DNA from: an uncultured Gemmata sp.
GTDB taxonomy: Bacteria > Planctomycetota > Planctomycetia > Gemmatales > Gemmataceae
DNA length: 64,000 nucleotides
Direction: 5' to 3'
Assembly (NCBI GenBank): GCA_937924775.1
Contig: CALDUT010000014.1
Location: forward strand, 1-64,000
A program made the translations under genes and the position numbers. The notes beneath the pieces are model-generated. The model did not search any database. It had not been told where the DNA came from and worked only from the letters and a program-made list of their open reading frames with translations. This document shows, piece after piece, positions 1-64,000 of the stretch; the stretch's first letter is position 1; each line of letters begins with the position of its first letter.

Positions 1-600
1 ATCGAGGCCTACAAGCTGGGCGAAGACCTGCACACGAAGACGGCCCAAGCCATCCTTGGCAAGGCCGAAGTGACCAAGGCCGACCGGCAACTCGCCAAGG
101 CCATAAACTTCGGGCTTCTTTATGGCATGGGATACAAGACCTTCGCCCAGTACGCCAAGCTCAACTACGGCGTTTCGCTTTCCGAGGCCGAGGCCAAGCA
201 ATATCGTGAGAAGTTCTTTGCGACCTACCCCGGGTTGAAGCGGTGGCATCGCCGGCAAGCCGGAGCGACGGATGGCAAGGCCATCACGACCCGAACCTTA
301 CTAGGTCGACAGCGCTTCGAAGTCATGAAGTGCACCGAGAAGCTGAACACCCCGGTTCAAGGGAGCGGGGCTGACGGGCTGAAGGCCGCCCTCGCCCTGT
401 TGTGGGAACGCCGCCATGAATGCCCCTCGGCCCGGGTGGTACTGGCCGTGCACGATGAGCTGGTCATCGAGGTGCCCCGGGATGATGCCGAGCGGGCCAA
501 GGAATGGCTGGTCCGCTGCATGGAGGACGGCATGCGGCCACTGTTGGACCCGGTGCCGTGTGTGGTCGAAGCTACAATAGCCCCGACGTGGGGCGGGTAA
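1..600 (+). CDS. DNA polymerase family A, C-terminal part (5' end outside window)
   Basis: This is the palm/fingers part of a Pol I-type polymerase; frame 1 is open from the first base, so the gene begins upstream. Motif B is visible in the O-helix segment (RQLAKAINFGLLYGMG, about 88-135). Motif C is VHDELVIEV (about 448-475), with the usual Asp-Glu pair. It is not the housekeeping polA, which is complete at 4610. It ends 115 bases before the recombinase start in the same direction, and its GC-rich codon use resembles element B rather than the core genes. It probably replicates element A or serves a phage-like cycle; that role is inferred. Confidence 0.85.
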   Translation: MEAYKLGEDLHTKTAQAILGKAEVTKADRQLAKAINFGLLYGMGYKTFAQYAKLNYGVSLSEAEAKQYREKFFATYPGLKRWHRRQAGATDGKAITTRTLLGRQRFEVMKCTEKLNTPVQGSGADGLKAALALLWERRHECPSARVVLAVHDELVIEVPRDDAERAKEWLVRCMEDGMRPLLDPVPCVVEATIAPTWGG

Positions 601-715
601 CCCGCTGCCCCAACCGGCGAGGTGCCGGTTGGGTATACTTTCTCTCACCTTTGCTGGTGGGCGGGGTGAACTCAGAACCCCTTCGCTCACCGGTCCTTCT
701 GAGAAAGGCCACCTC

Positions 716-2347
716 ATGCCGACTTTGTTCAAGCCCGACCGCCCATATCCACTGCCGGCCGACGCCGAGATTCTCGACCACAACGGTAGGCCGCATGTTC
801 GCATCAAGGACCGCGGCAAGTGGGCACTCTATCCACTGTCCGCCGACCGCACGCAATACCTGAAGCCAGCCGCGAAGTGGTGTGCTGACGTGCGGATGGC
901 CAACGGTCGCCGGAAGCGTGTTCGACTCAGCCCGAACCGAGAAGCCGCCGCGGTCATGCTAGCTGACCTGCTTAAGAAGATCGAGAACGAGAAGGCCGGC
1001 GTCCGCGACCCGTTCGCCGACCAGTACAAGCGCCCCCTGTCGGCCCACCTCGACGACTGGAAAGCCTCACTGAAAGCAAGCGGGCGTAGTGATGAGTATA
1101 TCGCCTTGAAGCTCACCCGGGTCAGGGCTGCGTTCGAGGGGTGCGGGTTCGTCTTCATCCCAGAACTGTCCGCTGACCGTCTCGAAGCCTTCCTGCACAA
1201 GCTCCGCACCGAGCAGGGACGTAGCATTCAGACTACGAACGACTGGCTCCAAGCGGTCCGCCAGTTCTGCCGTTGGTTGGTCGCCAACGGCCGTACCGAC
1301 CGCGACCCGTTCGCCCGGCTGAAGGCCGGCAACGTGAAGCTCGACCCCCGCCGACGCCGAGGCGAGTTCACCCCCGAGGAAATCGGCAAGCTGCTGTCGG
1401 CCGCGGCGACCAGCGCGGCGACCTTCCGCGGACTGACCGGGCTGGATCGGGCGATGCTCTACCGTGTGGCCCTGGGGACTGGGTTCCGTGCCGCCGAATT
1501 GGCTGCACTGACCCCCGATTCCCTCGACCTCGACGCCCAGCCACCAGTTGCCCTGCTCCCCGCTAAGCACACCAAAAACCGCAAGCTCACGGTTCAGCCG
1601 ATCCCCGATGATCTGGCCGCCGAACTGCGTGTGTTCGTCCGCGGCCGCCCCCGCAAGGAACCGCTCTGGCCGGGGACGTGGGCCAACCGGTCCGCGGAAA
1701 TGCTCAAACTCGACCTCGCCGCCGCCGGGGTGCCGATGTGGGTTGAAGGCCCAGAAGCCGAAGAGGTGCGCGACTTCCACAGCCTGCGGAACTGTTACAT
1801 CTCGAACCTGCTGCGGGCCGGTGCGGACCTCAAGCAAGCGATGACGCTGGCGCGACACTCCGACCCGCGCTTGACCGCGGCCCGCTACGCCCGGACCCGG
1901 CTGTACGACTTGGGGGCGCTGGTCAACAAGCTGCCGGCAATACCCCCGCCAGCAACCGAATCCGCCGCGCTGCGGATGACCGGGACCGACTCGACCGGCC
2001 CGGTTCGGGAGCAGCAACGGGAGCAGCAGGGAGCAGCAACGGGAGCAGCAACCGGCGGTAATTCTAGGATGCGCTTGAGGATGATCGAGGAAACCCCATC
2101 GGAGACTTGCGCCGACCCGGAAAGCCACAACCCCCTGCCGGAGCAGGAGGTTGAGGAGAATCGAGGAGCCGTAAGTACGATTGGAGCGGAGAGGGCGGGA
2201 TTCGAACCCGCGGAGGGGTTTTACCCCCTCGCCGCTTTAGCAAAGCGGTGCTTTCGACCACTCAGCCACCTCTCCGTGCCTCTGGGCCGTCATGTCGATC
2301 GTGAGTACCCTCTTCTCGCACAACAGCCAAACATAGACCCATCTTAG
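716..2347 (+). CDS. Tyrosine recombinase (integrase) of element A
   Basis: Site-specific recombinase expected to integrate and excise element A at tRNA-Ser. The ATG at 716 is chosen, with AGAAAGG just upstream; the frame is open further up with a TTG at 629. An N-terminal arm/core-binding region is followed by the catalytic domain. Catalytic residues seen: Arg258 (GTGFRAAEL), a Lys in HTKNRK, His355 and Arg358 (HSLR), His381 (ARHSD) and Tyr391. After residue about 400 comes a low-complexity tail with REQQ repeats. The last roughly 53 codons (from about 491) lie on the antisense strand of the tRNA-Ser gene and in host DNA beyond it, so the stop codon at 2345 is host sequence. It shares several blocks with the integrase at 51439, such as TKNRK and DFHS. 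Confidence 0.88.
   Translation: MPTLFKPDRPYPLPADAEILDHNGRPHVRIKDRGKWALYPLSADRTQYLKPAAKWCADVRMANGRRKRVRLSPNREAAAVMLADLLKKIENEKAGVRDPFADQYKRPLSAHLDDWKASLKASGRSDEYIALKLTRVRAAFEGCGFVFIPELSADRLEAFLHKLRTEQGRSIQTTNDWLQAVRQFCRWLVANGRTDRDPFARLKAGNVKLDPRRRRGEFTPEEIGKLLSAAATSAATFRGLTGLDRAMLYRVALGTGFRAAELAALTPDSLDLDAQPPVALLPAKHTKNRKLTVQPIPDDLAAELRVFVRGRPRKEPLWPGTWANRSAEMLKLDLAAAGVPMWVEGPEAEEVRDFHSLRNCYISNLLRAGADLKQAMTLARHSDPRLTAARYARTRLYDLGALVNKLPAIPPPATESAALRMTGTDSTGPVREQQREQQGAATGAATGGNSRMRLRMIEETPSETCADPESHNPLPEQEVEENRGAVSTIGAERAGFEPAEGFYPLAALAKRCFRPLSHLSVPLGRHVDREYPLLAQQPNIDPS
2007..2052 (+). repeat. Four tandem copies of GGGAGCAGCA(AC)
   Basis: Copies start at 2007, 2019, 2029 and 2041, three of 12 bases and one of 10. 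They lie inside the integrase tail (REQQREQQGAATGAAT) about 135 bases from the tRNA 3' end. They could be a disordered linker or arm-type recombinase sites; the sequence alone does not decide. Confidence 0.8.
2187..2275 (-). tRNA. tRNA-Ser (anticodon GCU)
   Basis: Class II tRNA of 89 bases on the minus strand. The acceptor GGAGAGG pairs with CCTCTCC. The D arm starts with GGCTGAGTGG, the anticodon stem CCGCT/AGCGG holds the loop TTGCTAA (anticodon GCT), there is a long variable arm, and the T arm is GCGGG-TTCGAAT-CCCGC. The discriminator base is G and CCA is not encoded. The 3' end faces element A, so the gene is its probable attachment site, with the 3' half possibly supplied by the element. 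Confidence 0.95.
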
Positions 2348-2696
2348 CACGTCCCGTGGTGGGGGCAAGGTCCCCTTCTCCCCACTCTCACTCGGGTGAG
2401 GGATTCCGGCTCAAGAAGGTGGGCGGATGGGGTGAAGAGGTCCGCGAAAGCTCGCTTCTGCTGCCGTTGCTGCTGGAGCGGTCCTTTGGAAACGAAAATC
2501 CAGTGGAACGCCCGATGTTGGTTTGACCCGACTTGGGATCATTTCTCGGTCCCACGATCAGAGCGTTCGGGGGGCCGGACAGTGATACCTGTGAAACTAT
2601 AGACCCAGAAAAAAATCAGCGGCCGTGTCGCGGTATTCAGACGCCACGACACGGCGGTGCGCGAATCCTTTGTGTAGAATCACAACGTTGTCCGGT
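2276..2696. other. Gene-poor junction between tRNA-Ser and the chromosomal core
   Basis: The first 72 bases are the read-through end of the integrase frame. The remainder (2348-2696) holds only short, unconvincing frames; no RNA or terminator was recognised. Confidence 0.5.
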
Positions 2697-4274
2697 TTAT
2701 GGGCTGGGCGGCGTGAAAGTTTCGCCAACCGTCACATTGCTCAGATACGGAGCTGTGGCTTGATTGATCTTGTCGTCGGTCACGTCCAAGCGGAACTTGT
2801 ACCCCATACGGCTGAAGAAATCGCGGAAGTTGACTGGTTCCACCCCTTTGCGTTTGGCATCGTTGATGGCATTGCTGATCAATCCAAGCAGTTTGGTCTT
2901 TTCATCCCGATTGGGGTCGGTGGCGGAGTTGATTGGCATATACCCTTCCACCAAAAAGCGGGTACGCTCGGTCACTTCTCCCACCCAAGCACGTTTCTTC
3001 ATATCGTAGTAGGCATCGACGGGAATACCCATCTTGGTCAACTCGCGCACGACATTCTGAATGTCGTCAATACCATCACCGTTGATGTCGAAGATACCGA
3101 TCAGGGCGATATGATCGGCCACGCCTTTCCGCCAGGCGGAATTGTAGAGTAAGTCGCCCACGGCGATCCCATCGCGGATGGGATCGAGTTCCGTGCCCGG
3201 TTGGATACGGGCCAACGACAGATTCGGCCCAAGTACTTGGTAGACCTCGATCGAGCCTTTGGGAATAAAGGTTTCCACTGAGGTGAAATAACCTTTGCCG
3301 TCAGGAACGCGGACCATCCGCATGCGCGATTGACGGCCTTTCTCTGGGAAATCGGGGGGCAGTACCGTAAAGGTCAAGCCAGGACGAACGTTGACCGCCG
3401 AACCCAGGTTGATTTCCACGACCCCATCAGGAAGGCGGCGAAGAATCTTGCCTTGCGGTTCGTCGTAAGCAAATTGACTATCCCCGCGAGCCCCTCGAAT
3501 CTTCTCTTGGAGGACCTGGTTATCGGATTGCAGGCCGGCAATTATTTTTTGCAGTTTCGTCACTTCCGCGAGCAATTGGGCTTTTTCTTCGCTAAGAGTG
3601 TCGAGTTGTTTGCGGGACGCCGCCTCCGAGGCTTCGTAATCTTTGGTCCGTTTGTCGAATGCTTTGGTCACCTTCTCCAGTTCCGCCTTGAATTCGGCAG
3701 GGAGGCGATTAATTTCGTTGTCGAATTTTTTTTGGACTGCTGCGAGATCATCCGCCAGCTTTTTCATCGCGTTGATCTGCGCTCGGTAGGCGTCTCGTTC
3801 TTTCTCCGCGGCTTGATACACCGCTTCCCGGTTCTTCAATTCGGCAAACTGATCCACCAACCCACGGGCCGGAGCCGGGTTGGCCTTTTTGCTCGCGTCA
3901 GTTGTCCAGAATTTGAACTCCTCGGGCAGGTCGCTCACGTTGGGAACCGCCAATTTGTTTTTCATCGCGGTGTTGATATTGTCCAACTCCGTCGCGATGA
4001 CATCACCGGGCTTGGCTTCTGCGTCGATGGTTTTGATGTCGTCCGGGTCGGCAATCCCGAGATATACGCGATAAACTCGGGCTTTGAGTTCCCAGTCGCG
4101 GGCAGTGTTTTTGAGGGGCGTTTGCGCATCTTTTTCCTTTTTCACGTCCGCTAACGCCTGCTCCATGTCAGAATACGAAAGGTACCACATGACACCGAAG
4201 GCGATGGTGGTCAAAATAAAGAACACCAACGCGATGATGAGCGGAACGCTCGTTTCTTGAGGTTTCTTCGGCAT
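2697..4274 (-). CDS. Membrane-anchored coiled-coil protein, function unknown
   Basis: 525 residues. The N-terminus has one membrane segment (about residues 11-32, LIIALVFFILTTIAFGVMWY) and no cleavage site. A long, charged, heptad-rich helical region at about 150-265 is followed by a globular C-terminal domain. That domain contains GKILRRLPDGVVEINLG, which looks like a small beta domain, and an EF-hand-like loop DINGDGIDDI near residue 405 next to a KMGIPVDAY segment that recalls BRCT-like folds in planctomycete hypotheticals. It probably faces the periplasm. It is transcribed away from polA. No function is assigned. Confidence 0.75.
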   Translation of the reverse strand: MPKKPQETSVPLIIALVFFILTTIAFGVMWYLSYSDMEQALADVKKEKDAQTPLKNTARDWELKARVYRVYLGIADPDDIKTIDAEAKPGDVIATELDNINTAMKNKLAVPNVSDLPEEFKFWTTDASKKANPAPARGLVDQFAELKNREAVYQAAEKERDAYRAQINAMKKLADDLAAVQKKFDNEINRLPAEFKAELEKVTKAFDKRTKDYEASEAASRKQLDTLSEEKAQLLAEVTKLQKIIAGLQSDNQVLQEKIRGARGDSQFAYDEPQGKILRRLPDGVVEINLGSAVNVRPGLTFTVLPPDFPEKGRQSRMRMVRVPDGKGYFTSVETFIPKGSIEVYQVLGPNLSLARIQPGTELDPIRDGIAVGDLLYNSAWRKGVADHIALIGIFDINGDGIDDIQNVVRELTKMGIPVDAYYDMKKRAWVGEVTERTRFLVEGYMPINSATDPNRDEKTKLLGLISNAINDAKRKGVEPVNFRDFFSRMGYKFRLDVTDDKINQATAPYLSNVTVGETFTPPSP

Positions 4275-4609
4275 GAGAGTTCCTCACTATCGGTGGGAGA
4301 AACAGCCGGCGAGAAGGTGATGCCACGGGTCGTGTTGCACCTTTCACTAATTTTGAGCTTAAAGGGCAATGAGGGCCTGTCAACTCGAATCGCCGCGGAA
4401 CTCCGGGTTGGCTCAGCAGTTATGCCGGGTGCGCCAACTGTGCCGAGAGAACCTCCGCACCGCAGACCGACTGGGCTTGACCGGGGTCGAACCGGAAGGC
4501 TAAACTAACTCAACAATCGTCCACCAGGGGGGGCCGATCGACACAACGTCCAACAACGCAACACAACCAACAGAAACCCATTCTGGTTCCTCAAGGTTCA
4601 TTCTCACCG
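4275..4609. other. Divergent intergenic region upstream of polA
   Basis: It separates the start of the coiled-coil gene from the start of polA and must hold both promoters. No clear -35/-10 pair or operator was recognised. A short frame at 4257-4508 has no family features. Confidence 0.4.
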
Positions 4610-7564
4610 ATGCCTGATTCAAACGCCGCGGGTAGTCTCTACCTGTTGGATGCTCACGGGTTGATTTTTCAGATGTACTACGGCGTCGGCCGCATGACGG
4701 CCCCCGATGGGCGACCGACGAATGCCGTTTTTGGAGTCACCCGGGCCCTGATGAATCTCTACGATCGTCAGCCCGAGTATCTGCTGGCGGCGTTCGATCA
4801 TCCCGAACCCACGTTCCGCTCACAGATCGACCCGCACTATAAAGCCCACCGTAACCCCCCTCCCGACGATTTGCTCACCCAAGAACCGATGATTCATCAG
4901 GTTCTGGAGGCGATGCGGATACCCCTCCTCGTCGTGCCGGGCTACGAAGCCGACGATGTCATGGCCACGGTGGCCACCGAAGCCGCCGCCCGGGGCTTGG
5001 ATGTTTACCTCTGTACGGCCGACAAAGACTGCCGGCAGTTGGTAAATGAGAAGATCAAGCTGTTGAATTTGCGGAAAGGCTACGAAGTTTTGGACGAAGC
5101 CGCGATTGTCGCCGATTGGGGTATTCGTCCCCATCAGGTCATTGATTACCAAGCCATCGTCGGTGATTCGGTCGATAACATCCCGGGGGTGAAAGGCGTC
5201 GGTCCCAAAACGGCGGTGAAATGGTTGCAACAGTTTGGCACGCTCGACAACCTCATCGCCAACGCCGACAAGGCCCCCGGTGGAACAAAAACCCGCGAAG
5301 CTCTCCAACAAGCCATCGCTAGTAGCGATCTTCTGAAAAGCCGCCAACTGGTCACCCTCAACCGGCACGTCCCGATGACGTTCGACTGGGAAGGTTGGCG
5401 CCGCCGCGATTGGGATGGTCCACGGCTCCTGGGATTGTTCCACGAATTTGGCTTCCGCCAGTTTGCGGAGCGTGTGCGCAAAACGCTCACCGCAAGCGGA
5501 GCCCGCAAGAACGCCGAGCTGTTGGCCAGGGCAGGGATCAGCTTACCTCCGAGTGCTGCAAGTCCTTCCTCAGCAAGCACTAACAACCGAAAACCCGCTC
5601 CCAGTGGCGAGACCTCCCCACCCGAACCCGCGGCCGCCGCGGATGCCTCCTCCTCACGCGGCCCATCGCTTCAGCCGACCTTATTCGAAGCCGACGCCGA
5701 CACAGCCGCCGGCCCTACCGTGTCAGCGCCCGATGACCCGTGGAGCTACACCGGCTACGAAACTATCGACAGCCCGGAGAAGTTCTCCCACTTCCTCGCC
5801 AAACTCAAACAGCAATCAGCCGTTGTTTTCGACCTCGAAACCAACGGTCTGGACCCCCTCAGTGCCCCCATCGTCGGCTATGCGTTCGCGTGGGAACCGC
5901 AACGGGCTTATTATCTGCCTGTCCGCGGGCCGGAAAACGACCGCAAGCTCGATTCCGACTCCACACTCGCTGCACTGCGGCCGATTTTCGAAGACCCCAC
6001 CATCGCCAAGCGCAACCACAACATCAAGTTCGATCAAATCGTTCTGGCCGCCTCCGGCGTGCGCCTCGCCGGTGTCGTGGGGGATTCAATGATCGCCCAC
6101 TACCTATTGAACCCCGGAGAACGCGGCCATGGTCTGGACGACCTCACCCTGCACGACCTTCATCACAAGAATATTGCCATCACAGAACTCATCGGCAAAG
6201 GCAAGTCCCAGATCCGCATGGCGGATGTCCCGGTCTCCAAAGTGAAGGACTACGCCTGCGAGGATGCCGACGCCGCCCTGCAACTGGCCCGGCTTTATGA
6301 ACCACAACTCGACAAGGAAGGGCTTCGCCAACTCTATGACGAGGTGGAAATCCCCCTCATCGGCGTTCTCGCGGATATGGAATTGACCGGCATTTGTATT
6401 GATCTGCCGTTTCTCCAGAAATTGAGCCAGGAAATGAGCGCGGAGCTGGCCAGAATCGAAGAGGAAATCCACCGTTTGGCCGGGCGGTCGTTCAACATCG
6501 CTTCGCTCCGAGAATTACAGAAAATCCTCTTTGAGGAAATGAAATTGCCGGTACAACGGCGCACCGGGATCAAAAATGAACCCTCCACCGACCAGGAATC
6601 GCTCGAGCGGCTGGCGGCCCTCGGTCATGAATTACCCAAAAAGCTCATCGAATATCGCAAACTCATGAAACTGAAGAATACCTATGTCGATGTGCTGCCG
6701 ACGATGGCCGATGCTGCAGGGCGGGTGCATACGTCATTCAATCAAGCCGCCGTGGAAACGGGGCGGCTCAGTTCTAGCGACCCCAACTTGCAAAATATCC
6801 CCGCCCGCACCGACCAGGGATCCCAACTGCGGAAAGCCTTTATTCCCCGCAAAGGCTGGAAACTCATCACCGCTGACTATTCACAGATCGAACTGCGGAT
6901 GCTGGCCCATTTCTGCGGTGATGAAATCTTGCGTACCGCCTTCATCGAAGATCGGGACGTTCACACCGCGGTGGCCGCGCAGATCTTCAAAGTGCCCGAA
7001 GCCGCGGTGACCAAAGCACAGCGGGCCATGGCGAAAACCGTGAATTTTGGCGTCCTCTACGGTATGAGTGCGATGGGTTTATCGACGCGTTTGAGCATTC
7101 CCAAAAAAGAGGCCGAAGACTTTATCGACGCCTACTTTGCCCGCTACCCGAAAGTGTTGGAGTATCAGCAGCGTCTGTTGGCCAAGGCGCATGCCACCGG
7201 GGAAGTTCACACCCTACTGGGGCGGAAACGCCGTCTCAACCGGGATGCCATCAACCCACAATCCCACTATCAGAGCCGCGGACAAGCCGAACGCGAAGCG
7301 ATCAACTATGAGATTCAGGGTTCGGCCGCAGATCTGATGAAACGGGCCATGCTCGCCGTGTCGCGACAATTGGCGGCACGACGTTTGCAAGCAAAAATGC
7401 TCCTCACGGTTCACGATGAACTGGTTTTCGAGGCTCCCCCCAAGGAAGTCAAAACAGTGGTGCAATTGGCACGCGACGAAATGACCGCCGCCATTCGACT
7501 CGATGTGCCGCTGAAGGTGGATGTCGCCGTTGGGCCTAATTGGCTGGAGGTCGAAGAGGTGTGA
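4610..7564 (+). CDS. polA: DNA polymerase I
   Basis: 984-residue three-domain repair and Okazaki-processing polymerase. Residues 1-300 are the 5' nuclease, with ADDVMATVA and GDSVDNIPGVKGVGPKTA. A Pro/Ser/Ala-rich linker at about 310-385 is longer than in most bacteria. The 3'-5' exonuclease (about 395-590) keeps its acidic residues: DLETNGLD near 404, NHNIKFD near 470 and YACEDAD near 547, so proofreading should be active. The polymerase domain has motif A DYSQIELR (Asp756), motif B RAMAKTVNFGVLYGMS and motif C VHDELVFEA (Asp936-Glu937). ATG 4610 gives the normal N-terminus. coaE follows 101 bases downstream on the same strand, then rho. Confidence 0.98.
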   Translation: MPDSNAAGSLYLLDAHGLIFQMYYGVGRMTAPDGRPTNAVFGVTRALMNLYDRQPEYLLAAFDHPEPTFRSQIDPHYKAHRNPPPDDLLTQEPMIHQVLEAMRIPLLVVPGYEADDVMATVATEAAARGLDVYLCTADKDCRQLVNEKIKLLNLRKGYEVLDEAAIVADWGIRPHQVIDYQAIVGDSVDNIPGVKGVGPKTAVKWLQQFGTLDNLIANADKAPGGTKTREALQQAIASSDLLKSRQLVTLNRHVPMTFDWEGWRRRDWDGPRLLGLFHEFGFRQFAERVRKTLTASGARKNAELLARAGISLPPSAASPSSASTNNRKPAPSGETSPPEPAAAADASSSRGPSLQPTLFEADADTAAGPTVSAPDDPWSYTGYETIDSPEKFSHFLAKLKQQSAVVFDLETNGLDPLSAPIVGYAFAWEPQRAYYLPVRGPENDRKLDSDSTLAALRPIFEDPTIAKRNHNIKFDQIVLAASGVRLAGVVGDSMIAHYLLNPGERGHGLDDLTLHDLHHKNIAITELIGKGKSQIRMADVPVSKVKDYACEDADAALQLARLYEPQLDKEGLRQLYDEVEIPLIGVLADMELTGICIDLPFLQKLSQEMSAELARIEEEIHRLAGRSFNIASLRELQKILFEEMKLPVQRRTGIKNEPSTDQESLERLAALGHELPKKLIEYRKLMKLKNTYVDVLPTMADAAGRVHTSFNQAAVETGRLSSSDPNLQNIPARTDQGSQLRKAFIPRKGWKLITADYSQIELRMLAHFCGDEILRTAFIEDRDVHTAVAAQIFKVPEAAVTKAQRAMAKTVNFGVLYGMSAMGLSTRLSIPKKEAEDFIDAYFARYPKVLEYQQRLLAKAHATGEVHTLLGRKRRLNRDAINPQSHYQSRGQAEREAINYEIQGSAADLMKRAMLAVSRQLAARRLQAKMLLTVHDELVFEAPPKEVKTVVQLARDEMTAAIRLDVPLKVDVAVGPNWLEVEEV

Positions 7565-7665
7565 GAGAATCCCAGGGCGGGCCAATACTTCGAGGGGGAG
7601 CACAAGGTGTGGTCGTGGTTTGACCGTCGCTGGCTAGACAACAACCACGAGTGTGGATGGGGATT

Positions 7666-8319
7666 ATGACCGCGTTTCAACACGGGCCAAAACCGGTGAT
7701 CGGCCTCATTGGGGCCATCGGTGCTGGGAAAAGTACCGCGGCACATGCCTTCGCCAACCGGGGAGCCTGGGTGATCGATGCCGACGCACTTGGACATGAC
7801 GCCCTGCGGCAACCGGACATCGCGGCTCAGTTGATCCAACGCTGGGGCGATAAAATTCGGAAAAAGGATGGCAGCCTTGACCGCCGGGCTATTGCCCAGA
7901 TTGTTTTCGCGGATCCGCAGGAACGGAAAGCCCTGGAAACCATTGTGTTTCCTTATATCACAACCCAGGTGCAGCAACAGATCGCGGCCGCTCAAATGAA
8001 CCCGCGGGCCGCGATGATCGTCTTAGATGCCGCGGTCTTGTTGGAAGCGGGTTGGCAAAATGCAGTGGATCGTTTAGTGTTCGTCGATGCTCCACGCCCC
8101 CTGCGACTGGCCCGTTTAGCCGCCCGCAGTGGTTGGAGCGACAGGGACCTAGCCGCCCGCGAGGCCGCGCAGTGGCCCATCGAACGGAAAAAAGCCCAGG
8201 CCGACGCGATTATCATGAATAATGCCAGTCTTCCAGAATTGCAAGCACAGATTGACGAACTTCTCAAAGAATGGAAATTCGTTCCGCACTGTAAGAGTGC
8301 GGCGGACAGCCGGTACTGA
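7666..8319 (+). CDS. coaE: Dephospho-CoA kinase
   Basis: Phosphorylates the 3'-hydroxyl of dephospho-CoA, the last step of CoA synthesis, in the cytosol. The P-loop GAIGAGKST is at about residues 16-24, followed by the DADALGHD substrate segment and the lid region (RLAARSGWSDRDLAAREAAQWP). About 217 residues is slightly longer than the family norm of about 200. In-frame starts exist at 7651 (GTG), 7657 (ATG) and 7666 (ATG); 7666 fits best because the core fold begins about ten residues later. The polA-coaE order is common in bacteria. Confidence 0.95.
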   Translation: MTAFQHGPKPVIGLIGAIGAGKSTAAHAFANRGAWVIDADALGHDALRQPDIAAQLIQRWGDKIRKKDGSLDRRAIAQIVFADPQERKALETIVFPYITTQVQQQIAAAQMNPRAAMIVLDAAVLLEAGWQNAVDRLVFVDAPRPLRLARLAARSGWSDRDLAAREAAQWPIERKKAQADAIIMNNASLPELQAQIDELLKEWKFVPHCKSAADSRY

Positions 8320-8472
8320 CTATGTGAGATATTCCGGGAAGGAATGGATGAACTTCATGTGGGGCCGAATCTTTCCTGAGTTGTCGTTGGCGTTCATGGA
8401 GCGCGACCGCGTCTCCCGTTGACGACGGCTCCACACGATGCAGATGGATGTTGTGCCCGCCGAGGTTTTCCC

Positions 8473-10113
8473 ATGTCGGAATCGAAATCGGAAATTGTAA
8501 AGACACCGCGTTCTACGTCGCGAAGTCGCAGCAAGAAAGCGGAGGCAGCCCCGGTGGAAGCCCCGCCCCCGGCTCCCCCCCCCGCCCCCCCTGCCGACGA
8601 AGATAGTTTCTCGGCCGGTATTGTCGATGAAAACCTGGCCGTTCCGGCGGCGCCAATCGCGGCTGAATCGCCGCCCGCAGAGCCGACCGAAGCTCCCCCA
8701 GCCGAAGCGCCACGGGCCGAAACACCTCGGGCAGAAGCCACCGTTCTGCCGGCCCCGGTGACATCGCCACCGGTCCGGATCGACCCGCACGAACACGGTT
8801 TCGATGCGGAAACCAACAGCCGTTACGAAGAAATCAAAAAAGGGAACACTTACATCACCGAGCTGCAGCACATGACGATTGCGCAGCTCCAAAAAACCGC
8901 CCGTGAAGAAGGAATTCCCAAAGAAGAATATATCGGCCTCAAAAAGCAAGACCTTATCTTCCGCATTCTCAAAGAACGCGTGAAGGCCAACGGTCTGATG
9001 TTCGGCGAAGGAACGCTGGAAGTTCTACCTGATGGCTTCGGCTTCCTCCGCAGCCCGGACTACAACTATCTTCCCTGCCCCGACGACATTTACATTTCCC
9101 CCAGCCAAATTCGCCGCTTCGGCTTGCGAACAGGTTCGGTCGTCGCGGGGCAAATTCGCCCTCCGAAAGAAAACGAACGCTACTTTGCCCTCCTGCGGGT
9201 GGAGGCGATCAATTACCAAGACCCCGACCTATTGACGCAAAAGGTGGTGTTTGATGATCTGACGCCGCTGCACCCCACCAAACGGCTGAAACTGGAAACC
9301 ACACCTGAAGAGTTGAACACCCGCGTTATCGACCTCATCACCCCGATTGGCAAGGGCCAACGCGGGCTGATTGTCGCCCCCCCCCGCACCGGGAAAACGG
9401 TTCTGTTACAAAAGATGGCCAATGCTATCATCAAAAATCACCCCGAATGTTACGTCATTGTCCTGCTGATTGATGAGCGACCGGAAGAAGTCACCGACAT
9501 GAGCCGCACGGTGAAAGGCCCGAAGGTGGAAGTCGTCAGTTCGACCTTCGACGAAGCCCCCGAGCGGCATGTTCAGGTCAGTGAAATGGTGATCGAGAAA
9601 TCCAAACGGTTGGTGGAATACGGCACCGATGTCGTGATCCTGCTCGACTCGATCACCCGATTGGCCCGGGCCTACAACACCGTAGCTCCTGGCAGTGGCA
9701 AGCTCCTCTCGGGAGGTCTTGATGCCACAGCCCTTTACAAACCCAAACGGTTCTTTGGGGCGGCCCGCAACATCGAAGAAGGCGGCAGCCTCACGATTCT
9801 GGCCACCGCCCTCATCGACACTGGCTCCAAGATGGACGAAGTGATCTTCGAAGAGTTCAAAGGCACCGGGAACATGGAACTGCACCTGGAGCGCCGCATG
9901 GTGGACCGCCGCGTCTACCCGGCCATCGACGTCAACAAAAGCGGTACTCGGAAGGAAGAACTTCTCCGCAGCGAGGAGGAACTGCGGTTGGTTCACATCA
10001 TGCACCGGATTCTGTCCGAAATGAACCCCGTCGAAGCCATGGAATTGCTCCTGAAGCAATTGAGCAAGCACAAAACCAACGCCGACTTCCTCAATAGTAT
10101 AACGTTATCATAA
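8473..10113 (+). CDS. rho: Transcription termination factor Rho
   Basis: Hexameric RNA-dependent ATPase that ends transcription. The first about 110 residues are a Pro/Ala/Glu-rich, probably disordered extension not found in E. coli Rho. The N-terminal helical domain ([14 protein letters not shown]), the RNA-binding cold-shock fold ([20 protein letters not shown]) and the ATPase follow, with P-loop APPRTGKT near 302, Walker [17 protein letters not shown] and the Q/R loops. The ATG at 8473 is used; the frame is open to a TTG at 8419 without family sequence. cstA converges on it from the right. Confidence 0.97.
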
Positions 10114-10268
10114 AAACTTGGAATTCTTGTGTGGGTGCGGAAAAGGCAGGATTCCACGGGCTGTCGGTGGGTCGACACGCCTAGCATGCCCACCACTGTC
10201 CGCCAACGCGACGCTGGTTAGGTTTCATCCCCCGCCCCGGGGGCCGGTGGGCCTCCGTTCTCATAAGC

Positions 10269-12581
10269 TCATGAACCCTGTGGTGGCAGAGTGGGCAACT
10301 TCAGTCGATCCCAGCCGAGCCACACGGTCAGCCAGCGGGCCACGCACCACAGGACCAGGGTCACCACACAGGTGATGACAAAGAGGGTCAGCCCCGAGTT
10401 GAGGAATCCGGTCAGAATCATTTTCTGCCCGCTGGTGATGGCGTCTTCCAGGGTTTTCTTCGCAGGCTCGCTAGCGGCGGTCGGAAGTTTCTCCACCGCG
10501 TCGGCGATTCGGGCTTGGCCATCGAGAATCATTTGGGAAAACCGACCGGTGACCAATTGGGCTCCGGCGGTCAGGGTAGTACTGACTACGAAGGCCATGG
10601 GCAGAATCGTCACCGGGGCGTAACGGCTGCGGCCGGTATTGACGATCCACGTTGTGACCAAGGCCAGTGCCAGCACCGCGAGCAATTGATTGGCAATACC
10701 GAACATGGGCCAGATGGTGTCGATACTGCCGGTGTAAATGAGCCAACACCAACTCCCGGTGACCAAGGCACTGGCCAGAATCGCCCCGGGCAACCACCCC
10801 GGACGGCCCAACGGAGCGTACACACGTCCCGCGGTTTCTTGGAAGAGAAAGCGGGCGATCCGCGTGCCGGCATCGATCGTGGTCAGGATGAAGAGTGCCT
10901 CGAACATTATCGCAAAATGATACCAATATTTTAGCAACCATTCACCGGTGACACCGATCCAACGGAACGCCTGATCGAAAATGACCGACATACCCACCGC
11001 CAAGGTGACCGCGCCGCCGGTCCGCCCCCGCAGCGATTCCCCCCCGACACGTTCTTCGACCTGGCCCAAGTTCAAATGTTGGGGCGAATCCACATTCGTG
11101 GCGTGGGCCGGATCGTTCGCCTCAGGCGGCAGCTGCACACCATACTTTTCGTACACGGCAGCGAGTTGCTTTTGATACCTGGGAGTTTGATCGATCGGTA
11201 CATTGATGGCGTAGTAGAGGTCCGAGGGCAACGCGGCCGCCGCGATGAGAGCCACGACACCGACCAAACCTTCCATGAGCATCGAACCGTAACCGATCAT
11301 GCGGATATGCGATTCTTTGTCGATCATCTTGGGCGTGGTTCCGCTGGAAACCAGCGAATGGAAACCGCTGATCGCCCCACACATGATGCAGATGAACACA
11401 AAGGGGAAAATCTGACCGGGGAAAGTCGGTCCGCCGTTGAGGAAAACTTCGTTGACCGGTGGGGCTTCGAGCGAGGGGTTGGCGACGCAAACGCTCACCA
11501 CCAACAAACCCACGGTCCCCACTTTGAGGAAACTACTGAGATAATCCCGTGGGCCGAGCAACAGCCACACCGGTAACACCGCGGCGATGAAACCGTACAC
11601 GCCCAAGGCCAGAATGGTTTGTTCGCGGTTCAGGGAGAAGTAGCGTTCCAGCGGCGAACCAGGAATCCAATTGCCCACAATCACCGCCACCAGCGTCAGC
11701 ATCCCACCGATGAGAGAAGCTTCCACCACCTGCCCCGGACGGATCCGATACATCCACAACCCCACCAACAGGGCAATTGGAATGGTACAAGCGATGGTGA
11801 ACGTGCCCCACGAACTGCCGGGCACAACCTGCGTACAACCCGCGGGCAGAAGGTACACATAGGGCCGCGACACGTCCGCGGTCAAAACCCACGGTTCCGG
11901 GCATCTCACCGCAAACGTTTCGCTGCGTAGGGTTTCGGGATCGTGGGCTGAATATTTCACCCGGCAGTTGGCGGGGAAATGATAAAGACCCTCCCGCAGC
12001 ACCGGCAGTTCCGGGGTGTGGATAACCATTCCTTCTGGTAACTTCACCTCTTCCCCACCTAGCGCTTTTACCACAACAAAACCCAAGCCAGCCAAGGCGA
12101 TAATGACGATGAACAGGATCGCCACCGATGCGATGATCGCCGCAGCGATGCCCAATTCCCGCCGAGCGATTTCAGCTATCGATTTCCCATCGCTGCGGAC
12201 ACTGGCCACCATCACGAGCATATCCTGAACAGCCCCGGCCAGACACACCCCAATGACCAGCCACACCAACCCCGGGGCAAAACCATATTGAATGGCCAGC
12301 ACCGGGCCGATCAGTGGTCCGGCCCCAGAGATGGCGGCGAAGTGATGACCGAAGAGAACCCAGCGATTGGTGGGATGATAATTCTGCCCATCGTTGAAAC
12401 GATGGGCGGGGGTCACCCGAGTATCATCCAACGCAGCTACTTTCGCTGCCAGAAACGCGGAGTAGTAGCGATAAGCGATCGCCAGGCAACACAGCACCAC
12501 GATCATGACGGGCATCGCGTGCAACACGATCCGCCCGGTCACCGGGTCGTGGGAATAGAGGGTGACTGCGAAAAGATCCAT
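10269..12581 (-). CDS. cstA: Carbon starvation protein CstA-family transporter
   Basis: About 770 residues with many hydrophobic segments; the CstA family takes up peptides or pyruvate. Family hallmarks: the N-terminal RYYSAFLAAKVAALD, PTNRWVLFGHHFAAISGAGPLIGPV (key residues NRW and GAGP), FHSLVSSGTTPKMI and TTIDAGTRIARFLFQE. A roughly 100-residue non-membrane insert at about 190-280 (Cys-containing, probably periplasmic) and a charged loop at about 470-510 are longer than in E. coli CstA. ATG 12581 is preferred to TTG 12587. It stands alone and converges on rho. Substrate is not predictable here. Confidence 0.93.
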   Translation of the reverse strand: MDLFAVTLYSHDPVTGRIVLHAMPVMIVVLCCLAIAYRYYSAFLAAKVAALDDTRVTPAHRFNDGQNYHPTNRWVLFGHHFAAISGAGPLIGPVLAIQYGFAPGLVWLVIGVCLAGAVQDMLVMVASVRSDGKSIAEIARRELGIAAAIIASVAILFIVIIALAGLGFVVVKALGGEEVKLPEGMVIHTPELPVLREGLYHFPANCRVKYSAHDPETLRSETFAVRCPEPWVLTADVSRPYVYLLPAGCTQVVPGSSWGTFTIACTIPIALLVGLWMYRIRPGQVVEASLIGGMLTLVAVIVGNWIPGSPLERYFSLNREQTILALGVYGFIAAVLPVWLLLGPRDYLSSFLKVGTVGLLVVSVCVANPSLEAPPVNEVFLNGGPTFPGQIFPFVFICIMCGAISGFHSLVSSGTTPKMIDKESHIRMIGYGSMLMEGLVGVVALIAAAALPSDLYYAINVPIDQTPRYQKQLAAVYEKYGVQLPPEANDPAHATNVDSPQHLNLGQVEERVGGESLRGRTGGAVTLAVGMSVIFDQAFRWIGVTGEWLLKYWYHFAIMFEALFILTTIDAGTRIARFLFQETAGRVYAPLGRPGWLPGAILASALVTGSWCWLIYTGSIDTIWPMFGIANQLLAVLALALVTTWIVNTGRSRYAPVTILPMAFVVSTTLTAGAQLVTGRFSQMILDGQARIADAVEKLPTAASEPAKKTLEDAITSGQKMILTGFLNSGLTLFVITCVVTLVLWCVARWLTVWLGWDRLKLPTLPPQGS

Positions 12582-12748
12582 AACCAACCACGAAGAAGGA
12601 AATTTGTAACGGAAGTTAAGGTATCACAGTTCCGTCAAAAGGGCTAACACGAAGCTGTAGCAAGGCGAGGGCGACATTCTCGAGAACGGGATTGACGCAT
12701 TTTCTCCCTACGAATACACGACCGCGGTCACTGAGGGGGGTGACGGGC

Positions 12749-13672
12749 ATGCGGAACGCTCAACTGGTATGGCTGGCTGGTGTTTGGCTTGGAGTCTGTC
12801 TTCAGCCTCTGACGACCTTCGCCCAAGAGCGAGATTTAACGCAAGCCCTTTTACCATCATCTGTTACAACGTATCACACTCCCCACGTCGATCGGTTGGC
12901 CGAGTTGATCGAATCGCCGGCCAAGCCCATCGCAGAAATTAGCCGCGGCCCGATCATTCCTGAACCGATGGTTTTCGACTTAGTTCGCCCGTTGGGCGCC
13001 CGGCAGGGCGAGTTTGAGATCAACATGTTGGGGTTGATTCCCCTGAAGCGGGCTCGGGGAACACCGGCAATTGAGTGGGCCCCGGAAGTGGAGTGGGCCA
13101 TCCGGGACAATTTGGCTATCGAGTTTGAACTCCCCATCGGGGATGGCAAACTCGAGGCTTATAAATTTGCCGTTCAATATACGTTTGGACACGCGTTCGA
13201 GGAACGCTTCATCCACGGTTCCCAAGGAATCTACGTCTACGATCGCGATCGCAAAAGTTCCGTGATCACACTGCTTTATCTGGCAGGCGTGCGTTTTGAT
13301 GAAAACTATAGCCTGGTAGCTATGATCGGGGCCCGCACCGAGTTTGCCGGGAACACCCCCGCACGCCGCGTAGGTTTTCTGGTAGACCCCTTGGAAACCA
13401 TCCCCGAAGCAACAACGATTGGTCGCGAAGGCGGTAGCCGCACCGAAACACTCCTCAACTTGATCTTATTCCGGGAAATCAACGAACGGCTGGTACTAGG
13501 TTTTGAAGTGAACTATGCCCGCGGCTTAGAGGGTGAAGGTACATTGTTACTCATGCCGCAGGTTCATTGGGACTTTCTGCCGAATTGGGAAATCCAATTC
13601 GGTATCGGTATGCAAGCCATCTCGGGCGACACCATCGGTCTGGCCGCGTTCCGGCTCATTCGCGAATGGTAG
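12749..13672 (+). CDS. Secreted, probably outer-membrane beta-barrel protein
   Basis: 307 residues starting at ATG 12749 with a clear signal peptide (cleavage near TTFA-QE, about residue 24). An in-frame TTG at 12692 adds sequence that would spoil the signal. The mature part alternates polar and hydrophobic residues in strand-like blocks (WAIRDNLAIEFELPIGDGK, LVLGFEVNYARG, NWEIQFGIGMQAISGD) and ends in RLIREW with a terminal aromatic residue, as in many outer-membrane barrels. It may resemble the phenol-degradation MetA-like porin group. Function unknown; divergent from cstA. Confidence 0.7.
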   Translation: MRNAQLVWLAGVWLGVCLQPLTTFAQERDLTQALLPSSVTTYHTPHVDRLAELIESPAKPIAEISRGPIIPEPMVFDLVRPLGARQGEFEINMLGLIPLKRARGTPAIEWAPEVEWAIRDNLAIEFELPIGDGKLEAYKFAVQYTFGHAFEERFIHGSQGIYVYDRDRKSSVITLLYLAGVRFDENYSLVAMIGARTEFAGNTPARRVGFLVDPLETIPEATTIGREGGSRTETLLNLILFREINERLVLGFEVNYARGLEGEGTLLLMPQVHWDFLPNWEIQFGIGMQAISGDTIGLAAFRLIREW

Positions 13673-13750
13673 TCGCAATTGAGTCGGTTCCGCTCCGACG
13701 GATGAACCACATGCTAACGCCGCGAAAACGCAAAACTCTCTTGGTCAAGG

Positions 13751-16711
13751 TCACGGGCTTTCTGGCGGTGGGGTTTGGTCCATGGCGCTGAGTTCCGCGG
13801 GTTCTTTCTTCGACTGCCACCATGCGTAAAGTACGGCCAGTGCAGCAATTGCGGCAATTCCGCCACCCATGAGGGTATTCCCCATCCCGTCTTTGACGTT
13901 GTGGAGAATCACCAGCGGCAGAGCCAAGAGGCTCACCATATTCATGACCTTGATGAGAGGGTTGATCGCGGGACCGCTGGTGTCTTTGAGTGGATCGCCC
14001 ACCGTGTCGCCAGTGACCGCGGCTTTGTGTTTCTCGCTGCCTTTGCCGGTATTACGCATGGGGTCTTTAGGTTCATCCTCGATCATCTTTTTCGCGTTAT
14101 CCCACGAACCGCCGGCGTTGGACATGAAAACGGCCAACAGTTGCCCACTGAGGATCATGCCCGCGAGGAAGCCCCCCAGCGCAAACGGCCCCAACAGGAA
14201 GCCCACGACCAGGGGCGTGCCGATCGCCAGAAAGCCAGGGCCGATCAATTCGCGTTGGGCACTGCCGGTACAAATACTAACCACCGTGCTGTAGTCCGGG
14301 GGAATTTTCCCCGACATGATGTCCGGGTTGCGGAACTGCTTGCGACACTCAAACACGATGAGATACGCCGCCCGACCCACAGCCCGAATCGTCATACTGC
14401 TGAACAAAAACGGTACAGCCCCACCGATCAGCATGCCAATGAACACCAACGGTTCTGCAACTGTCAACCGGGCTGCTCCCGCGGTGAAGTCGCCGATGAG
14501 CAATTGGCCGATTTTCTCCTCCGAGCCGGTCACGAGAACAGCAATGAAACTGGCAAACAGTGAAACCGCCGCAATGACCGCCGAACCGATGGCGATTCCT
14601 TTGGTGATCGCTTTGGTGGTATTACCGACAGCGTCGAGGTCCGCGAGGATTTGTCGGGCCGCCTTGTTTTGCGATTCACTCAAGAATTCCGCGTCTCCCT
14701 CGGCCAGTGAGCGGCCATTCACGTCGCGGTTGTAGCCCATCTCGCCAATCCCGTTGGCGTTGTCGGCAATGGGGCCGAACACGTCCATACTGATGGTATC
14801 GCCGGTGAGCGTTAGCATCCCGATGCCCACCATCGCAACCCCGAACGCGATGAACAGCAGATTATCTGTATCGCCGCAAACCAAGACAGCACCAAGAATT
14901 GCGGCGGAAATGATCAGCACGGCCCACACCGAGCTTTCCAATCCCAACGCCAAGCCGGAAATGATGTTGGTGGCGTGGCCAGTGCTACTGGAGCGAACCA
15001 CTTCCTTCACCGGGCTGTATTCGGTACTAGTCCAGTATTCCGTACATTTGTTTAAAGCTACAGCTAGGAGAATCCCAAGCAGGCAACACCAGGCGACGGC
15101 CAGATTGGTGCCATTGCGCAGCGGAACATGATAGCGGGACTGGGCTAATTGCAGCAACGTCGCGTACCCGCGATTGTCCCCGTCTTGGGAAACACCCCGG
15201 CTGCGTAATTCCGCTATCACTTCCCGGAGGTGGTCTTCGTCGGTGTGAGCCAATTTCACTTTGGTATTGGCCAGTTCTTTCTGCTTGGCCTCATCCAACT
15301 GCCGCCAAGCCGCCAGGGCTTGCGCCCGATAGCGTTCTACTTCGGCTTCTAAAGCCAGAGTCGTTTCGGCATTACGCTCGGGTCCATTTCGCTTCTGCCG
15401 CAATTCACTGACGAGTTGCGCCATGACGATATTGTTGGGCAGTTCAGTCAGCTGAAGTTGGGTGCGGACGTCGCGATTGTCATACAGTTCCGCGTACATA
15501 CCGCGGTCGATGCCCCGTTCGACGATGTAGGCTTCGTCAAACTGCAAGTAAATTAAGCCGAAGAACATGAAGCCGAGGGTGCTGATGACCGCGCTGCGCC
15601 AGAAGCCGCGGTTGATGCTGTGCATAGCAATGGCACTATCGCCCGTAGTAATGCCGCGGCCGACCATCGCCGTGCTGATGATGCTGGCCACCACCCCTAC
15701 CGCTTGAACCAACAGGGGGAAGATCATCCCTTTGTAACCGAAGGCGGCATAGCCGAGCATAACCGCGGCCACCATCGTGACCGAGTAGCTCTCGAACACG
15801 TCGGCGGCCATCCCAGCACAATCGCCGACATTATCGCCCACGTTATCGGCAATGGTGGCGGCGTTTCGCGGATCGTCCTCGGGCACATTCGCTTCCACTT
15901 TGCCGACCAGATCGGCCCCCACATCCGCGGCTTTGGTGTAAATTCCCCCGCCCACCCGCATGAACAAGGCTAGTAATGAACCGCCGAAGCCATAACCAAT
16001 GAGAATTTCATACGCTAGCTCGCCAAAAACCAACAAAATGAGAACTCCGCCTAGCAACCCCAAGCCGCAGGTGAACATCCCGGTGATGGTTCCCGTGCGG
16101 TAGGCCATCCGCATGGCATCGCCGAAATTTTCGCGGAAGTCGGCCCGGGGGGCGCGAGCGGCAGCGGCCACCCGCAGATTCCCAGCGGTGGCCAAGCGCA
16201 TGCCGGTGAAACCCACCGCTGCGGAAAAGGCCGCACCCATGAAGAATGCCACGGCCCGCCCTATCGCGACCGTCTTGAGTTCACGGGCCGAATGGATTCC
16301 AGGGCTGGATTCATCGGGCCATTTCACAGCCCCAATGATGAACGACAACAGCAAAACGAAAATGATAACGACCGAGAATTGTCGGTACAAATAGGCATTA
16401 GCCCCCTGCCGCACGGCATCGGCCACCTTCTGCATCGCCGCGGTACCGGTGTCAGCCGCGTAAACCTGCTTCATCAACCAACCCGCATAGCCCAAACCGC
16501 CCATGGCCACGAGAAGACAGGCCAATAGCCCGAGCTTCTCCCCCGCACCATAAGCCCCGGATGTGATGAAGCCAAACGGCTGCCAGCCATCCGCCAACAG
16601 ACTCAGGGAATGGGCCGGAGCGGCCCCGAGCAAGCCCAATGGCAACACACACACCAGAGCAAGCAACCACGGGAAACGAAGCCGTTGCCAGCGAGAGCGA
16701 GAGAGAGACAT
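13751..16711 (-). CDS. hppA: Membrane-bound proton-translocating pyrophosphatase
   Basis: Couples PPi hydrolysis to ion pumping across a membrane. Substrate motifs are intact: DVGADLVGKVE, DNVGDNVGDCAGMAADVFE, GPIADNANGIGEM and, near the C-terminus, GKGSEKHKAAVTGDTVGDP. The segment DAVGNTTKAITKG has Lys where potassium-dependent enzymes have Ala, so this is expected to be the K+-independent, H+-pumping type. At about 986 residues it exceeds the usual 650-800: it has a signal-like N-terminus and a roughly 150-residue hydrophilic insert (about 15100-15545) between membrane helices. ATG 16711 is used, as the 44 upstream residues look non-coding. Confidence 0.97.
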   Translation of the reverse strand: MSLSRSRWQRLRFPWLLALVCVLPLGLLGAAPAHSLSLLADGWQPFGFITSGAYGAGEKLGLLACLLVAMGGLGYAGWLMKQVYAADTGTAAMQKVADAVRQGANAYLYRQFSVVIIFVLLLSFIIGAVKWPDESSPGIHSARELKTVAIGRAVAFFMGAAFSAAVGFTGMRLATAGNLRVAAAARAPRADFRENFGDAMRMAYRTGTITGMFTCGLGLLGGVLILLVFGELAYEILIGYGFGGSLLALFMRVGGGIYTKAADVGADLVGKVEANVPEDDPRNAATIADNVGDNVGDCAGMAADVFESYSVTMVAAVMLGYAAFGYKGMIFPLLVQAVGVVASIISTAMVGRGITTGDSAIAMHSINRGFWRSAVISTLGFMFFGLIYLQFDEAYIVERGIDRGMYAELYDNRDVRTQLQLTELPNNIVMAQLVSELRQKRNGPERNAETTLALEAEVERYRAQALAAWRQLDEAKQKELANTKVKLAHTDEDHLREVIAELRSRGVSQDGDNRGYATLLQLAQSRYHVPLRNGTNLAVAWCCLLGILLAVALNKCTEYWTSTEYSPVKEVVRSSSTGHATNIISGLALGLESSVWAVLIISAAILGAVLVCGDTDNLLFIAFGVAMVGIGMLTLTGDTISMDVFGPIADNANGIGEMGYNRDVNGRSLAEGDAEFLSESQNKAARQILADLDAVGNTTKAITKGIAIGSAVIAAVSLFASFIAVLVTGSEEKIGQLLIGDFTAGAARLTVAEPLVFIGMLIGGAVPFLFSSMTIRAVGRAAYLIVFECRKQFRNPDIMSGKIPPDYSTVVSICTGSAQRELIGPGFLAIGTPLVVGFLLGPFALGGFLAGMILSGQLLAVFMSNAGGSWDNAKKMIEDEPKDPMRNTGKGSEKHKAAVTGDTVGDPLKDTSGPAINPLIKVMNMVSLLALPLVILHNVKDGMGNTLMGGGIAAIAALAVLYAWWQSKKEPAELSAMDQTPPPESP

Positions 16712-16969
16712 GGGGCAATCCTGAGCGTGTCCACAAACCTTGAACGACCTACCAACCGGAGGCAAAACGCAGGGTCGGGAGAGGTCGAACTCCCCACGCG
16801 CGGTTCCGGCCAGCATAACAGCGTAGCTTGTGACAAACTTCACAAGCTGTCAAGAGAGGTAAGCTTAGCTAGAAGCACCAGTAACGTCTACCCAGGGCTA
16901 TCCCCAGAAGACCGCGCTCACCTCCACCGACCCTCCCTTCGCGGAGAAACTCCGGAATTCCACTGGCGT

Positions 16970-17980
16970 TCATGGACCTACGAATTGTTGAACAATGTCC
17001 AAACCCACAAGTTCACTCCATGCCGCTTGGAGCTGCTGTAGGATTGGCCCAGGCCAGGCGAAATCGCAGTATTGGTTACGAAACCCCCACCGCTGCACGC
17101 CCGCAACGCAAAAGGCCGTGCCGGCAAGAAGAAGCTCGGTTGGTGAATGTCCAGTTGTGTCGGGTGTGTCAGCCCACACTGGGTTCAACCACTGCCGAAC
17201 ATCAAGCGGGGCCGTATGATGCGGCAACTTCAGCGTATCGCACAGCTGGCGGATCACCTGAACACTGATGCTTTTTTGGACATTCCGTTCATCCGGAAAA
17301 ATTACGGTCTGGCCAAATACTGCGATGATGGCGCCGATCGCGGTATCGGCGGATGAACCGTTCAGCACCACGGGCACCACCGAAGGATCGGTGGCCGGTG
17401 GGTCGAGCAGCCACCGGCAGTCGGACCGCGGATCGCGGATCACCTGCGCGGCCACATGCCAGTGCAACCGGCTGCGGTGCTTGATGCGTGGAGGCACCAA
17501 CGCGTTCGCTTCCGCAGGCTGTATCCCGGCGATGACCAAAGTCACGCCGTTAGTGAAGAACTTTCGATACCGGGCAAACGGCAACGGATAGCTGACCATT
17601 CCCAAGGTTCCCCTCGCGAGGGTGGAACCCGCGGCTGAGCAGGCCAGTGATTGCCGCGGATAGTAACCGACGGGTCCGGGTGTGGCGAAGGTGACCAGTT
17701 GCAGTTCACCCCCGGCCGGCAAAAATTGGGCATTGTGAGCTACCAACTCCTCGGCAATGGCTGTCAATTCGGCGTCCGTCAGCTCCAAGGGAACGTAACA
17801 CGCGGAGCAATCATGCCGGAAACGGGCCAAGTGATCGGGCCAGCGAAAAAGTTTGTGACGAAAAGTACGAACATTATCCACGACGGTGGCTCCCAAAACG
17901 AAGCCGGCATCGTCGAGTGGCAATGCCGCTTCGGCATACGGTACAAACCGACCGTTGTAGTACGCCAGCGGCTGCTTCAT
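16970..17980 (-). CDS. Class IV aminotransferase-like protein (IlvE/PabC/DAAT fold)
   Basis: 336 residues with the fold-type IV PLP enzyme pattern: N-terminal YYNGRFVPYAEAALPLDDAGFVLGATVVDNVRTF, then LFRWPDHLARF and a candidate Schiff-base lysine in PPRIKHRSRLHWH. Near residue 210 the segment usually carrying the Glu that contacts the PLP pyridine nitrogen reads NGSSADTAIGAIIAVFG, with Asp or Ala in place of Glu. Relatives make branched-chain or D-amino acids or p-aminobenzoate. The neighbours (hppA, waaA) do not indicate a pathway, so no symbol is given. Confidence 0.8.
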   Translation of the reverse strand: MKQPLAYYNGRFVPYAEAALPLDDAGFVLGATVVDNVRTFRHKLFRWPDHLARFRHDCSACYVPLELTDAELTAIAEELVAHNAQFLPAGGELQLVTFATPGPVGYYPRQSLACSAAGSTLARGTLGMVSYPLPFARYRKFFTNGVTLVIAGIQPAEANALVPPRIKHRSRLHWHVAAQVIRDPRSDCRWLLDPPATDPSVVPVVLNGSSADTAIGAIIAVFGQTVIFPDERNVQKSISVQVIRQLCDTLKLPHHTAPLDVRQWLNPVWADTPDTTGHSPTELLLAGTAFCVAGVQRWGFRNQYCDFAWPGPILQQLQAAWSELVGLDIVQQFVGP

Positions 17981-18066
17981 AAGTGAGAATTCCCCACGAA
18001 GTATAATTCACTTTGACGATGAATATTGTCAAGAAATCGACCGAAACTCAGATGAACCGGCGAACA

Positions 18067-19437
18067 TCAAGCCGCTCGCGAAATTGCGATTGGTCTGATA
18101 ACGCCATCGAGAATGTCCAAGGTTCGGGCCGTGGCCCCCTGTTGCCGCTCAACCAGTTCTCGGGCTGCCTGACCCATGCGCTGCCGAAGTTGGGAATCGC
18201 CGAGAAGCTTCGCCAATTCTGCTTCCAATTCCGCGGGGTGATGAATCATCACAGCTCCCCCCGCTTCAACCAGTCGTTGGGCCGCGTCGCGGAAGTTCCA
18301 CACATGCGGGCCAAACACACATGGCACCCCATAGCCCGCCGGTTCGATCATGCTCTGCCCACCGCGAACCCCGTCGAGGCTGCCCCCAGTGAAGCCCACA
18401 TCCGCCAGCCCCCACGTCGCCCCCAATTCCCCCACGGTATCCAACAGCACCACCGGAGGCATTTCCTTCAAGGGGGCATCAATCTGGGAACGACGAACGT
18501 ATGGCCCAGTGCTCCTCTCCAGCAACCGGGCCACTTCCTCAAAGCGGTCCGGATGCCGCGGAACGAGAATCAAACGCAATTGCGGAAAACGCGCTCGCAA
18601 GCGGGTAAACACCTCCAGGACGATCGCTTCTTCTGGCGGATGGGTACTGCCCGCTAGCCACACCAGTGGCCGGGACGAACTACCACCGCCGAGTTGCTGG
18701 GCCGCATCACGATCAGGCAGCCCGGGGGCCGTTGCGAGCTGACCAATCCCAATCCCCAACAGTTCCGCCAGATACATCGTCTTTGCTCGCTGGGGAGCCG
18801 TTGCACCATCATACTTGATGGAGCCTGTGACACTCAACCGATCCGCCGGTACCCCCAGTTGCTCAAGCCGCGCGGCATACTCTGCCTCCTGAACCGCCCA
18901 CTGCGTGACGTAGCGAAAAAAAAACCGCTGTGCGATACGGCCGACACGCTGCCAGCGGCGAAAGCTCCGCGGGCTGAGCCGCGCATTGACCACCACCACC
19001 GGGATCTTCCGACGACCCGCGGCGGCCAGAAAATTTGGCCACAACTCACTTTCCACCAAGACGACCAGAGACGGTACAATCGCGTCCAAGGCGGTGGCCA
19101 CCGCCCACGAGAAATCGAACGGCCACGCGATCACCGGGTGATCGTGGAAGCGTCTTCGCGCTTCTGCGAGGCCGGTATCGGTGGTGGAGGAAATGACGAT
19201 GAGCCAATCGGGGTGCCGCTGGCGAAAGGCCGGCACCAGCGTACCCAGCAGATGAACTTCACCTACACTGACCGCGTGGAACCACGCTACCGGGCGTTGT
19301 TGCGAATTGGGAATGCGAACGTGCCCGGCGAGCTTCGCGAGTCCGTTTTGGCGATAGCGTCCCGTCGTCACTGCACGCCACAACAGCCACGGCGAAAGGA
19401 CCAACAACGCCAACAGATATAGGAGATCCAACAGCAT
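18067..19437 (-). CDS. waaA: 3-deoxy-D-manno-octulosonic acid (Kdo) transferase
   Basis: GT-B glycosyltransferase that adds Kdo to lipid A precursors at the inner face of the cytoplasmic membrane. An N-terminal membrane anchor (LLDLLYLLALLVLSPWLL) is followed by AWFHAVSVGEVH, whose Glu60 matches the catalytic base. ESELWPNFL and ARLSPRSFRRW are typical N-domain blocks. The C-domain has WLAGSTHPPEE, LVPRHPDRFEEV and the donor site GGSLDGVRGGQSMIEPAGYGVP (quoted in two parts: GGSLDGVRGG and QSMIEPAGYGVP). Length 456 is slightly above the usual 425. It implies that the host makes an LPS-type outer membrane. It is 140 bases downstream of secA on the same strand. Confidence 0.95.
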   Translation of the reverse strand: MLLDLLYLLALLVLSPWLLWRAVTTGRYRQNGLAKLAGHVRIPNSQQRPVAWFHAVSVGEVHLLGTLVPAFRQRHPDWLIVISSTTDTGLAEARRRFHDHPVIAWPFDFSWAVATALDAIVPSLVVLVESELWPNFLAAAGRRKIPVVVVNARLSPRSFRRWQRVGRIAQRFFFRYVTQWAVQEAEYAARLEQLGVPADRLSVTGSIKYDGATAPQRAKTMYLAELLGIGIGQLATAPGLPDRDAAQQLGGGSSSRPLVWLAGSTHPPEEAIVLEVFTRLRARFPQLRLILVPRHPDRFEEVARLLERSTGPYVRRSQIDAPLKEMPPVVLLDTVGELGATWGLADVGFTGGSLDGVRGGQSMIEPAGYGVPCVFGPHVWNFRDAAQRLVEAGGAVMIHHPAELEAELAKLLGDSQLRQRMGQAARELVERQQGATARTLDILDGVIRPIAISRAA

Positions 19438-19577
19438 GGGATTCCATTCCCGGAGATATAACCGATCAGGTCGGTTGCCGGTCTTGCCTCTAACGCGGGG
19501 GTCGATGGTGGTGGTACCGCCTCAATAGCGGGGGCAATCCCGGCTTCACCTTCTGTGAGCGGCCAGCACAGATTGGC

Positions 19578-22500
19578 TTAGCGTTTGCCAGCTTCGATTT
19601 TCATGTGGCAGTTCTTGTACTTTTTCCCGCTGCCGCAGGGGCATGGGTCGTTGCGGCCGACTTTGGCCCCGGTATTACGGATCGGTTCGGCCTTTTTCTT
19701 CTCGCCGCTGCTGGTTTGCATCTCAGCGGCGCTGGCTTCGGCTTGGCGGGCTTGCGCGGCCGAGATGGCGGCGGCATGCGTGGCCCGGGCTCCGGCCCAG
19801 AGGGCTTCCCGGGCTTCGTCGTCGCCCATTTCTTCAATGCGGAAGATGGCTTCGGTGGTGCGGTCGCGGATACCCTCCCACATCGTTTCGAATTCTTTCA
19901 TCCCTTCGCGTTTGTAAACGATCTTGGGATCTTCTTGACCGTAGCCGCGTAACCCCACCCCACTGCGGAGGCTATCCATCACCAACAAATGGGATTTCCA
20001 CGCGCTGTCGATCTGTTCCAGCACCAGTCGCCGTTCGACCGAGTGCATTTCGGGTCGGTACTTTTCGTCGTAGGCGTTGAGGAGCGTATGGCGAGCCTGG
20101 TCTTGGGTGATACCGGTGAGCTTGGCGGCATCCAGCGTCAGCCCTAGTTCGCGTTGAGCCCATTCGGCCAGTTCTTGGGCGTCTTCCGCCTCTGCGACTT
20201 TCGCCCCGCGGAAAACTTCGTCGAGGCGAGCATCGATTTCCTCGATGTCCGCTGCGGGTAAGGTTTTGGGAGCAATTTCTTGGAGTTTTTCGCGAATTTT
20301 GGAGCGGGGTTCGGTGCGCAACCACTCTTCGGTCAAGCCTTCTTCTGCCAGAGCTTTGAAAGCGGCAGCAAAGAACCCGCTTTGGTCGGCCAGCGACTGC
20401 AGGCCGTGTTTGCGAGCCGCCAGGAGAGTGCCCAAGCGTTGGGCGGCCCAGCGATAGAGGCCGTCGCGATCGTAACGTGGCCCTCCGGCGTGCGGTTTGT
20501 CGGCCATGAAGTTCTGCATGCCCACGCGGACCGGGAATTCGATGTCCTTTTGCCGGTAAGCCTTGCGAACCTCGCGGTAAAGAAATTCGTTGAGTTCGTC
20601 GCCGGTCCGGGCCAGGATGTCGGGGATGGCGACCACGACACCGAATTTCTGCCGGCACCATTCCGCGAGCGATTCCGCCCCATAGGTACGAGTGAGGAAC
20701 CGCGCCCCATCGCTGAGATTGACATTCTTGACCGCGGCTTCCGCTTTAGCGATCAGATGCTCCAGCAAGCGGTCGTAGGGAATCTTCTTGAGTTCTTTTT
20801 CGGTAACTTTGAGGTCGTACTTGGCATTGACGGCTCGGGCGAGTTCGGCCCATTTCCAATCCTTGGGGTCTTCGTCGGGGGGGGTATTTTCTTCCAGCAA
20901 CCCCTGCATGAACGTGGGAATGTTGGCGATCGCCTGTTCGATAGCGGCTCGTTCAGCATCTTCGTAAGAGGATGTTCGGAAGTCGCTGGTTTGGAATTCC
21001 ATGCCCAAGCGGTTGCTGGCGAATTCGGCGAAGCTGGCTGCACCGTAGTCGTCGGCGAGGAAGCGTTGGGTGGCGGCGCGAATTTGTGTCGCGATCATGT
21101 CGAGAATCAGCGCCCGGGGGTTGCGGCCATCGAGGATTTCCTGCCGCGCTCCGTAGACCCGCTTGCGTTGCAAGTCCATCACTTCATCGTATTCCAGAAG
21201 GTTCTTGCGCTGCTCAAAGTGGAATTCTTCGACCTTCTTTTGGGCCTTCTCGATCCGCCGGGTGACCATGCTCGATTCGATCGACTCTCCTTCCTGCATG
21301 CCGACCCAGCCAAGCAGTTTACCAACCCACTCGCCAGCAAACAGGCGCAGCAGTTCATCTTCCAACGACAGATAGAACCGGCTGCTGCCGGGGTCGCCCT
21401 GCCGGCCCGCGCGGCCGCGGAGCTGATTATCGATCCGCCGCGAATCGTGCCGTTCGGTGCCGACGATGTGGAGCCCGCCCATTTCGGCGACCCTGCGGCC
21501 TTCCTCTTTCATTTTTTCTTTGGCTTCGATCTCGGCGACGGTCGCCGTCCAGACATCGTTGGGCACTTCCAGCCGGGTGGGATACAGGGGGCGACCGTCA
21601 GCATCTTTGAGTTGTTTCAAACGGGCCCAGGCTAGAGTTTCCGGGTTGCCACCCAAGATGATGTCGGTACCGCGACCGGCCATGTTGGTGCTGATGGTCA
21701 CCGCGCCGATACGACCGGCTTGGGCGACGATTTCCGCTTCCCGGGCCACATTCTCAGGTTTGGCGTTCAACAGTTCATGTTTGATGCCGTGGCGTTTGAG
21801 CATCGCCGAGAGCTTTTCACTTTTGTCCACATCTTTGGTGCCGATGAGAATCGGTCGACCCGTTTTGTGGATTTCGACAATTTCGGCCACCACCGCGTTC
21901 CACTTCTCGCGTTCGGTGCGATAGACCTTGTCCTTGTATTCGATCCGCCGCAGGGGTTTGTTGGTGGGGATGGAAATGACATCCAGTTTGTAAATTTTCC
22001 AGAATTCGTTTTCTTCGGTTTTGGCGGTCCCGGTCATCCCCGCAAGTTTTTTGTAAAGTTTGAAGAAGTTTTGCAGGGTGATGGTCGCCATGGTTTGCGT
22101 TTCTTGCTTGATTTTGACGCCATCTTTTTGGTGCTTGGCTTCCACCGCCTGATGCAGCCCATCGGACCATTGCCGCCCGTACATCGCTCGACCGGTGTGT
22201 TCGTCGATAATCACGATGCTCAATTCGTTATTTTCACGCGGATCGCGGTCGATCATATAGTGGCGATCGAGATGGTAGAGATGGTGGGCTTTGAGGGCGT
22301 TGTCGATGAGGTGGGGCCACTCCATATTGCCGGCGGTGTAGAAGCTTTCCACGCCCGCGAGTTCTTCTGCCTTGCGAACGCCGGCATCGGTCAGGTGGCA
22401 CGTCCGTTCTTTCTCCTTGATTTCGAAGTAGACGCCTTTTTTGGGGGGATTTTGCGGATCGACCTGGCTGGGGTCGATGGGCACCAGCGCAATGAGGCCG

Positions 22501-23477
22501 GCTCCTTCGGTGCCGCCGGCTTTCATGGCACCGGAGGCGATGAGTTCCTTGCGGGCTTGCCGTTCGAGTTCCGTGAGGGCCCGGGCGACTTTATCGGCCT
22601 CGGCAAAGCGGTGGGCATCGGAGAACGCCGGGCCGCTGATAATCAGCGGGGTCCGGGCTTCGTCGATGAGGATGTTATCGACTTCGTCGATGATGGCGTA
22701 ATGGTGGCTGCGTTGGACCTGCCGGTAGTAGGGGTGGTAGTTTTCATCATCGTGCCGGGCGATTTTCATGTTGTCGCGGAGGTAGTCGAAGCCGAATTCG
22801 CTGGCGGTGCCGTAGGTGATGTCGCATTCGTAGGCGCGCCGGCGTGTTTCCGGGTCCATGTCCGATTGGATGTAGGCCGCGGTCATGCCGAGGGCATAAT
22901 AAATCGGCAGCATCCACTCGCAGTCGCGGCGGGCGAGGTAGTCGTTGACGGTGACGATATGAACCCCTTGGCCTTCGAGGGCGTTGAGATAAGCCGCCAG
23001 GGTGGCGACGAGGGTCTTCCCCTCCCCGGTTTTCATTTCCGCGATACTGCCCAACCCGGTACCATACCCGTGAAGCACCATACCGCCGATAATCTGCACA
23101 TCGTAGTGGCGCATGCCCTTGGTACGGCGACCAGCTTCGCGGACAGCGGCAAAGGCTTCCGGCAACAGCTCGTCGAGGGTTTCGCCCTTTTTCAACCGTT
23201 CGCGGAATTGGGCCGTCAGGGCCTTCAACTCCGCGTCGGAGAGGGCTTGCATTTTCGGTTCCAACGCATTGACTTTGGCCAGCGGAGAACCGGGAATCAC
23301 CGTGTGAACTTCCGCGTTCTTGGGGCGGTAGTAACCGAGGCTTTTGATGCGCCGTTCATCAGAATTACCGCCCATGATCCGGGCCAATAGCCCTACACAG
23401 CCTTCGACGAAGGTGTTGAACCGGTCGCCGATGCGTTCGAAAATCCCAGGTTCCATTCCGACCTGCGTCGTTGCCAT
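19578..23477 (-). CDS. secA: Preprotein translocase ATPase SecA (enlarged)
   Basis: Motor ATPase of the Sec pathway. Walker [13 protein letters not shown] is near residue 150, the DEAD-type box is [13 protein letters not shown], and helicase motifs [21 protein letters not shown] and [15 protein letters not shown] are present. The C-terminal zinc motif [13 protein letters not shown] is intact. At 1299 residues it is about 400 longer than E. coli SecA. Most of the excess lies between the helical scaffold start ([14 protein letters not shown]) and [13 protein letters not shown], about 20055-21155, where roughly 370 residues replace about 140. The preprotein-binding domain also has a small insert. 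No stop or frameshift was seen. Confidence 0.97.
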
Positions 23478-23837
23478 AAGTCTTTACTCCATCAGAGCTT
23501 CCACCGGAATACCGGTCGAGGCGACCGGTTCGTCGTGCAAATCGGCCGCGCGGCCAAAGCTGTGCAGGCAAGCTGCGTTGGCGCCGTTGCACCTCCGATG
23601 GCCGCAATCGCTGAATTCGCCGGGTGCTTTCACTCTGTCAGAATCCCAATCTAAGAAGGGTTGAAATAGCGGTCAATACAAACAGCTAGTACAGCCAGGC
23701 GAACCGATACTCCCGGTACAACCCCCTTACTCCATAATATGGATGCTGGCGAGCGTTCATCTCGTCAGGGTCGCTGAATTCCTGATAATCCGAATGATAA
23801 TTGTGATATTCGGATAATGGCGGGAAAACTGGACGCC
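23478..23837. promoter_or_regulatory. Upstream region of secA with an 8-bp inverted repeat
   Basis: 360 bases without a gene. The part next to 23477 must carry the secA promoter, though no clear box was recognised. At 23788-23815, ATCCGAAT and ATTCGGAT form a perfect inverted repeat around a 12-base AT-rich spacer, just after the HAD gene's stop. It lacks a following T tract, so an operator is as likely as a terminator. Confidence 0.4.
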
Positions 23838-24500
23838 CTATGCGGCCGGGACCGATTCCGGGAGTAGTTTCTGTAGCTCGCGGAACGACTCCAAAACGCG
23901 ATCGGGTTTGAGATCGTCGCGCAATTCGCGCCGCAGCGGACTATCTGGGGGCACGATCAGCCACCCGGGAATACCCGCGGCCTTAGCTGTTCGGACATCC
24001 ACTATCATATCGCCGATGTAAACCGCTTGACTGGCGGAAACTTTCAAGCGGTCCAACGCTTCCAACACCATAGCAGGATCGGGTTTGGCGCGTTGGCCCA
24101 CATCGTCTGGGCCTAAAACGCAGGCGAAATAATTCTTAAGTCCCAGTGTAGCAACAAGTTGCTGCGTGAATTCGACCCGCTTATTGCTGCAAACAGCCAT
24201 CCGGAAACCCCGTTGCGCCAACTGAGCAACGGTTTCGGCGACTCCGGGCATCAGGCGTGTGTGAGTGAACATCACGCCGGTGTGATGTTCCCGGTAACGG
24301 GCCACGGCCTCCTCGACCGGCACACCGGGCACCAGGGTGGTCATCAAATGAACTAAGCCGTAACCGACAAACTGGCGAACTTCGGCTTCCGATAGCGGCG
24401 GAAAGCCATAGCAGCCCCGCACATAATTGGTACTAGCCGTAATGGCTGCGAAACTGTCAGCCAAAGTACCATCGAAATCAAAAAGCACCGCTTGAATCAT
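23838..24500 (-). CDS. HAD-superfamily phosphatase, phosphoglycolate phosphatase-like
   Basis: 220 residues. Motif I DFDGTLADS (Asp8, Asp10) is followed by a helical cap. Motif II is CSNKRVEF, the motif III lysine is in RAKPDP, and motif IV is GDMIVDVRTAKAAG. The subfamily (Gph, or PPi phosphatase PpaX) matches phosphoglycolate phosphatases in length and cap type, but substrate cannot be read from sequence. Divergent from the sigma factor gene. Confidence 0.88.
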   Translation of the reverse strand: MIQAVLFDFDGTLADSFAAITASTNYVRGCYGFPPLSEAEVRQFVGYGLVHLMTTLVPGVPVEEAVARYREHHTGVMFTHTRLMPGVAETVAQLAQRGFRMAVCSNKRVEFTQQLVATLGLKNYFACVLGPDDVGQRAKPDPAMVLEALDRLKVSASQAVYIGDMIVDVRTAKAAGIPGWLIVPPDSPLRRELRDDLKPDRVLESFRELQKLLPESVPAA

Positions 24501-24608
24501 GGGTTTCCATCAGGAAAGGAGCTTTCATGCAACCACTAGGGACTTACGCCTAGGGAGAGTTCTCGCTATCGTATAGTTTGCTCACTCTCAGGCCTTGTGA
24601 GTCTCTGC

Positions 24609-25175
24609 ATGGTTGCTCCATTACCGGAAAAATTGACACCAGAACTGGTGTTTCGCGAATATGCCCCGCGAATTTACAACATCGCCCGACGGATGCTCGG
24701 CAACGATGCCGACGCAGAAGACGTGACCCAAGATGTTCTCCTGCAAGTTGTTCGGAAATTGGACACATTCCGCGGGGAGTCGCAACTGTCCACTTGGCTG
24801 CATCGGTTAACGGTCAATGCCGCTTTGGCCCACCGGCAGAAGCGGGCCAACCGCCAACGCCACGAAACCGGTGATTTAGCCAACGATCTGATGGAAACCA
24901 CTGCGCCGGAATCGACTGTCAAGCGGTGGAATGTCTCCCCCGAAGAACCGATCTTGGCGGCCGAACAGCAAGACGTGATTGAGAAAGCCATCGCCCAGTT
25001 ACCTGAACCGTTTCGCGATGTCTATGTGTTGGCCGATGTGGAAGGCCTGCCGAATGCCGAAATCGGGGAAATGCTGGGTTTGAGTGTTCCCGCGGTCAAA
25101 AGCCGTTTGCACCGAGCCCGTATGCGGATGCGCGATTTGCTCGCCCCCCATTTCGAGGGTGAGTTAGCATCCTGA
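24609..25175 (+). CDS. ECF-type RNA polymerase sigma factor
   Basis: 188 residues from ATG 24609 (GTG 24597 is also in frame). Region 2 is visible as RIYNIARRMLGNDADAEDVTQDVL with RGESQLSTWLHRLTVNAAL (the -10 recognition part). Region 4 is PFRDVYVLADVEGLPNAEIGEMLG followed by SVPAVKSRLHRARMRMRD, a helix-turn-helix for the -35. No region 1 or 3 is present. A small zinc-finger gene begins 71 bases after the stop and is its likely anti-sigma factor. Confidence 0.95.
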   Translation: MVAPLPEKLTPELVFREYAPRIYNIARRMLGNDADAEDVTQDVLLQVVRKLDTFRGESQLSTWLHRLTVNAALAHRQKRANRQRHETGDLANDLMETTAPESTVKRWNVSPEEPILAAEQQDVIEKAIAQLPEPFRDVYVLADVEGLPNAEIGEMLGLSVPAVKSRLHRARMRMRDLLAPHFEGELAS

Positions 25176-25246
25176 GCCCCTGAGAGTTATTGGATGGACA
25201 ATTCCAGGAGGGAAAAACGGTGCGGTAGTCGCGGAGAGCTGAGGCT

Positions 25247-25492
25247 ATGAATTGTTCCGAGTTGATGGGCTTGTTGGTTGATTTCCTTGGTGGAGAATTG
25301 GTCCAAGAGCGACGGGAAACGGTCGAGCTGCACATTCGCGGCTGCCCACGGTGCGAAGTGTATGTGGCGTCTTACACGCACACTGTCAAAGTCGCCCGAG
25401 CGCTGCCCAAATGCGGCACACTTCCGGCCACGTTTGAGGAACGCTTACGCAAACTCCTCGAACCCGAGTTGAAGGCCCACCAAAACGACTAA
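25247..25492 (+). CDS. Small zinc-finger anti-sigma factor
   Basis: 81 residues. It has the ZAS-type H-x3-C-x2-C pattern (HIRGCPRC, about 30-37), preceded by MNCSELMGLLVDFLGGEL, which matches the first helix of cytosolic zf-HC2 anti-sigma domains. No membrane segment is present, so it would be soluble and might sense redox or metal through the zinc site. The pairing with the sigma gene 71 bases upstream is inferred from position and family habit. Confidence 0.82.
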   Translation: MNCSELMGLLVDFLGGELVQERRETVELHIRGCPRCEVYVASYTHTVKVARALPKCGTLPATFEERLRKLLEPELKAHQND

Positions 25493-25617
25493 CGCATAGC
25501 CCCGCCGATAGTTCCGGTTATCGAGCTGCCTTGTGCACGCCCACCAGCTCGCGGAGTCCAGGCCACTTGGCCAGCGGCGAAAAGATGGTATCTTGAACGA
25601 ACTGAGTGTTCTCAAGT

Positions 25618-26442
25618 TCACCACGATTTCACCGCGAGAACCACCCCCTCTGGCAGCCAGCCCACCGCCCCACCCGCCAATTGCACCTGAACCCAACCGC
25701 CGCGGCGGGTCAATGCCCGGACTTCGGCCCCCGGAGGCAGGGCTGCCTCCAACCGTGGCGGGTAAACCCCCGCATTACCCCGACGCAGTATCGTATCTTC
25801 CTTCACAATCAGAAGTTGCAGCGATTCTTCCTCCTGAAGCCGCCGTTCGTCCGTCCACCACAGAATTCCCCCCACGAGCAGAACGACGGATCCTAAGAGG
25901 CTCAGGACGAGCCAAATCGCTCTTCGCGTCATCAGGAACTGGGCGACACCGAACCACAACAAGAACCAGAGTAACCCCGCTCCCAGCCACCGATCCGCAG
26001 GAGAGAAACGGCTGCTCCAGCCGCGGATGGGTGGGGGTTGGGCTTGCCGAAGCAGTTCGCCATCCAGAGGGTATTGGACCGCGGCGCGGGCGTCGTCCAG
26101 TTCCCTTTGTAACCGGCGGGAATAACGAGCCACCGCCAGCCCTTCATGAAGAGCTGCAATACCGTGGGGCAAATTCCCTGCTAACCGGTGTGCTCGGGAC
26201 CGGTTGATGGCTAATTCCGGCGTCTGGTAGCCGGCACGCCAGAGTGCGTCGTAGGCCGCGGCCGCTTTCGCAAACGCGATGCGAGCCTTCGCCGAATCGC
26301 CCCGCAGGGAAGCTCCTTCCGCGAAGGCCACTTCCGCTTGCTTCAGATCGTCCTCGGCCGACGCGTGAACCGACGCGTAGCCAAGGAAGATCGCCACCAA
26401 AGCGGCTCCGAACCGCCCCGGCCTCATCCGAAGACTGCTCAT
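25618..26442 (-). CDS. BatE-like TPR protein with C-terminal SH3-type domain
   Basis: About 274 residues from ATG 26442, with a signal peptide (FGAALVAIFLGYASVHASA). TPR-like helices with many AKARIAFAKAAAAYDALW-type repeats occupy about 30-110. Two membrane helices lie at about 150-195, and the last 65 residues have an SH3b-like pattern (TILRRGNAGVYPPRLEAALPPGAEVRALTRRGGWVQVQL, in blocks). This order matches BatE of Bacteroides aerotolerance operons. Here no batA-D genes lie nearby, so the name describes architecture only. Confidence 0.7.
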   Translation of the reverse strand: MSSLRMRPGRFGAALVAIFLGYASVHASAEDDLKQAEVAFAEGASLRGDSAKARIAFAKAAAAYDALWRAGYQTPELAINRSRAHRLAGNLPHGIAALHEGLAVARYSRRLQRELDDARAAVQYPLDGELLRQAQPPPIRGWSSRFSPADRWLGAGLLWFLLWFGVAQFLMTRRAIWLVLSLLGSVVLLVGGILWWTDERRLQEEESLQLLIVKEDTILRRGNAGVYPPRLEAALPPGAEVRALTRRGGWVQVQLAGGAVGWLPEGVVLAVKSW

Positions 26443-26535
26443 CCACTGGATAGTCACACTTCCATTCTCATAAGTAGGAGAACCAGGACCAGGAAAAGGC
26501 TAATGGCACTACACTACCGGTAGGTTGCGGTGCCG

Positions 26536-26676
26536 TTAGGGAGCCAAGACCTTAGCGTCGTTGTCTTGTGCGCGAACCTTTTCCAGCAATTCTAACGACT
26601 CCTTGACTTTTCCCGGATGTTGGGCAACCAGATTGGTTTTTTGTCCCGGGTCGGTCGCAAGGTTTAAGCTAGCAGC
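26536..26676 (-). pseudogene. C-terminal remnant of a sulfatase gene
   Basis: About 46 codons read LNLATDPGQKTNLVAQHPGK followed by VKESLELLEKVRAQ. This is the signature end of arylsulfatase-family proteins (typically LYDLxxDPxExxNLA). The upstream frame loses similarity at once and the neighbouring aminotransferase-like gene starts opposite, so no catalytic Cys/Ser motif can exist here. It is most simply the tail of a sulfatase gene lost by rearrangement. Confidence 0.65.
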
Positions 26677-26757
26677 GTGGGAAGCTCTAGAAGAATATCT
26701 GTCTTTACAACAGGCCGGATGGTTTGTCACAATCGTGTCGTGCATGGAGGCAAAAGC

Positions 26758-28107
26758 ATGGCACTTCCCTTGTGGCTCACAAAACTTCTCATTCACACAC
26801 GCTTGGCCCGTTGGCTACCGCGGGCACGGCGGCTAACCGAGGGCAGCACCGCTTCTTTACGATTTTACTCAGATCGTGTGCTGACTGCGCCAGTCGAGGA
26901 ATTGCTTGATCCGGCGATGGTGCCATACTGCCCCGGGGGGGAGATTCTCGACCTCAATCAGCCAACGCCGGATGCCCCACCTGCTCGCGGCGCGGTAAGC
27001 GTGGGGCGAACGGAGTTTCTGGCATTGCCCGGTCGAGTTCCGGTCGTTCTGCCAGAATTGCGAACCGCGATTCGGAATCGCTATCAGCTCTCAGGTCGTG
27101 AGTTCACCTCAGATACGGAAGTGGCAATCACACACGGAGCAACGGGGGCGTGGGCCGCAGCTTTGGAGGCTTTTGTCAATCCCGGCGATCGCATCGTGCT
27201 GTTCGACCCCTGTTCACCCCTATTCAGTTTGGGCGCGAAATCGCGGCGAGCGAAGATCCGCTGGATTCCCACATGGCTCGAAGACGGCCGGTTGCGTTAC
27301 TTGGCTAAGGAATTTGAACAGGCCATGCGTGGGGCCAAGATGCTAGTTCTCAGCGACCCGGCTGCGCCGACCGGCGGTTGTCTGGCCCCCGAAGACCTCG
27401 AACACATCGCGTGGATCGCGAGCGGTTATAGGGTTTTGGTCTACCTCGACGAAGCATTCGCCGCGTTCCGCTATGGTGAACCGCCGCGATCGCTGGCCAC
27501 CATGCCCGGGGTGGATCGCCTCACGCTGGCAGCCGGTTCTGTGTCGCAGGAATTTGGGCAACCGGGCATTCGCGTGGGTTGGCTGGCCGGGCCGAAGCCT
27601 CTGGTCCGGGCCGGCCAACTGATGGCGAACCTCGCCGCGCCCTATGTTCCTCCGGTCTGCCAACAGGCGGCGGCGAAGTTGCTTGCTCAACCCCCTTGCC
27701 ACGAAACGCTCGACCGCTTCCGCGCTAAGCGGCACTACAGCTACGACCGGCTGCGGGCTATGGGATTCGAACCCGAGCTGCCCGCAGGCGGATACTTCCT
27801 GTGGGTACCGGTGCGTTCCTTGGGAATAGATGGCCGCACGTTCGCGGAACGGCTGCTGAAGGAGGAACAGGTTCTTGTAGGCCCCGGAGTGGCCTTTGGC
27901 CCCTCGGGCCATGACTATATTCGCGTCAGCTTCGCCACCGACGACGGTCGGCTGCGCGAAGGTTTGGCCCGCATGGCGGCGTTTGTCCAACGGCTGCGGA
28001 ACCCGTCCCCGCCTACCTCCCACGAAGAGGTTACCGAAACTGCCTCAGAAGCCCCCGCCGCGGCGACCCCGTCGGAAAGCCGTAAACCGGTTTTCAGCCG
28101 GGCCTGA
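26758..28107 (+). CDS. Class I/II aminotransferase-like protein lacking the PLP lysine
   Basis: 449 residues from ATG 26758. The fold-type I pattern is clear: ITHGATGAWAAALEAFVNPGDRI, DPAAPTGGCLAPEDLEHIAW in the position of NPxNPTG, VYLDEAFAAF in the position of D-E-x-Y, and a C-terminal YIRVSFA with the substrate Arg. At the Schiff-base site the text reads SVSQEFGQPGIRVGW: Gln264 (CAG, 27547-27549) replaces the lysine of the SxSK motif, and the Tyr after the Asp is also lost. It is therefore probably not a transaminase. The C-terminal 25 residues are Pro/Ala-rich. Confidence 0.82.
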   Translation: MALPLWLTKLLIHTRLARWLPRARRLTEGSTASLRFYSDRVLTAPVEELLDPAMVPYCPGGEILDLNQPTPDAPPARGAVSVGRTEFLALPGRVPVVLPELRTAIRNRYQLSGREFTSDTEVAITHGATGAWAAALEAFVNPGDRIVLFDPCSPLFSLGAKSRRAKIRWIPTWLEDGRLRYLAKEFEQAMRGAKMLVLSDPAAPTGGCLAPEDLEHIAWIASGYRVLVYLDEAFAAFRYGEPPRSLATMPGVDRLTLAAGSVSQEFGQPGIRVGWLAGPKPLVRAGQLMANLAAPYVPPVCQQAAAKLLAQPPCHETLDRFRAKRHYSYDRLRAMGFEPELPAGGYFLWVPVRSLGIDGRTFAERLLKEEQVLVGPGVAFGPSGHDYIRVSFATDDGRLREGLARMAAFVQRLRNPSPPTSHEEVTETASEAPAAATPSESRKPVFSRA

Positions 28108-28151
28108 AACACACTGGCGTGCCCACCAAGTGAGTTTCACTCATTCCGGCC

Positions 28152-28502
28152 TCAGCGGTATTCGTCGCGGATTGGGAAGAATACATCCAAGGCCTGCGCG
28201 GATCCGCCCACCGCGACCACCCGATGTGGCACCCCCGCGGGGATGAAGTAGAAATCGCCCGCGGTCAGAGTCTTCTCCTCGTCGCCGATGAAAAAGGTGA
28301 GAATGCCGGAAACGACCATACCGAGCTGCTCGTTGGCGTGGCTATGCCAATCGACCACACCGCCCGCCGGCACATCCACCAACGACAATTGGGCATAATC
28401 ACCTGCAAATGTGCGGATATTAACATTACCAAAGATCGTGTGCCGGCCACACTCCGCCACGGTGGGAAAGAATCGCGACATCCGATGACTCTCTGTTTGC
28501 AT
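28152..28502 (-). CDS. Single-domain cupin
   Basis: 116 residues (or 109 from the second Met, 28481). Both cupin motifs are present: VDWHSHANEQLGMVVSG with two His and one Glu, and GDFYFIPAGVPHRV with the last His, so a mononuclear metal site is likely. The beta-barrel spans almost the whole protein. Substrate and partners are unknown; it converges with the aminotransferase-like gene. Confidence 0.88.
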   Translation of the reverse strand: MQTESHRMSRFFPTVAECGRHTIFGNVNIRTFAGDYAQLSLVDVPAGGVVDWHSHANEQLGMVVSGILTFFIGDEEKTLTAGDFYFIPAGVPHRVVAVGGSAQALDVFFPIRDEYR

Positions 28503-28677
28503 AACTCATTTCCTACCACTTCAACAATACCAACGATACCGTCACCAGATGAAGACGTGGTAGGTGGGTTGGCCATTTTCGCGGCGATTTTCTGGCAATT
28601 GAACTTGACGGAAATGAAACCCCGCGGCATACACCGCTTCAATCCGTGGGACGAGTTCGTGTTGAGGGGGGTACGCC

Positions 28678-29154
28678 ATGCGGAAATGGGCAATGGGTAG
28701 CGGCGCGGCCTGCGCGTTGCTTTTAGCGGCACCAGGAATCGCCCAACCGCCGGCCACCTCCCTGATGATCGGTAACTCCGCGATGCCGGGGCAAGTTGTA
28801 AGTACCTTTAGCAGCAGTGGGCAATTCCCACGTGTGGGGCAGCAATTACCTCCGGCCGCGCCGCCAGCCGGGCTACCCGCGGCCGGATTGCCCGGACGAC
28901 CCTTCGATCCCACCCGGCCCTACGAGATGTTTCGCGGTACCAACATCGACCCCAAAAGTGTCCTTGCCCCAGTGATCGGCCCCGACGGCAAGCCGATTCA
29001 GCCACCCGATGCTCTCGACCGGCTCAGTCAGAAGATCAAAGACTTCTTCTCGTTCTCGTCAGGGCCATCACTTCCGCCGCCACCAAACTTCGCTCCGGGG
29101 ATCATTCGCCGCCGCAAAGAGCGGATCGAAGAGCGGATGTGGCGAAGGGATTGA
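28678..29154 (+). CDS. Small secreted Pro-rich protein, unknown
   Basis: 158 residues. Signal peptide MRKWAMGSGAACALLLAAPGIA followed by QPPAT. The middle is Pro/Ala/Gly-rich, then FDPTRPYEMFRGTNIDPKSV and a basic tail with IIRRRKERIEERMWRRD. No family was recognised. Confidence 0.6.
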   Translation: MRKWAMGSGAACALLLAAPGIAQPPATSLMIGNSAMPGQVVSTFSSSGQFPRVGQQLPPAAPPAGLPAAGLPGRPFDPTRPYEMFRGTNIDPKSVLAPVIGPDGKPIQPPDALDRLSQKIKDFFSFSSGPSLPPPPNFAPGIIRRRKERIEERMWRRD

Positions 29155-29264
29155 TTCCAAACCCTGCGGAAATGAACTCGTACCAACTCACGGGGCCGGA
29201 AGTTGTCCGCCTCCGCAGTTTTGGGCCCAATCAACAGCTGAGCGCGTATCAATCCTTGTGAGTA

Positions 29265-30125
29265 TCAATCCTTGATGGGGTTTTTGTCGGTGTTCTTACC
29301 GACCATCACCATCGTCTGTTTGAGTTTCGCCTCCACTTCCATCCCACCGGCTTCGATGGACATTGTCCCGACCATGTCCACGGTCATCTTGGTTTCCGTA
29401 ACGCGACCAATTTTGAGGTCGAATTTGTGAGTCCCCGTATACTTCTCGACTTTCATATCAATCTTTTTGAATTTGAAGGGTAAGGAATCATCCGCTTCAC
29501 CGACTTTGAACTTGATGTCGCCGGTCAGGGAAATGATCGCCGTGTTGTCCTTCACTGACTCCAATTTGTAATTTGTTTTCGCCTCCACATCGTTGAAAAA
29601 GGCGATCGCCATTTTGTCAGTATGTTCCCACGTCTCGCCCACGGTTACCGGCCGGCCCGGCGTGATGAGGAACGTCTGACTGAACGACTGCCGCAGAGAA
29701 TTTTCTGGCAACATGGCTTTCATCATTTTCTTGATATTATCATCACCGTCTGACAGAGCATCGATGAACTTGTCGTAGCCTTCGAATTTCGTGACTTCGA
29801 GCTTGTCGTTAAGTGTGGCGGTAAAGCTCAGCCCTTTGAACTTATCCGCGAGGTCTTCGCCAACAAGATTGGGTGCGTTCATGGAATATTGCAGATACGT
29901 CATTTCCACCACTTTGGCGCCAGGTTTGACGCTTTTGACCCGAAACCGCATAACCATTTCCATCTCCATCTTCTGCTCGATACTTTGCCCTGCTACTTCG
30001 ATGGTCTGTTCTAGGGTCACGATTGATCGGCTGTAGAAAACATCGCCTTCCTGAAACTTCCATTCCAACGTATGCTGCTCTGGCGGTGCAGTGATCAGAA
30101 GGGCGACCAGGGGAACGGCGAACAT
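29265..30125 (-). CDS. Secreted DUF6263-like protein
   Basis: About 286 residues from ATG 30125; the frame is open 30 codons further. A short signal (MFAVPLVALLITAPPEQ) is followed by beta-rich sequence. Recognisable blocks are LEWKFQEGDVFYSRSIVTLEQ (two parts), GETWEHTDKMA and a lysine-rich C-terminus with KQTMVMVGKNTDK. This layout resembles the DUF6263 family common in planctomycetes and Bacteroidota. Function unknown, probably exported. Confidence 0.65.
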   Translation of the reverse strand: MFAVPLVALLITAPPEQHTLEWKFQEGDVFYSRSIVTLEQTIEVAGQSIEQKMEMEMVMRFRVKSVKPGAKVVEMTYLQYSMNAPNLVGEDLADKFKGLSFTATLNDKLEVTKFEGYDKFIDALSDGDDNIKKMMKAMLPENSLRQSFSQTFLITPGRPVTVGETWEHTDKMAIAFFNDVEAKTNYKLESVKDNTAIISLTGDIKFKVGEADDSLPFKFKKIDMKVEKYTGTHKFDLKIGRVTETKMTVDMVGTMSIEAGGMEVEAKLKQTMVMVGKNTDKNPIKD

Positions 30126-30268
30126 AGGCTGAGGCCTCCACAATAGGGTGGATATGTACAGAACCGCTATCATGCTAACCGTATCGGGCGGTAGTGACAA
30201 GAATTCCGCCATCAACGGGCCTCAATTGATACAGTGACAACGCGACCCATCGGTAAGGAGTGTGCTAT

Positions 30269-31249
30269 ATGCCCATCAACAAAGAAACTGTCGGCGTGGG
30301 GTTTATCGGAGCCGGGGATGTGTCGATTCTGCACGCCACTGCGGTCAAGAAATGCCCGGGGGCCAAGCTCGTAGGGTTATGGAACCGCAATCCCGACCGC
30401 GCCCAGCAACGTGCCGACCAGTTTGGCTGTCGCACTTATTCAAGTGCGGAAGAATTGGTCAGCGATCCGGCCATCGATGCCGTCTTTATTCTCACCAACC
30501 TCGAAACTCATTTGGAATACACCGCGTTGGCTTTGGGAGCTGGGAAGCACGTTCTGGTCGAAAAACCTGTGGGGGTTAGTGTTGCGGAAATCGAGCGGAT
30601 GAAAGCGCTGGCCGAAGCGAAAGACCTCATTTGCATGCCTGGGCACAACTACATCTACGAACAGAGTATGCAACGCACGCGGGAATTGGTCGAAAACGGG
30701 GATCTGGGCCGGATTGTTTCCGCGTATGTGATGTACAACATCCACCATCCAGAAGAAGTGGCCAAACGCTACCCCGGTGTCGTCCGGCAGATACTCACCC
30801 ACCACTCGTACATTCTGCTGTATCTTGTTGGTAAACCTGTTGAACTCTGTGCGATGAAAGCGACCCTACACTACCGGGAATACACGCAAGAAGATATCGC
30901 CATGGTGCAAATGCGGCTGGCCAATGGGGCGCTGGCCCATTTCTGTGCCAGTTTCGCCGCCGACGATCACGCCGCCGACCCGTGGACAGTGATGGTGAAG
31001 GTGATCGGCACCGGTGGCAGCACCCGCTACAGCTACCGGGACCACGTCGAGATCAAACCGGGCTTGGTCCATTCACAGACTTACACCGCTTATCAAGGTT
31101 CCATCACCAACGAAGTGCGGCATTTCCTTGTGGAGTGCGTGCGGCTGGGCCATCCCCCGCTTTCTACCCTAGAGGATGCCATCACGGCGCAAAAAATGAT
31201 CGAAGCCGCCGAGAAGAGCATCGCGGAGAAGTGCATCGTCACGCTGTGA
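30269..31249 (+). CDS. Gfo/Idh/MocA-family oxidoreductase
   Basis: 326 residues. The N-terminal Rossmann fold has GFIGAGDVSILHATAV. The conserved EKPVGVSVAEIERM block is near residue 97-110, and the C-terminal alpha/beta domain has HHSYILLYLVGKPVEL and a His-containing GHNYIYEQSM segment. NAD(P)-dependent dehydrogenation of a sugar or cyclitol is expected. An aldo/keto reductase gene follows after 34 bases on the same strand, so the two likely act in one carbohydrate pathway. ATG 30269 follows AAGGAG at about 30255. Confidence 0.93.
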   Translation: MPINKETVGVGFIGAGDVSILHATAVKKCPGAKLVGLWNRNPDRAQQRADQFGCRTYSSAEELVSDPAIDAVFILTNLETHLEYTALALGAGKHVLVEKPVGVSVAEIERMKALAEAKDLICMPGHNYIYEQSMQRTRELVENGDLGRIVSAYVMYNIHHPEEVAKRYPGVVRQILTHHSYILLYLVGKPVELCAMKATLHYREYTQEDIAMVQMRLANGALAHFCASFAADDHAADPWTVMVKVIGTGGSTRYSYRDHVEIKPGLVHSQTYTAYQGSITNEVRHFLVECVRLGHPPLSTLEDAITAQKMIEAAEKSIAEKCIVTL

Positions 31250-31283
31250 ATGAATGTTCCACTCGCCACCAAGAGATTCAGCC

Positions 31284-32219
31284 ATGGATTACCGTAAATT
31301 GGGGAAAACGGATTTGATGGTGTCAACTCTGGCTCAAGGGGGTGCGGCCTTCGGCCAGCAATACGGCCCGGTGGCGTTGGAAGAAGTTCGGGATTGCGTG
31401 CATGCCGCCATCGACGCTGGCGTGAACCTCTTCGACACCGCGGCGTATTACGGGAAAGGTTTGGCTGAAGACTATCTGGGCCAGGCTCTCGCCGGCGGGC
31501 TTCGCGAAAAAGTCCTCATTTGTACGAAAGCCTGTCGTCTTGACAAAGCCGAATTCGACTTCACCCCCGAAGGTACGCGTCGCTGTGTCGAAGCCTCGTT
31601 GAAACGGCTCCGCACCGATTATGTCGATATTCTGTTGGCCCACGACATCGAATTTGCCCACGACTACGAATACGTTTTCCACGAAACGTACCGGGTGCTT
31701 CACGATTTGAAGAAAGAAGGCAAAACCCGCTACATCGGCATGTCGTGCTACCCCTTGGGATTGTTGAAACAGGCCATCGAACGCTGCGAGCTCGACGCGG
31801 TCATCAGCTACGCCCACTACAACCTTTACAACACCCGGCTCTTAACAGAGCTTTTACCCGTGGCAGAAGCACGCGGCACCGGGGTGATGAATGCCAGCCC
31901 CTTGGCCATGGGGCTCCTGACCCATCAGGGACCGCAGCCATGGTTCCCCGGCCAGCCGGAGATTGTCGAAGCCTGCCGCAAGGCGGCGGAACTGTGCCGC
32001 CGTCGTGGGGCCGACATCAGTTTTTTGGGCATGCAATTCGCCTACGCCCAAAAACGCATTCCTTGCACCATCACCGGCGCTGCGCGAAGAAGTGAACTGG
32101 AAGCCAACCTGCGTGCGATGAGCGAACCCATCGACCCTCAACTTCTCGCGGATGTCATGACTCTACTCGATCCAGTCCGGGATTGGACTTGGCCCAGCGG
32201 CAACTGGCGAGAACCGTAA
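31284..32219 (+). CDS. Aldo/keto reductase (L-galactose dehydrogenase-like)
   Basis: 311 residues, NAD(P)H-dependent TIM barrel. The catalytic tetrad is readable: Asp51 and Tyr55/56 (NLFDTAAYYG), Lys82 (ICTKAC) and His120 (LLAHD). RYIGMSCYPLGLLKQ and NASPLAMGLLT resemble plant and bacterial L-galactose or L-fucose dehydrogenases. It follows the Gfo/Idh gene closely and probably shares its transcript. Confidence 0.93.
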   Translation: MDYRKLGKTDLMVSTLAQGGAAFGQQYGPVALEEVRDCVHAAIDAGVNLFDTAAYYGKGLAEDYLGQALAGGLREKVLICTKACRLDKAEFDFTPEGTRRCVEASLKRLRTDYVDILLAHDIEFAHDYEYVFHETYRVLHDLKKEGKTRYIGMSCYPLGLLKQAIERCELDAVISYAHYNLYNTRLLTELLPVAEARGTGVMNASPLAMGLLTHQGPQPWFPGQPEIVEACRKAAELCRRRGADISFLGMQFAYAQKRIPCTITGAARRSELEANLRAMSEPIDPQLLADVMTLLDPVRDWTWPSGNWREP

Positions 32220-32255
32220 CGCTCCTTCCCCTCGTCATCTTTAGACGTTGCCATC

Positions 32256-33515
32256 TCACGCGGGTCGACGCACGGCCAACAGAACAGCCAACCCCGTGGC
32301 CGCCAGCGCGATGCCCGCGGCCATACCCAGCAGTACCGGACCGACGGCGTTGAAAGTCGCGATCATCTGACCCACCAGCAAATGCCCCAGGGGGGCGCTG
32401 GCACTGAGTGTCATCGCCCACCATGCCATCACCCGGCCGCGCATCGCGTCGGGCACGGCCAGTTGCAAAACCGATTGCCCCGTCGAGAGGTATAGGATTA
32501 AGCCAAAGCCCGTCGCCGTACAGCACAGAGCAGCCAGAAGAAGATTACCCGCCAACCCCAGACCGACGAGAGCCACGGCCGTACACGCCACCCCGACCAG
32601 CAAAAAGGCAGTCCGCCGCCGCACATTCCCAAAGGTCGCCGTCGCCAACGCCGCGAGCAACGCTCCGGCTCCTAAGGCACTCAAAAGCAGACTGTACGCG
32701 TCTTCCTTCATCCCCAGCCGCAAGCGGGTGTACGCGGGTAGTACCGTGATCACGGGCCAACCAAAAACACACACAAAGAACGTGAAACCTACCAAAGCTC
32801 CCAATGCCGGATGCGAACGCAGGTAGCGGAAGCCATCCCACATCGAGCCGCGATGGGCCGGGTTATGGGTGTGTGGCTCCGGAATCCCCCCCAATGCGCG
32901 GAGTACGGCCAAAAAGCTGAGAGCATTCAATCCAAAGCACGCGGTCGCGCCAAGGGTGACCGGATTGGCATCAGGGGGAAGCCACGGATGAGCTGCATGG
33001 GCGAGGATGAAGCACACACCCGCCAACGCCGGTCCCAACATTCGCGCCCCATTGAATACGAGGGAATTCAAACCCACGGCATTGATGAGGTCTTCCTTGG
33101 GCACCAGATCCGGAACGAACGCCAACCGCGCTGGCAGATCAACTGCTTGAATCACCCCGTTGATCGCTACGAGCACCAGCACAATCGCTGGCAACGCGTA
33201 ACCGGTCGCTACAGTCACCGTTAAAGCCATCGCGTTGACAAGAAATGCCGTCTGCGTGGTGAAAACTAACTGCCGCTTGGGGGTCCGGTCGGCCAGCGCC
33301 CCACCCCATGGGCCCAAAAGAATGGTCGGCCCAATCTGGGCCACGATCAGCCATGAGGGCCAGCGCGGATCATGCGTGCGGTCGTACATCAGCCACATAA
33401 GCGCCGCCGACTGCATCCATGTACCCACAAAGGAGACAATCTGCCCGGTGAAGTAGCGCCGATAATACCGGTGCCGCAGCGAGCGGAAGGTGGTGGCTTG
33501 CAACGCCCGGAGCAT
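32256..33515 (-). CDS. MFS exporter, EntS/MFS_3-like
   Basis: 419 residues and about 11-12 hydrophobic segments. N-terminal FRSLRHRYYRRYFTGQIVSFVGTWMQS matches the start of EntS-type exporters. The loop motif is GPWGGALADRTPKRQLVF, and the matching loop of the second half is ATATFGNVRRRTAF. DMT or ABC alternatives are excluded by topology. The substrate (siderophore, drug or other) is unknown. It converges on the aldo/keto reductase gene. Confidence 0.9.
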   Translation of the reverse strand: MLRALQATTFRSLRHRYYRRYFTGQIVSFVGTWMQSAALMWLMYDRTHDPRWPSWLIVAQIGPTILLGPWGGALADRTPKRQLVFTTQTAFLVNAMALTVTVATGYALPAIVLVLVAINGVIQAVDLPARLAFVPDLVPKEDLINAVGLNSLVFNGARMLGPALAGVCFILAHAAHPWLPPDANPVTLGATACFGLNALSFLAVLRALGGIPEPHTHNPAHRGSMWDGFRYLRSHPALGALVGFTFFVCVFGWPVITVLPAYTRLRLGMKEDAYSLLLSALGAGALLAALATATFGNVRRRTAFLLVGVACTAVALVGLGLAGNLLLAALCCTATGFGLILYLSTGQSVLQLAVPDAMRGRVMAWWAMTLSASAPLGHLLVGQMIATFNAVGPVLLGMAAGIALAATGLAVLLAVRRPA

Positions 33516-33635
33516 GCGTTCCTCATGAAAAAACCTTCTCTCCTGTTCGATTTACAAAAACCGCGACGTACCAACGGATTTTCTTCCCCGAGAATCCTTT
33601 CCTGCTCTGCGGACAACAGCTTATAAGATGGCAGT

Positions 33636-36600
33636 ATGCATCGCGAGATTCGCACGGTTGACGACCCTTTCCGGTCGGAATCACCGCTAGGGTTGTATCT
33701 GTTCACCGCCATCATCGGTGGCTTGTTGGCCGCGGATCTGTGGCCGGTGGTGGCCAATTGGCTCAATGGGCAAGGCATCGAAACCTACTCGTGGCCGCGC
33801 GAGGTCCAGGGTTTCCGCTATGCACTGTTGGCCGCGATCCTCGGCGGGGCCCGTGTTCTTTACACCTCGCTCGAATCGCTTTTCGAAGGGCGTATCGGTG
33901 CCGATTTGGCGTTGGCCATCGCCGCGCTGGCCGCCATTTTGATGAAAGAACCGGTGGTGGCAGCAGAAGTGGTCTTCATCGGTTTGGTGGGAGAATGTCT
34001 GGAAGCCTACACGTTTTCGCGGACACAGCGAGCCTTGAGTCAGTTGGCGGAACTGTTTCCGAAACGCTGCTGGGTTCTGCGGGACGGGGTGGAGGTACGC
34101 ACCTTCACCGCCGATGTGATCGTGGGCGACAAAGTGGTGGTGAAGCCGGGAGGACGGGTTCCAGTCGATGGTGTCGTGGTGGAGGGCCGATCGGCCGTTG
34201 ATACCAGCGCCCTGACAGGAGAAAGCCTTCCGGTGGATAAAGGACCAGGCGATACCATCCTCGCCGGCTGCATTGTTCAGCATGGTGCACTGACGATTGA
34301 AGCACAGAAGGTCGCCAAAGAAACCGTCGCCGGGCAGGTGATTGAACTGACCGCGCAAGCGTTGAAGGACAAAGCCCCACTGGAACGCTACGCCGACAAA
34401 CTCGCCCGCTACTTCCTGCCGGTCGTGCTTGCACTGGCGCTTCTCACCTTCGCCGGCAACATCGCCTATCAACTCTCTGGAACACCGCCCCCCGGATTCC
34501 CCAAACCAACACTTCGCGCCGCAGCCAAAGTCGCGGCATATCCTGCGTTGGCGGTGTTGGTGGTTGCCTGCCCGTGTGCGTTGATTCTGGCGACACCGGC
34601 CGCGGTGATCGCGGCTTTGGGCCGGTTGGCCGGCACAGGGGTCCTCATCAAAGGCGGTTCGGCCCTCGAACGGCTCGCCAAGACCACAGCCTTCGCTTTC
34701 GACAAAACCGGTACTCTCACCGAAGGTCGGTTACAACTGGGCGATGTCATTCCCCTCCAGGGAACCCGCGACGAGCTTCTGATCGTCGCGGCCACGGCGG
34801 AGCAACGCAGCGAACACCCAATCGCGCAGCTGTTGGTTCAGCATGCCGGAGAACAGAACTGGCCACTGCCGGCGGTGGAGGAATTTCAAGCCCACCCTGG
34901 TGCGGGAATCACTGCCAAAGCCGGGGGTTCTACGATTGTAGTCGGCACGCGCCGATTGCTCGAAGAACAGGGCCTGTGGATTCCTGCCGACGTGATTGCG
35001 GCCCTCGAGCAGCTCGATGCCACCGGCCAAACAGCGCTTCTGGTGGCCCGCGACAGTCAGGTTATTGGGGTCATTGGGGCCCGCGACACTCTCCGCCCAG
35101 AAGCGGCCCCAGTCGTGGCCGACTTACGCGCGTTGGGAATTGCTCCAGTAGCACTGCTGACAGGCGACCGCGCCGCCGCGGCCCGCGCTGTGGCCGAGCA
35201 AATCCCCGTCACGGAGTTTCACGCAGAGTTGTTTCCAGTTCAAAAAGCGGAGTGGGTCGCCACCCAAAGTGAAAAGACGGCCGCCACCGGTTCTTACGTT
35301 GCGTTTGTGGGCGATGGAATCAATGACGCTCCGGCACTGGCTCGGGCCGGGGTGGGTATCGCCATCGGCGGGGGACGCGGAACCGATATTGCCGCGGAAG
35401 CCGGCGATATCGTGATGATGGGCGAACCCCTCAAGCCCCTGCCGCTGTTGGTGCGGCTGGCCCGAGAAACAGTTCGCATTATTCGGCAGAATATCCTCAT
35501 TTTCGCCTTTGCCGTCAATCTGGTCGGCGTGTTGTTGACTGGTTGGCTGTGGCCACTATTCGCCACTTCGCCGGATTGGTACGAATCGGCCCCGCTGGTA
35601 GGAGTCATTTACCATCAATTCGCCTCGCTCGCGGTGTTGTTGAATTCGATGCGCTTGCTCGCCTTTGAACGGGCCGCGACCAACCGCACACTGGCTCGTC
35701 TCAAATCGACCACGCAGCAGCTCGAACAGTGGGTCGAGCGTTTTTCGATAGACGAGGTTCTTCACGAACTGACACACCAGTGGAAAGCAGTCGGTGCCGC
35801 GGCAGCGATCCTGGTTGTGATGGCGTGGTTGGCGACCAGTTGCGCGCAGATCGACGTGGGAGAAGTGGGCATTGTTCGCCGCTTCGGTACCGTCGCGGCG
35901 GAATTGGAACCTGGCTTGCACCTCCGTTGGCCGTGGCCCATCGAAACGATCACGCGTGTGCGGCCAGATGAGGTACACACCCTGGAAATCGGTTTCCGCT
36001 ACTTGTCCAACGGCTCGCCGGGGGCCTCGATGGGGAATTTGTGGGCCAGCCCGCATGGCAACGAGATCGCCCCGCTGACTGATGAAGCCGTGATGATCAC
36101 CGGCGATGGCGATTTGGTTGTGGCATTGGCCACCGTGCGTTTCCGCACCAGCCAGCCGCGGCAATTTCTCCTGGCAAGCAGCAATCCCGAGGCGGTGTTG
36201 CGTTCGAGTGCTGAATCGGTCTTGCGTGAATTGGTGGCCAGTCATCGGTTTCTCGAATTGCTCACACTGCGGCGCCTCGAGCTGGAACGACTAGCTTTGA
36301 TTCGCTTGCATCAGCGACTGGCCGCGGTAGCCCCGGCGGGGTTGGGCGTCACACTCGATAGCTTCACCCTGCACGATCTGCACCCACCACCGGAGGTGGT
36401 GGATTCGTATCACGCGGTCGCTAAAGCGATCCAAGAACGGGACCGCTTGATCAACGAAGCGACCGCTGATGCCATCCGCATCATCCGCCGCGCCGAAGAA
36501 GAAGAAACCCGGCTGAAGAATCAGGCGGCGGCAGAAGCCCATGCCAAACTGGCTGCAGCTCGTGCGGATCGCGACGCGTTTCTGGCTTGGGCGGCCATAC

Positions 36601-36908
36601 GTCATAAGCTCAGCGAAGCGGAAGAGAAAAGCCTGGCCGCACAACGGGAAAGTCGCCTCCGAGCGGGCCACGATGCCGCGAGCGTGGATCGCGATTTGGC
36701 CGCGCGGCGCGAAAAAATCCTCGCCGAACGCCGGACCATTGTCGAAATCCAGTTGACTTACCAAACCCTCGTCGACGTTCTCCGCGGCCGTGACAAAGTG
36801 CTGATCGACGCTGCGGATATCCCCGGGCGACGTCACCTGTTCCTCCTGGAACCCGACCTGCTGCGCTTGCCCATGCTGCCGGCCAACCCCAAAGACCGGG
36901 AACCGTAA
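33636..36908 (+). CDS. P1B-type metal ATPase fused to an HflK-like SPFH domain
   Basis: One uninterrupted frame of 1090 residues. Residues 1-680 form a heavy-metal P-type ATPase without an N-terminal HMA domain: TGES 194-197, the metal-site motif CPC 312-314, phosphorylation motif DKTGT 356-360, SEHP near 393-395 and GDGINDAPAL from 559. After helix pairs to about 675 comes a linker (to 715), a new membrane helix (about 718-735), then DVGEVGIVRRFGTVAAELEP and LRWPWPIETITRVRPDE, the start of an HflK/prohibitin-type SPFH domain. A long Ala/Glu/Arg-rich helix (about 905-1030) and a C-terminal segment like that of HflK complete it. CPC suggests Cu, Ag or Zn/Cd transport. The SPFH part may scaffold the pump in the membrane or link it to FtsH; this is inferred. 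Confidence 0.93.
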   Translation: MHREIRTVDDPFRSESPLGLYLFTAIIGGLLAADLWPVVANWLNGQGIETYSWPREVQGFRYALLAAILGGARVLYTSLESLFEGRIGADLALAIAALAAILMKEPVVAAEVVFIGLVGECLEAYTFSRTQRALSQLAELFPKRCWVLRDGVEVRTFTADVIVGDKVVVKPGGRVPVDGVVVEGRSAVDTSALTGESLPVDKGPGDTILAGCIVQHGALTIEAQKVAKETVAGQVIELTAQALKDKAPLERYADKLARYFLPVVLALALLTFAGNIAYQLSGTPPPGFPKPTLRAAAKVAAYPALAVLVVACPCALILATPAAVIAALGRLAGTGVLIKGGSALERLAKTTAFAFDKTGTLTEGRLQLGDVIPLQGTRDELLIVAATAEQRSEHPIAQLLVQHAGEQNWPLPAVEEFQAHPGAGITAKAGGSTIVVGTRRLLEEQGLWIPADVIAALEQLDATGQTALLVARDSQVIGVIGARDTLRPEAAPVVADLRALGIAPVALLTGDRAAAARAVAEQIPVTEFHAELFPVQKAEWVATQSEKTAATGSYVAFVGDGINDAPALARAGVGIAIGGGRGTDIAAEAGDIVMMGEPLKPLPLLVRLARETVRIIRQNILIFAFAVNLVGVLLTGWLWPLFATSPDWYESAPLVGVIYHQFASLAVLLNSMRLLAFERAATNRTLARLKSTTQQLEQWVERFSIDEVLHELTHQWKAVGAAAAILVVMAWLATSCAQIDVGEVGIVRRFGTVAAELEPGLHLRWPWPIETITRVRPDEVHTLEIGFRYLSNGSPGASMGNLWASPHGNEIAPLTDEAVMITGDGDLVVALATVRFRTSQPRQFLLASSNPEAVLRSSAESVLRELVASHRFLELLTLRRLELERLALIRLHQRLAAVAPAGLGVTLDSFTLHDLHPPPEVVDSYHAVAKAIQERDRLINEATADAIRIIRRAEEEETRLKNQAAAEAHAKLAAARADRDAFLAWAAIRHKLSEAEEKSLAAQRESRLRAGHDAASVDRDLAARREKILAERRTIVEIQLTYQTLVDVLRGRDKVLIDAADIPGRRHLFLLEPDLLRLPMLPANPKDREP

Positions 36909-37042
36909 ATTCTATTCATGGGCCGCATCAGCCAATTGGCAACTTCTCCAGAGCAAGCGGAATAATCAACCTATCAAAACAGTGGAGAGAAGTAGTCCCG
37001 TAACCAAAGACGCCTTCTTCCCCAAAGCGACCTACCCACGAA

Positions 37043-37519
37043 TCAGACTCCCAACGCTTTCCGTTTCTCAGCGATGAACGGCAAATGATGCGGGATGTGG
37101 GTGATCGCGGCTTGGATGACTTTCTCCAGTGTCTGCAAGCCTTTTTTGCTGTGGTTACCGGTGAGTTGCAGTTGTTCGGGGCTTAACAAACGGATGATCC
37201 GCGCCATCTGTCGCCGCGTGACATCGATGAGAGCCAGCTCCTCCTCCAAATCGCGTTCGTGATACTTCAAGTGAGCCACAAAGGCGTTTTCATCCGCAGC
37301 CAGCAGTAGCGGCGTGTCGGGCGCCATCGCGAGGATGCGTTTCATCCGTTCCACGAGAATTGGGTCGAAGTCGGCGATGTGACAGACAACTTCGAGAGTA
37401 CTCCAGCGTCCCGGGATGGGCCGTGCAAGAAGCTGTTCGCGGGTCATGCCGGCGACCGCCTGGCGGAGCTGGGCTACACCGGCCAGAAGTTGTTCGGCCA
37501 ATTCCTGCGTCGTTGCCAT
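37043..37519 (-). CDS. DinB-superfamily protein
   Basis: 158 residues, four-helix bundle pattern. LAGVAQLRQAVAGMTREQLL and GRWSTLEVVCHIADFDPILVERM supply the first metal-binding His. The C-terminal ITHIPHHLPFIAEKR supplies the other two, matching the DinB/YfiT three-His site. Relatives include thiol S-transferases and damage-inducible proteins; the reaction is not predictable. Confidence 0.85.
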   Translation of the reverse strand: MATTQELAEQLLAGVAQLRQAVAGMTREQLLARPIPGRWSTLEVVCHIADFDPILVERMKRILAMAPDTPLLLAADENAFVAHLKYHERDLEEELALIDVTRRQMARIIRLLSPEQLQLTGNHSKKGLQTLEKVIQAAITHIPHHLPFIAEKRKALGV

Positions 37520-37759
37520 GGTGGATCGTCCGATTCAAGCACAGGGTGAAGTAATAGAACCGCCCAGATATTGTAGCGGGCCAAGGCCCGTTGTTTCCCC
37601 CAACAGGGAATGAAACTCGCGTCCCACCGGTCAGGTCGCCCCAAGTTGGCAAAGACCGCCCTTTGGCGGTCGCGGCGGACCAAGCTTCCCTTGCCGGACT
37701 GCGGATCGGTGAATCGGAGGGGTTCCCCCGAGCGGTGGGAATGTCTAATTTTGTTGAAA

Positions 37760-37775
37760 TGTTCCACGTGGAACG
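37760..37775. promoter_or_regulatory. parS-like ParB centromere site
   Basis: TGTTCCACGTGGAACG contains the perfect palindrome GTTCCACGTGGAAC and differs from the known parS variant TGTTCCACGTGGAACA by the last base. parS is bound by chromosomal ParB, often near the replication origin. A random 14-mer match in 64 kb is expected well under once in a thousand windows. No parA/parB pair is visible nearby. Confidence 0.8.
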
Positions 37776-37869
37776 TCGGCAAACGTTAGAATGTCGTACC
37801 GAAGTGCTTTAGCCAATTGAATATACGAATAATTATGGCCATTCCTGATTTTTCTTGCTTGGCGCAAAC

Positions 37870-37918
37870 TAGACAAAATTAACAAATATAACTAGACAGA
37901 AATAGACAAAAATAGACA
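37870..37918 (+). repeat. TAGACA repeat array, three copies phased by 10 bases
   Basis: TAGACA begins at 37870, 37893, 37903 and 37913. The last three are exactly 10 bases apart, placing them on one helix face, in an AT-rich patch unlike its surroundings. This suggests an array of binding sites for a regulator or replication protein. No DnaA-box match was found. Confidence 0.7.
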
Positions 37919-38188
37919 TCCGATCGCTCCCCTGAAACCGTCCGGACACTCCGCACACCAACAAGTCCATCACGGCTCGCCGTTTGTTCGGGAAGTACAC
38001 GCAGCCACTTCTTCCGTTAAGTTGAGGAAAGGCCATGGCCGTTACCGCTGTCAAAAGTATTATCGGAGAAGGCCATCAAAGGTTGAATGGGGCCGCGTTG
38101 TTGGGGGCCGTCTTGTCGGCGGAGGTGGTGTGTCGTCTGAGTGTGCCGCCTCACCGCCGGGATATTTTTGTCAGTAAACCGGTCGATC

Positions 38189-39646
38189 CTAGCGGCGGTA
38201 TTCGAGTCGCACACGCAAATACGCTACCTGGCGCAAGACCACTTCCATGGTTGCGTTGGGGTCGTAATCGAACGGGGCGTGTTCTTTGGCGACTAATTTG
38301 AGCATCTCGAAGGCCCGTTGCCGTAGGAGGGCGTCGCGGCGTTCCATCGCTTCAAGCAAAACGGGAATGGCGGCGGCACCGCGAGCCACAATCTCCATTG
38401 CGGAGGCTTTGATGGCCTGATCGTCGGTGAGGTTCTCCACGGCACGGCGAAGTTTTTCCATTTCCAAAATGGCGTGGAAGGCCCCGCGGTTGGCCACGAA
38501 TGTCGGTGGTGGCGTGGGTGTGCCGACGGATGCCGGTTCGGCTTTGGGTGCCGGTTTCGCCGCTGGCCAGGCGGATTCGTTCATGGCCTCCGGCGGGGTG
38601 ATGACCGAACCGGGGGGGAGATTCGCGGGTTGCGGTGGCTTGGCCGAAGGGGACGGAGCCACCGGGTTGGCCGCCGAAGCCTCTGCCGACCGCGGCATAG
38701 GTGTTGCCGTTATGGCTGGCGTGGCCGGGGGAATCGCGGTTGGAAGGTCGGCGGCGGCTATCGTCTCCGGGTTCCCCGCGGTAGCAACAGGGGCTGTGGA
38801 TGGCACAACTCGCGGCACTGGCGGAGACAATCGAGTTGGAGCCACGGGTAGGCCGGCCTTCGCGGCAGCCATGCGGGCATCGAAATGGCGTGTGAAACCA
38901 TCCTCTTCAAAACTGCGGCCCAAATAAGCATCAATCGCCACTTGATCGTTCACGAGTTCGTGTGGCGTTCCGTGAGTGACCACTTTGCCTTCGGTGATCA
39001 GATAAACCCGGTTAGCCGTGCGGAAGACCTCGCGAACATTGTGATCGGTAATCAGAATGCCGATGCCTGAATCGGCCAATTCGCGGATGTTTTCGCGAAT
39101 GTCTTCAGTGGTTTTGGGATCGACCGCAGCAAACGGTTCATCAAGCAGAATCAACAGCGGCTCACACGCCAAACAGCGGGCGATCTCCAAGCGGCGTTTC
39201 TCACCTCCGGAACAACGGCCAGCGATATTCTTGCGAACATGCTCCAGTTTGAAGCGGGCCAATACTTCGTTGGTTCGCTGCCAGCGTTCGGCTTTGGTGA
39301 GCCGGCGACCGAGTTTGCGGCTTCGCGGCAGGGCTTCGAGAATGGCTAGAAGGTTGCCTTCCACGGTCAACTTGCGGAAAACGCTCGGCTCTTGCGAAAG
39401 GTATCCCATCCCGCGGCGGGCCCGCAAATACATGGGCAATGTGGTCACATCTTCGCCATTGAAAATGACGCGGCCGTCATTGGGTGTGATCTGCCCGGTG
39501 GCCATGCGGAAGCTGGTCGTTTTCCCGGCACCGTTAGGCCCCAATAAGCCCACGATCTCACCGGCATTGACATTGAACGAGACGCCGTTGACCACGGCTC
39601 GGCGGCCGTAATACTTGACCAGCCCTTCCACTTCGAGAAGCGGCAT
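38189..39646 (-). CDS. lptB: LPS export ABC ATPase LptB with long C-terminal extension
   Basis: 485 residues from ATG 39646 (GTG 39658 also possible). Residues 1-245 are a complete LptB-type ATPase: Walker A GPNGAGKTT 36-44, YLSQEPSVFRKLTVEGN, signature CSGGEKRRLEIARC, Walker B LLILLDEPFAAVDP and switch His in LITDHNVREV. LptB powers LPS extraction from the inner membrane. E. coli LptB is about 241 residues; here a Pro/Ala-rich linker (about 260-385) leads to a helical C-terminal domain (about 390-485, HEAT-like: PVLLEAMERRDALLRQRAFE). No lptF/G/C genes are adjacent. It fits with waaA for an LPS-bearing host. Confidence 0.93.
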   Translation of the reverse strand: MPLLEVEGLVKYYGRRAVVNGVSFNVNAGEIVGLLGPNGAGKTTSFRMATGQITPNDGRVIFNGEDVTTLPMYLRARRGMGYLSQEPSVFRKLTVEGNLLAILEALPRSRKLGRRLTKAERWQRTNEVLARFKLEHVRKNIAGRCSGGEKRRLEIARCLACEPLLILLDEPFAAVDPKTTEDIRENIRELADSGIGILITDHNVREVFRTANRVYLITEGKVVTHGTPHELVNDQVAIDAYLGRSFEEDGFTRHFDARMAAAKAGLPVAPTRLSPPVPRVVPSTAPVATAGNPETIAAADLPTAIPPATPAITATPMPRSAEASAANPVAPSPSAKPPQPANLPPGSVITPPEAMNESAWPAAKPAPKAEPASVGTPTPPPTFVANRGAFHAILEMEKLRRAVENLTDDQAIKASAMEIVARGAAAIPVLLEAMERRDALLRQRAFEMLKLVAKEHAPFDYDPNATMEVVLRQVAYLRVRLEYRR

Positions 39647-39886
39647 CGCGATCCTCACATTCAGGGGTTAACCTGATTACCCGAAGGCTACTAGTCGTGC
39701 AAGATGCACTTGCCCGACGTGATGACAGGCGAGATCCATCGGAAGTGGGCTGAGGATTTGACGAGGGGCTTAAAACTAAAGCCAACGGTGAATGAGGAGA
39801 AGCCGCCAAGAAAAGGCGACAAGAAGTCTTCGTGTCCCGGTCGGAGTTTGGCCGGGGTTGGGGTTCTTGTCGGAAGTGGTTGCGGA

Positions 39887-40183
39887 TCAAGAATTTCCGA
39901 CAGCCGGCTGTGCGGCTAGCAAGTCACCAATGACGCGTCGCAGCATCTGGCCGGTGGTCATGCCGCGACGGCTGGCCACCGCCTCGAGTTCCACCGCTTG
40001 CCACAATGGCAGCAGCAAGGCGACTTCTACCACTTCCTGATCCGTTCGGGCCGTGGCCGGATTAACAGCGTCGAACAACGGTTGCACGGCATCACCTACC
40101 TTGGAAGGCGTGGATAACGGTTTGTCACCGCGAACGTTACGGGCCAAGCTCCTATACTCCATCAGCTCCACGCTGGAAAGCAT
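39887..40183 (-). CDS. Small hypothetical protein, possibly ribbon-helix-helix
   Basis: About 98 residues from MLSSVEL at 40183 (an upstream Met at 40210 is possible). The C-terminal LWQAVELEAVASRRGMTTGQ and MLRRVIGDLLA resemble a helix pair of RHH-type DNA-binding proteins, but the beta strand is weak. Stands alone, function unknown. Confidence 0.5.
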   Translation of the reverse strand: MLSSVELMEYRSLARNVRGDKPLSTPSKVGDAVQPLFDAVNPATARTDQEVVEVALLLPLWQAVELEAVASRRGMTTGQMLRRVIGDLLAAQPAVGNS

Positions 40184-40727
40184 GGTAACCTCAGACTCCG
40201 CGATAGGCAAGCCCCAGGAGAATATCCGAAACCTTGAGGTCCGTGTCCTCCATGAACTTTGTGAAAAATTGCTGCAATCTCAATGCCACATTCGCTGTGT
40301 CAAGCAAGATTTTACTCAAGTATCGATCCATAATAGATTTGCGAATAGAAAAACCCTACCGCACAGTTTTTGTACAGCCCTTTTCGCACAATCTCTGCGC
40401 ACTATTGCGAGAGAATTTGAGTAACTTTGATACAGTTGACCACTCTCCCGTCACCACCGGAGGTGGTGGATGCCTGCTGCTTAATCTGTTCGTGCTAGAT
40501 CTTTGGGCTAAGTTTGACTGCTGTTTGTTCGCATATCGGCGTGTACATCGCCGCGGTTTGGAGGACCCCGCTAGACCCGGTTCCGACGATTCCGCCTCAT
40601 TGTGGAGGAATTCGGAAAAAAATGGCCTCGCCCCCGCGCGAAATTCTCCCAAACCGGGTACTATGGCCCTTAACGCAAGTGATTGGCTGGTGTGCGTCTC
40701 GGCTTCTTGCCCACACGGAGCAGCCCC
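40184..40727. other. 544-base intergenic region with a 7-bp hairpin
   Basis: AT-rich up to about 40440 without a convincing frame. At 40452-40468, CACCACC-GGA-GGTGGTG forms a 7-bp stem with a 3-base loop; there is no following T run. The promoter for the downstream giant gene should lie here, but none was identified. Confidence 0.45.
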
Positions 40728-43700
40728 ATGTCGAACCGCAACGATCCGAATCCGAACAAGCCTCAGGAACAGCCTCAGCAGCCGACCGATCAACCCGCGG
40801 TCAATCGATCCACGTTCGAGTTTGCTCTGCCCGAGGGTATCGAGTCGCTTAGCGACATTCCTCTCGTACCGCCGGAAGAGGCGGATTCGACCTTTGTGAA
40901 CAAAGCCGCAGTACCGCCGCGACCGAACACCCTCCGGCCTACGACCAATACCTTTGACTTCCTCGTGTTGCCGGAGGCGGAGATGGGGCCCTTGTCGGGC
41001 GGGGGGTTACAAAACGTTGAGGCAATGCCGACCCCGGTGGAACCGGGTCTCGAGCCACCAGTCGCTAGCGATAGTACCGTGGGGCTGAGCAGAACATCCG
41101 ATGCCGACCCGACCACCTTCCAATTGGGCGGTAGTGGGCTGGATTTGGGCGTCATGCCTCACCCGGTGGACTTGCTGCCCCCACCGCCATCCAGCCAAAT
41201 GAGTGTGCCCGACATTGCCACACTGTTTCCACCAGATCCAACCGAGGAACAGTCTGTCGCGACGTCGTCATCGGGATCGGCCGAGTCGTCGGACTCTGCT
41301 GTTTCGCTTTTAAACCCCGGTTCAATGCCCGCGATGGAACTACCACCGGTGGACGCGGGTTCCAACATTTTCCCCGCGCCTGCTTCTGCGCATTCCGGCA
41401 CTGGTGATTCTTCCCTCGAATCCGAGGAACCTCTGAGCGAACAGCGCCCGACCACACCAACACCCATTGGCGATTGGCTATTGCCCGAAGAGCCAGTAGC
41501 CACTATGGGCGGCGGGCGGGAAACTACAGGGTCTACGGAGCCAAGCTCTGCCCCCACCACATCGAGCGCGGCCCGGTCGTCGGGGGATTTTGAGTTGCCC
41601 GAAGCTTCCTCCGCGACAGGTGAAGCTACCCCGCCGCAAGCGGATAGAGCCGATAACCTCCCCGCAGCCGTTCCCATGGTGCCGCAAGCCGCGACACCAT
41701 CGGATTCCTTTGACTCCATCTCTTATCCCAAGGCGGTACAGTCTGCGGAACAGCTTTCGCCCTCAACCGCTTCTCATTCGTCCTCCGCGGGTGCTGAGCC
41801 AGCGTCGCCCGTGGCCCCAGTCGCCGATTGGATCGACGCCGACGCGGCCGACGTACCGTCTCCAGCTCCGGTGAGAGCACCCTCGTCGCCAGTCGAAAGC
41901 TCGGACATCTTCAGTGGCGGCACTGTCCCGACCGCGGAACCCGTGGAACATTCGGATGTTATTGCGGCGACGGCTTATGGCCAGCCCTCTTCGTGGCCCG
42001 AACAGCCCTCGGAGTTGCTTCACCCCAGCGAATCCACGCCCTCTCAAGATCGTTTGTTGAAGGAAGCCCTTCCAGCGGAACCGGGCAGTGCTGAATTGCC
42101 CATCGCCCGCGAGGCCGGCAGTTCGCATGAATTCCCCTTGCCGATCGGCGATTCGACGTCGATTCACGACTTGCCCGATCCGCAAGCCGTGGATCTGCTC
42201 TTCGATTCGGCTCACTCGGGACTCGTGCCGGATGTTCCGCCGCCACCCGTATCCCTCCCGGAAGAGGTCCCGGATTATGGCCAATCCCACGCGGAAACGG
42301 AAGAGGCTTCCAGCATTCTGGCCGATTTGAGCAACCCGGAATTGACTATGGATTCGGCCGGTGCTGGGTCTGAGTTGCGATCGAGTGAGAATAGCCACGG
42401 GCCGATGTTCGAACTCACTGTTCCCGAAAGCCCCTTTCCGCCTGGCTTGTTCGAAGAAAGCACCGAAGGGCTTTCTGCCGCAATGGCAAACATTCCCACC
42501 CAGCCCGATTCCGACCTCTTCGCCAAACCGCGCAGCCAGCCCGAAATCAACCTCGGTAGCACGCCCGAGAGTGAACATCCGTCGCAATCGAGCATTTTCT
42601 CCTCCGAGCCCGTGCAGGACGAACCCAGCGACTTGCACCAAGCGGCGTCCACAGAACAGGAACTGGATCTGGTGAATTGGGACGCCGGGGACGTCGCCGA
42701 GTTCACCGACGAACCGGAACTGAACAAAACGGTGGAACGCGACCCTGAAAAACCACCGGTCGCTCCCACCCTCCCCACGCAACGTTTACCCTATGGTCTG
42801 AGTTCCTCAGATTTCGAACTCGCTGCGGAGTCGGCCGGCTCCACTGAAGAAGCTACGCCCCAGACAGGCACCCTTTCCGAACTGATGAAAAGTTTGGGTG
42901 ACGATTCCGGAGAAAACCCCACCAAAGATTTCCGAGCTTTGGAAGAACCACCGGCCGACCCGACCAGTGAACCGGTGGTCACGGTCGATTGGATGGCCGG
43001 TTCGGCCGAAGGTCCGGCCATCCACGACCCAAGCCGAACCGACCCGGAGTTCGGTTCGCGGACGTTCGAGCAGCCTGTCCAAAAACTGGCCAGCTCCGCC
43101 GAGGCTACCTTTGCTGCTCGCGTTGTACCGAAGGCATCACCACGCGGCCGCGACAGCGACACCGGTTCGGAAGAAGTGGTGAGCCGCTCACCCGGCGATA
43201 CCTCGGACAGTGTGGAAAAACTCACCCCTCGGCGAGCTTCGGCCAAATCCGGCAGTGGGCTGGTCCTGGGCGGATTGCTGGGCGGCGTGTTGGCCAGTGT
43301 CGCCTGTGCCGGGATTTACGTGAGCGGGCTGGTACCCAATCAGGAAAGGGTATCCAATCAGCCGCCACCCCAGCCCCCGCAAATGCCGGTGCCGCCGCTG
43401 CCCCCCGGCTTGCCAGCACCCCCAGGCGACCCCCAACCCCCCACTTTGGATGCCAAAACCGCCTTCGCCCTCGGCGATTGGACGAAAGCCCTCGAATTGG
43501 CCCAAAATGCCGACACCGTGGAGGCCAAGGCCACGGCCGGCCGCATCCGGGTCTACGCGAAAATCCGCGGTGTGGCCACCGACGCCGACCTTCAACAAGC
43601 CCAAGCGGACTTGCGTGAAGTGATCGCCGCGTCGGACCAAGAAAACACCGCGGAAAGTCGCCAACGGGCCATCCAAGCCACTGTTGATCTAGGCATTTCT

Positions 43701-45719
43701 CACGAGGCCACCGGGGACTTCGAAGCGGCCAAAAAACTCTTCACCGAAGCCAAAGAGAAGTACAAAGACCACGCGGCGATTTTCGAAGCTCTACTAGATC
43801 GCTTAACATCTCCCCCGGCCGATGCCGGCGGACGGCAGCCCGCGCCGCAGCCAACCCCGGCGGAATTGACGCACCTAGCATTCTCGGTCAGCGTCCTGTT
43901 CCAACAAGATGGGCCCAAATCCGAGGAGGCTCCCGAACCAGGCATTTACTACTGGAAAGCCATCAAACTCGCCCGCGAACGCCGCTATCAGGAGGCTGTT
44001 GAGCTGATAGGCCACGCCAAAGCCGCTCACCTTCGCCGCGCTCAAGCCTTCGCCGGCCGCGGTCTCAACCCCCTGACCGATCCCTTGGAGCAGATGTTCC
44101 CAACGGCTTGCGACGAACTCGCCGCCCTGTGGAAAGAATTCTACCGCCAGCCAGCTTTGGCCGACGCCATCCAGAAACAGGGGCTTGGCAAAACGCTCGA
44201 ATCTCTCGCGACGGCAAAAACCGATCTGGCCAAAGCTCAAGCCGACGCGAAACGGGCCCTCGATCAACTCGACACGACCAAAGGTGAGCTGAAAAAAGCA
44301 CAAGAAGAACTCAAAAAAAACGCGACACTTCTCGAATCCACCACCGCCGAGTTGAAAAAGACTCAAGACAACTTGAGTTCAAGCACCGACAAACTCAAGA
44401 AACTCGAAACTGACCTCACCGACGCCACCAAGGAACTGACACGGATCAGGGATTCTCTCAAGAAACTCGAAACGGAAAAGGCCCAAGCCGCGGAGGCCGC
44501 ACTGGCCCTGCGGAAAGATCTTCAGAAGACCACCGACGAGAAAAACGCAACTGTCGCTGAATTGGCCCAACTCCATAAAGACCTCGCACAAATCGCGGCG
44601 GCCATTGCTCCCGCGGTCAAGCTGCCCGAAAAATGGACCGCCGCCGACCTTTCCACCGCGGTCAAAAACCTCGCGGCCCTGGCCAACGATAAAGAAATGA
44701 AAACACTGCTCGAACGGCTCACCAAGGCCGAATCCGAAGCCAAAGCCGCCACTGAAAAACTCTCGACCGAAACTCAACGGCTCACCGAGCAATACGAAAC
44801 CGCATTGAAAAAACTCACCACCAGGCACACCGCCGAACTCAAAACCCTCAAGGACGACTACACCGCTCAAATCACCAAACTTAAAGAAACCAACGCGGCA
44901 GAAGTCAAAAAACTCATGGAAAAATACGATGACGACCTCAAAAAAATGCTCGCCCAGCATCAATTGACGATCAAAAAGCTCACTGACGAACACCGGGCCA
45001 CTCTCCAGGCGGAACAGGCCAAGCGAGAAGCCGAACAGAAGGCCGCCGCGGTGAAAGTCGCGACAGTCGAAAAGCAACTGGCCAACGTCATCACGCCCGC
45101 GCAAGCCCTCGACATCTGGTTGCCGGTGCTGACCGACCTGCGCCGGGCCTCCGACGCCGACAGCGCCCTGGAGATCGCGAAACGCTCACTCGCCAGTTCA
45201 TTGCCCGATTCTGAAGAAGCCGCGAAGGCCCGCACGGTGCAAGGCATGGCTTTCTTGCTGAAAGGCGAGTATGCCAAAGCCCAGGAGGAATTTCTGGCCG
45301 CCCGCCGCAGCCCGGCGTTCGCGGAAGATAAACCGTGGGCCAAAGTCGTGGAGAATGGGCTGGAAGCTATCCACGATCCGCTGGCACTGTATCGGCAACC
45401 GGTCGTCACCCCAGCGGTAGATAGCAAACTTGCTGTCCGCGCGCTCGACGCAGGCATCGCTGCCTACCGTGCGGGTCGCTACCCCGCGGCCGAGCAGGCT
45501 CTTCTTGAAGCCGCGAAGAACGACCCGGCCGACCCGGTGGCTTGGTACTACCTCGGAGCCGCTCGCTGGGCTTTAGGGCAAACCGAACAAGCCCGCAAAG
45601 ACTTCCAACAAGGGGCAGAACGGGAAAAAGTCTCGCCGCAGCCGGCCCGCATCATCAACACGGCCATCGCCCCAATCCAAGGCGAAGTCCGCGATCAACT
45701 CGACCGCGTCCGACCGTGA
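40728..45719 (+). CDS. 1663-residue membrane protein: disordered region, coiled coil and TPRs
   Basis: ATG 40728 is used (TTG 40683 also in frame). Residues 1 to about 835 are Pro/Ser/Glu-rich and probably disordered, with repeated DxxxLPxPxE-like acidic motifs (DFELPEAS, DWLLPEE). One membrane segment at about 843-865 (LVLGGLLGGVLASVACAGIYV) is followed by a Pro-rich linker. TPR-like repeats at about 905-1020 (FALGDWTKALELAQNADTVE) precede a long coiled coil (about 1150-1450, many KKLEXDL/LKKAQEELKK heptads), and more TPRs end the protein (AAYRAGRYPAAEQALLEA). Disordered cytosolic and structured exported halves are likely. Function unknown; probably planctomycete-specific. Confidence 0.85.
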   Translation: MSNRNDPNPNKPQEQPQQPTDQPAVNRSTFEFALPEGIESLSDIPLVPPEEADSTFVNKAAVPPRPNTLRPTTNTFDFLVLPEAEMGPLSGGGLQNVEAMPTPVEPGLEPPVASDSTVGLSRTSDADPTTFQLGGSGLDLGVMPHPVDLLPPPPSSQMSVPDIATLFPPDPTEEQSVATSSSGSAESSDSAVSLLNPGSMPAMELPPVDAGSNIFPAPASAHSGTGDSSLESEEPLSEQRPTTPTPIGDWLLPEEPVATMGGGRETTGSTEPSSAPTTSSAARSSGDFELPEASSATGEATPPQADRADNLPAAVPMVPQAATPSDSFDSISYPKAVQSAEQLSPSTASHSSSAGAEPASPVAPVADWIDADAADVPSPAPVRAPSSPVESSDIFSGGTVPTAEPVEHSDVIAATAYGQPSSWPEQPSELLHPSESTPSQDRLLKEALPAEPGSAELPIAREAGSSHEFPLPIGDSTSIHDLPDPQAVDLLFDSAHSGLVPDVPPPPVSLPEEVPDYGQSHAETEEASSILADLSNPELTMDSAGAGSELRSSENSHGPMFELTVPESPFPPGLFEESTEGLSAAMANIPTQPDSDLFAKPRSQPEINLGSTPESEHPSQSSIFSSEPVQDEPSDLHQAASTEQELDLVNWDAGDVAEFTDEPELNKTVERDPEKPPVAPTLPTQRLPYGLSSSDFELAAESAGSTEEATPQTGTLSELMKSLGDDSGENPTKDFRALEEPPADPTSEPVVTVDWMAGSAEGPAIHDPSRTDPEFGSRTFEQPVQKLASSAEATFAARVVPKASPRGRDSDTGSEEVVSRSPGDTSDSVEKLTPRRASAKSGSGLVLGGLLGGVLASVACAGIYVSGLVPNQERVSNQPPPQPPQMPVPPLPPGLPAPPGDPQPPTLDAKTAFALGDWTKALELAQNADTVEAKATAGRIRVYAKIRGVATDADLQQAQADLREVIAASDQENTAESRQRAIQATVDLGISHEATGDFEAAKKLFTEAKEKYKDHAAIFEALLDRLTSPPADAGGRQPAPQPTPAELTHLAFSVSVLFQQDGPKSEEAPEPGIYYWKAIKLARERRYQEAVELIGHAKAAHLRRAQAFAGRGLNPLTDPLEQMFPTACDELAALWKEFYRQPALADAIQKQGLGKTLESLATAKTDLAKAQADAKRALDQLDTTKGELKKAQEELKKNATLLESTTAELKKTQDNLSSSTDKLKKLETDLTDATKELTRIRDSLKKLETEKAQAAEAALALRKDLQKTTDEKNATVAELAQLHKDLAQIAAAIAPAVKLPEKWTAADLSTAVKNLAALANDKEMKTLLERLTKAESEAKAATEKLSTETQRLTEQYETALKKLTTRHTAELKTLKDDYTAQITKLKETNAAEVKKLMEKYDDDLKKMLAQHQLTIKKLTDEHRATLQAEQAKREAEQKAAAVKVATVEKQLANVITPAQALDIWLPVLTDLRRASDADSALEIAKRSLASSLPDSEEAAKARTVQGMAFLLKGEYAKAQEEFLAARRSPAFAEDKPWAKVVENGLEAIHDPLALYRQPVVTPAVDSKLAVRALDAGIAAYRAGRYPAAEQALLEAAKNDPADPVAWYYLGAARWALGQTEQARKDFQQGAEREKVSPQPARIINTAIAPIQGEVRDQLDRVRP

Positions 45720-45803
45720 CCATCGCAAGGAGCCGAGCCGTCTTGCGAAATCTCGCCCAACGGCCCCTCGGGCGGTCCTGTAACACCGACAACACCCCTA
45801 ACG

Positions 45804-45831
45804 CGGCAGGGTCTTATGCCCTGCCGTTTTT
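45804..45831 (+). terminator. Rho-independent terminator after the giant gene
   Basis: CGGCAGGG and CCCTGCCG (45804-45811 and 45819-45826) form an 8-bp stem around TCTTATG, followed by TTTTT. It lies 85 bases after the stop at 45719. Confidence 0.8.
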
Positions 45832-45877
45832 GATCATGGCGTCCAAATGAAGCTGCAATTAGTGGCCTACCAAAATG

Positions 45878-45909
45878 CGGCGGGGTCTTATGACCCGCCG
45901 TTGGTTTTT
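45878..45909. terminator. Second stem-loop with the same loop sequence
   Basis: CGGCGGG..GTC and GAC..CCGCCG (45878-45900) pair with one bulge around TTAT and are followed by TTGGTTTTT. It sits just past the stop of the minus-strand metallophosphatase, so together with the previous hairpin it may isolate two convergent genes. Confidence 0.6.
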
Positions 45910-45928
45910 CGCCCGTCAGACACAGTCT

Positions 45929-47812
45929 CTAATCTTTCTTTAATGAGCATTCATCAAACAACCGCCCTTCGTGGTCAAAAGCCTTGAGGTTGAATGTGCC
46001 ATTGTGGATGGTGACGTAGCAGAAGTGATAATCCACGCGACCTTCGCGTTTGAAGAACGCCGGGGTGGGGCTGAAGTCTTCCAGCCGTCCGCCGCCGCCA
46101 CCACTGGTTACATATACCACCCCGTTTTTCTGATCGACCTTCCCCTCGCGGATAGGCCAAGTGCGTTCGTACAAGTGGATGTGCCCGCTGAAGACCACAT
46201 CGACGTTGTACTTTTCATAGAGCTTGACGAAATGCCGCACCCGGACATCGCCTTCGGTGGAAGGACCTTTCCAGGTGTTGCCGTAGTCGTCTGAATCGGA
46301 TGAATAGGGGGGGTGGTGGTGGTAGCAGAACTTCCACTTGGCTGTTGAGGCCGCCAAAGCCTTTTCCAACCATCGGTATTGCTCGCCATCTGGCGTCAGG
46401 TTCCGCTTGCTGTTGGTATCCAGAACGAAGAAATCCGCGTTACCGTAGGTGAACGAGTAGTAGTATTCCGGTGGGGGCAGTGAGAAGTATTTGTAGTAGT
46501 AGGGGTGATCTTTCTCATGGTTGCCAATGCACGGGAACAGAGCGACCCGGCCGAAGAGTTCGTTACACGGCTTGAAAAGGTCTTTGACCCACTGCCATTT
46601 CTGATCGCCGTCGTTGACTACGTCCCCATTGTGAATCACAAAATTCGGTCGCCGTTCCCACATCAGTTTCGCCACTTTCCCAGTGATGATGGGGTTCCGC
46701 TGCGTATCCCCGATCACAGTGAAACTGTAGGCGTCGTTGATTCCGACCGCGGTGAGGAAAGTGAGAATTTTGCTTTCCAGCTTACGGCCGTTAGCGTCGG
46801 TACAAACGACCCGGTAGTAGTATTTCGTGTTGGGTTCCAGATTGGTCAGCGGAACCTCGCCGAGTGTGACCATTTTTTGAACAGCCACTTGCTGATCCGG
46901 CGGGTACTTCTTGCCATACTCCACGATCGCTTGAGCCGGTTCTTCGGTTTCCCACATGACGACGATACTCGTCCGCGTGACGGACTGCAAATATGGTTCA
47001 ATGAGAAACCGCGGCCCCTCGGGAATCACCGAGGGAGCCTCGGCCAGTTGTCGATGGGCTTCGAAGTGAGCCGCGATCGCTTCCGCTTCCACCGCGTGAC
47101 CACAGAGCATAACTTCCTTGATAGCTCCGCAGAGGGGGTAGTCCTCGTTGTCGTCTTTGTAACGGCCAATCACAAGGGGGGCAGTTTTCGCATAAAGTAT
47201 GGCGCCGGATTGTTCGCGGCTGGTCGATTCAAGCTTGCCATTGATGTACAGCCGCATTTGCTTGCCATCGTAGACACCAGCGAAATGATACCATTTCCCG
47301 CGGACGTATTCCGTTTGCGATTCGAGATACGTCATCTTCTTCGTGGTGGCACTGGTGAGGCCTAGGAAGAACTTCTTCTGGTTAAACCCGGCGACGAAGC
47401 CGAATTCCGCCGGGCCGTTGTCTTGGAAGCAGCCGAGGAATGCGCCCCAATCGTTGGGTTCGTCGATCCGCACCCATGCGACCACCGAGAGGGTCTCTTT
47501 GGGCAAAAACGCCGCATCAGCACTGACACGCGGCTTCACCATCACGCCATCGTCCGGGCCGGTCAGCAGAAGGTGGGGGGTCGGCCCGTCGGTACTGATT
47601 CGGGCGGCTCCCAGAAGGGTGCCGGGCAACGACCCGCAGCGATCGGGAACGGTCTTCCCGTGGAGAGGTTCGGTATCGAACACCCAATGGGCCAGCGGTT
47701 TCAGATCGGGGGCAGAGGCCGCCGACGTCAGTTGATTGCGACATACGATGACCGTGCAAAGAGCCACGGCACACACACTGGCACTCGCGAGTTTCGCGGA
47801 CAAGTTGGCCAC
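45929..47812 (-). CDS. Secreted LamG-purple acid phosphatase-like metallophosphoesterase
   Basis: 627 residues from a GTG at 47812, chosen because GGAGGTGA lies three bases upstream. Signal peptide (about 1-33). A LamG/concanavalin-type domain spans about 45-240 (GKWYHFAGVYDGKQMRLYING), and an Fn3-like purple-acid-phosphatase N-domain about 275-360. The catalytic domain has all metal blocks: VIGDTQRN, NGDVVNDGD, GNHEKDHPY, CYHHHPPYS and FSGHIHLYERTW. Phosphomonoesterase or nucleotidase activity outside the cytosol is likely; substrate unknown. Confidence 0.93.
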   Translation of the reverse strand: MANLSAKLASASVCAVALCTVIVCRNQLTSAASAPDLKPLAHWVFDTEPLHGKTVPDRCGSLPGTLLGAARISTDGPTPHLLLTGPDDGVMVKPRVSADAAFLPKETLSVVAWVRIDEPNDWGAFLGCFQDNGPAEFGFVAGFNQKKFFLGLTSATTKKMTYLESQTEYVRGKWYHFAGVYDGKQMRLYINGKLESTSREQSGAILYAKTAPLVIGRYKDDNEDYPLCGAIKEVMLCGHAVEAEAIAAHFEAHRQLAEAPSVIPEGPRFLIEPYLQSVTRTSIVVMWETEEPAQAIVEYGKKYPPDQQVAVQKMVTLGEVPLTNLEPNTKYYYRVVCTDANGRKLESKILTFLTAVGINDAYSFTVIGDTQRNPIITGKVAKLMWERRPNFVIHNGDVVNDGDQKWQWVKDLFKPCNELFGRVALFPCIGNHEKDHPYYYKYFSLPPPEYYYSFTYGNADFFVLDTNSKRNLTPDGEQYRWLEKALAASTAKWKFCYHHHPPYSSDSDDYGNTWKGPSTEGDVRVRHFVKLYEKYNVDVVFSGHIHLYERTWPIREGKVDQKNGVVYVTSGGGGGRLEDFSPTPAFFKREGRVDYHFCYVTIHNGTFNLKAFDHEGRLFDECSLKKD

Positions 47813-48017
47813 AGTTCACCTCCGGAAACAGGAAATTGTGTACTACACAGGGAAACCGTCTGTGCTGTAAATTGCAGTGAGTATATGCGATCCGGGACAA
47901 GAACGGTGAGAAGATCGCGCGAAGAGACTGTGCGAACTGGGGTCCGGCTGGGTCTTTCGTGTTGCGGTTTCCGGCTGATGCCGCGTATCCATCACTTTTC
48001 CCACAATGAGGTGGCGA

Positions 48018-48935
48018 ATGGTTCCCGGTGAATTGGCGATCTCCGACGAGGTGCAGCAGGCATTGCAACAGGGATCGGCGGTGGTAGCGTTGGAATCGAC
48101 GCTGATTGCCCATGGCTTGCCCTACCCGGTGAACGAAGAAACCGCCCACGCAGCCGAGCAAGCCATTCGCGCAGTAGGAGCGGTTCCAGCGACGATCGCT
48201 GTTCTGGCCGGTGTGCCGACGGTAGGTCTTTCGCCAGCGCAGATGGCCGAGTTGGCCCGCTCACCGAGTGTTCAGAAAGCCAGTCGCCGCGATTTAGGCG
48301 CGGTGATCGCGCTGCAGCAGACGGCGGCGACCACCGTTGCAGCGACTTTGGCCATCGCCGACATGGCCGGCATTCGCGTGTTCGCCACCGGTGGCATCGG
48401 GGGGGCCCACCGCGACACTGACTCGTTCGATATTTCCGCGGATCTGGTGGAATTGGCCCGCACACCGGTGTTCACAATTTGTACAGGCGCTAAAAGTATT
48501 CTGCATCTTCCGCGGACGTTGGAAATTCTGGAAACCTTGGGCGTTCCGGTGGTGGGCTACCGAACGGATGAGTTCCCGGCGTTTTATGTCCGGGATGCGT
48601 CACCAACGTTGCCGGTTTCGGCCCGGGTGGAGACCCCCGCACAAGCCGCGGCCATCTTCACGGCGCATGTTCGGCTCGGCGGTGGGGGAGCGATTCTGGC
48701 GCAGGCTTGCCCCGCCGAGGTCGCCATTCCACCCACGGAGTTCGCCGCATGGCTGGCACAGGCGGAGCAGCAGGCCCAAGCGGTGGGTATCACCGGGGCG
48801 AAGCTAACACCATTTTTGCTTGCGCGGATTGCGGAAGCCAGCGGGGGGCGAACAGTAGGAGCCAACCGAGCCCTCGTCGTGGCCAATGCCCGTCTTGCCG
48901 CCGAAGTGGCCTTGGCATTAGCCAGACTGACCTAA
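48018..48935 (+). CDS. psuG: Pseudouridine-5'-phosphate glycosidase
   Basis: 305 residues. It reversibly splits pseudouridine-5'-phosphate to uracil and ribose-5-phosphate. Family blocks: VALESTLIAHGLPYPVNEETA, FATGGIGGAHRDTDSFDISADL (in parts) and the catalytic-lysine region CTGAKSILHLPRTLEILETL with GYRTDEFPAFYV. GVPTVGLS and the C-terminal GGRTVGANRALVVANARLAA are also conserved. ATG 48018 is preferred over 48006 because AGGTGG lies just before it and it matches E. coli PsuG. No psuK kinase is adjacent. Confidence 0.95.
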   Translation: MVPGELAISDEVQQALQQGSAVVALESTLIAHGLPYPVNEETAHAAEQAIRAVGAVPATIAVLAGVPTVGLSPAQMAELARSPSVQKASRRDLGAVIALQQTAATTVAATLAIADMAGIRVFATGGIGGAHRDTDSFDISADLVELARTPVFTICTGAKSILHLPRTLEILETLGVPVVGYRTDEFPAFYVRDASPTLPVSARVETPAQAAAIFTAHVRLGGGGAILAQACPAEVAIPPTEFAAWLAQAEQQAQAVGITGAKLTPFLLARIAEASGGRTVGANRALVVANARLAAEVALALARLT

Positions 48936-49186
48936 GTTCGCACCCGCGCTATCCATCCCCAACCTCGATCGTTAACAGAGATGGTCAAGTGAGAGATGGT
49001 CAAATGAAGGGTTGTTGACTCATCGAAGCTGTATGGCCAACGATAGGTCGGGTCTGGGAATTCGGTTCGTACTCATTGCAGTTGGAGCGGAATTGCTCCG
49101 CGGCATTCATTCAATAATCGCCAGAATCTGCCGAGCATTCCGTCATCGCCGGGCAACGGTACTCCTGTAACCGCGGAGGTGCTACG

Positions 49187-49642
49187 TTACTTGTACTTCG
49201 CGATATCGATGACAACGTCTTCGTTGGGCTTCACTTCGATCTGGATTTTGGATTTCTCGCGACTGAACCGCCCTTTCAGTTGGTCTTGGCTCCCATGCGG
49301 GGCCAATACGACAGCGACCCGATATTCGCCAGGCGGAATACCTTTGCCATCGGCACCGATCAGTTCAAAGCTGCCGGTTGTCCCGTCGGTGATGGTGGCT
49401 TCATATTCTGTGCCCGCATCAACTCCGCCAATTTTGATAAAGGTGACTTGTAAGCCCGGATCGCCGGGTGGGAGTTGGGAATGATCCACTTTGATAGGCA
49501 AGCCATTTTCTAGGATGCGTCCGCGTGGTTTGGTGCGACCTTCGGCGACTGTTGTGTTACTTGAGCAACCGGAGGCGAAGAGAATAACGCAGCATAGGCT
49601 GGGAAGTACACAATTTTTTGCAAGACTTATCGCCGGCATCAT
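49187..49642 (-). CDS. Lipoprotein with a carboxypeptidase-regulatory-like beta domain
   Basis: 151 residues. Lipobox LFASGC (Cys near residue 26) follows a hydrophobic signal. The rest is a small beta-sandwich-like domain (GKGIPPGEYRVAVVLAP, KIQIEVKPNEDVVIDIA), a form common among planctomycete lipoproteins that lie near DUF1559 genes. The DUF1559 gene lies 263 bases upstream on the same strand. Function unknown. Confidence 0.8.
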   Translation of the reverse strand: MMPAISLAKNCVLPSLCCVILFASGCSSNTTVAEGRTKPRGRILENGLPIKVDHSQLPPGDPGLQVTFIKIGGVDAGTEYEATITDGTTGSFELIGADGKGIPPGEYRVAVVLAPHGSQDQLKGRFSREKSKIQIEVKPNEDVVIDIAKYK

Positions 49643-49905
49643 AGTGGAGAGGTCTCCTGATTTTAGCGTATGTGCGAGGCGAGCGGGCTGGAACGCTCAA
49701 CGGACGCGTAGTCAGCAATCGTACCTATACCATACCGTGTTGAGTGAAAGTATTTGAAGCAACTGTGCCCAAACCATAACACCTAATCAACATTGCGACA
49801 AACGCAGGCCCGGCGACCCGGGCTATAGCACCACGGGTCGCCATGGGAATCATCAGCGAATCGCGCGTATGATTTATTTTTCACACCGCGCCGTGGCAAA
49901 GTCTG

Positions 49906-50901
49906 TTACCAGTCGTTCCCCAGCACCCCCCCATCACTCCGGTGGCCGAGCCGCCAGAAGGTGGTGCTAGCATCACAGCAACTGATGTTGAAGTTGATGA
50001 AGCGAACGGAGCCATCCCCAAGCAACGCATTGAACCCATTGGCGTGAAGCCCCCCAAAGCGACCACCCCCATCGGCACCATCGTCAGGCATGGGGGCTAA
50101 GTCGGTGCGCCGGAGCGTATCGTGATCCCAGCCAGCCGAGTAGCCTTCATTGTCATCGCCGCGGAAACCACTGATACCACGGATAAGTTTCTTATCGCCG
50201 GCGACGAGGGTGTTGGAGGTACCATCGATGAAGTCTTGGATCCGGATGGGTGGCCGACGGCGCGTGCCCGGAATGTTGTTGCCAAATTCGCTGTTGAACG
50301 TCCGCACAATGGCCCCTAAGTCAGAACTATTAGGTCCGATCGATCCAGCATAATCGGTTTGGCCATGGGTACCGGTGAAGGGAAAGCCACTTTGAGGGAT
50401 ATACCAAGATGAACCTTGGGTCCAAGCGGTAGGGGCACGACGCGAGGGGCAGAAGTAGATCTTGATAACAGCCGCCCGGGCTTGACTCATTTGCCCACCG
50501 AGGGTCGTTTGCCCACCACCATTGTAGATAGCGGTTTGTTCAACAAAGGGCAGTATTTGGAAGAGCCACCCCGCCCTTTGTTCCATCACATCGGCTGGTG
50601 GACCGGCCGGAGCCGATGGATCGGGGGCAGTACCAATAATGGGCGTTCCGTAGGTGGGGGCCATCGACCAGTGCTGGCCCCCGCTCGGGATGTAACCCGT
50701 CGAGTCATTGTGATTGTGAATCGCTAAGCCAATCTGCTTGAGATGATTCTGGCAGGTCATCCGGGCGGCCGCTTCGCGAACTTTCTGAACGGCCGGTAGC
50801 AGAAGCCCGATCAAAATCGCGATAATCGCAATGACGACCAACAGCTCAATCAACGTAAAACCCTGCCGACACTGCACACGCGTGCGGATAAGTTGAGACA
50901 T
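49906..50901 (-). CDS. DUF1559 protein with type IV pilin-like N-terminus
   Basis: 331 residues. The prepilin motif QGFTLIELLVVIAIIAIL is at about 14-31 with the conserved Glu, so it should be processed by a prepilin peptidase and assembled or held by its helix. The body shows DUF1559 blocks: ARMTCQNHLKQIGLAIHNHND, GWLFQILPFVEQ, FIDGTSNTLVAGDKK and the C-terminal HANGFNALLGDGSVRFI. This family is greatly expanded in planctomycetes. AGGAGGTG lies just upstream of ATG 50901. Confidence 0.95.
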   Translation of the reverse strand: MSQLIRTRVQCRQGFTLIELLVVIAIIAILIGLLLPAVQKVREAAARMTCQNHLKQIGLAIHNHNDSTGYIPSGGQHWSMAPTYGTPIIGTAPDPSAPAGPPADVMEQRAGWLFQILPFVEQTAIYNGGGQTTLGGQMSQARAAVIKIYFCPSRRAPTAWTQGSSWYIPQSGFPFTGTHGQTDYAGSIGPNSSDLGAIVRTFNSEFGNNIPGTRRRPPIRIQDFIDGTSNTLVAGDKKLIRGISGFRGDDNEGYSAGWDHDTLRRTDLAPMPDDGADGGGRFGGLHANGFNALLGDGSVRFINFNISCCDASTTFWRLGHRSDGGVLGNDW

Positions 50902-51290
50902 AAAACACCTCCTGAAGACGAATCATGTGAGATAGGATGGAGTTGTCGTGGGGGATTCCCATCGACGAATGCGAGTAATGCTGGTTAGGTTACCCCATCG
51001 ATGCCTCGATGACAAGATATTCACAAATGAAAAAAAGATTAAAAACGGTTGCCCGTCGGTAACAATCCCTTTGGCTGGGGTTTTATCTCGGATTGGCGAG
51101 AGCCTACCACACAACTAATTGTCACGACGTCCAGCGTGCCGGTCGCCACTGAGCCGGATTACCCAACGTTGACAGTAGAACGGGGATTGAGTTTCAAAGT
51201 CCTTTCACTCAGCGAGACATTCTGAAGATGAAAGAATATTGAGACCTAGCCGCGTGAACCGTCAGTGACAGGTTATTGCGGGCAATGCAG
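50902..51290. other. Upstream region of the DUF1559 gene and host edge of element B
   Basis: 389 bases with the promoter side of the DUF1559 gene. No other gene was seen. The host/element junction is at or just after 51291. Confidence 0.5.
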
Positions 51291-51366
51291 CGGAAGGGGT
51301 GGGATTCGAACCCACGGACGGGTCACCCCGTCTCCGGTTTTCAAGACCGGTGCAAGCACCCCCTCC
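51291..51366 (-). tRNA. tRNA-Ser(UGA) remnant lacking the D arm; probable att site
   Basis: On the minus strand the anticodon arm CCGGT-CTTGAAA-ACCGG (anticodon TGA), variable arm GACGGG/CCCGTC, T arm GTGGG-TTCGAAT-CCCAC and 3' acceptor CCCTTCC-G are all intact (51291-51353). In place of the D arm there are nine bases (GTGCTTGCA), preceded by GGAGGGG (51360-51366), which can pair with CCCTTCC through one G-U. It is best explained as the 3' tRNA copy left at one end of element B; the intact gene should be at the far right end, outside the window. Confidence 0.65.
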
Positions 51367-51438
51367 TGACTCGTTCTTTACCGTCTTTTTCGCACTTTCG
51401 GGGCCTCCCGACAACCCCGGATACGCCTTGGGATACGC

Positions 51439-52707
51439 CTATGCGGGCTTCTTCTTGAGGGCAGACAGGTCCGGCATGGGCAGACGCTGGGCCACTTCCG
51501 CCAGGCGGCCAAGCTCCCGGTGCGTGTACCTCTCGACGACCAGGGCCGTCGCCCGCGACAGTTGGCCCCGCAGCCCGTCCGTCACGTCCGCCCGCTCCAG
51601 GTTGCTGATGTAGGTGTGCCGGAACGAGTGGAAGTCGAGCACCCGCCCGCCGTTCGCTTCCTTGCCCTTTCGCCCGATGACGATGCCGACCAGGGCGGCG
51701 TCCGCCCGCAGGAAGTCGCCGGCCCTGCCATCCTTGATCCAGCCGTCAGGCACGCACTCTCGCTTCTCGTTCTGCTTCCACCCGCACGGCCAGAGGAACT
51801 CATCCGGGGCAAGCTTCGCCGCGTACTCGGCCAGGACTTGCCGCAGGCCCGGCGGGATGGGCAGCGTGGCCCGCTTACGATTTTTCGTGAACAGGCCCGA
51901 CAGGGTGACGAAGGCGAAATCCTCCGTGAAGTCCTGCCGGCGGATGGCGGCACACTCGCGTGCCCGAAACCCGGTGCTGGCTGCGAAGGCGTAGAGCAAC
52001 GCCCGCTGCCGGCCCGTCAGTCCGGCCAGCGGGGCTGCCCCGGTCGCGGCCTGAATGATCCGGGTCATCTCCTCCAGCGTGAACTCGCTACGGTTGTGTA
52101 CCACGTCTCGCTCCTCGTCCACGTAGGTCACGTCCAGCCGGGCGAGGGGGTCACGGTCGAGCCGCTCCGTGGTCTGGCCCCATCGCGTGAATGCCTTGAT
52201 CGCCCGCTCGTGGTGCTTTCTGGTCTGGTTCGTTCGAATCGTCCCGTTCGTCTGGCAGCGATCGAGGAAAGCGTTGACCGTCTCGACGGTTAGCTGGTCG
52301 ATGGTCCTGATGCCGCAGCCGGTGGTGATGCGGCGGATGCGGGCCATCGTGGTGTCCGCGTAGCCCTCTCCGACGGCCTGTCGCCGGCCCCGCTTGCGGA
52401 TTCTCCCGGCTCGCAGATCAACCTCGAAGGCAGTCAGGCAGGCTTCGATCTCTCGCCGGTCAGACGACTGTTTCTCCCTCTCCTGCCGCAACCACACCAG
52501 GAACGGGTTCTCCAGCCCAACCTCTCCCCGCTCCAGCAGGTTGCAGAACTCCCGCAGGCACCGCTCGGCGTTCTTCCGGTTGCGGCAGCGGGTCGAGATT
52601 GCGTGGGAGCGTCGGCGGATGGGGCACCAGTACCGAATGAACCACACGCTCGATGTGCGGGTCGGCTTGCCCTTCGGCTTGGCTTTCGGTCGGAAAAGAC
52701 TTGGCAT
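51439..52707 (-). CDS. Tyrosine recombinase (integrase) of element B
   Basis: 422 residues from ATG 52707 (MPSLFRPK); upstream frame sequence is not family-like. The catalytic Arg (STGFRAREC), Lys (TKNRK), HSFR and Tyr (ERYTH, codon near 51527) are present. The second His/Trp, which normally lies about ten residues before Tyr, is not seen: the aligned stretch reads GQLSRATALVVERY, where the element A integrase has ARHSDPRLTAARY. The protein shares the DFHSxR-YISNL and KNRK blocks with that integrase. It lies 73 bases from the tRNA remnant, with its 3' end toward the junction. Confidence 0.9.
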   Translation of the reverse strand: MPSLFRPKAKPKGKPTRTSSVWFIRYWCPIRRRSHAISTRCRNRKNAERCLREFCNLLERGEVGLENPFLVWLRQEREKQSSDRREIEACLTAFEVDLRAGRIRKRGRRQAVGEGYADTTMARIRRITTGCGIRTIDQLTVETVNAFLDRCQTNGTIRTNQTRKHHERAIKAFTRWGQTTERLDRDPLARLDVTYVDEERDVVHNRSEFTLEEMTRIIQAATGAAPLAGLTGRQRALLYAFAASTGFRARECAAIRRQDFTEDFAFVTLSGLFTKNRKRATLPIPPGLRQVLAEYAAKLAPDEFLWPCGWKQNEKRECVPDGWIKDGRAGDFLRADAALVGIVIGRKGKEANGGRVLDFHSFRHTYISNLERADVTDGLRGQLSRATALVVERYTHRELGRLAEVAQRLPMPDLSALKKKPA

Positions 52708-52775
52708 GGTGGTCAGCCTCAAAAGGAACAAGGCCGGTGCTGCTCCGTGGGGCACCGGCCTTGTGACTGTCGAGA

Positions 52776-53063
52776 TTACTTGGAGTCGCGGTCGCGTTGA
52801 GCCTTGACGCGGCGGAACGTGGTCATGTCGCCGCAGACGACGAACAGATCGATGTCCGCCCTCAACCAGCGGGTGGTACGCGACCGCTTCTGGCCGTTGG
52901 CGAGGCGGATGACCCCGACCCTTTTCGGCTCGGGTAGCAACCCGGCGTCGAGCCACTTCCAGACGGTCGCCCGGTCGATGCCCAAACGGACCGCCACGTC
53001 CACGTCGGCCAACCAGTCGGGCATGGCCTCGGGGTCACGTCGTCGTACTGCGAAGGTCAGCAT
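52776..53063 (-). CDS. Excisionase-like helix-turn-helix protein
   Basis: 95 residues. MPDWLADVDVAVRLGIDRAT followed by VWKWLDAGLLPEPKRVGVIR fits a winged helix of the MerR/AlpA/Xis type, where the turn recognises DNA and the following basic strand forms the wing. It lies directly upstream of the integrase and overlaps the preceding gene at ATGCTGA, which suggests translational coupling. Role in excision is inferred from position. Confidence 0.75.
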   Translation of the reverse strand: MLTFAVRRRDPEAMPDWLADVDVAVRLGIDRATVWKWLDAGLLPEPKRVGVIRLANGQKRSRTTRWLRADIDLFVVCGDMTTFRRVKAQRDRDSK

Positions 53064-53299
53064 GTGGCGGCCTCCTCAGAGACGGTTAGGTGTGGCAGTG
53101 GGGCCTCGTCGGTAAAGGATTCGTCCTTCTGCTCGAAGATCGCCCGGAGCAGGCAGCCGAAGTGGAAGGCCCGCCTCTCGGCCTCCCGCCGGTCGGAGGT
53201 CCCGAGCGGATAGAGACGGTCGCGGTAGCGGTAGAACCAGTTCTTGAGCAGCCGCTGTTCACCCGTGTCCTCGTTGACTAACCGAACCTTGGTAAGCAT
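53057..53299 (-). CDS. Small protein of element B, unknown
   Basis: 80 residues. It starts MLTKVRLVNEDTGEQRLLKN and has a WFYRYRDRLYPLGTSDRREA segment that resembles the start of an integrase arm-binding-like fold, then ends TVSEEAATC. Its stop overlaps the start of the excisionase-like gene by four bases. Function unknown. Confidence 0.65.
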   Translation of the reverse strand: MLTKVRLVNEDTGEQRLLKNWFYRYRDRLYPLGTSDRREAERRAFHFGCLLRAIFEQKDESFTDEAPLPHLTVSEEAATC

Positions 53300-53387
53300 G
53301 GGCTTCTCCTATCGGTGAATGGGATTGGTTGGAAGAGGCGGGGCGGGGAAGAAACCTCCCTGCCCCTGCTGCTATGAACTTGATGGA

Positions 53388-54554
53388 TCAGCGGGCCTTC
53401 GCTCTCGACCGCTTCACGGTCATCGACGGCTGCTGCGGGACCGGCGATTCGGGCGGCTGAGTCTCGACCACGGGGTTCTTGGCCGGGACGGGCCTGCCAT
53501 CGCGGATCGCTTCGAGGACGCTCCGCAAGTAGTCCCAGTCGCCCAGCACGTCGTCGAGGTCTCTCGGGTCCACTTCCTCGATCTTCTTGCCGAAGAGGCC
53601 GTACAGGGCGTATTCCTTCGACCACTCGCTCACGTCGCCGATGCGGACGCCGGACTTACCGACCCTACTGGCCGCCCCGTCGTCGATGCGTAGGACGAGT
53701 TGCCCGTCCCTGTTCTCGATGCCCTCGTCGTCCTCCAGAGCATCGGCCCAGGCCGACCAGTCGGTGTCCCGAAAGTAGGTGGCGATCCGGGCCTTGTCCT
53801 TGGTCTTCTTGTCCCACTTCTTCTTGCTGGACTTGATCTTGTTCTCCCAGAACTTCGCCTTCTCTTCCGCCTCCTGGTACTTGCGGTTGAAGGTGTTCCG
53901 CAGGGCGATCATCTTGTCACGGTTCTCCTTGCAGGCGTCCACCAGCTTGCCCGCCATCCCCAGGCCGATGACGTTCTTCTGCACGGCCTTGTAGAGGTAC
54001 TCGACCTCGGGGCTGGCGACCTTCGCCAGGCGGGAGACGCGGCTCTCGTCGTAGCCGGTCAGCCGGGCGATCTGGGCTTGCAGGAGTTCCCCAGAGCGGA
54101 TCAGCGACACCACGTCCTGCTCGGTCGTCTCGTAGCGGGCGAACTGGACGCTGACTGCACCCTCCAGGGCGGCCTTCACCCCGTCCCAGCGGGCCATGTA
54201 CTGCACGGTGATCCGCTCGTCGCCGTTCTCCTTGGCGGACTGGAGCCGCTGGTGGCCGTCCGCGATGTAGACGGCCAGGCTGCTCGTGGCGAGCTTCTCG
54301 ATGTAGACGCAGGGCATGTAGACCGGCCCCTCGGTCTTCTTCATCGAGTCCCGCAGCAGCGACAGGTCCGACGGGTCCTTGCCGCGAATCGTCACCAGGG
54401 CGGGGTGCCTCTGGATCAGGTCGATGGGCACGTCGAGGATGTGCCGGTCGCCGCTGATCTCGGCGATGTAGCGGATGCCCTGCGGGTTCTTCCGCAGCAA
54501 TTCCACGATGGGCTGCGTGGGCAGGGCGGGCGTGGCGTTGTCGGTCTTGCTCAT
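53388..54554 (-). CDS. ParB/RepB-like DNA-binding protein
   Basis: 388 residues. The ParB N-terminal domain is visible: ILDVPIDLIQRHPALVTIRG, a central YIADGHQRLQSAKENGDERI (the GxRR-like box reads GHQR) and a helix-turn-helix segment QAQIARLTGYDESRVSRLAK. The middle is rich in Lys/Glu (about 215-255), and the C-terminus is Pro/Lys-rich and basic. No ParA-like partner is visible. It could partition the excised element, regulate it or, like some ParB-fold proteins, act as a CTP-dependent clamp or nuclease. Confidence 0.85.
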   Translation of the reverse strand: MSKTDNATPALPTQPIVELLRKNPQGIRYIAEISGDRHILDVPIDLIQRHPALVTIRGKDPSDLSLLRDSMKKTEGPVYMPCVYIEKLATSSLAVYIADGHQRLQSAKENGDERITVQYMARWDGVKAALEGAVSVQFARYETTEQDVVSLIRSGELLQAQIARLTGYDESRVSRLAKVASPEVEYLYKAVQKNVIGLGMAGKLVDACKENRDKMIALRNTFNRKYQEAEEKAKFWENKIKSSKKKWDKKTKDKARIATYFRDTDWSAWADALEDDEGIENRDGQLVLRIDDGAASRVGKSGVRIGDVSEWSKEYALYGLFGKKIEEVDPRDLDDVLGDWDYLRSVLEAIRDGRPVPAKNPVVETQPPESPVPQQPSMTVKRSRAKAR

Positions 54555-54628
54555 CTTGGTCCTCCTATCGGCTGGAACGGGTTGTGGGCCGGCGACCGTC
54601 GCCGGCCCAATGGCTTCCTGGTGATCTC

Positions 54629-54871
54629 TCAGTCGTGCTCATCCCCGGCCCACCCTTCGAGGTGGCTCTGGATGTAGTCCTTGAGTTCACGGTCCGTCAT
54701 CTGGGCGAGCAGGCTGTCAACGGCCTCCATCCTCCGGCGTTTATCTTCCTCCCACTGCTTTCGCCTCAACGCCCGCTGCTCATCCTCGTCGGCGGGGCTG
54801 GCCTTGGGCGGTCGATCTTGCCGCGTCGCGTGGCTGGCTGCGTCCGGGGGTTCAGAGCGGTCGCTGTGCAC
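54629..54871 (-). CDS. Small charged protein at the start of the leftward arm
   Basis: 80 residues from GTG 54871, preferred because AGGAG (54878-54882) precedes it by six bases. The frame is open up to 55111 but then crosses the divergent promoters and the next gene. The C-terminus is helical and highly charged (RALRRKQWEEDKRRRMEAVD, then SLLAQMTDRELKDYIQSHLE). It is the first gene of the leftward arm. Confidence 0.6.
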   Translation of the reverse strand: MHSDRSEPPDAASHATRQDRPPKASPADEDEQRALRRKQWEEDKRRRMEAVDSLLAQMTDRELKDYIQSHLEGWAGDEHD

Positions 54872-54899
54872 GGCTTTCTCCTGCAACGCCAGTTGAGCA

Positions 54900-54966
54900 A
54901 TGGGGCATCGTTCAACACGCAGTACAGCATACCTATAGAGGGACTGCTTGACAATAGATGCCCCAT
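54900..54966. promoter_or_regulatory. Paired operator-like inverted repeats in the control region
   Basis: ATGGGGCATC (54900-54909) and GATGCCCCAT (54957-54966) are perfect inverted copies. One lies in the spacer of the rightward promoter, and the other about 17 bases beyond the leftward -10. One protein bound at both could silence both arms. The nearby RHH-like protein (55008) is the natural candidate. Confidence 0.65.
54926..54954 (-). promoter_or_regulatory. Leftward promoter of element B
   Basis: On the minus strand, TTGTCA (54954-54949), a 17-base spacer and TATGCT (54931-54926). It would start transcription toward the small protein, ParB-like gene and integrase. Its -35 box overlaps that of the rightward promoter. 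Confidence 0.65.
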
Positions 54967-54976
54967 CGCATAAAGT
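54948..54976 (+). promoter_or_regulatory. Rightward promoter of element B
   Basis: TTGACA (54948-54953), a 17-base spacer and TAAAGT (54971-54976), the clearest sigma-70-type promoter in the window. It lies about 30 bases before ATG 55008 and drives the RHH-like gene, the polymerase and probably the downstream genes. Confidence 0.7.
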
Positions 54977-55007
54977 GAAACCTGCCGTAGACGGGAGGGC
55001 TAAGGCG

Positions 55008-55346
55008 ATGGCAGATCGGGACTTGCCGCGAGACAGAAAATTCGTGACGTTCCGGCTTTTGCCGGAGGATCGAGAGTTACTCCAGAACCTCGGGCGGGGT
55101 CGGGCCGACATCCCGGACCGTCACGCGGCCCTGCTCGAACTGGTCGAAATCGTGCAGCGGCAGGAGTACCCCGAGGAGCAGCCGGAACCGGAGCGGCGGT
55201 CGATCCGGCTGGGCATCCCGACCGAACTGGACGAGGCGATCAAGGCCGAGGCAGAGCGGACGGGATCGACCTACATCTCCCTCCTCTTGCGGGCTGCCCG
55301 CGAGTACAGGCGGCGGCATCCGCTGCGACGGGGAAGGAGGGATTAG
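55008..55346 (+). CDS. Ribbon-helix-helix-like regulator
   Basis: 112 residues from ATG 55008, with GGGAGGG upstream. The C-terminal RSIRLGIPTELDEAIKAEAE and RTGSTYISLLLRAAREYRRR match the strand-helix-helix pattern of RHH repressors. The N-terminal half has DRKFVTFRLLPEDRELLQNL, which could be a second copy. It is followed by the polymerase gene after a single base, so regulator and polymerase are co-transcribed; a role as autorepressor at the inverted repeats upstream is inferred. Confidence 0.75.
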   Translation: MADRDLPRDRKFVTFRLLPEDRELLQNLGRGRADIPDRHAALLELVEIVQRQEYPEEQPEPERRSIRLGIPTELDEAIKAEAERTGSTYISLLLRAAREYRRRHPLRRGRRD

Positions 55347-55347
55347 G

Positions 55348-57927
55348 GTGGAGAGCGGTTTTGCAACCCTGCCTGGCAGTCTTGCAATTTGCCAGAGTGA
55401 AACGGTGCATGAGGTCCCCGAGGCCCTCGACGTGGACCTGGCAGAGCTTCGGCAGGAGTTGGCCCACTCGGAGCTAGTGGTGTTCGACTTCGAGACTTCG
55501 GGGGTCAGGCCCCGCTTCGCGGTGGTTGCGGGGATCGGCTTCTACTTCCCGGCATCGCGGCGAGTCTTCTACATCAACTGCAACCACGGCCTGCACGACC
55601 CGGACATCCCCCGCTATCCCGAAAAGAAGGTCGCCACCGCGATCCGCCCCTTCTTCCGCGACCGGACCAAGCACGCCGTCGCCCACAACGCCACGTTCGA
55701 TGTCCGCGCGCTTTACCGCCTGGGGATCGACGTGCGGTGCCGCGTCTCCTGCACGATGGTCCTTACCCACCGACTCGATGAGAACCTACGGTCCTTCGGC
55801 AGCGGGCAAACCACGCACTACCACCTGCCCGCCGTGACTTACGGGTTGAAGGAACTGACCCAGGTATTCTTCCGCCGTAAGCCACCGACACTCCATGACG
55901 TGATCGGCGAGCGGAACACCTTGAACGCCCCGCCCCGGCTCGTCGCCGACTACTGCCGAATCGACGTGGTGAACACCTATAACCTTTTCAGCCGCTTCCA
56001 TGCGGTTCTCCGCGTAGGTGACCCTCTGAACCCGTCGCCTCGCGACCTGCTGCGGCGGCACCTTGACCCGGTGTGCCGGCTGGCCGCTGAGATCGACGAC
56101 CCGAACAACTTGGTGCTGGCTCGCATGATGTGGGAAGGCGTCGGCATCGACACCGCCGAGGCCGTCCGTCAAAGGGACCGCTATCAGCGGTCCATCCAGG
56201 CGTGCCGCGACGAAATATGGCGAAGCCTCAATGTCCGCTGGCCACTCGAAACTCCGGCGAACGTGCTGCGGGTGATGCGGAGCTTGGGCGTCAAGGACGA
56301 CTTGGGGTACGACCCCTTCGCCGCCTACCCGGACCCGAGCGTGGACTGGCGGGTATCGGTCGCCAGTGAAGTCTTGCTCGACGTTTACGAGAGCGTCAAC
56401 GACCCGTTCAAGCGGCGGATCATCGCCCTGCTGCTGTCCATGTCACTCATGAAGCAGCGGCTGTCGGCGTTCCTCGACACCCTGCCGGCCAAGGCCCGCT
56501 ACAGCGGCGACCGGCTCTACCCGGACCGCTTCGACAGCACGCTGGTGACGACACGGTTCTCGTCCTCGCCGAACCTCCAGAACCTTCCGGGTAAGGCCGA
56601 CAAGGAGGAGGCTTGGCAGAGGGAACTTCCCAACCCGTGCAAGGAGTACAGCCGAACCCGTAACCTGTTCGTCGCCCGGCCTGGCCGCGTACTGGTGTCC
56701 ATCGACCTCAAGGCCGCCGAGCCGAGGTACATGGCTCTCTTGTTCCAGCGGGCCTTGCGAAGCAGGAGCGAGGACTATCTGGATAAGCGTCGGCGTGCCC
56801 ATCGGGAGCGGCAGGAACGTTACCCGGACCTGATGGCCGCCATGCGGCGGTTGCAGGACAAGAGGCCGACGCAGCCCTTCGAGGTCCAGTGGCCGAACAT
56901 CAACGACGACCCGCTCTGGCGGGTCTTCAAGCACAGCGTGCCCACCGACGACCCCTACAACGCCCTGCTGATCGCGATGGACCCTGCCGGCCACCAGCAG
57001 GCCATCGCTCAAGGGTCCGAAAAGAAGTGGCTCAAGGACAACCGGAATCGAGGCAAGACGGCATTCCTCGCCTTTGCCTACGGGGCGTCCGCCGCAAACC
57101 TGGCCCCCCAACTCGGCTGGAGCCTGGTCCAAACAGAGCAGGCCATCCGCAACATTGAAACCTCCTACCCTACGCTCGTCCCGTTGCGGCAACTGACCCT
57201 TCTGGAGATGATCCACCTGGGTCAGGTCGAAAACCTGTGGGGACGCCCCCGCCGGATCAACGGCTACTACCAACTGGCCCGGCCTGAGCCGGTCACGGTC
57301 CGCTTCCGGCTTCGGCGACCTACTCCCCGGTCCTACGTCGCCCGCATCATCCCCCTGGGATCGACCTCACCCGCCCTGAGCCAGAGCGGCAACCTGGCGG
57401 GCGGCGGCGTGCAAGCATTCGTGGAGCAGTGCTACATCGAGTTGGAGGAGGGAGTTCGCGGCGAGGTCGTCTTGGCCGGCAACCCGGACGGCACACTGGC
57501 CTACGCCGCCCGGAACGACCCGTTCGTGCGTGCCCCGCACTTCAACAACCCGCCGTTCCGCAACATCAACTTCTCGCTCATTCGCTGGGTCAAGGATGGC
57601 GATGGTCTGCGGCGGCTATTCCCCCGGCAGGCCCACGCCTGGCGGATGGCGTTCAACTCGCTCTGCCAGGCGACCGGAGCCGACCACCTTCGCTGGATCA
57701 TGAACAACGTGGACCGGGAGGTTTCCCTCAAGCCCCGATTCCGGGACTGCAAGCTCGTGCTGACCGTCCACGATTCGTTGGTCTACGAGGTTCCCGAAGA
57801 GAAACTGCAACCGTTCGTGAAGTCTGCCCGGCAAGTTGCCTGCCGCCAGCCGCCGTGGGCCGACATCGACTTCAAAGTCGAGGTCGAATGGGGCCGCCGC
57901 TTCGGCGAAATGAAGGAATTGCCCTAA
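55348..57927 (+). CDS. Family A DNA polymerase of element B
   Basis: 859 residues from GTG 55348, one base after the previous stop. No 5' nuclease domain. The 3'-5' exonuclease keeps DFETSG (Asp47), AHNATFDVRALY and VADYCRIDVV. The polymerase domain has motif A SIDLKAAEPRYMA (Asp453), motif B RNRGKTAFLAFAYGAS (Lys570) and motif C VLTVHDSLVYEV: Asp809 is present but the neighbouring Glu is Ser810. About 130 extra residues (near 57255-57650) separate the GRPRRING block from the NSLCQATGADHLRW block before motif C. This looks like a phage- or plasmid-type replicase rather than a repair enzyme. It is unlike the fragment at 1-600, which has HDE. Confidence 0.92.
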   Translation: MESGFATLPGSLAICQSETVHEVPEALDVDLAELRQELAHSELVVFDFETSGVRPRFAVVAGIGFYFPASRRVFYINCNHGLHDPDIPRYPEKKVATAIRPFFRDRTKHAVAHNATFDVRALYRLGIDVRCRVSCTMVLTHRLDENLRSFGSGQTTHYHLPAVTYGLKELTQVFFRRKPPTLHDVIGERNTLNAPPRLVADYCRIDVVNTYNLFSRFHAVLRVGDPLNPSPRDLLRRHLDPVCRLAAEIDDPNNLVLARMMWEGVGIDTAEAVRQRDRYQRSIQACRDEIWRSLNVRWPLETPANVLRVMRSLGVKDDLGYDPFAAYPDPSVDWRVSVASEVLLDVYESVNDPFKRRIIALLLSMSLMKQRLSAFLDTLPAKARYSGDRLYPDRFDSTLVTTRFSSSPNLQNLPGKADKEEAWQRELPNPCKEYSRTRNLFVARPGRVLVSIDLKAAEPRYMALLFQRALRSRSEDYLDKRRRAHRERQERYPDLMAAMRRLQDKRPTQPFEVQWPNINDDPLWRVFKHSVPTDDPYNALLIAMDPAGHQQAIAQGSEKKWLKDNRNRGKTAFLAFAYGASAANLAPQLGWSLVQTEQAIRNIETSYPTLVPLRQLTLLEMIHLGQVENLWGRPRRINGYYQLARPEPVTVRFRLRRPTPRSYVARIIPLGSTSPALSQSGNLAGGGVQAFVEQCYIELEEGVRGEVVLAGNPDGTLAYAARNDPFVRAPHFNNPPFRNINFSLIRWVKDGDGLRRLFPRQAHAWRMAFNSLCQATGADHLRWIMNNVDREVSLKPRFRDCKLVLTVHDSLVYEVPEEKLQPFVKSARQVACRQPPWADIDFKVEVEWGRRFGEMKELP

Positions 57928-57974
57928 CCCCACGCGGGCACGCCCGCACATCCGCGTGCGTTCCCATACTCTAA

Positions 57975-58025
57975 GCGGGTTGCCGTCCGGACCCGACCGA
58001 ATGTCGGGTCCGGGCGGCAACCCGC
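57975..58025. terminator. 23-bp stem-loop after the polymerase gene
   Basis: Two 23-base arms (57975-57997 and 58003-58025) pair with a single G-U around CGAAT. No T run follows, so it may block exonuclease, act as a Rho-dependent or bidirectional barrier, or be a replication-origin hairpin. Confidence 0.7.
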
Positions 58026-58160
58026 CGCGTCAGCATCCGGCTGACGCCGCTAACCGCGATACCGAGTCTTGCCAAACTCCTGTGAAAAAGACTCGCTCCC
58101 AGCGAGGCTGCGGCACGCAAGAGCGTGCTGTAGCACAACTCTGACACGGGAGGGCTTCAC

Positions 58161-58535
58161 ATGGCGAAAACAGACACCGTACGCCGGGTCGTTCCGCTCC
58201 CCGAACCACTCCGCGAGGCGATGCAGAAGGCCCGCGATGCCAAGGGCGAGACGAACGCGGCGTTCGTAGCCGGGGCGGTAGCCGACCACGTTGCCCGCCT
58301 GGTCGAGGGGCTGGAGGCCCTCGGGTATGGCAGGCTTCGGGGGAAACGACGACCCGCCCGGCTACCGTTCTCGGAGGAGGCGGGGACGCTCCAAGCCTTG
58401 CGGGAGGCGAGTGACAAGGTACAGATTCCGGCCATTCAACTCCTGCTTCTCTGCCTGGCAGCGGCGACGACCGATCAGCCCGCGAAGCCGAAGCGGCGGG
58501 GCCGGCGGAAGGCTGTTCGCCCTGATGACGAATGA
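58161..58535 (+). CDS. Small RHH-like protein of element B
   Basis: 124 residues from ATG 58161, with GGGAGGG upstream. The N-terminus VRRVVPLPEPLREAMQKARD followed by an Ala-rich helix (GETNAAFVAGAVADHVARLV) resembles a strand-helix-helix DNA binder. The C-terminus has a Lys/Arg stretch (KPKRRGRRKAV). Role unknown; a second regulator of the rightward arm is possible. Confidence 0.6.
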   Translation: MAKTDTVRRVVPLPEPLREAMQKARDAKGETNAAFVAGAVADHVARLVEGLEALGYGRLRGKRRPARLPFSEEAGTLQALREASDKVQIPAIQLLLLCLAAATTDQPAKPKRRGRRKAVRPDDE

Positions 58536-58704
58536 CAGGCAGACGAATCGCTCCCTTCCGAGCGGCCAGTCCGCAGCCGATTCGCCCATCGCCGGCCAGG
58601 ATCTTCACGCCGAAACCGCTCGCCGCCACACCCGACTCGGAGACGTGAGGAGTGTCTGGCCCCCTGCCTCTCATCGGTGCCAGTACGGCAAACAGGAGGA
58701 GCGG

Positions 58705-59175
58705 ATGAACAATGTCAAACAGATCATTGAGCTTCTGGGCGGCGTCGAGCGGCTGATGCACGAGCCAATTCGGCTCACGGTCGAAGGGTTCATGCCCCTG
58801 AACATCGAGTACATCGGTACGGGGCCGCGAGGCGGCCTACTCTTGTCCATCATGCATCACTACACGCAGCACGGCGACCTCATGCGGGATCCCGACCTGG
58901 TGGTAGAGGTCATCCAGGCCGAGGATCGGTGGCTGCCGGTGTCGTACCAGCAGGATTCGCTCGGGATCTACCAAGAGGCGGTCAGCGTCGAGGGGGAAAA
59001 GCTGGTCGAGCGGTCGCGGCTGGCGGCCGACCTGCGGCGGTTCATGGAGTTATGGAGTCGCAATTTGAAGAGTCAAGGGTTCGTGGAGGCAGCCCGCGTC
59101 CTCGCCCAGCAAAGTGGACAATCCCCGCCTCCTCCGACGACCGGCGAGGACCGCTCGCCCGAACCGAGCGATTAA
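58705..59175 (+). CDS. DUF6908-like protein
   Basis: 156 residues from ATG 58705, with AGGAGG upstream. Conserved-looking blocks: FMPLNIEYIGTGPRGG, MHHYTQHGDLMRDPDLV and WLPVSYQQDSLGIYQE. These match the DUF6908 pattern found on planctomycete and actinobacterial elements and plasmids. Biochemical role is unknown. It belongs to the rightward arm. Confidence 0.75.
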   Translation: MNNVKQIIELLGGVERLMHEPIRLTVEGFMPLNIEYIGTGPRGGLLLSIMHHYTQHGDLMRDPDLVVEVIQAEDRWLPVSYQQDSLGIYQEAVSVEGEKLVERSRLAADLRRFMELWSRNLKSQGFVEAARVLAQQSGQSPPPPTTGEDRSPEPSD

Positions 59176-59525
59176 CGCAGCCAGGTTCGGGGGCACAAGC
59201 TACCGAAGGCCGTGCCGGGTATCGTTCCCACGAAACCTTGACGGGGAGCGGCAGTTACCCGAAAATCAACCTCGGAAAGCACGGCTCCCGCTCGCGGGGG
59301 CGATCTGGCAAGGCCGTTCACACGGCTCTGGCTTTTGCGGCTGGAGGCGGGTGTACGGCCTTTTTGCGTCTCCGGGCCTCGCGGTCCGGGAAAGACGGGA
59401 GGGGCCGTCCTGCCTGGGCCTTGCCAGTGCTTTCCACACGACGCAGGACCAGCGGACGGTCCCCTCCCACCTTCATGGTACGACGGGGCTTCCCCCGACG
59501 CCATTTGGGAGGGAAGGGACTTCGC
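59176..59525. other. 350-base intergenic region of element B
   Basis: Frames continue through it without family features or a fitting start. Some short complementary GC-rich blocks exist (CCGGGCCTCGCGGTCCGGG near 59377) but no clear terminator or promoter. Confidence 0.4.
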
Positions 59526-60965
59526 ATGTCAGAAAGGCGGTCCACGGCTAGCAGCGGCGGCGATGGAAGCGATACCCCCAGCCAGCCGAATACAGAGCGA
59601 CCTGACAACAACCAGCCGACCGTTTGCTGGTGCGGCTGCGGCGGACCTACCAAGTCTCGGTTCGTTCCTGGGCACGATGCCAAGTTCCATAGCCTGGCTA
59701 AGAAGGTCGCACGCGGCCTCGCCACGATGCCGGAGAGGTTCGTCAGCGAGGACGCCAAGGCCGACTTCCTGAAGCACCTTGACGCCGAGCGGGCCAGGGT
59801 TGCAGTGAAGGGGGCAGCCAGGTCCGACCCTACCTCAAAGCCCGGCGACGAAATTGTTACTACCCCCGCATGTGATAAGCCCGCCACCCGAACGGGGCTG
59901 CAACCAGCTCTTTTGCAGGACTTCCCTGCTGGAGAGACGCTGTGCATCGGCATCGACTTCGCCTGGTGGGGTGGTGGGACTTCTCGCCGTTCACAGACTG
60001 ACTCGCTGGTCTTCGCCCAGGTCAGCGGCGAGCAGGCCGGCCCCCTGCATCTGAAGCGGGTCGCTCTGAGTGCGACGTACAACCCCAACGCTGCCGACAC
60101 GGAGCCGAATTGCGACCCTGATGCCAGCCTGGTGCTGCGGGCCGTGCAGGATGTAATCGCAAACCACGCAAGAGCGGACCGTGTAGTGTTGGCCGTTGAT
60201 GCCCCGCTGAGAGCACTGGACCGACCGCACCTACCCGCCCGCAGCCGAAAGGCCGACAAGAAGGCCAGCCAGGGGCAGAACCCAAGTAAGGCGTTGGATT
60301 ATCGGCAGTGCGACCGGGTTGCCCGTGAGGGGCAGGGGCATGATCGCGGCAACAATTGCTGGCGGCACGTCTGGAATGTCCAGCCCGGTGCCCCGCTCTG
60401 TCCCCGCGTCAGGGCTCTCGTGAAGGGCCTTCGCGACCGACTCGGATTCCAGCTCTACACCGATCCCGCCACCGAGGTCGGCAACCGCCTCCTATTCGAG
60501 TGCTTTCCAGGTGAAGCCCTCTGGTCTTTGGGGACCAGAGGGACGTTCGATCCCTATCGGGCAGGTGAGGCGAAGGAGTACAAGCAGGAGAGGTTGAGCG
60601 ATCCGAGATTGTGGGATCTCCCTGCGAGGGAGGCGTGGCGTCCCTGGCCCACCGTTCTTTGCTGGGTTTACCAGGGACTTTACGGCTTCACCGACCGGGA
60701 CGTTCTTGGGGTAACCGAGGAAGGGTTCGCAGGCTGGATGGCTGATTTGATGAAGGCACTGCTTGTGGATGATTTGGTGATGGACAAAAGCCGCCGCAAC
60801 GCTCGGCGAGGGAAGCAACTGGACGATGTAGTGGAATCCGTGAACTGCTTCCTCACGGCGGTTTCGTTCGTGCGGAACCGTGCCCATGTCTGGATCGGTG
60901 ACGATCCGGCGGACGGGCACATTATCGGCCCTGGCCGAGCCCCGACGCCCGCAAAGTCTACCTGA
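59526..60965 (+). CDS. DUF429-like protein with N-terminal zinc-binding motif
   Basis: 479 residues from ATG 59526, with GGGAGGGAAGGG upstream. Near residue 33, VCWCGCGGPTKSRFVPGHDA has C-x-C-x-C plus a His and resembles a short zinc knuckle. From about 140, CIGIDFAWWGGG, VVLAVDAPLRALDR, FECFPGEALW and a C-terminal ESVNCFLTAVSFVRNRAH fit the DUF429 family, a predicted RNase H-fold nuclease. The conserved Asp residues (GIDFA, VDAPL) are present. Role in the element unknown; DNA or RNA processing is possible. Confidence 0.7.
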   Translation: MSERRSTASSGGDGSDTPSQPNTERPDNNQPTVCWCGCGGPTKSRFVPGHDAKFHSLAKKVARGLATMPERFVSEDAKADFLKHLDAERARVAVKGAARSDPTSKPGDEIVTTPACDKPATRTGLQPALLQDFPAGETLCIGIDFAWWGGGTSRRSQTDSLVFAQVSGEQAGPLHLKRVALSATYNPNAADTEPNCDPDASLVLRAVQDVIANHARADRVVLAVDAPLRALDRPHLPARSRKADKKASQGQNPSKALDYRQCDRVAREGQGHDRGNNCWRHVWNVQPGAPLCPRVRALVKGLRDRLGFQLYTDPATEVGNRLLFECFPGEALWSLGTRGTFDPYRAGEAKEYKQERLSDPRLWDLPAREAWRPWPTVLCWVYQGLYGFTDRDVLGVTEEGFAGWMADLMKALLVDDLVMDKSRRNARRGKQLDDVVESVNCFLTAVSFVRNRAHVWIGDDPADGHIIGPGRAPTPAKST

Positions 60966-61096
60966 CCGGAAAAGTCAACTCATTATGACAGACAATCGGC
61001 CCCCGTCGCCGGTCGCCGGGGTTAACAAGACCACCTTGGTCTGCCACATACCCCCTTGTTGGGAAGGAATAGTACAGCCAAGCGGAGGAAATACAC

Positions 61097-61267
61097 ATGG
61101 GCGGCTGTCCGAATTGCCACACGAGTGCCTGGGTTCGATGCAGCGACTGCGGCACTCGGTACTGTGCGAACTGTAGTCGACGACAACACGGCACTGCGAA
61201 GTGCCCTCAGTGCGGATCGACGCGACACCGATTCGCAACTCACCCTGCTGCGAAGCCAGAGCGATGA
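61097..61267 (+). CDS. 56-residue zinc-ribbon protein
   Basis: Small gene with a strong ribosome-binding site (GGAGGAA, six bases before ATG 61097). The protein starts MGGCPNCHTSAWVRCSDCG and holds four C-x2-C pairs (CPNC, CSDC, CANC, CPQC), enough for two zinc sites, and ends HPAAKPER. The NADAR gene begins 47 bases after its stop on the same strand. Partner or regulator role is inferred; no family name is given. Confidence 0.75.
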   Translation: MGGCPNCHTSAWVRCSDCGTRYCANCSRRQHGTAKCPQCGSTRHRFATHPAAKPER

Positions 61268-61314
61268 CTGGAGGGAGGGGTGGTGAACCGCCGGCCAGCA
61301 GGGGGAGGACGGAC

Positions 61315-61920
61315 ATGAATTGGGAAGGGGAAGGCACGGTCCACGAGAATTGCGTCGTGTTCTTCAAGGTCAACGAGGAGTGGGGAGGGCTGTCCAACAT
61401 GAGCAACGACTACCCGCTCCGGGTCAACGGGCTGCGGATCGGCTCCAGCGAGGCCCTGTACCAGGCGTGCCGATTCCCGCACCGGCCCGACTGGCAGCGG
61501 GAGATTCTGGACGCCCCACACGCCATGCAGGCCAAGATGAAGGCCAAGAAGGAGGGGCGGCGGAAGGAACACTCTCGACCCGATTGGGAGGAGATCCAGG
61601 TCGAGATTATGCGGTGGTGCCTGCGGGTGAAGCTAGCCCAGCACTTGAAGAAATTCGGCGGCCTCCTGCGGTGGAGTGCCCCACGACCCATCGTGGAGCA
61701 GTCCCGCAAGGACCGCTTTTGGGGAGCGGTCCTCGAACGCGACGGCATGTTACGTGGGGAGAACCGCCTTGGCCGGCTGTTGATGGAGCTACGCGCGGAG
61801 TTGCTGGCTTGCAGGCAGGCGGGAGAGGAGAGCCGACTGCTGCGAGTTGAGCCGCCGCAGATTCCGGACTTCATGATGCTTGGGAAGCCGGTGGCTGTTA
61901 TCGACAGCACGAGCCAGTAG
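61315..61920 (+). CDS. NADAR-family ADP-ribose hydrolase
   Basis: 201 residues from ATG 61315, with GGGGGAGG upstream. Family blocks: WGGLSNMSNDYPLRVNGLRI, SSEALYQACRFP, RPDWEEIQVEIMRWCLRVKL and IVEQSRKDRFWG, then GENRLGRLLMELR. NADAR proteins remove ADP-ribose from modified guanine in nucleic acids, often as antidotes to DarT-like toxins in defence or toxin-antitoxin modules; some act on riboflavin intermediates. No ADP-ribosyltransferase partner is visible here. It follows the zinc-ribbon gene closely. Confidence 0.85.
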   Translation: MNWEGEGTVHENCVVFFKVNEEWGGLSNMSNDYPLRVNGLRIGSSEALYQACRFPHRPDWQREILDAPHAMQAKMKAKKEGRRKEHSRPDWEEIQVEIMRWCLRVKLAQHLKKFGGLLRWSAPRPIVEQSRKDRFWGAVLERDGMLRGENRLGRLLMELRAELLACRQAGEESRLLRVEPPQIPDFMMLGKPVAVIDSTSQ

Positions 61921-62076
61921 AAGCCTGAGGATCGCGTTGACCGCTGACAGGCATGAGAAGCACTACCAAGGGTTCGGAAAGCTCCTGCAGTCGCCATAGA
62001 TCCAGGGTCTTTTCTTCCACACACGGCGACCGCCGGTGCCTGGTCCACTAACACCATCAACAAGAAAGGGGTCGGT

Positions 62077-62472
62077 ATGATGCAACTCAGCAGTGCCAAG
62101 AACAGCAATGTCCGCCTGCCGCTGCTCGGCACCAGTCTGCTGCTCGGCATTCTCCTGCTGGCCGCCGGCTGCGGCGGGTCCGGGGGCACCGGGAAGAATG
62201 CTGGAGGTGCGAAGGGAGGTCAGAAGGGGCAAATCAACATGACGTTCGAGGAGTTCAAGAAGAACCTGTACGGCGACAACTTCGACCCGAAATCCTGGTC
62301 GCCCCGGCAGAAGTTCTACGAGCAGTTCGGCGAGCCACTGCGGATCACGGACGTGGGCGACTCGACCTACCTCTACTACCAGTGCAAGGACGCCACGGCC
62401 CGCATCGAATGCGGCAAGGGCGAATTCAATTACCAGGACACGATCCGGCCCCTGTCTGTTGACCGCCAGTAG
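62077..62472 (+). CDS. Small lipoprotein of element B
   Basis: 131 residues. The signal LLGTSLLLGILLLAAGC holds the lipobox LAAGC (Cys32), followed by a Gly-rich linker and a small domain (MTFEEFKKNLYGDNFDPKSW). Similar to small planctomycete lipoproteins; no function assigned. Confidence 0.8.
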   Translation: MMQLSSAKNSNVRLPLLGTSLLLGILLLAAGCGGSGGTGKNAGGAKGGQKGQINMTFEEFKKNLYGDNFDPKSWSPRQKFYEQFGEPLRITDVGDSTYLYYQCKDATARIECGKGEFNYQDTIRPLSVDRQ

Positions 62473-62510
62473 TCAGTCGCCGCAACGATCAGTAAAGGGC
62501 AGAATAAGCC

Positions 62511-63455
62511 ATGACTTCGCCACAAGAACGGGCTTCCAGCCGAGAAGGAAAAGACAGCGATCCTGCCAAGTTCGACTCGGAAACCCTGGCCGGGGAGGTC
62601 ATGACCCTCCGGCGGGATCTCTGGCTGTTCCGCACGGTTTACCTGCCGGTGCTCTTGCGATCAGCGAGTCCGGAGCTACTGGAACGCTGGCAGGCGACGG
62701 CCCACCAGCTTGCCACCGCCCTACGACGTGAGGGGCAAGAGCCGCTCAATCCACTGACGCCCGAGCCGGTGCTGGAACTGCTTCAGGGCGGCCAACCGGA
62801 GGGGAGCTTGCGGGTGATGCCGCCTGCGGACAGTTTCGTCCCCGTGGGGGACCGGCATTGCTGGCACCTCTACCCATACTCCGGCCAGGGAGCTGCCGAG
62901 CGGGAAGAGCAGGTGCGGTTCGTGTTGCGGTGGGGCGGAGCCGGCGACGAGCGAGCCGCTGCCCCCTGGCTGGAGTTGCGGCAGGTGCTACCTGCCGTCC
63001 AGGACTTCTTCGTGTCCCTCACCCCGGCCTCGGACAAGAAGCTCGGTGGCTACACCGCCGTGCTGCCGATCTTGGCCGAGTTGGACCCAGCGTTCGCGGT
63101 CCAGGCCCTGGACCGGGGCCGGCTCCTGGCTGTCGTCGAGAGTGACCCCGGCCTGCCGCCCTCGGAGCGGTGGCGTCGGTGTCGAGTGCTGGAGAGCCGG
63201 TTCTACGCCGGCTGCTTGTGCCACGGACTGGCCCTCGTCCTGGAGGCCCTGGCGAACAACCACTTCGCGAAGATCGCCCCGCTCTTGCGGCTGCCCGAGG
63301 TCCACGCGGATGCCTTCTGGGCGGGCTTGATGCCGCGAATCTTGCTCGCCACACTCTATCAAAAAGCAGTCCTGCTCCAGGAGTGGACACTGAAGATCTC
63401 GCCCAGCGACGAGAAAGGGGCGACGGAGGCACACCGCGATGATCGACTACCGTGA
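62511..63455 (+). CDS. Hypothetical protein of element B
   Basis: 314 residues starting MTSPQERASSREGKDSDPAK. Acidic, Leu/Ala-rich and probably mostly helical (LAGEVMTLRRDLWLFRTVYL, HFAKIAPLLRLPEVHADAFW). No signal or membrane segment and no recognised family. It overlaps the next gene by 17 bases, suggesting coupling. Confidence 0.65.
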   Translation: MTSPQERASSREGKDSDPAKFDSETLAGEVMTLRRDLWLFRTVYLPVLLRSASPELLERWQATAHQLATALRREGQEPLNPLTPEPVLELLQGGQPEGSLRVMPPADSFVPVGDRHCWHLYPYSGQGAAEREEQVRFVLRWGGAGDERAAAPWLELRQVLPAVQDFFVSLTPASDKKLGGYTAVLPILAELDPAFAVQALDRGRLLAVVESDPGLPPSERWRRCRVLESRFYAGCLCHGLALVLEALANNHFAKIAPLLRLPEVHADAFWAGLMPRILLATLYQKAVLLQEWTLKISPSDEKGATEAHRDDRLP

Positions 63456-64000
63456 CTGGCGGGCGGCGGGACCCGTAGAGTGGGCCGCCCTCGACGAACT
63501 CACGACCGAGGAGTTCCAGGGCCGCGACATCAGCATCAACCCGGCCTGGGAGGACTTCCCCGCCGTCGATGAACAGGTCCGCGACTTGGCCGAGTCGGAA
63601 GGGGTGACGAGCTTCCGCGAGTTGTGGTCGCTGCTGGTCCGGCAGAAGGAACTCGGGGACGAGGACGACCGCTCTCGCCGGGAGATTCGCTGCTTGGCCG
63701 AGTTGAGTTGGTTCCTCCTGCGAGGCCGCGGCGAGGGTTTCCGGGTTTGGGACGTGGAAAAGCTGAGGAAGCATCTGCGGCGGCTGAAGGCTCTGGACCT
63801 GCCGGTGCGGGAACACGAGCAGGAGGGAATCGCGTTCGTCCGGGAAGCGATGTACTGGACAGGGGAGAACCTCGCCCGCTGGGAGCGGCTAATCGAGGCG
63901 ATGGACAGTGAGTCCGGCATGGAGGCCCTGAACGCCGCCGTCACCGCTCTGGTCCGGTCCCGGTGCTCGGACTGGCCGGAGGCGTCCATTGACGACAAGC
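63439..64000 (+). CDS. Hypothetical protein, 3' end outside window
   Basis: Starts MIDYRDWRAAGPVEWAALDE at ATG 63439, inside the end of the previous gene, and runs open to the window edge (187 codons). It is rich in Trp, Arg and Glu and helical (FRELWSLLVRQKELGDEDDR). No family recognised; coupled to the previous gene. Confidence 0.65.
   Translation, partial: MIDYRDWRAAGPVEWAALDELTTEEFQGRDISINPAWEDFPAVDEQVRDLAESEGVTSFRELWSLLVRQKELGDEDDRSRREIRCLAELSWFLLRGRGEGFRVWDVEKLRKHLRRLKALDLPVREHEQEGIAFVREAMYWTGENLARWERLIEAMDSESGMEALNAAVTALVRSRCSDWPEASIDDK

Follow-up and report, generated by a model that had tools for sequence, protein, structure and literature searches.

In Escherichia coli, HflK and HflC build a membrane cage that also houses FtsH. 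In this cage (SPFH3 group; PDB 7WI3/9CZ2), a membrane helix is followed by an SPFH domain and a long helix. The same order is found in the C-terminal half of the protein described here, whose gene adjoins hflC and hflK in many relatives. In contrast to HflK and HflC, the protein is a third paralogue, in which a whole metal pump replaces the cytosolic N-terminus of HflK. With regard to P1B-type ATPases such as CopA and ZntA, the pump shares their motif set and fold, but it exhibits no N-terminal metal-binding domain detectable by Pfam, and it is followed by a ninth helix and the SPFH domain at the C-terminal end. Pumps of this type are also held by a scaffold in the PacL1/CtpC platforms of mycobacteria: PMC9374683 describes a scaffold protein, a separate DUF1490 protein, that holds a P1B pump in membrane foci independent of flotillin and is needed for pump abundance. 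In the fusion, the link between pump and scaffold is, unlike that of PacL1/CtpC, covalent and of the HflK type, and Pfam detected no DUF1490 domain in the protein. Among the literature matches listed, no title or abstract beginning describes an SPFH domain fused to a pump or another exporter, in a search that left subscription papers and bioRxiv mostly outside.

The window, which is the whole 64,000-nucleotide stretch analysed, carries the fusion gene at 33636-36908 on the forward strand, as are all parts of the gene given below. It encodes 1090 amino acids, comprising a P1B metal pump and a third HflK/C-type SPFH subunit (HflK'). The sequence-only reading had described a full CPC-type pump with intact TGES, DKTGT and GDGIND motifs, continuing in one frame into a membrane helix, an SPFH domain and its long helix. 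Both points hold: the first in-frame stop is the terminal TAA, and the protein runs from a complete CPC-type P1B pump through a short linker and a ninth membrane helix to an HflK-type SPFH domain and a long helix. The longest stop-free runs in the five other frames are 85, 308, 347, 122 and 112 codons, and the GC-by-codon-position pattern runs on unbroken through the joint. Three Pfam domains are found above their cut-offs, namely E1-E2_ATPase (residues 140-332, 175 bits), HAD hydrolase (351-572, 96 bits) and Band_7 (738-946, 68 bits). The AF2 model of the full-length chain has a mean pLDDT of 82 and a pTM of 0.63, which makes the placement of the domains relative to one another uncertain. The linker (35664-35780, residues 677-715) is variable in sequence and is predicted to be helical and presumably cytosolic. 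A terminator-like hairpin lies at 35720-35739, inside the joint, and a sequence scan of 33450-37100 found no promoter-like sites on the forward strand.

The pump occupies positions 33687-35663 (residues 18-676 of the model). It exhibits the E1-E2 ATPase and HAD domains together with TGES, DKTGT, HP, GDGxND and a membrane CPC, as is characteristic of P1B-type heavy-metal ATPases. From the sequence and the alignment, TGES is located at 34215-34226 (residues 194-197), CPC at 34569-34577 (residues 312-314), the phosphorylation motif DKTGT at 34701-34715 (residues 356-360) and GDGIND at 35310-35327 (residues 559-564). In the alignment of 43 fusions, TGES, CPC, DKTGT, the histidine of HP (H394) and GDGxND vary hardly or not at all, CPC being invariant in all 43 rows. 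The last pump helix (35613-35660, residues 660-675) carries the conserved motif H-x3-S-x2-V-x2-N-x2-R-L-L, from which no metal identity is drawn here. The general model TIGR01525 scores 545 bits (cut-off 346). As the Cd/Zn-group model TIGR01512 is passed (408.5 bits, cut-off 313.5) and the Cu model TIGR01511 is missed (383.9 bits, cut-off 397), the metal carried is probably Zn-like. The best phmmer bits against the PDB belong to copper pumps, and Foldseek, run with the full model, places both 7r0g (copper) and 4umw (zinc) among its top rows. Since the best 50 of its 701 matches were P-type pumps and an entry with the bare title 'membrane transport protein', the SPFH half was assigned by sequence matches to the PDB.

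The ninth membrane helix (35781-35834, residues 716-733), at which the alignment places the membrane helix of HflK from E. coli, leads into the SPFH/Band_7 domain (35847-36473, residues 738-946). The long helix and the helices following it in the AF2 model are located at 36390-36782 (residues 919-1049). In E. coli HflK/C, the equivalent region forms the roof of the cage, and a similar role may be expected here by analogy. The SPFH domain had been read as HflK-like. This is correct as to its type, as E. coli HflK is its closest PDB relative (E 1e-13), but the domain is not HflK itself, a possibility ruled out by the score with the HflK equivalog TIGR01933 (107.3 bits, cut-off 159.4) and by the tree. 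In this tree of 108 rows, a quick search, the fused SPFH domains lie outside both an HflC clade (support 100), comprising all 27 first-downstream genes and E. coli HflC, and an HflK clade (support 96), comprising 22 second-downstream genes of fused operons and E. coli HflK. Two of the 30 fused rows (L064 and L151) lie outside the main fused clade and adjoin the HflK clade. By these comparisons, the SPFH part of the fusion forms a third paralogue, here named HflK', distinct from HflC and HflK.

HflK' exhibits a W-x3-H motif at 36042-36056 (residues 803-807), in an insert that is absent from the HflK and HflC rows. W803 and H807 are invariant in a 22-row alignment and in six further rows, and H916 and D824/D914 are also conserved; the insert (residues 789-812) is modelled with low confidence. 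The motif is present in 27 of the 30 P1B-fused rows and in all five rows of six-helix HflK', and is missing from all 27 first-downstream, 27 second-downstream and five permease-fused rows. At the position of E. coli HflK R185, an arginine is found in 28 of the 30 fused rows versus 12 of the 27 HflK rows from second-downstream genes; the window genome has Arg in the fusion protein and Ser in its HflK. The R141 position is Arg in 26/30 fused, 20/27 HflK and 21/27 HflC rows, and His in the window protein. The residues given for 28 of the 30 fused rows do not include E142, in a region that aligns poorly. These FtsH-contact residues are suggestive only. Arg191, named in PMC12048511, does not agree with the numbering of the E. 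coli sequence used here and was left out of the comparison.

The same fusion is indeed present in other planctomycetes. It was found in one frame in 78 of the 95 family genomes, 14 having no fused frame, as well as in both families of the order, in at least 47 further genomes of the class from three other families, and in one genome outside the class (G486). In 47 of 80 named loci, which overlap in part with these genomes, the fusion is followed by two non-overlapping SPFH domains on the same strand, and in 44 of the 47 the first SPFH gene lies within 350 bp. This count rests on non-overlapping domains, so that L094 and L157 fall outside the 47 and L091 is counted as none. Where placed in the tree, the first gene of the pair is hflC and the second hflK. 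Eighteen loci have no SPFH neighbour despite room for one, and eight have one.

In the genus of the window, the fusion is unlinked from hflC/hflK. As to the separate hflC and ftsH genes that the sequence-only reading had proposed to look for, the window genome holds an hflC/hflK pair on contig C20, adjoining the operonic copies of G074 in the tree (support 100 and 94), and a 690-residue FtsH on contig C11. With its membrane helix, SPFH domain and long helix in this order and its linkage to two paralogous SPFH genes, the fusion belongs to the HflK-HflC (SPFH3) group, broadly defined; in the window genome, these two genes sit on another contig than the fusion. All ten tested genomes with the fusion away from hflC/hflK have an HflC-like gene elsewhere, and the three SPFH genes of G101 (94% complete) are the trio itself. 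Among the 95 family genomes, 76 have both fusion and hflC, five the fusion alone, three hflC alone and 11 neither (Fisher p 2e-8, a test that ignores kinship). For the 68 genomes of at least 90% completeness, the counts are 62, 3, 0 and 3 (Fisher p 4e-4); where the two genes adjoin, one assembly gap deletes both from the count.

A permease of the ArsP_1 / SO_0444 type is likewise fused to an HflK'-type SPFH domain in 14 of 392 genomes of the phylum. As in the pump fusion, a metal exporter is joined to an HflK-like SPFH domain, and in L066 (fusion at 1545-3719) it is followed by hflC and hflK. In contrast, the transporter family is unrelated, W-x3-H is missing, and the five permease-fused rows form an SPFH clade of their own (support 99). 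Six further loci have a separate P1B pump adjoining the SPFH trio. In a quick 50-row tree, the pump of the window shares a group with the trio pumps and five more rows (support 90). The fused pumps (24 rows) and the trio pumps (six rows) fall into different clades, so the two do not represent the same pump in separate and fused form, and the idea that a separate trio pump was joined on is not supported. In the six-helix HflK', the N-terminal part of about 280 residues gave no Pfam match in L056, L057 and L061, no NCBIfam match in L056, and a poor AF2 model (mean pLDDT 57). The permease-SPFH fusions and the pump-beside-trio loci point the same way as the pump fusion.

Based on these observations, we propose with moderate confidence that the gene product is at once a heavy-metal exporter and, as HflK', a third subunit of the membrane cage formed by HflK and HflC. 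Given how widely the fusion is conserved, frequently next to the genes of the two other subunits, Gemmata-like planctomycetes probably anchor metal export in a protein-scaffolded membrane patch. In the arrangement that we infer, comprising cage assembly, metal identity and FtsH coupling, the pump would sit in the membrane with both ends cytosolic, and the ninth helix would bring the SPFH domain to the periplasm. There it would interlock with HflC and HflK, which would hold the pumps at the cage wall, and metal would exit the cell on the cage-covered side, within the scaffolded patch. As the E. coli cage houses FtsH, the stability or removal of the pump may also be set at the cage. The suggestion of a pump carrying its own cage subunit stands insofar as both are in one chain; as the third paralogue tends to be retained along with HflC and HflK, in many cases within a single row of genes, a mixed cage of all three is likelier than self-caging.

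That the SPFH half, with neither HflC nor HflK, makes the pump oligomerise to form a metal-efflux microdomain is, in our opinion, rather unlikely. The scaffolded P1B pumps termed 'efflux platforms' in PMC9374683 are a precedent, and the separation of the fusion from hflC/hflK in the genus of the window is consistent with it. However, the gene linkage and co-occurrence with hflC argue against it, as do the separate tree places of HflC, HflK and the fused SPFH, which are expected for a hetero-oligomer. The SPFH half could also take the pump to FtsH, with regulated degradation setting the amount of pump and cage-building being secondary. The arginine enriched at the R185 position, also present in the window protein, and the FtsH encoded in the window genome are in line with this. 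MgtA, moreover, is a P-type ATPase. PMC13220708 names mgtA among known FtsH substrates and reports that E. coli FtsH binds the cage through HflK, recovery with FtsH being weakened when R141, E142 and R185 are together replaced by alanine. Nevertheless, the R141 position does not discriminate between fused, HflK and HflC rows, the E142 position is poorly aligned, and proteolytic coupling alone leaves the SPFH fusion to a second exporter family unexplained. Pump level may be coupled to proteolysis, whereas such coupling as the main role of the fusion is improbable.

The presumed location of the SPFH half on the exit side of the pump, its invariant W803/H807 insert and its conserved H916 and D824/D914 would suit a periplasmic metal-accepting or regulatory domain that builds no cage. 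We consider this highly improbable, as the long helix for cage assembly is still present in the model, the gene is linked to hflC and hflK, and the permease-fused rows lack W-x3-H. An assembly or sequencing artefact, or a chance read-through of two adjacent genes, could be suspected from the hairpin within the joint and from two genomes (G025 and G001) whose gene is split into two frames, but the break is inside the pump, away from the joint, and hairpins are about as common as in shuffled sequences (six found; shuffle mean 4.2, sd 1.9). The same single frame is found in many assemblies, including the single-contig genomes G011, G071, G074 and G087. Full-length single-frame matches reach down to about 45-50% identity and, among the matches listed, those of a 400-residue stretch spanning the joint to about 33%, so that the missed stop or frameshift near 35760 against which the sequence-only reading had cautioned is excluded in practice. 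These relatives rule out an artefact, whose probability we take to be negligible.

Beyond the exporter acting as HflK' in a mixed cage, a dedicated periplasmic metal chamber can be imagined, doubtful as it is. Members of two or more unrelated exporter families (P1B and ArsP_1/SO_0444-type) would be joined to an extra HflK/C paralogue, and metal would be released under the HflK/C dome, there to be retained, handed on to metalloproteins of the periplasm or prevented from reaching the remaining envelope. In that case, SPFH cages would enclose not only FtsH but also ions.

Planctomycetes of this group are known for their unusual membranes. The finding bears on which contents other than FtsH are enclosed by SPFH cages, and for what reason, as cargo and cage subunit share one polypeptide throughout an entire bacterial group, and a different metal exporter offers a parallel. 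It leads to the testable claim that HflK/HflC cages can hold a cargo-bearing third subunit, which, if true, would tie metal homeostasis to membrane microdomains and perhaps to quality control by FtsH.

The gene at 33636-36908 (+) comprises 1090 codons and is stop-free throughout until its terminal TAA. Its product exhibits three Pfam domains that pass their cut-offs: E1-E2_ATPase (residues 140-332), HAD hydrolase (351-572) and Band_7/SPFH (738-946). The residues G195/E196 of the TGES motif, C312-P313-C314, D356-K357-T358-G359-T360, H394 and G559-D560-G561-N563-D564 are invariant across an alignment of 43 fusions. The continuation of a CPC-type metal pump, in frame, into an SPFH domain, proposed in the sequence-only reading, is thus borne out. 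With the NCBIfam models, the pump passes TIGR01525 (545 bits, cut-off 346) and the Cd-group model TIGR01512 (408.5 bits, cut-off 313.5), and falls below the cut-off of the Cu model TIGR01511 (383.9 bits, cut-off 397). The same reading had called the SPFH part HflK-like. This likeness holds insofar as the C-terminal half matches E. coli HflK among PDB sequences (E 1e-13, the alignment starting at the membrane helix of HflK), but the hflK model TIGR01933 misses its cut-off (107.3 bits against 159.4) and the domain is placed apart from HflK in the tree described below.

The AF2 model of the full chain (43 rows, mean pLDDT 82.2, pTM 0.63) shows pump helices reaching residue 676, linker helices at 684-714, and a helix at 716-733 preceding the SPFH strands, which fall within 736-916. 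Next come a helix of 72 residues (919-990) and additional helices until 1049; residues 789-812 and 1055-1090 are predicted with poor confidence. The top Foldseek matches are copper and zinc P1B pumps. P1B pumps have their C-terminus in the cytosol. Given this end point and the orientation of HflK/C toward the periplasm, as described in PMC2636767, a single additional helix suits the topology of the fusion.

The same fusion, sought in other planctomycetes, proved widespread. In 78/95 family genomes, one open frame covers the pump and continues at least as far as query residue 769. The gene is broken inside the pump by frame or contig in G001, G025 and G091, where the joint nevertheless stays within a single frame, and the fused frame was not found in 14 of the 95. 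Members of both families carry it in the order search (102 genomes). With a 400-residue joint query, at least 47 of the 327 class genomes, from families f3, f4 and f7, span the joint in one frame, as do 5/392 phylum genomes, including G486 outside the class, whose gene product, of 993 aa, has each of the three Pfam domains. As few candidates were scored in each genome, these counts are lower bounds. Searching named genomes for a single peptide pattern taken from the last pump helix yielded 106 relatives, 80 of which were retained; 78 bear planctomycete titles, and the others are titled Acidobacteriota (L151) and Bacteroidales (L098), both metagenome bins whose title may differ from the true origin of the contig. 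The closest relative is Gemmata sp. SKYG68 (L078). At L055 4920-8313 (genome G144), the pump part of a fusion is split across two overlapping frames, distant from the pump-SPFH joint; this is a frameshift or an assembly error.

The P1B fusion belongs to a trio of SPFH genes. Counted by non-overlapping SPFH domains, two further same-strand SPFH genes lie downstream in 47/80 named loci (the first at most 350 bp away in 44), and one in 8, of which 3 are close to a contig end. No downstream SPFH gene was found in 18 loci although at least 2.4 kb of room was available, and in 7 the contig ends too early. At the named locus L041, NCBIfam identifies the first downstream gene as HflC (151.6 bits against a cut-off of 134.4); the second is HflK-like, below the cut-off (112.9 bits, cut-off 159.4). 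All ten tested genomes in which the fusion stands apart from these genes encode an HflC-like protein elsewhere, with 32-61% identity to that of L041. In G101 (94% complete), the trio accounts for all three SPFH genes. The separate hflC and ftsH looked for in the window genome are both present: an hflC-hflK pair on contig C20 and an FtsH of 690 aa (L076). The genome also encodes a second M41 protein, L077. The latter (contig C23, about 735 aa) is FtsH-like, with a long N-terminal region that appears, by eye, unlike that of FtsH. Elsewhere in this genome, a reverse transcriptase-like protein (by eye) directly adjoins a slipin-like SPFH gene (L001, contig C9, 318-1289 and 1327-2328), and window 38189-39658 (-) encodes an ABC-transporter ATPase, LptB-like by eye, whose long C-terminal extension is rich in Pro and Ala.

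In a quick tree built from 108 SPFH rows and 299 columns (support values in parentheses), all 27 first-downstream genes cluster with E. coli HflC (100*) and 22 second-downstream genes of P1B-fused operons with E. coli HflK (96*), while five second-downstream genes of operons of another type, described below and called six-helix, form a separate clade (100*). The window-genome hflC and hflK stand beside those of L041 (100* and 94, respectively). The fused SPFH lies apart from both, with 28/30 P1B-fused rows in one group (90) and the remaining two, L064 and L151, adjoining the HflK clade. Judged by sequence, the fused SPFH is a paralogue of its own, which we call HflK'.

Fusion and hflC (threshold E 1e-20) occur together in 76 of 95 family genomes, with 5 having the fusion only, 3 hflC only and 11 neither (Fisher p 1.7e-8, kinship ignored). 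Among the 68 genomes at least 90% complete, the counts are 62, 3, 0 and 3 (p 4e-4, kinship ignored). Both sets of counts are read with the caveat that one assembly gap can delete adjoining genes jointly. The three of these 68 without either gene, G031, G051 and G094, come from three genera; G051 is a single contig, and its congeners G052-G054 carry both genes.

Other metal exporters are found with SPFH genes. An ArsP_1 permease (Pfam) is fused to an HflK-like SPFH outside the class in L059, L060, L063 and L066, with more SPFH genes adjoining, and this joint is spanned in 14/392 phylum genomes from 8 families. The L066 fusion (1545-3719), the only one compared with NCBIfam, scores above cut-off with the SO_0444 Cu/Zn efflux model (390.9 bits against 300). 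After it come hflC (192.8 bits) and hflK (200.3 bits), which likewise exceed their cut-offs. A ZIP gene (Pfam) lies immediately upstream in L063, and a homologue of it upstream in L066. In a third arrangement (L056, L057, L058, L061, L067 and L068), an SPFH protein whose N-terminal part has six helices and no assigned family is joined in a four-gene row by two more SPFH genes and a P1B pump encoded separately, as at L056 6263-12234. An ArsP_1-type permease gene lies upstream in L056, L057, L058 and L067 (Pfam in the first two), and a NicO-type gene downstream in L057, L058 and L067 (Pfam in L057). In the separate pumps of L056 and L057, CPG replaces CPC. Fused (96*) and separate trio pumps (99*) form distinct clades in a quick tree with long-branch warnings, so recruitment of metal exporters probably occurred more than once. 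In E. coli K-12 (L200, 507000-517000), another SPFH gene amid metal genes, qmcA, is flanked, together with ybbJ, by cueR and fetAB, and copA is about 3 kb away.

A shared W-x3-H motif links the six-helix HflK' to the P1B-fused type. W803 and H807, in a poorly modelled insert of the fusion, are invariant across 22 aligned rows, and the motif is also invariant across six six-helix HflK' rows. Among tree rows, it is present in 27/30 P1B-fused and 5/5 six-helix rows, and in 0/5 permease-fused, 0/27 first-downstream and 0/27 second-downstream rows. One of the two rows of the window genome itself fits the pattern, with WAAAH in hflK, at another position judging by sequence. W-x3-H may serve to bind a metal or a partner.

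The pump is probably anchored to the wall of an HflK'/HflC/HflK cage, from which it would probably send metal out into a scaffolded membrane patch. In the parts of the literature consulted, the closest studied precedents are PacL1/CtpC for scaffolded P1B pumps (PMC9374683) and FtsH-HflK/C for the cage (PMC12048511, PMC13220708). Coupling of the fusion to FtsH is possible. Changing E. coli R185 together with two other residues is described as weakening FtsH binding (PMC13220708); the R185 position holds Arg in 28/30 fused rows versus 12/27 second-downstream HflK rows, and in the window genome the fusion has Arg there while HflK has Ser. The R141 position does not discriminate between fused and HflK rows, and E142 is not conserved in fused rows. 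Among the matches listed, no title or abstract opening describes a pump-SPFH or exporter-SPFH fusion, and a term search found neither 'ATPase' nor 'transporter' in the main text of the 2009 survey of prokaryotic SPFH proteins (PMC2636767). Both halves of the fusion are already known families; what appears to be new is their joining, the third paralogue, and the recurrent tie to metal exporters.
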